From positions 1 to 20,633 of IMG/VR virus record IMGVR_UViG_3300030110_004301: a stretch of 20,633 bases of DNA; one strand, given 5' to 3'. Of the stretch, positions 1-20,633 are shown one piece after another. The first letter of the stretch is position 1. The number at the start of each line of letters is the position of its first letter. The stretch is from a virus. The notes under the pieces were generated by a model that did no database searches, was not told the DNA's origin, and saw only the letters and a program-made list of their open reading frames with translations. Position numbers and translations under genes: made by a program.

Positions 1-1
1 A

Positions 2-73
2 AAGAATGGTAAGAAGCCTGCAAAAAAATTAGTCGACAGAGTAGAAGGTAGACTAAAAAAGCCTTTAAAATAG
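2..73 (+). CDS. C-terminal fragment of an upstream gene (partial)
   Basis: Frame 2 is open from the window edge to a TAG at 71-73 and encodes a 23-residue Lys/Arg-rich tail ending in ...RLKKPLK. It sits just upstream of a promoter, as expected for the end of a preceding gene. The fragment is too short to recognise, and an open frame this short can arise by chance. Confidence 0.4.
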   Translation, partial: KNGKKPAKKLVDRVEGRLKKPLK

Positions 74-88
74 CCCTTTTTTAAGGGG

Positions 89-126
89 TTGACAGTCCCA
101 CATAATTATATATAGTGTCCCACATA
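89..126 (+). promoter_or_regulatory. Promoter P1 with duplicated GTCCCACATA operator-like repeat
   Basis: TTGACA (89-94) and TATAGT (111-116) are separated by 16 bp. The 10-mer GTCCCACATA occurs twice, at 95-104 in the spacer and at 117-126 just past the -10 box, 22 bp (about two helical turns) apart. It is preceded by GGGG, as are P4 and P5. Transcription would start near 123 and read the four-gene operon 336-1303. The placement of the repeats suggests an operator; that role is inferred. Confidence 0.7.
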
Positions 127-335
127 TTCGGTGATAGAATCTAATTAATTTTATCGGCTGACTGAACAACTCTTTAACAGAGGGGTAAAGTACATCTGAG
201 ATGAAGCATGGCCAAATGGCTGAGGTAATCAAGGGTGGTTGTGAGTAGACATATATGAAATGTGTATCTGTAGTCGAAAGCTTGTGGGTGAGAAACTAAT
301 CCCACGCCTATACCGAATATCCGAGAAAGGATATC
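127..335 (+). other. Long structured 5' leader of the first operon
   Basis: About 210 nt separate P1 from the first start codon. Hairpins visible by eye are AGACATATA/TGTGTATCT (about 247-269, one mismatch, loop TGAAA), GTGGG/CCCAC (284-288 with 301-305) and ATATCC/GGATAT (317-322 with 329-334). The last hairpin contains the GAAAGG ribosome-binding sequence in its loop and 3' arm, immediately before the ATG at 336. A 15-codon open frame (ATG 201, TAG 246-248) lies inside the leader. I could match it to no known riboswitch or tRNA. Confidence 0.4.
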
Positions 336-647
336 ATGACTAGATTAAAACCAGAATACGAGTCTGTATTTAAAGAGGGCTTTCGTTTAGGTCTTAGATT
401 AACTAGGGCTAAATTAAATTATGAAAGAGCTCGTGAATGTAGAGAACTTGGTGATATTTTTATGACTGATTTTTACGAGACCAATGCTAGAAGATGGCAG
501 GAACTTGCTGAAAACTCAGGTCGTAGTTTTACACCGACCACGGCTCACGAACCAAATCAATTAAAGTTAGATTTAGGAGACACGGAGCTTTTAGAAAACA
601 TAGAAAAAGAATGGGAAGAAGATTCCTATGAAAGGAAAAAAGCATGA
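336..647 (+). CDS. Hypothetical protein, 103 aa, first gene of operon
   Basis: I do not recognise the family. The protein is highly charged: the N-terminal half is rich in Arg/Lys and aromatic residues (for example FRLGLRLTRAKLNYERARE) and looks alpha-helical. The C-terminal third (from about residue 75) is acidic with a short basic end. There is no signal peptide or membrane segment. The start is set by GAAAGG at 325-330. The TGA overlaps the ATG of the next gene (ATGA at 644-647), so it is likely translationally coupled to the RHH gene. Its place in front of a DNA-binding protein would fit an early regulatory or host-takeover role, but the sequence does not show a function. Confidence 0.8.
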   Translation: MTRLKPEYESVFKEGFRLGLRLTRAKLNYERARECRELGDIFMTDFYETNARRWQELAENSGRSFTPTTAHEPNQLKLDLGDTELLENIEKEWEEDSYERKKA

Positions 648-799
648 ACACACAAAAGTTCAAATCAGTAGCTGTAAAGATAGATACTTATCAAAAATTA
701 AAAGTACAAGCAGATCATAACAATCGATCGGTAGGTGGACAAATTACTGAACTAGTAGAAAAAGAAGATAAAAAATCTAAAAGAAGGAAGGTTGCATGA
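644..799 (+). CDS. Small ribbon-helix-helix (Arc/CopG-like) DNA-binding protein, 51 aa
   Basis: The start is the ATG at 644-646, overlapping the upstream stop (ATGA). The stop at 797-799 overlaps the next ATG in the same way. The protein begins MNTQKFKSVAVKIDTYQKLK and continues with a second amphipathic helix through GGQITELVEKE, ending in a Lys/Arg-rich tail. This order is the ribbon-helix-helix plan: a short basic strand (about residues 5-13, KFKSVAVKI) that would enter the DNA major groove as a dimer, helix A (about 14-25), a turn with N26-N27-R28-S29, and helix B (about 30-41). Members of this fold (Arc, CopG, MetJ) usually repress short repeated operators. It lies in the operon read from P1, whose operator-like repeats make autoregulation plausible. 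The fold is judged from pattern alone; the DNA target is inferred. Confidence 0.72.
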   Translation: MNTQKFKSVAVKIDTYQKLKVQADHNNRSVGGQITELVEKEDKKSKRRKVA

Positions 800-1098
800 G
801 CATAGCCAAGATTAGTTGGTCTTTTGATGCTGAAACAGAGATGATGACTATCTTAAAAGTAGACGGCATAGCTTTTCCTACAGTGACACAAGAAAAGAAA
901 ACAAATAAAATAGTTCCATTGAGAAGTAATTCAAAAGCTTTTTATACCCACTTGATGAAGTATCGACCAGGTACAACCATGACTTTAGATCAATTTTGTA
1001 ATAACAAAGATTATTATGGTGTTATGTATACAATTGTAGATTTAAATGGTGTTGAGGGTGTAGATCTTCAAAATACAAGATTAACGATCAATGTATAA
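796..1098 (+). CDS. Hypothetical protein, 100 aa
   Basis: I do not recognise the family. It looks like a small soluble alpha/beta protein with alternating hydrophobic stretches (ISWSF, MMTILKVDGIAF, VMYTIVDLNGV) and no cysteine motif, signal peptide or membrane helix. The start overlaps the stop of the RHH gene (ATGA at 796-799), and its own last codons overlap the next gene by 8 nt. The upstream sequence GAAGGAAGG (782-790) is a good ribosome-binding site. Co-translation with the RHH gene suggests a linked role, but no function can be assigned. Confidence 0.78.
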   Translation: MSIAKISWSFDAETEMMTILKVDGIAFPTVTQEKKTNKIVPLRSNSKAFYTHLMKYRPGTTMTLDQFCNNKDYYGVMYTIVDLNGVEGVDLQNTRLTINV

Positions 1099-1303
1099 CA
1101 AAGTTGTATGCCCTTCTTGTAGGGGTAACGGTTATATTCGTACTTCATGGGAAGCAGAAGATCATATAGATCAATGTAAAACATGTAGTTCAGAGGGTGA
1201 AATTAGTAAATTTAGGCTTAAAGCATTTGTTCGTCTTGAAAATATTAAGAGTAGAAGAGAGGAGCAGGACTGGGCTTTGGCCGCGGCCATGCCCGAAGAC
1301 TAA
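1091..1303 (+). CDS. Small double-CxxC zinc-finger-like protein, 70 aa
   Basis: Two cysteine pairs are visible: C7-x2-C10 followed by RGNGYI, and C29-x2-C32 followed by SSEGEI. The CxxCxGxG form of the first and the near-copy in the second recall one zinc module of the DnaJ cysteine-rich domain, so the protein probably binds one zinc ion. The second half (about 38-63) is basic and helical, and the last residues (ALAAAMPED) are coded by a GC-rich patch with GGCCGCGGCC. It starts inside the end of the previous gene and closes the first operon; promoter P2 follows within 3 bp. Zinc binding is inferred from spacing; the cellular role is unknown. Confidence 0.75.
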   Translation: MYNKVVCPSCRGNGYIRTSWEAEDHIDQCKTCSSEGEISKFRLKAFVRLENIKSRREEQDWALAAAMPED

Positions 1304-1305
1304 TA

Positions 1306-1334
1306 TTGCGTTTTTTCCCATTTTAGGCTATAAT
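1306..1334 (+). promoter_or_regulatory. Promoter P2 with TCCCATTTTA in spacer
   Basis: TTGCGT (1306-1311), a 17-bp spacer, then a perfect TATAAT (1329-1334). The spacer contains TCCCATTTTA (1316-1325), the reverse complement of the TAAAATGGGA found in P3 and P6. It begins right after the stop of the first operon and would start transcription near 1341 for the pair of genes at 1403-1784. Confidence 0.72.
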
Positions 1335-1353
1335 ATAGTCGTATTGTTAATAC

Positions 1354-1387
1354 AGTCCCTGTTAAGGAGTCTCTCCATACAGGGACT
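1354..1387 (+). promoter_or_regulatory. Two-tier hairpin in the P2 5' leader
   Basis: AGTCCCTGT (1354-1362) pairs perfectly with ACAGGGACT (1379-1387). Inside it GGAG (1366-1369) pairs with CTCC (1373-1376), leaving a TCT loop. Only four T residues follow (1387-1390), then the AAAGGAG ribosome-binding site (1391-1397) of the next gene. It may stabilise or gate the leader of the P2 transcript, or act as a weak terminator for the first operon. The short T-run argues against a strong terminator. Confidence 0.6.
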
Positions 1388-1402
1388 TTTAAAGGAGATT
1401 AA

Positions 1403-1627
1403 ATGGCCTATGACTACGAAGAGAAGTTAGCTCAACGTGATTTGTTGGACACCTTACTCGCTACAGAGACCACGGATCATGAGCACAAGGCATGTCTCGA
1501 ACTAATGGACACTCTATACTTTAGGAAAGATTTACCCGACAACGTTATATTGTTTCCATTCAATAAGGTGAGAAGGATAAATGTCCCAAATAGACCTACC
1601 AAACAGCCCCGTAAAAAACATAACTAG
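1403..1627 (+). CDS. Hypothetical protein, 74 aa
   Basis: I do not recognise the family. The first 50 residues are acidic and Leu-rich (YEEKLAQRDLLDTLL, KACLELMDTLYF), suggesting two amphipathic helices with a His-rich turn (TTDHEHKACLE). The last 25 residues are basic and end in RPTKQPRKKHN, a possible nucleic-acid-binding tail. The start is supported by AAAGGAG at 1391-1397, six bases upstream. The end overlaps the following gene by 47 nt in another frame, which is unusually long but does not weaken either ribosome-binding site. Confidence 0.72.
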   Translation: MAYDYEEKLAQRDLLDTLLATETTDHEHKACLELMDTLYFRKDLPDNVILFPFNKVRRINVPNRPTKQPRKKHN

Positions 1628-1784
1628 TTGCCCTAATTGTGGCGACGTTTCTGTTAAATTCTATAACCCCATTCACGACAAAAGATACTCAAGAGAAGAG
1701 TGGGACTGGATTATGACAGAAGGAGAAGAAGCATTAGGGAAGATTGTTAGACATATCATTGAAGACCCCAAACAATTTCCATAA
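1581..1784 (+). CDS. Hypothetical protein with one CxxC pair, 67 aa
   Basis: I do not recognise the family. A single C17-PN-C20-G motif is followed by aromatic and acidic residues (REEWDWIMTEGEEALGKIVRHII) that form a likely helix. A lone CxxC could bind zinc in a dimer or together with nearby His residues (H32). Ribosome-binding site AGAAGG (1571-1576) precedes the ATG. It overlaps the upstream gene by 47 nt and ends the P2 operon; a 230-bp non-coding interval with the GGTAACC repeats follows. Confidence 0.68.
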   Translation: MSQIDLPNSPVKNITSCPNCGDVSVKFYNPIHDKRYSREEWDWIMTEGEEALGKIVRHIIEDPKQFP

Positions 1785-1839
1785 AAGCAGTTCTCTATAG
1801 ATGTTTTCTGTCAGATAAAATAAAAAATATTTTACAAAA

Positions 1840-1960
1840 CTAGAGGTAACCTAGGTAACCAAGTAACTATTCAAGTATATCAACAATAGTAAGGTTACTT
1901 GAGTAATATTTAGAGGTAACCATAGGTAACCTCTAGTCATACCGATAACAGGTAATAAAA
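1840..1960 (+). repeat. GGTAACC repeat cluster upstream of the terminase small subunit (candidate packaging site)
   Basis: The palindrome GGTAACC occurs at 1845-1851, 1854-1860, 1915-1921 and 1925-1931. TAGAGGTAACC occurs at 1841-1851 and 1911-1921, exactly 70 bp apart, and TAGAGGT/ACCTCTA (1911-1917, 1929-1935) is an inverted repeat. Between the pairs, CAAGTAAC (1860-1867) and GTTACTTG (1894-1901) are inverted. Very AT-rich flanks with AAATATTTTA lie on both sides (about 1825-1834 and 1946-1956). In many phages the cos or pac site lies just before or inside the small terminase gene, so this may be the terminase recognition site; a replication origin or operator is also possible. The interval 1785-2014 holds no gene. 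Confidence 0.55.
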
Positions 1961-2014
1961 TATTTTATTTTTGTTGAGTTATGTGGTAAAAATCTATTAT
2001 TGTAAAGGCTATTT

Positions 2015-2542
2015 ATGAATGAAAGTAATTTAATAGTACCCGAACCGTTATCAGATACTTTGTATCATCCTAAGATAACAGGAAAGCAGAGAAAGTTCAT
2101 TTTACTTTTGGTGCATTCTGAAGGTTTAAAAACAGGTTCACAATGCGCAGTCGAGGCAGGTTACGCACCTGGTTCTGCTGTTGTAAGAGCTTCAGAGTTG
2201 CAAAATCCTGACAGATATCCAATAGTTGCAAAAGCAATAGAGCATGAACGTAGAGCTATTGTAGAGCGATATAAATGCACACAAGAAAGATCTTTAGCTA
2301 CATTGGCAAGAATAAGAGATAAAGCAAGTGAAGCTGGTAATTGGAATGCTGCCGTGGCTGCTGAAACTCGTAGAGGACAGATCGCAGGACTTTATGTTGA
2401 TAAAAAAGAGATACTTACAGGCACAATAGATTCTATGAATAGAGAGGAAGTGCAGGCAAAATTACAACAATTGAAAGAACAATATAGTATTGAGGTTGAG
2501 TATGAGGAGATAAAAGATTTGAAACAAATAGAAAAAAATTAG
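2015..2542 (+). CDS. terS: Terminase small subunit
   Basis: This is the DNA-recognition subunit of the phage packaging motor, which binds the cos/pac site and hands DNA to the large subunit. The N-terminal region shows the family signature: ITGKQRKFILLLV (about 21-33), then a helix-turn-helix-like stretch SQCAVEAGYAPGSAVVRASEL (about 42-62) and VAKAIEHERRA (about 71-81). The middle (about 90-125) is Ala/Arg-rich and helical, as in oligomerisation regions, and the C-terminus is acidic. Length (175 aa) suits the family. GTAAAGG at 2002-2008 supports the start, and a TTGAGT/TATTAT pair (1974-1979, 1995-2000) is a weak promoter candidate. It is about 3.5 kb from the large subunit, an unusual separation. 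Assignment rests on motif pattern. Confidence 0.85.
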   Translation: MNESNLIVPEPLSDTLYHPKITGKQRKFILLLVHSEGLKTGSQCAVEAGYAPGSAVVRASELQNPDRYPIVAKAIEHERRAIVERYKCTQERSLATLARIRDKASEAGNWNAAVAAETRRGQIAGLYVDKKEILTGTIDSMNREEVQAKLQQLKEQYSIEVEYEEIKDLKQIEKN

Positions 2543-2570
2543 TTGACATAAGATAAAATGGGAGTAAGAT
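2543..2570 (+). promoter_or_regulatory. Promoter P3 with TAAAATGGGAG in spacer
   Basis: TTGACA (2543-2548), a 16-bp spacer and TAAGAT (2565-2570). The 16-mer AGATAAAATGGGAGTA (2551-2566) is identical to 5469-5484 in P6. It begins at the stop of terS and would start transcription near 2577, so the ATG at 2558 cannot be used from this promoter and the downstream gene must start at 2600. Confidence 0.65.
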
Positions 2571-2599
2571 ATAGAAAGTTAAAAAAGAAAGGAAGAAGG

Positions 2600-2752
2600 A
2601 TGAAAAGATTTATATTAGATTTATTGTTTCCTACGAAGCAAAGAAAACTTAGTTTGGTATGGCATCATATCAATAATGTCGCAAGTAAGGGTATTATTGG
2701 TAGAAGTGCTACTGACAGAAAAAAAGTGATAAGGGGGCATGATGGCTACTAG
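2600..2752 (+). CDS. Small basic hypothetical protein, 50 aa
   Basis: I chose the ATG at 2600 because AGGAAGAAGG (2590-2599) is a ribosome-binding site and because the in-frame upstream ATG at 2558 lies inside promoter P3. The protein starts MKRFILDLLFPTKQRKL, with a short hydrophobic patch (residues 4-10), and is Lys/Arg/His-rich. There is no recognisable domain. The end overlaps the next gene by 11-14 nt. It is the first of four small genes (2600-3503) that share overlapping ends and so form one operon. No function can be assigned. Confidence 0.6.
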   Translation: MKRFILDLLFPTKQRKLSLVWHHINNVASKGIIGRSATDRKKVIRGHDGY

Positions 2753-2954
2753 TCTTGATGAACAAATTATTGCTTTGCGTGAACATCACCATCGCAGAAT
2801 TGCCTTACTAGAAAAGAAGGTTAGAACATTAATGGAATATAGAGCTACACCAGCAACAAAAAAAGAATTAAGAGATTATGTAGCTTGGTCTATAAATCAG
2901 AGAACTAAAGCAAGGAGAGGTAAAAAAAATGCAGAAACAGTCGATACCACTTGA
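2739..2954 (+). CDS. Small basic coiled-coil-like protein, 71 aa
   Basis: I do not recognise the family. Residues 5-35 (SLDEQIIALREHHHRRIALLEKKVR, then TLMEYR) have heptad-like spacing of Leu/Ile and look like one helix. The C-terminus is Arg/Lys-rich. Two consecutive ATG codons (2739, 2742) are possible; AAGGGGG (2731-2737) fits the second better by spacing. It overlaps the previous gene by 14 nt and the following membrane-protein gene by 26 nt, so all three are probably co-translated. No function can be assigned. Confidence 0.65.
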   Translation: MMATSLDEQIIALREHHHRRIALLEKKVRTLMEYRATPATKKELRDYVAWSINQRTKARRGKKNAETVDTT

Positions 2955-3093
2955 AGTTAAAACAAAAGACATCAGTCTTGATATAGGTCCAAAATGGTGG
3001 GAGATATTTCCCATAATAATTGTGTTTGGAGGTGTAAAAGCTTTTATACTAATAATTGCAATTGTGTATCTATTTAGGTGGTTTTTTAATTGA
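2929..3093 (+). CDS. Small membrane protein, 54 aa
   Basis: This open frame starts at ATG 2929-2931 behind GGAGAGG (2914-2920) and ends at TGA 3091-3093. The first 22 residues are polar (MQKQSIPLEVKTKDIS, then LDIG); residues 26-49 (IFPIIIVFGGVKAFILIIAI, then VYLF) form one long membrane helix or a tight hairpin broken at FGG, followed by RWFFN. There is no lipoprotein or cleavage signal. It overlaps genes on both sides, including a TTGA stop/start overlap with the nuclease gene, which supports it as real. The function is unknown; small phage membrane proteins of this size often act on the host envelope or in lysis, but nothing here shows that. Confidence 0.68.
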   Translation: MQKQSIPLEVKTKDISLDIGPKWWEIFPIIIVFGGVKAFILIIAIVYLFRWFFN

Positions 3094-3503
3094 AACCAGA
3101 GACTAAATTTTGGAGAGAAGTAAGAGAAAACTTGCCAGATATATTTTGGACTAGACATGAGAATTGGGCTACTCCAGGTGTACCCGACGTGTATGGAATT
3201 AAAGACGGAATATCGTTTTGGGTGGAATTGAAAGTAATAAAGAGTAATAAAATAAATTTGAGACCACACCAAATGATGTGGAACTATAAGCATAGTTTAT
3301 GCGGTGGAAGATCTTTTATTATGGCCAAGGCCCCCTCCCAGAGCTTACTGTATATCTTTGGAGGATCTTTGGCCCCCTCCATTGCGGACGAGGGAACCCG
3401 AACCACGCCTAAGTGGACGTTTGAGCTGGCCCAGCAGCCCTGGAAGAAGATTCAAAGAATCCTTCTCCATTCTGCATTGCCGAAGCCCCCAACCATCACG
3501 TAG
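3090..3503 (+). CDS. VRR-NUC family nuclease
   Basis: Proteins of this PD-(D/E)XK family are small structure-specific DNA endonucleases in phages, probably acting in recombination or repair of replicating DNA. Visible motifs are the N-terminal Glu/Arg region (KFWREV), then PGVPDVYG with the catalytic Asp (about residues 29-36), FWVELKV with the E-x-K pair (about 43-49), and the family's conserved PHQ...W segment (about 58-64). The start is TTG at 3090 behind AGGTGG (3076-3081), overlapping the upstream TGA (TTGA). After about residue 78 the base composition turns sharply GC-rich and the last 50 residues lack family features, so the native end may have been replaced by sequence from the adjacent GC-rich island. 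Confidence 0.8.
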   Translation: MKPETKFWREVRENLPDIFWTRHENWATPGVPDVYGIKDGISFWVELKVIKSNKINLRPHQMMWNYKHSLCGGRSFIMAKAPSQSLLYIFGGSLAPSIADEGTRTTPKWTFELAQQPWKKIQRILLHSALPKPPTIT

Positions 3504-3660
3504 CATGGGAGGTTTTAGGACGCTGCGCTGTCCCCGGATGGTCTTCTGGTGGACTCCATTGCATTGTCCATTGCCCGCTTTTTCAACCCTTTTGGGTCAT
3601 TAAGTCAGGAGCTGTCCACGCTGTCCCAGGCACAGCAGGTGGTTTCCATTGCATTGCACA
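3377..3660 (+). repeat. GC-rich interval with four spaced TCCATT(G)CATTG-type elements
   Basis: CTCCATTGCGGA (3377), CTCCATTCTGCATTGCC (3465), CTCCATTGCATTGTCC (3554) and TTCCATTGCATTGCAC (3644) occur at intervals of 88, 89 and 90 bp. The first two lie in the tail of the nuclease gene, the others in the non-coding 3504-3742 stretch. The sequence between them is not clearly repeated. In frame with the last two copies there is a fragment reading DSIALSIARFFNPFGSLSQE without a convincing start. I see no complete gene in 3504-3742; a gene remnant or a structured-RNA region are both possible. Confidence 0.45.
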
Positions 3661-3742
3661 GCAACCCGCACCCGTGTGTCCTTTAGGACTAAAGGAGCTG
3701 GGGGCTCAGGAGAAGACAGTGAAAAAAAAATTAATTTAGGGG

Positions 3743-3775
3743 TTGACATTCCCACTTTATCCCATTATATATAAT
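3743..3775 (+). promoter_or_regulatory. Promoter P4 with two TCCCA boxes
   Basis: TTGACA (3743-3748), a 17-bp spacer, then TATATA (3766-3771) overlapping a TATAAT (3770-3775). The spacer holds TCCCA twice, at 3750-3754 and 3760-3764, exactly 10 bp apart on the same face of the helix. It drives the genes at 3947-4413 and possibly the tRNA. Confidence 0.72.
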
Positions 3776-3779
3776 ACAT

Positions 3780-3946
3780 AGGCGAAAGTCCCTGAGCTAC
3801 GGCTCCGTGTTCAAGGTCTATGTGTGTGGTGCATAAAAAAAGTGGGTTTTCCACAATAGGGGAAAAATGCTTAAATCCATTCCTCTCCCAACGAGTTTAG
3901 CGTTTTGGGGATGAACAAAGCCACACACAAACAAAGGAGAAGAAAG
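3780..3946 (+). other. Long 5' leader with distant complementary segments
   Basis: About 165 nt of leader separate P4 from the ATG at 3947. TGTGTGTGG (3821-3829) is perfectly complementary to CCACACACA (3921-3929), which ends four bases before the AAAGGAG ribosome-binding site (3933-3939). Smaller hairpins are GAGC/GCTC (about 3794-3805) and GTGG/CCAC (3842-3845 with 3851-3854). The pairing could present or hide the ribosome-binding site; this is inference from sequence. Confidence 0.4.
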
Positions 3947-4279
3947 ATGAAAGAAAAGTCCATTGAAGATTGGGTGAGGAAAAATATTTCCCCATCAGAG
4001 AGAAAAGAAGTGCTGGAGCACGGATGTGTTAACGGGTGCGTGCCACAGCTTATATATTACAAGGACACCTGTGCCTTTTATGATTACTACCAGAACGAGA
4101 TCTGGGACATGCTGTATGATGCAGCAAACAATTATGGTTCCGAATCTATTCTACATTTCATTGCATCTCTTAACGGTGCGAAAGATGTGGGGTCAGATGA
4201 TCAGTTATCAAACCTGCTGGCCTGGTGGGCTGTTGAAGAAACATGCTACCAGTTGCAAGCAAAGGAGGACGCTGCCTGA
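3947..4279 (+). CDS. Conserved hypothetical phage protein, 110 aa (possible DUF7222-like)
   Basis: The start at ATG 3947 is chosen for the AAAGGAG at 3933-3939; in-frame upstream starts (3905 TTG, 3911 ATG) have no ribosome-binding site. The protein is acidic and aromatic-rich, with EHGCVNGCVPQLIYYKDTCA (about residues 24-43), YDYYQNEIWDMLYDAA, ILHFIASLNGAKDVG (about 68-82) and LAWWAVEETCYQL near the end. From memory this order resembles an uncharacterised phage family (DUF7222), which I cannot verify here. It has four cysteines, no membrane segment, and codons clearly more GC-rich than most neighbours. The TGA overlaps the ATG of the following membrane peptide (TGATG). Confidence 0.75.
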   Translation: MKEKSIEDWVRKNISPSERKEVLEHGCVNGCVPQLIYYKDTCAFYDYYQNEIWDMLYDAANNYGSESILHFIASLNGAKDVGSDDQLSNLLAWWAVEETCYQLQAKEDAA

Positions 4280-4413
4280 TGCATTGGCTGTGGATCCCGG
4301 CTTTGGTATATATGGTAGCGCTGTACTTGGCACCGGCTCAGGTTCTGGGTGGGACTCTTTTTGGTTTTGCCTGGTTGATGGACTCCATTGATTGGTCCGT
4401 TGTTCCATTCTAG
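4279..4413 (+). CDS. Small membrane peptide, 44 aa
   Basis: The ATG at 4279 overlaps the upstream stop (TGATG) and has the excellent ribosome-binding site AAAGGAGGA (4261-4269) nine bases away; the stop is TAG 4411-4413. The peptide begins MHWLWIPALVYMVALYLAPA and continues QVLGGTLFGFAWLMDS, so most of it is hydrophobic and could cross the membrane once or as a short hairpin, ending in the polar IDWSVVPF. It is coupled to the preceding 110-aa gene. I recognise no family. Confidence 0.7.
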   Translation: MHWLWIPALVYMVALYLAPAQVLGGTLFGFAWLMDSIDWSVVPF

Positions 4414-4490
4414 CTCCATCGCATTGTCCTTCCGACCCAGTGGCCCAGGTAAGCAGCAGGAGCTGCTGTGCTGGCCAGTCAGGTTTACTT

Positions 4491-4564
4491 CTGGTGGTGG
4501 CAGAGAGGTTATGTATCGTACTGCAACTACGACCACGCGAGTTCGAATCTCGCCCACCAGTCCA
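4491..4564 (+). tRNA. tRNA-Cys (anticodon GCA), CCA encoded
   Basis: The 7-bp acceptor stem CTGGTGG (4491-4497) / CCACCAG (4554-4560) is perfect, with discriminator T 4561 and an encoded CCA at 4562-4564. The D arm has a 3-bp stem and GGTTATGTA, as in bacterial tRNA-Cys. The anticodon stem is TCGTA (4516-4520) / TACGA (4528-4532), the loop CTGCAAC, the anticodon GCA (4523-4525). The variable loop is CCAC, and the T arm is GCGAG-TTCGAAT-CTCGC (4537-4553). T at position 73 plus GCA are known tRNA-Cys identity elements. No broken pairs are seen, so it is probably functional. Confidence 0.92.
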
Positions 4565-4640
4565 TTACATTGCATCGCGACGAATCCGCCTTTGTGCGAG
4601 TATAAGGGTAAGGAAGTCCCGCCACGCGGCGTGTCTAGGT
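4561..4640 (+). repeat. About 75-bp repeat unit, copy 1 (adjacent to tRNA-Cys)
   Basis: TCCATTACATTG begins exactly at the discriminator and CCA of the tRNA, and CGGCGTGTC follows 66 bp later (4627-4635). The same two blocks occur at similar spacing in the copy at 5203. The unit ends with the small hairpin CACG-CGG-CGTG. No gene is present from 4565 to 4764. Confidence 0.5.
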
Positions 4641-4697
4641 TTGTAAGTTGTGTGGTATGTCGAGTTTGGATTATCTAAAAAAAAATAAAAAAAGGGG

Positions 4698-4727
4698 TTG
4701 ACATATAAAAAAATGGGATTATATATA
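4698..4727 (+). promoter_or_regulatory. Promoter P5 with AAATGGGA in spacer
   Basis: GGGG-TTGACA (4698-4703), a 16-bp spacer and TATATA (4720-4725; an overlapping TATATA at 4722 gives 18 bp). AAATGGGA occupies 4711-4718. A transcription start near 4733 gives a short leader to the ATG at 4765. Confidence 0.68.
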
Positions 4728-4764
4728 TAGTAACTAACAGAAAGAACAGAAAGGAAATAACTAA

Positions 4765-5181
4765 ATGTCAAAACCTGTTAATATAATAGATGTTTTACAA
4801 AAAGCATATAATGGTAAAAAGATATCTGATAGAGATACTAAAGCTATTATAGACGCTTATGGTAGAGCGTTAACTATGAAAAAGATTTTGGAGGATTTTA
4901 TCAAAGTCAACCGAAACTTGGTCATAGAGATCGGCGAACAAGCCGAAACTAATCTTGTAGTTGGCAAAGACTACACTCTTAACATTACTGAAAAGCAGTC
5001 GGTTAAAATCGATAATGCTCTTGTTAGAGAGAAACTAGGGGAGTTGGAATATCATAACTGCAAAGTGCCAACATCATACAAGCAAATTCAATCTATGCCT
5101 TTATCTGATAAGGTCATTAAATCTTCGCGTAATGACATGTCAGTTGGAAGCATTGTTGATTTCAAATTAGCAACCGCTTAA
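4765..5181 (+). CDS. Hypothetical protein, 138 aa
   Basis: I do not recognise the family with confidence. The N-terminal 55 residues look helical (NIIDVLQKAYNGKKISDRDT, then KAIIDAYGRALTMKKILEDF); the middle has a strand-like stretch (VGKDYTLNITEKQSVKI). It then has ALVREKLGELEYHNCKVPTS (about residues 85-104), a pattern I associate with uncharacterised phage proteins carried near replication or early genes. There is no catalytic signature, signal peptide or membrane helix. AGAAAGGAA (4749-4757) supports the start. It is the only gene between P5 and the tandem repeat at 5203. Confidence 0.75.
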   Translation: MSKPVNIIDVLQKAYNGKKISDRDTKAIIDAYGRALTMKKILEDFIKVNRNLVIEIGEQAETNLVVGKDYTLNITEKQSVKIDNALVREKLGELEYHNCKVPTSYKQIQSMPLSDKVIKSSRNDMSVGSIVDFKLATA

Positions 5182-5202
5182 TTTATTCTTAGAGGCGACG
5201 AT

Positions 5203-5281
5203 CTCCATTACATTGTCGCCTCGACCAAGCCCATGAGATATAGTAATAGTAAAAAGTTAGCACCAGACGGCGTGTCGCTGA
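5203..5281 (+). repeat. About 75-bp repeat unit, copy 2
   Basis: CTCCATTACATTGT (5203-5216), then TCGACCAAG, ATATAGTA, a run of A and CGGCGTGTC (5268-5276). It is followed directly by copy 3 with an offset of 83 bp. AGGCGAC (5191-5197) and GTCGCCT (5215-5221) pair perfectly, putting the CCATTACATT core in the loop of a hairpin. Confidence 0.6.
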
Positions 5282-5285
5282 TAAT

Positions 5286-5357
5286 CTCCATTACATTGTG
5301 GTTTCGACCAAGTCGCAGGGTATATAGTATAGGAAAAAAGTGCCGACGCGCGTGGAG
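5286..5357 (+). repeat. About 75-bp repeat unit, copy 3
   Basis: CTCCATTACATTGT (5286-5299) is identical to copy 2, followed by TTTCGACCAAG, TATATAGTATAGG, an A-run and a degenerate CGCGCGTGG block. Copies 2 and 3 together fill most of the gap between the genes at 4765 and 5376. Confidence 0.6.
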
Positions 5358-5375
5358 TTGGTTGGGAGAAGTCGC

Positions 5376-5456
5376 ATGACGATAATTGATATAATATTAC
5401 AAGTCCTTGCGTGGGTAATTTTATTCACAAGTTTATTTTATCTTTTTTTTAAATAG
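5376..5456 (+). CDS. Very small membrane peptide, 26 aa
   Basis: ATG 5376-5378 follows GGGAGAA (5364-5370); the stop is TAG 5454-5456. The peptide, from MTIIDIILQVLAWVILF to a final YLFFK, is one uninterrupted hydrophobic helix with a Lys end, so it would insert once in the membrane. The ribosome-binding site and clean single-helix profile support translation; the very small size leaves doubt. Promoter P6 begins three bases after the stop. Confidence 0.5.
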   Translation: MTIIDIILQVLAWVILFTSLFYLFFK

Positions 5457-5459
5457 GTG

Positions 5460-5488
5460 TTGACTATGAGATAAAATGGGAGTATTCT
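5460..5488 (+). promoter_or_regulatory. Promoter P6 with TAAAATGGGAG in spacer
   Basis: TTGACT (5460-5465), a 17-bp spacer and TATTCT (5483-5488). It shares the exact 16-mer AGATAAAATGGGAGTA (5469-5484) with P3. It drives the single gene at 5520-5801, which ends at a strong terminator. Confidence 0.68.
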
Positions 5489-5519
5489 TTTTTTATCTTA
5501 TAAGAAAGGATAAATTAAA

Positions 5520-5801
5520 ATGCCAGATGATAATAACGATCTAGAAAGAAGATTAACAGTTCTTTCAGAAACTATGGGTTTGAGAAGAAGAGAAAATACT
5601 CAACCTACTAATCCTACTGCTCAACCATTAACAGACGAGCAGATTACTATTCACTTAAATTGGAAGGCTCTTTATAAATGGTTAGAGAGTGAAGTTGAGG
5701 AATTGATCCTCAACCCTAACGCTTCGCCCGAAGTTAAAAGGTGGGCAGAACAATTGATCTCAAATGGTCAAAGGAAGATGAGAGAATTCCAAAATAGATA
5801 A
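5520..5801 (+). CDS. Hypothetical protein, 93 aa
   Basis: I do not recognise the family. The N-terminal 30 residues are charged (DLERRLTVLSETMGLRRRE), followed by a Pro/Thr/Asn-rich linker (TQPTNPTAQP). A C-terminal helical part contains WKALYKWLESEVEELILNPN and EVKRWAEQLISNGQRKMREF. There are no cysteine, membrane or catalytic motifs. AAGAAAGGA (5502-5510) precedes the ATG. It is read alone between P6 and the terminator at 5828-5863, and lies just before the terminase large-subunit block; a role in packaging or regulation is possible but not shown. Confidence 0.75.
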   Translation: MPDDNNDLERRLTVLSETMGLRRRENTQPTNPTAQPLTDEQITIHLNWKALYKWLESEVEELILNPNASPEVKRWAEQLISNGQRKMREFQNR

Positions 5802-5827
5802 CAAGTTTCCTCTTTAGGAGGACTGGC

Positions 5828-5863
5828 AACCCCCAGTATTTATGAGATGCTGGGGGTTTTTTT
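5828..5863 (+). terminator. Strong rho-independent terminator
   Basis: AACCCCCAG (5828-5836) pairs with CTGGGGGTT (5850-5858), a 9-bp GC-rich stem with a 13-nt loop and a run of seven T (5857-5863). It closes the gene at 5520 and separates the early-type small genes from the terminase/portal block. Confidence 0.9.
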
Positions 5864-6018
5864 ATGCCTGACAGCATACCTGACAGCACCACCTGCTGTG
5901 CCATCTGAGTCTTACAATTCAACATTAGGTACTTACAAACTATCTCAACCACAAGATGTAGTGGGTTTTACCCCCACCACCACCATTTTGGGGTGCGCGC
6001 GTGCGCGCTGCTCTAGTG
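5864..6018 (+). other. Structured non-coding spacer before the terminase large subunit
   Basis: It holds a 10-bp direct repeat CCTGACAGCA (5867-5876, 5879-5888), the hairpin ACAGCA-CCACC-TGCTGT (5883-5899), a GTGGG/CCCAC hairpin (5961-5965 with 5973-5977) and a GC-rich inverted repeat GCGCGC-GT-GCGCGC (5995-6008) in an alternating purine/pyrimidine run (5993-6008). An open frame from 5847 spans it but begins inside the terminator and has no ribosome-binding site, so I see no gene here. Confidence 0.5.
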
Positions 6019-6047
6019 TTGAGTTTTACACAAACATAACTTAAGAT
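6019..6047 (+). promoter_or_regulatory. Candidate promoter for the terminase/portal block
   Basis: TTGAGT (6019-6024), a 17-bp spacer and TAAGAT (6042-6047, the same -10 sequence as P3). It lacks the TCCCA motif of P1-P6. The predicted start (about 6054) would leave only about five bases before the ATG at 6059. Confidence 0.4.
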
Positions 6048-6058
6048 ATAACTTTTTT

Positions 6059-7501
6059 ATGAAAAATTCTGAATTACCGATCGACTTACTAAAGTATCAA
6101 TTAAGGGAAATGCAAATAAAGATTGCAGAGGAGTCCCGTTCCTCCTATCTTACTTTTGTAAGAAAAGTTTGGCCTGACTTTATTGCAGGTAAACATCACA
6201 AAATTTATGCTAAAAAATTAGAAGAAGTAGCAACGGGTAAAACAAAACGATTAATTATAAATATGCCACCTCGACATACAAAGTCAGAGTTTGCATCTAA
6301 TTTATTTCCTGCGTGGATGATGGGCAGGAATCCTAAACTAAAAATAATTCAAACAACTCACACAGCTGAGCTTTCATATAACTTTGGTCGTAAAGTCAGA
6401 AACTTATTTGATCAACAAGAATTTAAAGATGTATTTCCTAATGTAAATTTATCACAGGATTCTAAAGCAGCAGGTCGTTTCACCACGAACAAAGGTGGAG
6501 AATATTTTGCTGCGGGTGTTGGTGGTGCAATCACGGGCCGTGGTGCAGACTTACTGATCATCGATGACCCACACTCGGAACAAGATGCACTTAGTCAAAC
6601 TGCTTTAGACAATGCATATGAGTGGTATACCTCTGGTCCTCGACAGCGTTTACAACCAGGTGGTGCAATTGTAATTGTTATGACTCGTTGGTCTACAAAA
6701 GATCTTACAGGAAAACTTTTGAATGCACAGTCAAACGATAACTCTGATCAGTGGGACGTGGTCGAGTTTCCGGCTATCTTGAATGACAAACCTATGTGGC
6801 CTGAGTTCTGGAAACTTTCAGAATTAGAATCAGTCAAGGCAGCCTTATCAGAACAAAAGTGGCAAGCTCAATGGCAACAACAACCCACATCAGAAGAAGG
6901 ATCTATTATCAAACGAGAGTGGTGGAAGATATGGACTTTAGAAAAAATTCCTGACTTAACACATGTCATACAAAGTTATGATACAGCGTTTAGTAAAAAA
7001 GAAACTGCAGACTTTAGTGCGATAACAACGTGGGGCGTATTTAAGCCCGTGGAACACGGACCATGGAACATAATTTTATTAGACATGAAGAAAGGTCGGT
7101 GGGACTTTCCTGATTTAAAAAAGATCGCGTTAGATGAATATACGTATTGGGAACCCGAAACAATCTTGATCGAAGCCAAAGCATCTGGTATGCCTTTAAC
7201 ACAGGAGCTGCGGCAGCTAGGCATTCCCGTTGTTACATATACGCCTAGTAAGGGTAATGATAAACACGTACGTGTAAACTCCGTGGCTCCCTTATTTGAA
7301 GCGGGTCAAGTCTGGTGCACCGAGGACCGTTGGGCAGATGAAGTGGTAGAAGAATGTGCGGCCTTTCCTTTCGGTGAATACGACGATTTAGTAGACTCAA
7401 CGACACAAGCTTTACTTAGGTTTAGACAAGGCAACTTTATTCAGTTAGAATCAGACTACAAAGACGAGCCAACGTACATAGAACCAAGGAGTTATTATTA
7501 G
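6059..7501 (+). CDS. terL: Terminase large subunit
   Basis: This is the ATP-driven packaging motor and headful or cos nuclease that docks on the portal. ATPase features: Walker A MPPRHTKS (residues 69-76), Walker B LLIIDD (165-170) and the coupling-type VMTRW (207-211). The nuclease domain shows SYDTAF with D308, D318, LIEAKASG with E372, and YDDLVDS with D442/D443 and D446. The length, 480 aa, is full size. The Walker A Gly is replaced by Thr, a variant seen in this family (PPRHxKS). No ribosome-binding site precedes ATG 6059; a later ATG at 6110 has GGGAA upstream but would remove part of the conserved N-terminal helix. Its TAG overlaps the GTG of the next gene. Confidence 0.96.
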   Translation: MKNSELPIDLLKYQLREMQIKIAEESRSSYLTFVRKVWPDFIAGKHHKIYAKKLEEVATGKTKRLIINMPPRHTKSEFASNLFPAWMMGRNPKLKIIQTTHTAELSYNFGRKVRNLFDQQEFKDVFPNVNLSQDSKAAGRFTTNKGGEYFAAGVGGAITGRGADLLIIDDPHSEQDALSQTALDNAYEWYTSGPRQRLQPGGAIVIVMTRWSTKDLTGKLLNAQSNDNSDQWDVVEFPAILNDKPMWPEFWKLSELESVKAALSEQKWQAQWQQQPTSEEGSIIKREWWKIWTLEKIPDLTHVIQSYDTAFSKKETADFSAITTWGVFKPVEHGPWNIILLDMKKGRWDFPDLKKIALDEYTYWEPETILIEAKASGMPLTQELRQLGIPVVTYTPSKGNDKHVRVNSVAPLFEAGQVWCTEDRWADEVVEECAAFPFGEYDDLVDSTTQALLRFRQGNFIQLESDYKDEPTYIEPRSYY

Positions 7502-8931
7502 TGCCTGCTTTAAAATCATTAAGTAAATTAGGTGTTTCATTATTTGAAATAGATGTTGATGAGCTAGTAAAAAATATAGATCCTGAGCTTTTAAAAGATG
7601 TAAATTTTCAAAATACTATTCAAAGACTTTTAAAACTTAAGCCTATTTTTGATAAATTAGACAATCAAAACCTAACAAGGCAGAAAGCAGATATTGTTAA
7701 TCAAGAATTAAGTAAGATATTAGAAAATGAAAAAAGTATAAATACACCTGGTTTTGGTTCTAATTTAAAAAAATTTTTTAAAAACTCAGGACTGTTTTCA
7801 CAAAGAATAATCAAACAGATATTTACACCCAATCAAGTTAATAAAAAAGGAATTTCAGGAAATAATTTAAGTGAGAAAGCAAAAGAAAATTTATTAGCAA
7901 AGAATGAAATATTTATGGAATCGTATAGGAGTCCCGAGGAAAGAAGTATAAGGTATGAACAGTCAAACTTAGGTATTCCTAAAACCATAGAAAAATCAAA
8001 TTATACAAAATATTTAACAATGAAAGAAAGATATAAGAGAATAAAACAAATTATGGAAGATGAAGGAGTGTCTTTAAACACAGCCACGAGTCAAATGTTA
8101 GAAGAGCTTGGATTAAACCCTATTGGAAATAGTGCGTACTATAGAGATTATAGTAAGACTAGATTTATAAGAGGGAAACCAGTAACCACTGGAAGCACGT
8201 GGAATGTTCATAAAGACAGAATGAAAAAAGAAGATCCTGAACTTTTTAAATTTTTTGATAAAAAGGTAGATGATTATACTAAGGCATATACAAAAAGGTT
8301 AGAAGATAGACCTGAGCTAAAAAAAATAGATGCACTAATTTATACAGACACAAATCCTTCTCTATCAAAAAAAGCAAAAGCACTTTTACAAAGAGGCTTC
8401 TTTAAAGATTTGTTGCAAATGGAGCACCGCATGAACAAACCATCTTTAAGAGAATTTTATGAATTTGCTGGACAAGATCCTTATAAACAAAGCAGACTAA
8501 ATATTTACAAAAAATCAAGTTACTTAACAACTAGAGAAAGAAACCTTAATAAAGTTAAATTAGGTAATAAAATAGAAAAAGTTTTGTTAAATAAAGAAAA
8601 CTTACAAGGTAAATTTGATAGTGGAGATATAGAGTTAAGTCAGTTTGTGACCGATATGGCACAACAGAATGCCAGACTTAATATGTTAAACAGTGAACTA
8701 GCTGATCAAGGATTAAACTTTGTATACTTTAATCCTAAGACAAACGAAGAAATGTTTTTTGGCAAAGAATATTCTAATCTAGGACAGTTAAGGACATCTG
8801 AAAAGAAAGGAATTGTGCCTCAACCTGCTGATACAGTAGGGCCGCCTAAAAAATTAAAAACAGCTGATGAGGTTGGAAAACTTAAACAAGGGGGTTTGCT
8901 TAACATAGAAGAAATGTTAAACTCGGATTAA
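7501..8931 (+). CDS. Unknown protein between terminase and next large gene, 476 aa
   Basis: I do not recognise the family. It begins with GTG in a TAGTG overlap with terL. The protein is rich in Lys, Asn, Leu and Glu and reads as mostly helical. It contains basic clusters such as FGSNLKKFFKNSGLFSQRII (about 85-104), a region TMKERYKRIKQIMEDEGVSL, and RGKPVTTGSTWNVHKDRM (about 224-241), which together recall DNA-handling proteins without a diagnostic site. No membrane segment or signal peptide is seen. It ends GKLKQGGLLNIEEMLNSD, a Gly-Gly-Leu tail similar in form to those of several other proteins here. A position between terminase and portal is often used for virion or packaging accessory proteins; that role is inference. 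Confidence 0.85.
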   Translation: MPALKSLSKLGVSLFEIDVDELVKNIDPELLKDVNFQNTIQRLLKLKPIFDKLDNQNLTRQKADIVNQELSKILENEKSINTPGFGSNLKKFFKNSGLFSQRIIKQIFTPNQVNKKGISGNNLSEKAKENLLAKNEIFMESYRSPEERSIRYEQSNLGIPKTIEKSNYTKYLTMKERYKRIKQIMEDEGVSLNTATSQMLEELGLNPIGNSAYYRDYSKTRFIRGKPVTTGSTWNVHKDRMKKEDPELFKFFDKKVDDYTKAYTKRLEDRPELKKIDALIYTDTNPSLSKKAKALLQRGFFKDLLQMEHRMNKPSLREFYEFAGQDPYKQSRLNIYKKSSYLTTRERNLNKVKLGNKIEKVLLNKENLQGKFDSGDIELSQFVTDMAQQNARLNMLNSELADQGLNFVYFNPKTNEEMFFGKEYSNLGQLRTSEKKGIVPQPADTVGPPKKLKTADEVGKLKQGGLLNIEEMLNSD

Positions 8932-8932
8932 T

Positions 8933-11740
8933 ATGGCAGAAGAAGACTTAAATTTTAGTAGAGAAGACCTTTTTGATATTGATCTTGAAGAGAGAGAGTT
9001 ACGTCCAACGGAGAAAAGAAAAGAGCGTAGAGGCAAAGAAATAACTCCAGAGCAAAAGGCAGATGCTAAAGAAATGATGAAAGATATGGCTAAGTTTCCT
9101 GTTAATGTTGCTGCAGAAACAGGTAATTTTATTTTGGACGTAGCACAAATACCTTCGTTCGCGTACAACACTTTTCAAGATATAGTCCTTGACGACCCTG
9201 AAGACCAAATTCCTATGTTAAAAGTTCCAACATTAGATTACACATCAAAACAGGGAGAAATGTTAGACAAGCTAGATTATGGTGTTTCTTTTGGAACTGG
9301 TATAATAGGTATGGCAAAAGGATTAAAGATTTTAGCTGCTAAGTCTCCAAAACTTTATGCAAGTTTAAAAGAAGCTTACCCCTATAATGTAGGTCAGTTT
9401 ATGGACACTTTAAATAGTAAAGGACTTAAACAAGCGTTAAAAGATGTCTTTCCAAGCAAAAAAACTTTTAAAAAGCTTATTAGGAATGTTGCGGGACTAG
9501 TTCCCTCTGCTTTTGTATTAGATAAAGTAGTGGATAGACCGAAAGAAATGGCCTCGGGCGGTGGTCCAGGTGAGATTGATTATGATCCTTCAGAGTACGG
9601 TGGACCATTTAGTAATCCTATTACACAAGAAGATCCTTACATTAATATTGAACAATATTTAAATCAACCAGGTGTTGAAGGATTAAAAGATTTAGAAATT
9701 TTTGATTTAGATTTACCTTTAGCACAAAATCAAGCGGGTGATTTTTTAGATAAAATAGAAGGAACTAAAGTATCGTTGCTTGGTAAAGTTCCTGCATGGG
9801 CTATAGCAAATATAGATAAAGCAAAAACCTTAACACAAACATTCACAAAAGGTGAGAGCAATATTCTCAACTCAATAAAAAATAAACTCACACCAAAGGA
9901 CGAGGCCATATTAGATGATAGTATCGAAGAAGTTTTAGACGACACGATTCCTGATACAACAGCGGTGTCCAAGAAAAAAGAAAAAGTAATTATAGATTCT
10001 CCTGAAGCAACTGAAGATGTTTTTTATTCTGGCTTAGAAGCAAGATTAATGGACCCCAACACACCTGATAGTTTTGATTCAGTAAAAGCGTTTTATGATT
10101 TTTTAAATAGTAAAGGTGTTTCAAAAGCAGAAGTAGGCGACTACGCTTTAGAGGGTTATTTAAATCAGTCTTTACAAGGTGGAGTTAAAATTAATAAAAA
10201 TGATTTACTAGAAATAGTTAGAGAAGCTCCTATTCGTAAAATTAAAACAATCACTTACGGTAATGAAGCTTGGGGTGGAACAAAGTCACCAAGGTATGCA
10301 GGTCAATATACAGAGGAGGGTTATCTGCCTTCTTCTTACAGAGAGAATGTTTTATATTTAGAGCCAGAAAATATTCCGTTAGATCCTGGTAAAATTAGAG
10401 AAGGTGATCCTGCTCACTCTTTTGAAGAAGATTACGTTTTAGGTTGGACAAGGTCAACAGATCGTCTTGCGTTTGATCCTAGTGCTAGTGCGACAGGTAT
10501 TGGTAAGCTTGGCAAAAAAGAAGTTGATACTCTTACAAAAAATATACAAACAGTAGGAGAGCAAACAGATCAATTAAAAATGTCTGCTATAAATAACTTA
10601 GCTGATACAAGCGATGAGGTAAAACAATTCATACAAACTGAACTAGATACACCTTTAGAGGCTTTACCTAGCAAAGATCTTACAACCATTTACAATAGAC
10701 TAGGACCAGAGATTGAGCAAATGGATGCTGCTCTTTACAATCAAATAAAAGCTTTTGATGAAAAATTATTAAACGATACTGAAAAATTAAATATTCATCA
10801 ACAGGCCGTAGATGGTAATAAATTTACAGTTACTTTTGCAGATGAAATACAATCCGATATTTTACAACAAGCAAAAAAGTTTGAAGAAAAATTAACACAA
10901 CAATTAGGCGATTTAATTGATGCAAATGCTGCAACTAGAAGAAATACCATTACGGGACGATACGAATATCAACAACTAAATCCTGAAGTAGTAGAGTATT
11001 TTCTTGCAAACAAAACAGTTTTTAGACCGATGTTTCAATCGGCTCAAGAGATGCAAACATTTTTAGATAAGTTCGCTAAAAATAAAGAAGTGTTTGAAGA
11101 ATTAGCTAACGCAGGAGTAAGACCCTCAGAAGAATTAAAAAAGAAAGCTTTTAAAGCTGCTGAAGAAGAATCTAAAATGCTAACAGAATTAAAAACATCG
11201 TTAAGTACAAGAGCTATGGAATATTTATATCCAAATGTTCCTTTTAAAAATAGAAACGAATGGGGATCAGCTTTGATCAAAAATGATTTAGCTATAGCAG
11301 CTAAAAGATTATTTGAAGACGAAGTTGATGGAGCAGCTACTTGGTACGCTGTTTCTCCAAGTAAATATATAACTAAAAGATACGGCCAACAAGGTGGCAC
11401 CGCTACAACTAAAGCAGAAAGAGAGGCTGCTAAAGAACGTGGCACACAGTTGAAAGGAATAGGAATGGAAGAATTTTATGGTGGCCCTGATTCTGTAGAC
11501 CCTAAGGGTAAACACTATACATCAGTTATTGAAAAGATATTAAAGAAAGCAGCTAATGATAATAACTCAGAGTTTAAAATTATTAAAGTCAAAGTAAAAG
11601 ATGGAGAAGGTAAAAGTTCTTATGAAGATGCTTTTGCCATCAAACTAACTCCTGAAATGTTGTTACCTCATAAAACTCATAGGAAATCTGGAGGATTTAT
11701 GTATACTCCAGACAATATTGATATATTTGAGGCAGCATAG
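8933..11740 (+). CDS. Large protein with phage polyvalent-protein-like C-terminal domain, 935 aa
   Basis: The first 60 residues are highly charged; about 54-85, 116-138 and 181-200 hold weakly hydrophobic, Gly/Ala-rich segments that could contact membranes. From about 360 the protein follows a recurring pattern I associate with large phage/plasmid polyvalent proteins. VFYSGLEA (363-370) is followed by a helical part with KGVSKAEVGDYALEGYL, then YTEEGYLPSSYRENVLYLEP (459-478) and HSFEEDYVLGWTRSTDRLAF (495-514). Next come TFADEIQSDILQQ (634-646), VPFKNRNEWGSALIKN (769-784), ATWYAVSP (802-809), GMEEFYGG (844-851) and AIKLTPEML (902-910). The stretch between about 520 and 625 looks like a coiled-coil insertion. 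The biochemical role of this domain is not known to me. The end, RKSGGFMYTPDNIDIFEAA, carries the Gly-Gly tail motif. Position beside the portal suggests a virion or ejected protein. Confidence 0.82.
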   Translation: MAEEDLNFSREDLFDIDLEERELRPTEKRKERRGKEITPEQKADAKEMMKDMAKFPVNVAAETGNFILDVAQIPSFAYNTFQDIVLDDPEDQIPMLKVPTLDYTSKQGEMLDKLDYGVSFGTGIIGMAKGLKILAAKSPKLYASLKEAYPYNVGQFMDTLNSKGLKQALKDVFPSKKTFKKLIRNVAGLVPSAFVLDKVVDRPKEMASGGGPGEIDYDPSEYGGPFSNPITQEDPYINIEQYLNQPGVEGLKDLEIFDLDLPLAQNQAGDFLDKIEGTKVSLLGKVPAWAIANIDKAKTLTQTFTKGESNILNSIKNKLTPKDEAILDDSIEEVLDDTIPDTTAVSKKKEKVIIDSPEATEDVFYSGLEARLMDPNTPDSFDSVKAFYDFLNSKGVSKAEVGDYALEGYLNQSLQGGVKINKNDLLEIVREAPIRKIKTITYGNEAWGGTKSPRYAGQYTEEGYLPSSYRENVLYLEPENIPLDPGKIREGDPAHSFEEDYVLGWTRSTDRLAFDPSASATGIGKLGKKEVDTLTKNIQTVGEQTDQLKMSAINNLADTSDEVKQFIQTELDTPLEALPSKDLTTIYNRLGPEIEQMDAALYNQIKAFDEKLLNDTEKLNIHQQAVDGNKFTVTFADEIQSDILQQAKKFEEKLTQQLGDLIDANAATRRNTITGRYEYQQLNPEVVEYFLANKTVFRPMFQSAQEMQTFLDKFAKNKEVFEELANAGVRPSEELKKKAFKAAEEESKMLTELKTSLSTRAMEYLYPNVPFKNRNEWGSALIKNDLAIAAKRLFEDEVDGAATWYAVSPSKYITKRYGQQGGTATTKAEREAAKERGTQLKGIGMEEFYGGPDSVDPKGKHYTSVIEKILKKAANDNNSEFKIIKVKVKDGEGKSSYEDAFAIKLTPEMLLPHKTHRKSGGFMYTPDNIDIFEAA

Positions 11741-14118
11741 TGGCAGTAGATAAGAAAATACAACCAGAGGCACCAGAAGGTTTTGTACCAGCTCAAGAAG
11801 AAGCTATTGGGCAAATGGTTGAAATGCAAGTTCAACAGGGTTTACAACCTGAAGTAGAAATGTTAGATGACGGTTCAGCCATAGTGGGTGAACAAGAAAA
11901 CATAATACCTACAAATTTTGACATGAACTTAGCAGAAGTTCTAGATGATGATGAACTAGGAAACATATCTAGTGAGCTTCGTCAGTGTTATGAAGATGAC
12001 AAATCTTCTAGACAAGAGTGGGAAGAAACTTATAAAAAAGGCTTAGACCTATTAGGATTTAAGTATCAAGAAAGAACAATGCCTTTTGCAGGAGCAAGTT
12101 CCGTGACTCATCCTATGTTATCCGAGGCTATCACACAATTTCAAGCACAAGCATATAAAGAATTATTACCAGCAGGAGGTCCTGTTAATACACAAATTAT
12201 AGGAGCTTTAAATTCTGCAAAAGAATCACAAGCACAACGTGTTAAAGATTATATGAACTATCAGATTATGCATGAGATGGAAGAGTATGATCCTGATTTA
12301 GACTCTTTGCTTTTTTACCTTCCTTTATCTGGTTCAGCATTTAAAAAAGTTTATTACGATGCAGGATTAGGTAGAGCTGTTTCTAAGTTTATTCCCTCTG
12401 ATGATTTGTATGTTCCTTATTTAGCAACTGATTTATCTAGTTGTGAAAGAGTTACGCATACAGTAAGAAAATCAAAAAACGAAGTTCGTAAATTACAAGT
12501 TGCTGGTTTTTACAGAGATGTAGATTTACAAGTCTACGATGACGAAACAAAGTTACAAGAAAAAGAAAATGATATATCTGGAGTTAAAAAAACTTCATAC
12601 ACAAAAGACGACTTTCAACTTTTGGAAATGCACGTTGATCTTAATATCCCTGGTGTTGATGCAGATGATGGAATCAAAGTTCCTTATATCGTTACAATAG
12701 ATGAAGGATCTTCAAAAGTATTATCTATTTATAGAAATTACAAAGAACAAGATCCTACAACAAAAAAGATTTCTTATTTTGTTCATTACAAGTTTTTACC
12801 TGGTTTTAGTTTTTATGGCTTTGGTCTCATTCACATGCTGGGCGGTTTATCAAGAACTGCAACAGCAGCTCTTAGACAATTATTAGATGCTGGAACATTA
12901 TCTAATTTACCTGCAGGATTTAAAGCTCGAGGGTTAAGAATAAAAGATGATGATAATCCATTACAACCAGGTGAGTTTAGAGATGTAGATGCACCGGGTG
13001 GTAGTTTGAGAGAAGGATTAGTTCCTCTCCCTTACAAAGAACCTAGTGGAACTTTATTTCAACTCTTAGGTTTTTGTGTAGAAGCAGGTACAAGATTTGC
13101 TTCTGTTGCAGATCAAAAAATTGGAGATAGCGTTGCAGCAAATGCACCTGTCGGAACCACTATGGCTCTTATGGAACGTGGCGCAAGAGTCATGTCAGCT
13201 ATTCACAAAAGATTACACTACGCACAAAAACAAGAATTTAAATTATTAGCAACAATATTTGCTGAATCTTTACCACCTTTCTATCCTTATGATGTTGGAG
13301 AAGATGCAACAGAAAGTTTAAAGGCAGAAGATTTTAGTGGTGACATTGATATTATTCCTGTTTCAGATCCTAATATTTTTTCCATGTCTCAACGAGTTAC
13401 GTTGGCACAAACACAATTACAATTAGCTCAAGCAGATCCTGCTTCTCACAACATGTATGAAGCGTATAGAAGAATGTATCAAGCATTAGGTGTCAAAGAT
13501 ATTGAAGCTATTCTTCCAGCACCTTCTGGTCCACAACCAATGGACCCTGCTGTTGAAAATGCATCCTCTCTTAAGAACCAACCTTTGACAGCTTTTAGAA
13601 ATCAAAATCACATGGCTCATGTTGAAGCTCACAGAGCTTTTATGACATCAAATCTAGTTAAAAATAATCCGCCAACAATGGCTATTTTACAATCACACAT
13701 CATGGAACATGTAGGATTACAGGCAAGAGAAGAGGTAGAAGAAGAAAATGCACAAGCAATTGAACAAACAGCTATGCAATATAACGGTCAGTTACCTCCA
13801 GAAGTACAAATTCAGATACAAGAAGGCATGGAACAACAAATTTCTGAAAAAGTTGCCGAAATGACCTTAGAAATGGTTACAGAAGAGGCAGAATATTTAG
13901 ATGAAGGAGCAGAAGATCCTTTAGTTAACTTGAAACAACAAGAAATTAACATAAAAGCAGGTGATTTAGAGAGAAAAACCATGGCTGATCAAACAAAAAT
14001 GGGTTTAGATCAAGAAAAACTAGATCAAAACGCAAAAATAGCTCAAGATAGAATACAATCACAAGAAGACATAGCTCAATTAAGAGCAAATGTTAATTTA
14101 ACAAAGACAAAAAAATAA
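11740..14118 (+). CDS. Portal protein
   Basis: The portal forms the dodecameric ring at the capsid vertex through which DNA is packaged and ejected. GTG at 11740 overlaps the upstream TAG (TAGTG). Features: an acidic N-terminus with an ELRQCYEDDKSSRQEWEETY segment, PFAGASSVTHP (115-125), ITQFQAQAYKELLPAGGPV (131-149), a helical wing (KESQAQRVKDYMNYQIMHEM), and a core with LPLSGSAFKKVYYD. It then has GFGLIHMLGGLSRTATAALR, GTLSNLPAGFKARGLRIKDD and PVGTTMALMERGARVMSAIH. Past about residue 700 the tail is Glu/Gln-rich and coiled-coil, ending in a basic KTKK, as expected for the barrel. At 792 aa it is in the range of long P22-type portals. Identity rests on these motifs plus its place downstream of terL. 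Confidence 0.92.
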   Translation: MAVDKKIQPEAPEGFVPAQEEAIGQMVEMQVQQGLQPEVEMLDDGSAIVGEQENIIPTNFDMNLAEVLDDDELGNISSELRQCYEDDKSSRQEWEETYKKGLDLLGFKYQERTMPFAGASSVTHPMLSEAITQFQAQAYKELLPAGGPVNTQIIGALNSAKESQAQRVKDYMNYQIMHEMEEYDPDLDSLLFYLPLSGSAFKKVYYDAGLGRAVSKFIPSDDLYVPYLATDLSSCERVTHTVRKSKNEVRKLQVAGFYRDVDLQVYDDETKLQEKENDISGVKKTSYTKDDFQLLEMHVDLNIPGVDADDGIKVPYIVTIDEGSSKVLSIYRNYKEQDPTTKKISYFVHYKFLPGFSFYGFGLIHMLGGLSRTATAALRQLLDAGTLSNLPAGFKARGLRIKDDDNPLQPGEFRDVDAPGGSLREGLVPLPYKEPSGTLFQLLGFCVEAGTRFASVADQKIGDSVAANAPVGTTMALMERGARVMSAIHKRLHYAQKQEFKLLATIFAESLPPFYPYDVGEDATESLKAEDFSGDIDIIPVSDPNIFSMSQRVTLAQTQLQLAQADPASHNMYEAYRRMYQALGVKDIEAILPAPSGPQPMDPAVENASSLKNQPLTAFRNQNHMAHVEAHRAFMTSNLVKNNPPTMAILQSHIMEHVGLQAREEVEEENAQAIEQTAMQYNGQLPPEVQIQIQEGMEQQISEKVAEMTLEMVTEEAEYLDEGAEDPLVNLKQQEINIKAGDLERKTMADQTKMGLDQEKLDQNAKIAQDRIQSQEDIAQLRANVNLTKTKK

Positions 14119-14120
14119 AA

Positions 14121-14393
14121 ATGCCTAAAATTAAATTTATTCCAGCTACATACGAAGAAAAAGATAAAAATTTAAGTGCTGCTGATATGAAACTAAGAAC
14201 ATTGTTTGGTGTATTAATGAAGCTAGTAGAAAATACTGGCAAAAGCCAAGAAGATTGTATATTATTAGCAGGCGCTATGATTAGCGTAGCTAAATTATTA
14301 TACTATGACAATTTTAGTGATGATGAAGCAACGCAATTATGGGAAACAAGTTGGGCAGACTTTAATGAGTTGATTAAACCAACAATACATTAG
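14121..14393 (+). CDS. Hypothetical protein, 90 aa
   Basis: I do not recognise the family. It is a small acidic helical protein (AADMKLRTLFGVLMKLVENT, SQEDCILLAGAMISVAKLLY, SDDEATQLWETSWADFNELI) with one Cys and no true membrane helix. It starts two bases after the portal stop without a ribosome-binding site, so translation probably depends on the portal gene. Size and place just after the portal would suit a head-completion or portal-associated protein, but the sequence gives no direct sign. Confidence 0.75.
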   Translation: MPKIKFIPATYEEKDKNLSAADMKLRTLFGVLMKLVENTGKSQEDCILLAGAMISVAKLLYYDNFSDDEATQLWETSWADFNELIKPTIH

Positions 14394-14402
14394 GAGAAGA
14401 AC

Positions 14403-14615
14403 ATGAAAGCTAAATATATAAATGGAACACTCTATCCAAACGCAAAAATGACTGTCGCTAAAGCAGACATGCCAAATGCAAATCAACAATCTAGTGTTTC
14501 AACAGCTTCTGTACAATCTGTTGGGCCAAAAGTTGTTCAAAACTTGGGTTCAGGACCAAAAGGTCAGCGCAGTAAGATGCAGATCAAAAAAGTGCCTTTC
14601 AAAGGCGTATTCTAG
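14403..14615 (+). CDS. Small basic, low-complexity protein, 70 aa
   Basis: I do not recognise the family. It begins MKAKYINGTLYPNAKMTVAK, has a Ser/Gln/Val-rich middle (QQSSVSTASVQSVGPKVVQ) likely to be unfolded, and a basic end GQRSKMQIKKVPFKGVF. AGGAG (14392-14396) sits inside the previous stop region, six bases before the ATG. It lies between the portal-distal gene and the lysis cassette. Function unknown. Confidence 0.72.
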   Translation: MKAKYINGTLYPNAKMTVAKADMPNANQQSSVSTASVQSVGPKVVQNLGSGPKGQRSKMQIKKVPFKGVF

Positions 14616-14626
14616 AGGAGGAATCC

Positions 14627-14734
14627 ATGTTACAAAAATACAAAGCAAAGTGGGATAAGCTAAACAAGAAGGGTAAAATTATTGCCGTTGTTGTTGCTAT
14701 CGTAGCAGTATATTTAATTATTGAAGCAATATAA
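14627..14734 (+). CDS. Single-pass membrane peptide at the head of the lysis cassette, 35 aa
   Basis: ATG 14627-14629 follows GAGGAGG (14615-14621); the TAA at 14732-14734 overlaps the ATG of the holin (TAATG). The first 17 residues are basic (LQKYKAKWDKLNKKGK), then KIIAVVVAIVAVYLIIEAI gives one membrane helix with the N-terminus probably in the cytoplasm by the positive-inside rule. Coupling to the holin gene and the strong ribosome-binding site make it very likely real. It could be a second small holin-like or antiholin peptide; that is inference. Confidence 0.75.
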   Translation: MLQKYKAKWDKLNKKGKIIAVVVAIVAVYLIIEAI

Positions 14735-15129
14735 TGTTTAATCTATTAGTCGGGCCTCTCACTTCAGTTATTGGTGATACAATCAAAGGTTTCGTAGAGA
14801 CTAAGAAAGCAAAAGCGGACTTAGCATTAACCGAGATAAAAGCTCAAAAGTCACTTAAAGAGCAGCAGATCGCCGGAAAAATTTCGTGGGAGGCTTCGGC
14901 TGTAGATCAAATGAAAGGGTCGTGGAAAGACGAACTAATTTTACTAGCCCTATTAATTCCAGCGGTGGCTGTATTCATTCCTGGATGGACTCCACACATA
15001 AAAGCAGGATTTGAAGCATTACACTCACTCCCTGATTATTATAAACATCTCTTATACATAGCGTGTAGTGCGAGCTTTGGTATTAAGGGTGCAAAAGGAG
15101 CCATGGGCTTAATTACAAAAAAGAAATAG
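14734..15129 (+). CDS. Holin, GTA-type 3TM family
   Basis: Holins form lesions in the inner membrane that let the lysozyme reach the wall. The pattern is that of the 3TM holins first described in gene-transfer agents. There is an N-terminal segment MFNLLVGPLTSVIGDTIKGF, an Ala/Lys/Glu helix (about 22-48), GKISWEASAVDQMKGSWKDE (48-67) with the conserved WKDE, a membrane helix LILLALLIPAVAVFIPG (68-84), a loop with FEALHSLPDYYKHL, and a last hydrophobic segment LLYIACSASFGIKGAKG (106-122). 131 aa suits the family. The start overlaps the upstream membrane peptide, and the T4-type lysozyme lies 0.9 kb downstream. Confidence 0.88.
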   Translation: MFNLLVGPLTSVIGDTIKGFVETKKAKADLALTEIKAQKSLKEQQIAGKISWEASAVDQMKGSWKDELILLALLIPAVAVFIPGWTPHIKAGFEALHSLPDYYKHLLYIACSASFGIKGAKGAMGLITKKK

Positions 15130-15138
15130 GAGATAAAA

Positions 15139-15405
15139 ATGAAAGATTTAAGTGGTGATGGTAAGATAACTAAAAAAGATGTTCTTATCGGTAGAGGTGT
15201 TTTAGAAAAGCCAATGAAAAAAAATAAGGGCGGTCAAGTAGCTAGTTCTGCTGAAACATCAGTTATTAAAGGAGCAAAAGCAAAAGGTTCAAGAGAAGGT
15301 TCAGTCATAAAAGGACCTAAGGCAAGGTCTTCAAGAGAAGGTTCTATTATTAAAAGAAAAAGTGGTGGACTTGCTAAAAGAGGTTATGGAGCTGCGATAA
15401 GATAA
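15139..15405 (+). CDS. Small basic protein with EF-hand-like loop, 14-residue repeats and GGLA tail, 88 aa
   Basis: Residues 3-14 (DLSGDGKITKKD) match a calcium-binding EF-hand loop (acidic or polar at loop positions 1, 3, 5, Gly at 6 and acidic at 12). Then two near-identical repeats follow, SVIKGAKAKGSREG (41-54) and SVIKGPKARSSREG (55-68), plus the start of a third (SIIKRKSGG). The end, SGGLAKRGYGAAIR, recurs almost unchanged in the protein ending at 15970. The protein is strongly basic, so it may bind nucleic acid or a virion surface. AGGAG (15128-15132) precedes the ATG, and the TAA overlaps the next ATG (TAATG). Calcium binding and function are not shown. Confidence 0.78.
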   Translation: MKDLSGDGKITKKDVLIGRGVLEKPMKKNKGGQVASSAETSVIKGAKAKGSREGSVIKGPKARSSREGSIIKRKSGGLAKRGYGAAIR

Positions 15406-15677
15406 TGGCAAAATTATGTGCAAAAGGTAAAGCCGCAGCTAAGCGGAAATTCAAAGTCTATCCGAGCGCATATGCAAATATGTATGCAGGAGCTGTTTGT
15501 AGTGGTAAAGTTACTCCTGGTGGAAAGAAAAATAAAAAAGCTACTGGTGGTATGATTGGTGATGGTAATAAAATATCTCAATCTAGAAAAAAAGTATCAC
15601 ACATGAACAATGGCGGAGTTGCTAAAGGTTGTGGTGCTGTCATGGAAAATAAAAGAAAAACTACTGCATATGCATAA
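15405..15677 (+). CDS. Small basic phage protein with YPSAYANMYA motif, 90 aa (DUF5872-like)
   Basis: Residues 6-33 contain KGKAAAKRKFKVYPSAYANM followed by YAGAVC, a motif I recall from an uncharacterised family in phages and large viruses (DUF5872); this is from memory and unchecked. A Gly-Gly segment (ATGGMIGDGNKI) and the end NNGGVAKGCGAVMENKRKTT follow. Highly basic, with three Cys and no membrane part. It is coupled to both neighbours by TAATG overlaps. The family's function is not known to me. Confidence 0.75.
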   Translation: MAKLCAKGKAAAKRKFKVYPSAYANMYAGAVCSGKVTPGGKKNKKATGGMIGDGNKISQSRKKVSHMNNGGVAKGCGAVMENKRKTTAYA

Positions 15678-15970
15678 TGGCTAAAAAAGGTTTAAGATCT
15701 TGGGTTAAGGAAAATTGGGTAGACATAGCCAATAAAAAATCTGATGGTTCTTATCCTAAATGTGGACGTAGTGGTGGAGAGAAAAGAAAGAAGTACCCTA
15801 AATGTGTGCCAATAGCAAAAGCGAGAGCCATGTCAACGGGTCAAAAAAGATCTGCAGTTAGTAGAAAACAAAAAGCAGGTAATCCTGGTGGTAAACCTAC
15901 AAATGTTAAAACGTTTAAAGCAAGATCAGGTGGGTTAGCTATGAGAGGTTACGGCGCTGCAATACGTTAA
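15677..15970 (+). CDS. Small basic phage protein with Cys pair and GGLA tail, 97 aa (DUF6321-like)
   Basis: The protein reads KGLRSWVKENWVDIANKKSD (4-23), YPKCGRSGGEKRKKYPKCVP (26-45), KARAMSTGQKRSAVSRKQKA (48-67) and GNPGGKPTNVKTF (68-80), an order I recall from an uncharacterised phage/bacterial family (DUF6321); the name is from memory. The two PKC motifs could hold a metal or form a disulfide. It ends SGGLAMRGYGAAIR (84-97), matching the protein ending at 15405 in all but one residue. The start is a TAATG overlap with the upstream gene. Role unknown; position within the lysis/structural region fits a virion-associated or host-modifying protein. Confidence 0.78.
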   Translation: MAKKGLRSWVKENWVDIANKKSDGSYPKCGRSGGEKRKKYPKCVPIAKARAMSTGQKRSAVSRKQKAGNPGGKPTNVKTFKARSGGLAMRGYGAAIR

Positions 15971-15984
15971 GAAAGGAAACTAAT

Positions 15985-16422
15985 ATGAATATGGAAAGAC
16001 TTTTAGCATCGGTGCGTTCTAATGAAGGGTACCGTAATAAGGTGTACTTGGACAGTTTAGGTAAAAGAACTGTGGGAGTAGGCCACCTCTGTGTAGAGGA
16101 TTTTTGGGAAGATGACAAAGAGTATGAAGAGTCATTCTTAATGGAAATACTAGAAAAAGATTTAGAAACAGCAATATCAGGAGCAGAAGAATTATTAGGT
16201 GAATACACAGTTCATGATCACTGTAAAGAATTATTAGTTGAGATGGTTTTTCAGCTTGGAAAAACAGGTGTTAGTAAGTTTCGTAATATGTGGTCAGCAC
16301 TAAAAGATCATAAAATACCAAATTATAAAACCGCAGCGGCAGAAATGCTCGATTCGCGTTGGGCCAAGCAGACCCCTAATCGCGCAAAAAGAATGTCGGA
16401 TATAATGGCTAGCTTAGCATAA
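15985..16422 (+). CDS. Endolysin, T4-type lysozyme (GH24)
   Basis: It cleaves the N-acetylmuramic acid to N-acetylglucosamine bond of peptidoglycan at the end of infection. The catalytic triad is visible with the same spacing as in T4 lysozyme: E14 in SNEGYRNKVYLDSLG, D23, and T29 in KRTVGVGHL. The C-terminal helical lobe includes LLVEMVFQLGKTGVSKFRNM and SRWAKQTPNRAKRMSDIM. There is no signal peptide, so export depends on the holin. 145 aa is slightly shorter than T4 lysozyme (164). GAAAGGA (15971-15977) sets the start. Confidence 0.95.
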   Translation: MNMERLLASVRSNEGYRNKVYLDSLGKRTVGVGHLCVEDFWEDDKEYEESFLMEILEKDLETAISGAEELLGEYTVHDHCKELLVEMVFQLGKTGVSKFRNMWSALKDHKIPNYKTAAAEMLDSRWAKQTPNRAKRMSDIMASLA

Positions 16423-16423
16423 T

Positions 16424-16636
16424 ATGCAATTAGAAAATTATTTTACATATTATAAAAAACAATTAATAACTAGACAAGAGCAAGTAAAACAAGCTATATT
16501 GTCAGGAGTAAAAAATTGGGATGAATATCGTTATTTATGCGGTAAACTTCATGCCCTAGAACAAGAACAACAGGAACTCACGGACCTGCTAAATAAAACG
16601 GAGCTAGAAGATGATTACAACAGCCAAAAAAAGTAA
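16424..16636 (+). CDS. Small coiled-coil protein, 70 aa
   Basis: I do not recognise the family. It is almost entirely helical and Gln/Glu/Lys-rich (YYKKQLITRQEQVKQAIL, LHALEQEQQELTDLLNKTE), with the aromatic WDEYRYLCG between two helices. It starts one base after the lysozyme stop without a ribosome-binding site, so it probably relies on coupling, and overlaps the GroES-like gene by 26 nt. No membrane segment, so it is not an evident spanin. Confidence 0.75.
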   Translation: MQLENYFTYYKKQLITRQEQVKQAILSGVKNWDEYRYLCGKLHALEQEQQELTDLLNKTELEDDYNSQKK

Positions 16637-17042
16637 GCTTATACTACCAAAAAAAATATGGGATAGTAAATCAGCTGAAAAAACAAAGGACAAGAAAGAA
16701 TTAGAGAAAGTTCCACAGCCAACAGGATTTAGAATAGTTTTATTTCCTCTCAAGCTTGAAGAAAAAACTTCTTCAGGAATTATCTTTACAGAAGACACAA
16801 TCGAACAATCACAAATATCCACTAATGTATGTAAGGTTTTAGAAGTAGGGCCTGATGCTTATGCAGATAAAACAAGATTTCCAAATGGACCATGGTGTAA
16901 AAAAGGCGATTGGGTTTTAATAACAAGGTACGCAGGATCTCGCATAAAAATTGAAGGCGGTGAACTACGTATTATTAATGATGATGAAATAATAGCAACG
17001 GTAGATGACCCTAGAGACATTTTACCCGCTAATATATTTTAG
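16611..17042 (+). CDS. GroES-like co-chaperonin
   Basis: GroES-type proteins form the lid of the GroEL chamber; phage versions (T4 gp31 is the known case) let host GroEL fold the capsid protein. The core runs from about residue 37: TGFRIVLFPLKLEEKTSSGI (38-57) followed by IF, which carries the mobile-loop hydrophobic triplet (I57-I58-F59, equal to IVL in E. coli GroES). It continues CKVLEVGPDAY, KKGDWVLITRYAGSRIKIEG (97-116) and LRIINDDEIIATVDDP (119-134). A Lys-rich N-terminal extension of about 36 residues and a larger loop (DKTRFPNGPW) distinguish it from bacterial GroES (about 97 aa). GGAG (16600-16603) supports the start. Its place just before scaffold and capsid genes fits capsid folding. 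Confidence 0.9.
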   Translation: MITTAKKSKLILPKKIWDSKSAEKTKDKKELEKVPQPTGFRIVLFPLKLEEKTSSGIIFTEDTIEQSQISTNVCKVLEVGPDAYADKTRFPNGPWCKKGDWVLITRYAGSRIKIEGGELRIINDDEIIATVDDPRDILPANIF

Positions 17043-17051
17043 GAGAGATAA

Positions 17052-17993
17052 ATGGAAACTACACAAACAATAAAATCAGAAGAAGAAAAAATGGTTCCTA
17101 TTGATACCTCTGGAAATGCAGTAGATGTAGAATTAAAAGAAGAATCAAAAGAAGAATCAAAAGAAGAATCAAATATAAAAATAGTTGAGGAAGAAAAAGA
17201 AGCTCCAGTACAAGAAGAAACCTCTGAAAATGAGTTAGAAGAATACAGTGCTGGTGTTAAAAAAAGAATAGATAAGCTAACTAAAAAAATGAGGGAAGCT
17301 GAAAGACGTGAAGCTGCCGCGATTGAATATGCTAAAAAAGCAAAAGAAGAGTTAGACAAAAGTAAATCTTCAAGCATTAATCAAAATGAAGCTTATTTAG
17401 GTGAAAGAGAAAAATCTTTAGCAACACAAAATGAATTTGCTAAAAGAGCATTAGAAGCTGCTATTCAAGCACAAGATGTTGAAAAACAAGTTGCTGCTAA
17501 TCAAGAGATAGCAAGGTTAACTATTGAAGCAGAACGCTTAAAACTTTCTAAAGCAAAAGCTGCTAATAAAAAAGCAGAAATGGAAGCTGCTCCTCAAGAA
17601 AATGTAGAACAAAAAGTTAATGAGCAAGTCGCTTCACAACCAGAAAATCAACCTGATGCTAAAGCAGAAGCTTGGGCACAAAAGAATGAATGGTTTGGAA
17701 ATGACAATGCAATGACGTATACAGCTTACGACATACATCAAAATTTGGTCAAAGAAGGTGTTGACCCGAGAACAGATGAATATTATAGTGAGATAGATAA
17801 ACGTATACGAAAAGAATTCCCCCACAAATTTTCTGATGGTGGGGAAGCCCGACCAAAGCAAAAAGTTGCTTCAGTCGTTCGCAACTCGTCAACTGGACGC
17901 AAGACTGTTAGACTCACACCCTCACAGGTAGCAATAGCTAAAAAACTCGGTGTGCCCTTAGAAGAATACGCAAAACACGTGAAGGAGGCGTAA
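17052..17993 (+). CDS. Probable capsid scaffolding protein
   Basis: Scaffolds guide capsid subunits to the right shell and leave before DNA enters. The sequence fits: an acidic N-terminus with a three-fold EESK repeat (about 30-40), a long helical coiled-coil Ala/Glu/Lys region (about 65-185, for example AGVKKRIDKLTKKMREAERR), and a linker. It then has EAWAQKNEWFGNDNAMTYTA (about 206-225) with EGVDPRTDEYYSEIDKRIRK, and a basic C-terminal segment RLTPSQVAIAKKLGVPLEEY, typical for the part that binds the shell. The gene lies before the capsid genes. AGGAGAG (17041-17047) precedes the ATG. No enzyme motif is seen, so a scaffold without a protease domain is likely. Confidence 0.8.
   Translation: METTQTIKSEEEKMVPIDTSGNAVDVELKEESKEESKEESNIKIVEEEKEAPVQEETSENELEEYSAGVKKRIDKLTKKMREAERREAAAIEYAKKAKEELDKSKSSSINQNEAYLGEREKSLATQNEFAKRALEAAIQAQDVEKQVAANQEIARLTIEAERLKLSKAKAANKKAEMEAAPQENVEQKVNEQVASQPENQPDAKAEAWAQKNEWFGNDNAMTYTAYDIHQNLVKEGVDPRTDEYYSEIDKRIRKEFPHKFSDGGEARPKQKVASVVRNSSTGRKTVRLTPSQVAIAKKLGVPLEEYAKHVKEA
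17135..17170 (+). repeat. 12-bp tandem repeat, three copies, inside the scaffold gene
   Basis: AAAAGAAGAATC is repeated three times without change (17135-17146, 17147-17158, 17159-17170), coding the KEES/EESK units. The length keeps the frame, so copy-number changes would lengthen or shorten the acidic arm by four residues. Confidence 0.85.
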
Positions 17994-17997
17994 AAAA

Positions 17998-18477
17998 ATG
18001 GAAGAAAATAAAAATGAAACTATAAAAAAGACCTCACGCAAAGCTGAAACCCGTGAAAAGGGTGCTCGCCCGAGAGGATGGGTTCCTCCGTCTAGCTTAG
18101 AGGCACCAGAGCCACCAGAAGGATTTCACCATAGATGGGTTCGTACTGAATTTAGAGGGCAACAAGACGAAAAAAACGTCATGGGTCGTTTAAGATCAGG
18201 TTATGAATTTGTTATGGCTAAAGAATATCCAGACAGAATGGATTTACCTTCTGTTTCTGATGGTAAATATAAAGGTGTTATCGGAGTTGGTGGATTGTTA
18301 TTGATGAGATGTCCTATCGAAGTAAAAGAAGATAGAGACGCTTACTTCAGGCGCTTAACTGACGAACAGACAGCATCAATTGAAAATGATCTATATAAAG
18401 AAGAGCATCCTAGTATGCCTATCTCACAAGAGAGGCAAAATAGAGTAACTTTTGGTGGCAAGAAAACTAGCGGTTAG
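17998..18477 (+). CDS. Conserved head-region protein of unknown function, 159 aa
   Basis: Not assigned. The N-terminal 30 residues are charged and basic, followed by a Pro-rich PRGWVPPSSLEAPEPPEGFH (about 26-45) and HRWVRTEFRGQQDEKNVMGR (about 45-64). There is then a compact part (RSGYEFVMAKEYPD, GVIGVGGLLLMRCPIEV) and a charged tail. The PPEGFHHRWVR and RLRSGYEFV patterns recall uncharacterised proteins found beside capsid genes in marine phages (from memory). AAGGAGG (17982-17988) gives a strong start. Its place between scaffold and capsid genes suggests a minor head protein. Confidence 0.78.
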   Translation: MEENKNETIKKTSRKAETREKGARPRGWVPPSSLEAPEPPEGFHHRWVRTEFRGQQDEKNVMGRLRSGYEFVMAKEYPDRMDLPSVSDGKYKGVIGVGGLLLMRCPIEVKEDRDAYFRRLTDEQTASIENDLYKEEHPSMPISQERQNRVTFGGKKTSG

Positions 18478-18517
18478 TTTTTTAGTTATCAAAAAACATT
18501 GTAAAGGATGATAACGT

Positions 18518-19102
18518 ATGGCAAATATAGATGCCCCATTCGGTCTTAGACCGATAGCTAAAAGTGGACAGAATCCGAATAACGGTGGACAAACTCAATA
18601 CGACGTGGGCGCTTCACAATCTACAGCAATCTTCACAGGGGATCCGGTTAAATATAAAAATGACGGAACTGTCGAAGTTGCTACAGCGAGTGACGCACTA
18701 CTCGGAGTATTTATGGGTGGGTTCTACACTGATCCAACTACTAGCAAACCAACATTCGCCCCATACATACCAGCAAGTTTAGCAACAACAGATGCTAAAG
18801 CTTTTGTATGTGACGATCCAAACCAAACATTCATTGCACAACAAGATAGCGTAGGTGCTAATCTTGTAGCAGCGGATTTAAACACAAATGCCAACTTAGT
18901 ATTTGGAGCCGGTAGTACAACTACAGGTATTTCAGGTGTTGAGATTGACTCAAGCACTAGTGCTACTACTGCGACTCATCAAGTAAGATTGATTAGTTTT
19001 TATGATACACCAGATAATTCTGCAACAGCGAATAATTCAGTGTTAGTTGTTAAAATCAATAATCATCAACTTGGTAGTCACACTGGTACAGCTGGCGTAT
19101 AG
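18518..19102 (+). CDS. Capsid decoration-like structural protein, 194 aa
   Basis: The protein begins MANIDAPFGLRPI and ends in LGSHTGTAGV; in between it is Thr/Ser/Ala/Asn-rich and strand-forming (GDPVKYKNDGTVEVATASDA, LLGVFMGGFYTDP). This composition and its place directly before the major capsid gene are typical of head decoration or cement proteins. AAAGGA (18503-18508) lies in the loop of a GTTATC/GATAAC inverted repeat (18485-18490 with 18510-18515) just before the ATG. No signal peptide. A tail or fibre protein is less likely given the position. Confidence 0.78.
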   Translation: MANIDAPFGLRPIAKSGQNPNNGGQTQYDVGASQSTAIFTGDPVKYKNDGTVEVATASDALLGVFMGGFYTDPTTSKPTFAPYIPASLATTDAKAFVCDDPNQTFIAQQDSVGANLVAADLNTNANLVFGAGSTTTGISGVEIDSSTSATTATHQVRLISFYDTPDNSATANNSVLVVKINNHQLGSHTGTAGV

Positions 19103-19117
19103 GAAGGGAAATAGACA

Positions 19118-20020
19118 ATGGCAATAAATAGAAGTCAATTAGCCAAAGAGCTAGAACCAGGCCTGAACGCCCTCTTTGGTATGGAATATTCTCGTTATGA
19201 GAATGAAGCAGCTGAGATCTTTAATCAAGAAACTAGTGACAGAGCTTTTGAAGAAGAAGTAATGTTAGTAGGTTTTGGTGAAGCAGCAGTTAAAGCAGAA
19301 GGTGCAGCAGTTCAGTTTGATACTGCTAAAGAATCTTTTACTGCAAGATATACTCATGAGACAATTGCATTAGCATTTGCTCTTACTGAGGAAGCAGTAG
19401 AGGACAACCTTTATGACACTTTATCAGCTCGTTACACTAAAGCTTTAGCTAGATCTATGGCTTACACTAAGCAAGTTAAAGGTGCTAATGTATTAAACAC
19501 AGCTTTCACTACAACAGGTGGTGATGGTGTGTCTTTAGTTAATACTGCTCACCCTACAACTTTAGGTGGTAACTTTTCAAATAGAAGTGCTACTGATGCA
19601 GACCTTAATGAAACATCATTAGAGCAAGCGATGATTGACATTGCTGGTTTTATCGACGAAAGAGGACTGAAGATTGCAATGAATGGAAGGAAGTTAATTA
19701 TTCCTGTAAACATTCAATTTGTAACTGACAGAGTGTTAAACACTACTCTAAGAGTTGGTACTGCTGACAATGATATCAACGCACTAAGAAATATGGGTAT
19801 GTTACCAGAGGGTTACGTAGTAAATCACTACTTAACAGATACTGATGCATACTTCATTAAGACAGATGCTCCTAATGGATTTAAACACTTCACAAGAGCT
19901 GCTCTTGCTACAGGTATGGAAGGTGACTTTGATACAGGTAACATGAGATATAAAGCTCGTGAAAGATATAGCTTCGGTTATTCTGATCCACGTTGTGTTT
20001 ATGGTTCTCAGGGATCCTAA
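19118..20020 (+). CDS. Major capsid protein (Mu gpT-like / HK97 fold)
   Basis: It should form the icosahedral shell. The N-terminus LAKELEPGLNALFGMEYSRY is followed by an acidic helix (ENEAAEIFNQETSDRAFEEE) and GFGEAAVKAEGAAVQFDTAK. A central helical region (TIALAFALTEEAVEDNLYDT) follows, then the loop with TTGGDGVSLVNTAHPTTLGG that recurs in Mu gpT-like capsid proteins. Next come ERGLKIAMNGRKLIIPVNIQ and a strand-rich end with DAPNGFKHFTRAALATGMEG. 300 aa is in range for an HK97-fold subunit without a delta domain or protease. GGAAGGG (19102-19108) precedes the ATG, and a terminator follows directly, in line with high expression. Confidence 0.93.
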   Translation: MAINRSQLAKELEPGLNALFGMEYSRYENEAAEIFNQETSDRAFEEEVMLVGFGEAAVKAEGAAVQFDTAKESFTARYTHETIALAFALTEEAVEDNLYDTLSARYTKALARSMAYTKQVKGANVLNTAFTTTGGDGVSLVNTAHPTTLGGNFSNRSATDADLNETSLEQAMIDIAGFIDERGLKIAMNGRKLIIPVNIQFVTDRVLNTTLRVGTADNDINALRNMGMLPEGYVVNHYLTDTDAYFIKTDAPNGFKHFTRAALATGMEGDFDTGNMRYKARERYSFGYSDPRCVYGSQGS

Positions 20021-20040
20021 AAAAACTTAGTTCGAATTTT

Positions 20041-20075
20041 AAAGGGCGGTTGTCTTTGACTCCGCCCTTTTTTTT
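20041..20075 (+). terminator. Rho-independent terminator after the major capsid gene
   Basis: AAAGGGCGG (20041-20049) pairs with CCGCCCTTT (20062-20070), a 9-bp stem, with a 12-nt loop and eight T (20068-20075). It closes the structural block downstream of the capsid gene. Confidence 0.92.
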
Positions 20076-20084
20076 ATTTATAAT
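20056..20084 (+). promoter_or_regulatory. Promoter overlapping the capsid terminator
   Basis: TTGACT (20056-20061) lies in the terminator loop and the perfect TATAAT (20079-20084) lies past its T-run, exactly 17 bp apart. It would start transcription near 20091 for the gene at 20140. No TCCCA motif is present. Confidence 0.55.
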
Positions 20085-20139
20085 TAAAAACAGTAAACCC
20101 AAGACTATTAATTTAGACAACAAATAAAAGGAGGTTGAC

Positions 20140-20571
20140 ATGGGAACAACTACATTTTCAGGACCAGTAAAAGCTGGTACTATAAGAGAAGGAGCAACTA
20201 TTAATACAGGATTTGTATTAATGTCTCAATCAGCAGTAATAGATATTATTGGTGCAACAGCTACAACAAACGTAGGAATTATTCCTGCAAATTCACAAAT
20301 TGTAGATGTAATATTAAACGTTACTACTGTTTCCAACGATGGTGGAACTGCCACTGTTCAAGTTGGACACGCAGGTGATACTGATGAGTATTTACCAGCT
20401 ACTAACGTAAAAGCTTTAGCTACAACTAGAGGTACTATACAAACTGATGGTACAGATATAGGTACATCAGATCAAACTGTAACTGCTACTTTTACAGCAG
20501 CTAATGGTGATGGTACAACAGGTGCAGCAACTGTAACTGTGCTTTATATGCAAAACAATAACTTATCGTAA
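20140..20571 (+). CDS. Structural protein, probable head or decoration protein, 143 aa
   Basis: It begins MGTTTFSGPVKAGTIREGAT and is Thr/Ala/Val/Asn-rich with alternating strands (VVDVILNVTTVSNDGGTATV-type segments), a beta-rich fold like those of phage surface proteins. It ends VTVLYMQNNNLS. AAGGAGGT (20128-20135) gives a very strong start, and the promoter/terminator overlap upstream suggests separate control of dosage from the capsid gene. The exact location in the virion (capsid surface or vertex) is not shown. Confidence 0.75.
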   Translation: MGTTTFSGPVKAGTIREGATINTGFVLMSQSAVIDIIGATATTNVGIIPANSQIVDVILNVTTVSNDGGTATVQVGHAGDTDEYLPATNVKALATTRGTIQTDGTDIGTSDQTVTATFTAANGDGTTGAATVTVLYMQNNNLS

Positions 20572-20583
20572 GTTTAATAATTA

Positions 20584-20607
20584 GGGCGTAGTGTAATAGC
20601 CACGCCC
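20584..20607 (+). terminator. Weak hairpin between structural genes
   Basis: GGGCGT (20584-20589) pairs with ACGCCC (20602-20607), but only ATT follows, so termination would be weak. It may instead mark an mRNA processing or stability site before the next gene. Confidence 0.4.
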
Positions 20608-20624
20608 ATTACAAGGAGAAAAAA

Positions 20625-20633
20625 ATGGCAGAT
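20625..20633 (+). CDS. Start of a further gene (partial)
   Basis: ATGGCAGAT (Met-Ala-Asp) begins six bases after AAGGAG (20613-20618) and runs off the window. The ribosome-binding site and the spacing seen at the other structural genes support a real start. The position after the capsid block suggests a head-completion or tail gene, which cannot be seen here. Confidence 0.65.

Follow-up and report, generated by a model that had tools for sequence, protein, structure and literature searches.

A short box, TGGGA or TCCCA, lies between the -35 and -10 elements of six promoters in the viral DNA analyzed here (IMG/VR record IMGVR_UViG_3300030110_004301, positions 1 to 20,633; this whole 20,633-nucleotide stretch is referred to as the window), and it is confirmed as a real feature of these promoters. 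The explanation that we consider fairly likely is that the box, in its extended form RTGGGA, serves as the operator of an autoregulated ribbon-helix-helix (RHH) repressor, which would shut off an early regulon. The proposal of a phage regulon made in a first-pass annotation is supported: the box is conserved in relatives and is matched by a phage-encoded RHH protein that the annotation had not seen.

All six promoters were re-located in the window, on the plus strand, each with the box in its spacer as first described. P1 (89-122), which precedes the RHH operon, consists of TTGACA (89-94), TATAGT (111-116), and TCCCA at 96-100 and 118-122; the second copy, 3' of the -10, had been missed. P2 (1306-1334) has a weak -35, TTGCGT (1306-1311), followed by TCCCA (1316-1320), which is out of helical register, and TATAAT (1329-1334); its sequence TTGCGTTTTTTCCCATTTTARGCTATAAT is kept in six relatives (L117-L120, L122, and L123) and missing in G004. 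P3 (2543-2570) combines TTGACA (2543-2548), TGGGA (2559-2563), and TAAGAT (2565-2570). At P4 (3743-3775), TTGACA (3743-3748) is followed by tandem TCCCA boxes spaced 10 bp (3750-3754 and 3760-3764), both of which are retained in the G004 counterpart, TTGACAATCCCACTATATCCCACTATATT. P5 (4698-4725; TTGACA 4698-4703, TGGGA 4714-4718, TATATA 4720-4725) belongs to the offset-12 class, and P6 (5460-5488; TTGACT 5460-5465, TGGGA 5477-5481, TATTCT 5483-5488), located 5' of a 93-aa gene, belongs to the offset-13 class, of which 64 distinct sequences were found among relatives. The probability of the box in a random 17-mer is 0.021 for the whole window and 0.047 for the first 6 kb, so that six boxed spacers out of six are very unlikely by chance, a figure biased by the selection of the six after the box had been seen. 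A generic sigma-70 scan gave 47 promoters, fewer than the 58.6 in shuffled sequences, and is no evidence by itself. A window-only scan for AAAATGGGA with one mismatch gave 14 sites against 10.6 expected, which is not significant, and the question of the box therefore had to be decided by the relatives.

The observation became much stronger with these relatives, because in them the box is position-locked and conserved. In about 48 related viral contigs, no 5-mer downstream of TTGAC is as firmly fixed in position as TGGGA, which is found at one offset in 24 distinct cases and at the adjoining offset 7 times, the background being 0.68 per offset (Poisson probabilities of about 1e-28 and 1e-5, respectively). 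The T is preceded by A or G, and the resulting RTGGGA occurs at 2.26 per kb in noncoding DNA vs. 0.58 per kb in coding DNA. Two findings had been named as telling against the box, namely equal frequency inside genes and relatives that keep the promoters without it; both were looked for, and the opposite was found in each case. In dozens of promoters the box stands 1 bp upstream of the -10, and either TGGGA or TCCCA occupies this same place, which bears out the earlier idea of a short site readable on either strand. Some promoters carry a second box 10 or about 21 bp from the first, which suggests that the boxes lie on one face of the helix; tandem boxes 10 bp apart, in both orientations, occur in P4, G004, L021, and L024.

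The boxed promoters are confined to one part of the genome. In four relatives (G004, G007, G008, and G038; 40-76 kb searched) all of them lie within about 5-6 kb 5' of terL and are directed toward it; G007 has one further match to the pattern, a TTGAT that stands alone. The promoter of terL itself (6023-6047, plus strand) consists of a different element, GTTTTACACAAACA (6023-6036), and the -10 TAAGAT (6042-6047), and is conserved in more than 30 relatives; as the first-pass annotation had noted for the window, it has no box, and the same holds in 32 of 32 near relatives. The further suggestion that the box separates early from late genes stands as regards the confinement of boxed promoters to the pre-terL block, while the early status of this block is presumptive. 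A repressor-operator regulon is expected to show one site repeated among several promoters and kept in relatives, as is the case here. The combination of promoter and box is also largely specific to this phage family: when 2.9 million viral contigs were scanned for the DNA pattern, 79 of the 80 loci detected belonged to it.

The P1 operon encodes a conserved 103-aa protein of unknown function (336-647, plus strand), with 82 near homologues and none among the distant relatives, followed by a 51-aa Arc-like RHH protein (644-799, plus strand), the proposed reader of the box. The latter matches the Arc-like repressor family phrog_3180 (E = 0.0024; E = 0.00026 for the homologue in L071), and the RHH_5, FitA-like, and RHH_1 profiles match family members at E values of 0.001-0.04, below the gathering score. 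The AlphaFold2 model (pLDDT 82) has an extended N-terminus and helices at residues 13-25 and 30-50, corresponding to the strand, helix, helix arrangement of about 45 residues that characterizes the RHH family. Nearly all Foldseek matches of this model are RHH proteins, including CopG and Arc (TM 0.81/0.85), with E-values above 0.1, as expected for 51 residues. The strand residues K7, S8, V9, and A10 are invariant in 14 homologues, the pattern expected of a DNA-contact strand, and the protein is predicted to form dimers and bind an operator. Wherever an RHH locus came with 1,350 bp or more of upstream sequence, a boxed P1 was present (54 of 54 loci; L195 was left out because its contig ends too early), against 0 of 54 in the opposite-strand and letter-reversed controls. 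In these relatives TCCCA is found at offset 3 and/or 24-25, so that the P1 box shifts by about two helical turns but is never lost. The candidate regulator gene thus lies inside the regulon with a site in its own promoter at every locus counted. The RHH protein probably recognizes the box, an assignment based on linkage, fold, and co-conservation, of which linkage is shared by terS and the 103-aa protein.

The same association reaches distant cultured phages. The terL of the window matches only HTVC027P, HTVC023P, 023Pt_psg01, and one other record, and terL homology, gene order, and shared early-block genes place the window with the HTVC023P-type pelagiphages. Only the RHH gene, terS, and a nuclease-like gene, among 11 small pre-terL genes tested, are present in three distant complete phages. 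The RHH protein gave no match by tblastn against annotated phages; its homologues, HTVC023P gp13 and HTVC027P gp21, were found by an iterated profile on six-frame ORFs after a negative first search. HTVC023P has five boxed promoters, one of them ahead of the RHH operon, and 023Pt_psg01 retains the box. HTVC027P differs in that its boxed genes are more scattered and its box is a one-letter variant, ATAGGA, the top noncoding hexamer of the genome (10 vs. 0.54), found in the promoters of gp02, gp21 (the RHH gene), gp33, gp34, gp36, and gp38. RNA-seq of HTVC027P set two genes apart as early-to-middle, and these are gp33 and gp34 (PMC12753301). Neither a promoter motif nor a regulator is described in the papers on HTVC023P-type phages that we examined.

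In the mechanism that we propose, P1-P6 would be host sigma-70 promoters forming a single phage regulon, with RTGGGA on either strand as the operator. The 51-aa protein made from P1 would dimerize and fit its β-ribbon, which carries the conserved K-S-V-A-V, into the major groove of the box; because an RHH dimer is two-fold symmetric, it could read the box in either orientation, and neighboring dimers could sit on boxes spaced by one or two helical turns. The protein would bind 1 bp 5' of the -10 at P3, P5, and P6, over the spacer start and the start region at P1, and on both spacer positions at P4, and would thereby block RNA polymerase, so that its accumulation would repress its own operon and shut off the pre-terL block. 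The terL promoter, with its own element and no box, would escape.

Comparable arrangements exist. The Arc repressor of phage P22, about 50 aa long, is likewise a small phage-encoded RHH protein with the fold predicted here, and its operator too is placed between the -35 and -10 of the promoter that it controls, in subsites separated by roughly one turn. Arc, however, recognizes an inverted site of the TAGA type within the immunity region of its temperate phage rather than TGGGA in either orientation across a block of five to six promoters, and the window showed no integrase or lysogeny gene. In RHH repressors of plasmids and bacteria such as CopG, omega, and MetJ, the boxes are similarly phased, whereas sequences and contexts differ; adjacent dimers of omega and MetJ read short boxes repeated in helical phase. 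F55, SvtR, and AvtR of archaeal viruses are also virus-encoded RHH regulators of several viral promoters, F55 acting on tandem repeats, but they work on archaeal promoters and other sites. AvtR, whose sites are conserved throughout its genus, represses its own gene (PMC5569661); it differs further in being a two-domain monomer and in activating as well.

It is less likely, though worth weighing, that the RHH protein is an activator, or an activator and a repressor in one: P1 would fire first, the spacer-bound protein would aid P3-P6 with their poor -10 elements as a delayed-early class, and the P1 boxes would provide negative feedback. Such activation is favored by the fixed position of the box 1 bp ahead of the -10 in dozens of promoters, by the different positions of the P1 boxes, by the last -10 base (A in 74% vs. 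T in 8% of the offset-13 class), and by AmrZ, NikR, and AvtR, all of which can act in both ways. The A-ending -10 could mean weak promoters that need help, and the geometry ahead of it is tighter than repression alone requires. Nevertheless, the final T is likewise missing at P1 in many relatives (TAAAGA, TATATA), which means that a weak -10 is not special to P3-P6, and the -10 boxes of P1-P4 and P6 in the window are ordinary. Moreover, a protein bound in the spacer next to the -10 usually keeps polymerase out, and RHH proteins are mostly repressors. A two-sign switch, in which the protein would repress P1 from boxes at the -35 edge and the start site but activate the other promoters of the block from the spacer beside a defective -10, appears doubtful; if true, it would make the protein an RHH activator that works within the spacer and would provide HTVC023P-type phages with their missing temporal regulator.

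We regard it as very improbable that a host transcription factor reads the box and couples early phage genes to host physiology, the role suggested for CtrA in other phages of alphaproteobacteria. One report gives precedent for phage promoters with host regulator sites (PMC9437464), but the pattern gave 7 matches in 84,980 bacterial and archaeal genomes, about the calculated chance number, and the sole true bacterial match is a single-cell contig (infected cell) with the RHH gene and terS. The box letter also differs between HTVC027P and HTVC023P, though HTCC1062 is the host of both. Equally little weight is given to the box being a part of the promoter read by an altered polymerase or by a phage RNA polymerase or sigma factor. 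The extended conservation in the offset-13 class, TTGACTATnnnATAnnATGGGAnTA, fits this idea, whereas the two orientations, the several positions, and a distance to the -35 that varies by 1 bp do not. Sigma-70 region 4 was not found by searches whose controls worked, a T7-type single-subunit RNA polymerase gave no match in a search in which the control genomes were silent too, and HTVC027P is reported to have no such polymerase (PMC12753301). That the boxes are copies of a mobile promoter cassette shuffling small gene modules, with letters shared by descent, is scarcely credible: paralogous promoters within one genome do have letters in common beyond the box, and they are separated by variable genes, but only the box, -35, and -10 are nearly invariant while the remainder varies, the P1 box moves about two helical turns yet is always present, and copying of one cassette does not explain tandem and reversed boxes.

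The window belongs to a family related to phages that infect the commonest bacterium of the ocean, and HTVC023P-type phages are reported to be widespread there. In HTVC027P, the one with a transcriptome, no RNA polymerase is encoded and the early genes are all of unknown function (PMC12753301). For the timing of its genes, an RHH repressor acting at the box would supply a candidate regulator with a candidate site, the promoters that it targets, and a natural variant in specificity (ATGGGA in place of which HTVC027P has ATAGGA), and would reduce the matter to a protein of 51 aa and a probe of 35 bp. In addition, the box allows early modules to be located in unannotated marine viral contigs from the DNA pattern alone.

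The window is a viral contig of 20.6 kb, and its closest terL matches are in the Pelagibacter phages HTVC027P and HTVC023P, phage 023Pt_psg01 and one other phage (64-68% DNA identity). The block before terL begins with the P1 operon, which encodes 103-aa, 51-aa ribbon-helix-helix (RHH), 100-aa and 70-aa proteins. It is followed by P2 (two small genes), terS, P3 (small genes, one nuclease-like), P4 (a DUF7222 gene and tRNA-Cys), P5 (a 138-aa gene) and P6 (a 93-aa gene). The 93-aa gene is followed by a strong terminator (5828-5858), and terL and the structural genes are downstream of it. The tRNA-Cys (GCA) is located at 4491-4564, in the P4-P5 interval; host tRNA-Cys is the integration site of HTVC022P, an unrelated pelagiphage.

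A TGGGA/TCCCA box had been proposed in the first-pass annotation for the -35/-10 spacers of P1-P6 (89-5488), and all six copies were found in place; the extended form of the box is RTGGGA (R = A or G). An additional TCCCA is present at P1 (118-122), and P4 carries a TCCCA pair with a spacing of exactly 10 bp. From the window alone, the case for the box is post hoc and suggestive. Scanning of IMG/VR with the window TerL gave 174 relatives, and 80 loci were retained. Each TTGAC on both strands of about 48 related contigs, near-duplicates excluded, was scored for 5-mers at fixed downstream distances (offsets). TGGGA ranked top among the 5-mers: it occurred 24 times at offset 13 and 7 times at offset 12, where the background per offset is 0.68. 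The same peak was not seen in these contigs with neighbouring or altered anchors, among them CTGAC, TTCAC and ATGAC. Nor is the box equally common in genes: the noncoding-to-coding density ratio of RTGGGA is 3.9 overall and, for the window, 8.

The consensus from 80 distinct forward promoters is TTGAcTATaaaATAaaATGGGAnTAta, with a gap of 1 bp between box and -10. The reversed box occupies the same place in P4 and lies directly after the -35 in P1 and P4; tandem TGGGA copies occur at those two places in the related loci L021 and L024. Offsets recur at 3, 12/13 and 24/25, a spacing of roughly one helical turn. On the minus strand of L056, L058, L060, L063 and L068, before terL relatives, there is a palindromic TTGACTATGGGATA-ATCTTATGTAATGTCAAT, an arrangement resembling two divergent promoters with one common box.

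Five boxed promoters were detected in each of four relatives (G004, G007, G008 and G038; 40-76 kb searched), all of them directed towards terL and located in the roughly 5-6 kb that precede it, and the sole further match was one isolated TTGAT site in G007. The absence of the box from the terL promoter was borne out in 32 of 32 near relatives. A different element is strongly conserved in this promoter: AGTTTTACACAAACA, then a gap of about 5 bases and TATGAT-ATAACTT (TATGAT-ATAACTTTT), found at 6023-6047 and in over 30 relatives, essentially once per genome. Its -35 is degenerate, and judged by sequence it looks like a late, activator-dependent type.

Other elements were also observed in the block. 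An interspersed repeat, TCCATTGCATTG (also TCCATTACATTG), occurs at 3555, 3645, 4415, 4561, 5204 and 5287, always on the sense strand and in noncoding parts; G004 has four copies and more distant relatives have none. Four copies of the near-palindrome GGTAACC (1845-1931), in two pairs with 9-10 bp between the members, lie directly upstream of terS and may be another regulator's site or a packaging site. The P2 transcript leader contains a strong terminator-like hairpin, AGUCCCUG...CAGGGACUUUU (1354-1387; -20.3 kcal/mol, z -3.1), between P2 and its first gene.

The candidate reader of the box is the 51-aa product of 644-796, which matches Arc-like repressors and, weakly, several RHH families. 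The few PDB profile matches of its alignment include the RHH proteins HP0222, AvtR and Arc, with weak E-values; its structure model has the RHH layout, and the structural neighbours are nearly all RHH proteins, including Arc, CopG, PutA, AmrZ and MatP. Of 80 loci retrieved via this protein rather than via DNA, 54 extend 1,350 bp or more upstream, and all 54 have a TTGAC promoter in which TCCCA lies at offset 3, 24 or 25; these loci are related and do not represent 54 independent events. All RHH loci found comprised 31 distinct promoter sequences. Upstream of the RHH gene, the opposite strand and the letter-reversed motif each gave 0/54. Offset 3 versus 24 differs by sub-lineage and loss was never seen among the 54, which is the pattern predicted by selection on an operator.

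The best reading is that the RHH protein acts as an autoregulated repressor turning the pre-terL block off. Arc, CopG, F55 and AvtR are well-known examples of RHH repressors that use repeated short operators. The sign of control is the weakest step, and it leaves room for activation by the same protein: the last -10 base is A in most offset-13 promoters, but within the same sub-lineage the P1 promoters have it too, and it may simply be host-accepted. The pattern TTGACTATNNNATNNNATGGGANTA, scanned through IMG/VR with no protein information, gave at least 80 loci, and in 79 of the 80 listed the encoded proteins include relatives of those of the window. The same pattern matched 7 times across 257 Gb of bacterial and archaeal genomes, about the calculated chance number for 18 fixed bases. 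The only true one (L199, contig CACGTA010000018.1) is from single cell AG-910-K03, an uncultured alphaproteobacterium that is likely an infected host cell; on this contig lie terS, the RHH gene and further genes of this phage group's block. Together the two scans argue against a host regulator reading the box.

RHH homologues are encoded by HTVC023P (gp13), HTVC027P (gp21) and 023Pt_psg01 (one protein); 11 small pre-terL genes were tested, and homologues in all three of these distant phages were found only for RHH, terS and the nuclease-like gene. HTVC023P has five boxed promoters, one upstream of the gp11-gp13 operon. In HTVC027P (MN698241.1), unbiased counting ranked ATAGGA first for enrichment among noncoding hexamers (10 found, 0.54 expected). 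ATAGGAT has 6 noncoding copies (0.14 expected), for example at 415, 11605, 17367, 17692, 19248 and 19806, is nearly absent from genes, and lies at the promoters of gp02, gp21 (the RHH gene), gp33, gp34, gp36 and gp38, at times as inverted pairs. Overlap with the -10 is seen in some copies, and these could also mean something else. The HTVC027P transcriptome has a separate early-to-middle cluster of two genes, gp33 and gp34; this phage lacks an RNA polymerase gene, and no function is known for its early genes (PMC12753301). In the openly accessible literature examined, box, regulon and regulator were not found described for HTVC023P-type phages. ATAGGAT looks like a lineage-specific variant of the box, with reader and box apparently drifting together, and the proposed box-RHH regulon is unusually well supported for a finding from sequence alone.

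Follow-up and report, generated by a model that had tools for sequence, protein, structure and literature searches.

A protein with a predicted GNAT-like domain encoded between terminase and portal in an IMG/VR virus

What is the product of the long open reading frame that separates the terminase and portal genes of this virus, and at what stage of infection might it act? The window considered here, a 20.6-kb IMG/VR virus contig analysed over its full 20,633 nucleotides, contains this frame (8933-11740) in its entirety. A preliminary description had pointed out, in the C-terminal part of the product, a motif order associated with giant polyvalent proteins, had noted that ejection or internal virion proteins may be coded at such a place, and had put forward profile-profile search and structure prediction as checks.

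The EIQ gene, its neighbours and its relatives

The frame lies between terL and portal as described, both neighbours being identified by their PHROG matches, and a 476-aa frame also intervenes. The order is terL, the 476-aa frame (7501-8931), the EIQ gene and portal, with the following features:

6059..7501, + strand: terL, terminase large subunit (phrog_38 match)
7501..8931, + strand: first slot gene, 476 aa, with a swappable body and a conserved C-terminal GG..IEEML tag (8890-8928)
8933..11740, + strand: EIQ gene (name used here), ATG start, 935 aa plus stop; variable N-terminal part and C-terminal EIQSD domain
8933..9994, + strand: EIQ N-terminal part, residues 1-354; fast-evolving, no homologue detected
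9554..9568, + strand: GG motif SGGGP, residues 208-212, kept in the variable N-terminal part of most relatives
10016..11737, + strand: EIQSD domain, residues 362-935, with a predicted GNAT-like fold
11681..11737, + strand: C-terminal tag RKSGGFMYTPDNIDIFEAA, residues 917-935, near-invariant in relatives
11740..14118, + strand: portal protein (phrog_1216 match)

Past the portal, the genes include lysozyme-like, GroES-like, scaffold-like and capsid genes, labelled by sequence reading and by homologues in annotated isolates. The GroES-like co-chaperonin gene (16611-17042) falls in the portal/scaffold interval, and the same arrangement is found in HTVC023P-type pelagiphages.

The TAG stop of the EIQ gene and the GTG start of the portal gene overlap by one base, and the EIQ gene directly precedes portal in every relative locus that shows the junction. 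Purifying selection indicates a real gene (dN/dS of about 0.21 with L038, 0.17 with L039 and 0.33 with L041), its dN being some 4-fold that of the portal and its N-terminal part generally the faster half. One IMG/VR scan returned 34 relatives and a later scan at least 280, with one more in an alphaproteobacterial single-cell genome (L101). A tblastn search of phage isolates with EIQ yielded nothing, even at E 10, and Pfam and PHROG scans of the EIQ protein and 28 relatives gave chance-level matches only. Portal and capsid place HTVC023P-type pelagiphages, described previously (PMC9599517), closest among phage isolates, and the host is therefore likely to be SAR11-like.

Among EIQ relatives, between about 310 and 630 aa precede FYS. 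The N-terminal part of EIQ has no Pfam or PHROG match and no recognisable nuclease, protease or second domain, and an HMM of this part found no relative among slot and ejection proteins. The charged head attributed to the protein is real, if mild (28 of the first 50 residues are charged), but the membrane-prone segments attributed to it are a weak point: averaged over 19 residues, the Kyte-Doolittle score peaks at 1.32, and it stays below 1.6 in all 63 relatives examined. Instead of clear transmembrane helices, these are amphipathic or mildly hydrophobic segments. In this fast-changing protein, the EIQSD domain is bracketed by the two conserved GG motifs (residues 208-212, in the linker, and 917-935), the C-terminal one having the pattern RK.GG.(V/M)YTPE.IDIFEAA and resembling the tag that ends the adjacent 7501-8931 product.

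The EIQSD domain family and its predicted fold

All seven motifs named for the C-terminal part are present in the order given: VFYS (residues 363-366), TRSTDR (506-511), ADEIQSD (636-642), PFK..W (770-777), next WYAVSP, then GMEEFY (844-849) and LTPEM (905-909). The starting point for a homology test was an 'EEIQSDWHQ' domain that we took to belong to large phage proteins, and a DNA pattern scan for this type of domain located at least 80 loci, with the domain confirmed in their translations. When a profile of 28 window-type domains (A2) was aligned by hhalign to one built from 29 EIQSDWHQ-type domains (A3), E was 1.4e-8 locally and 1.2e-12 globally, and 1.5e-11 and 8e-7 for the two halves taken separately; the best of 40 column-permuted controls reached 0.031 and the reversed control 0.42. 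In this alignment FYS, YRE, H, R..DR, EIQSD, PFK..W and GM..FY match up in order. Judged against both controls, the motif order exceeds chance and homology with the EIQSD family is confirmed, so that the standing of the EIQ C-terminal domain as a divergent member of this abundant family is well supported by profile comparison.

The EIQSD domain is uncatalogued, in the sense that it has no Pfam model. A Pfam scan of whole EIQSD proteins (L103, L119, L122, L160) gave no match, the EIQSDWHQ-type domains hit no convincing Pfam family, and the family profile had no match among PDB sequences. Among PHROG families, the EIQSDWHQ-type domains matched only the long phrog_7348 ('endolysin', 2564 aa), of which a stretch at about 1800-2077 is matched by EIQSD domains (27 of 29 members). 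The EIQ protein itself has no match to this family, whose endolysin label probably reflects a different portion of the sequence.

Throughout the family (72 of 72 sequences), R507, E638, Q640, S641, D642, Q645, W777 and Y849, in window numbering, are invariant. The conserved segments are:

10415..10465, + strand: H495 and R507/D510/R511, conserved family-wide, before and on beta3
10838..10867, + strand: ADEIQSD...Q, residues 636-645, with invariant E638, Q640, S641, D642 and Q645, at the beta4 end
11240..11263, + strand: PFK..W, residues 770-777, with invariant W777, at the entry to alpha3
11462..11479, + strand: GMEEFY, residues 844-849, with invariant Y849, in the helix equivalent to GNAT alpha4

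Modelled from the window-type alignment alone, EIQ reached a modest pLDDT of 67.8; Foldseek with this low-confidence model was uninformative against PDB and found four uncultured-phage proteins in BFVD (probability 1.00). A family-core model, built from the combined alignment of 72 sequences with the compact EIQSD protein L121 as query, reached pLDDT 82.4 and pTM 0.79. The PDB entries that Foldseek listed for it are almost only GNAT-fold proteins, at weak E-values (best 0.026), and VIA-align placed the ICL2 C-domain first (Z 10.9, 133 residues, 2.7 A), the best 50 entries being all GNAT-fold, down to Z 8.3. For EIQ's own model, which derives from a separate alignment, the GNAT AtaT ranked first (Z 7.6, 148 residues), and GCN5 and HAT1 were also listed. 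Strand and helix order in both models fits beta1-beta2-beta3-beta4-alpha3-beta5-alpha4-beta6-beta7, the predicted EIQ elements being beta1 TITYG, beta2 RENVLYL, beta3 VLGWTRSTDR, beta4 VTFADEIQSD, alpha3 EWGSALIK, beta5 WYAV, alpha4 GMEEFY and beta6-beta7 running to LTPEM. Structure prediction, the other check put forward at the outset, hence yields a GNAT-like fold both in the L121 homologue and, more weakly, in EIQ. The assignment is a predicted one and rests on the model of a homologue (L121), that of EIQ reaching only pLDDT 68.

What the EIQSD domain has in common with GNATs (ICL2 C-domain, AtaT/TacT toxins, GCN5, NatD) is the predicted order of strands and helices, a structural match at Z 8-11, and a Tyr in the alpha4 equivalent, the helix in which many GNATs keep a catalytic Tyr. 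Unlike GNATs, to which it has no sequence match, it contains long inserts, lacks the acyl-CoA loop motif and displays an unusual invariant EIQSD at the end of beta4, which is where E638 and Q640 sit in the predicted structure. The acyl-CoA pyrophosphate loop [RQ]xxGx[GA], sought after beta4, is absent from the EIQ protein and occurs within 40 aa in 6 of 72 family members, some of these being plainly chance matches. The ICL2 C-domain has itself been described as GNAT-like without sequence similarity, and has been linked to acetyl-CoA activation (PMC6788997).

Two other readings of the domain were set aside. E-I-Q could have marked a PD-(D/E)XK nuclease, but no nuclease appeared beside the GNATs that the structure search returned, and the order of strands agrees with GNAT. 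The possibility of an ADP-ribosyltransferase, raised since ART-PolyVal often shares a polypeptide with EIQSD, was rejected, ART-PolyVal being a separate domain in the same polypeptides with no match to EIQ.

Polyvalent proteins and the terL-portal slot

The motif order named at the outset proved to be that of a domain of giant polyvalent-type proteins, as judged from profile-profile homology and domain fusions. Eight of the nine EIQSD-bearing proteins above 1,850 aa that were scanned also bear domains that belong to the polyvalent-protein set (Iyer et al. 2017, PMC5512222). The EIQSD neighbours are LPD39 (L140) and GGDEF (L137), and other fusions involve LPD22, LPD38 with ART-PolyVal and a helicase domain, ART-PolyVal with PBECR5, LPD38 with RadC, ART-PolyVal alone and LPD38 alone. 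The EIQSD domain is also present in a Pseudomonas plasmid protein that bears the annotation 'LPD23 domain-containing'. The participation of the EIQSD family in polyvalent proteins is well supported at the level of domain architecture. EIQ resembles these proteins (PMC5512222) through EIQSD, which is fused to their domains in giant phage proteins, and through its terminase-portal context, beside virion genes. It differs from them in being mid-size, with a single recognisable domain at its C-terminus and that one lacking a Pfam model, so that EIQ itself is a candidate polyvalent protein only. Two GNAT families, described as RimI-like, have been reported among polyvalent proteins (PMC5512222); EIQSD proteins gave no match to Pfam GNAT models. 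The plasmid protein (L233, Pseudomonas plasmid p382, 1-13278) is some 5000 aa long, and two EIQSD copies occur in single proteins of Dolichospermum phage Dfl-JY45 (L235, 6910-14073) and of L137.

Proteins of the EIQSDWHQ type also adjoin terL and portal in other phages with homologous portals (L110, L125, L130-L133, L138, L139, L151, L155, L163, L169). The T7-like pelagiphage HTVC028P has the EIQSD domain (E 1e-66) in gp34, a 954-aa protein encoded between 'putative internal protein A'/gp35 and a 'putative internal virion protein', shortly ahead of the tail fibre. This position of gp34 in an internal-virion-protein block lends support to the suggestion that the surroundings of EIQ code for ejection or internal virion proteins. 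EIQ is akin to the T7-type internal virion/ejection block (HTVC028P gp33-gp36) in the domain it shares with gp34, and unlike it in occupying the terL-portal slot and in having an N-terminal part that matches none of these proteins.

The contents of the terL-portal slot vary. HTVC027P has two unrelated proteins there, HTVC023P one of 201 aa, DSL-LC04 a PcfJ-like protein (Pfam PcfJ) and 023Pt_psg01 two others, and the slot is empty in CRP-902, Pag-Yong1 and an Alcaligenes phage. Being absent or replaced in relatives, the EIQ slot protein is unlikely to be core assembly machinery. Homology to EIQ could not be demonstrated for HTVC027P gp41/gp42 or for the slot proteins of 023Pt_psg01 and DSL-LC04, psg01 URG13085 giving a marginal helical match only. 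The occupants in L223 (HTVC027P, 4753-8884), L225 (DSL-LC04, 6439-8916), L227 (023Pt_psg01, 2844-6946) and L229 (3227-5899) comprise proteins without Pfam match, PcfJ-like and GP88-like proteins, and several of them bear DGGRVGY or GGLA-type motifs.

The first slot gene is swappable in its body, which does not align with that of L036, a genome that is 98.6% identical to the window from 8504 onward, and a recombination breakpoint relative to L036 lies near that position. Across 38 distinct relatives the bodies form four BLAST clusters, the three multi-member ones having no profile-level homology among them, and yet every one of these proteins (relatives in L002-L099) ends in the tag GG[FLI][AVL][SND][IFLV][EQ][ED][VM][LI]. 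In the five loci scanned, the C-terminal tag pattern is restricted to the EIQ and 7501-8931 genes, and a loading or docking tag shared by both proteins is an attractive but speculative idea.

Virion cargo and its alternatives

The adjacency of EIQSDWHQ-type proteins to terL and portal, the position of HTVC028P gp34 and the variable slot all point to virion cargo. We tentatively regard EIQ as a virion-carried, ejected, probably acyltransferase-like effector of the polyvalent/ejection-protein kind, a reading to which we grant slightly less than an even chance and in which packaging, ejection and catalysis are all inferred. EIQ would be made late, together with terminase and portal, packaged in the head, at the portal vertex or close to it, and ejected into the host along with the DNA. 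There, the EIQSD domain, as a divergent GNAT fold, would most likely acylate a host target early in infection, be it a protein, a nucleic acid or a small molecule, with acyl-CoA use and target both presumed.

The GNAT fold might instead serve without catalysis, as a module for ligand binding or docking with a part in building or gating the portal-vertex/ejection machinery. The fixed place beside portal, the missing canonical CoA loop and the identity of the best structural match, a regulatory C-domain of ICL2 that senses acetyl-CoA (PMC6788997), argue for such a role. On the other hand, the gene is absent from related phages, and the invariant E/Q/S/D cluster, R507 and the alpha4 Tyr, retained in very distant proteins, look catalytic, which leaves this alternative credible but unlikely. 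The operon-like one-base overlap with portal and the portal adjacency in all relatives showing the junction could also denote a factor in head morphogenesis (a scaffold-like or core protein), dispensable or confined to a lineage, that assembles with portal and is not delivered; this we deem improbable, given that relatives with homologous portal and capsid have unrelated proteins or nothing in the slot and that EIQSD turns up again on plasmids and in giant polyvalent proteins. A GNAT-like fold would also suit a late enzyme that works in the infected cell, for instance by modifying products of host or phage, and stays out of the virion, its gene simply being part of the late operon, but the place of HTVC028P gp34 within an ejection-protein block and the polyvalent-protein fusions make this quite improbable.

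The EIQSD family is of interest because it spans giant polyvalent proteins as well as viral contigs in their hundreds, with probable SAR11 phages among them, and previously had neither Pfam model nor assigned biochemistry. The family, its predicted GNAT-like fold, its invariant residues and a cultured test phage (HTVC028P) are new here, and a testable fold and residues, together with HTVC028P and likely action at entry, carry an unnamed gene to experiment. The terL-portal slot could likewise show how phages load different effectors into virions. A bolder proposal, which we consider a long shot, treats the slot as a cargo bay whose bodies would be loaded through the shared GG-type C-terminal tag, with EIQSD as a new clade of GNAT-fold enzymes acting at entry. 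Its contents would then be at least three to four families in the first slot gene, EIQSD-GNAT in the second and PcfJ-like or other proteins in relatives. Elsewhere in the window, three consecutive genes (15139-15405, 15405-15677 and 15677-15970) encode small basic proteins with GG motifs, two of the three sharing the near-identical end SGGLA(K/M)RGYGAAIR.
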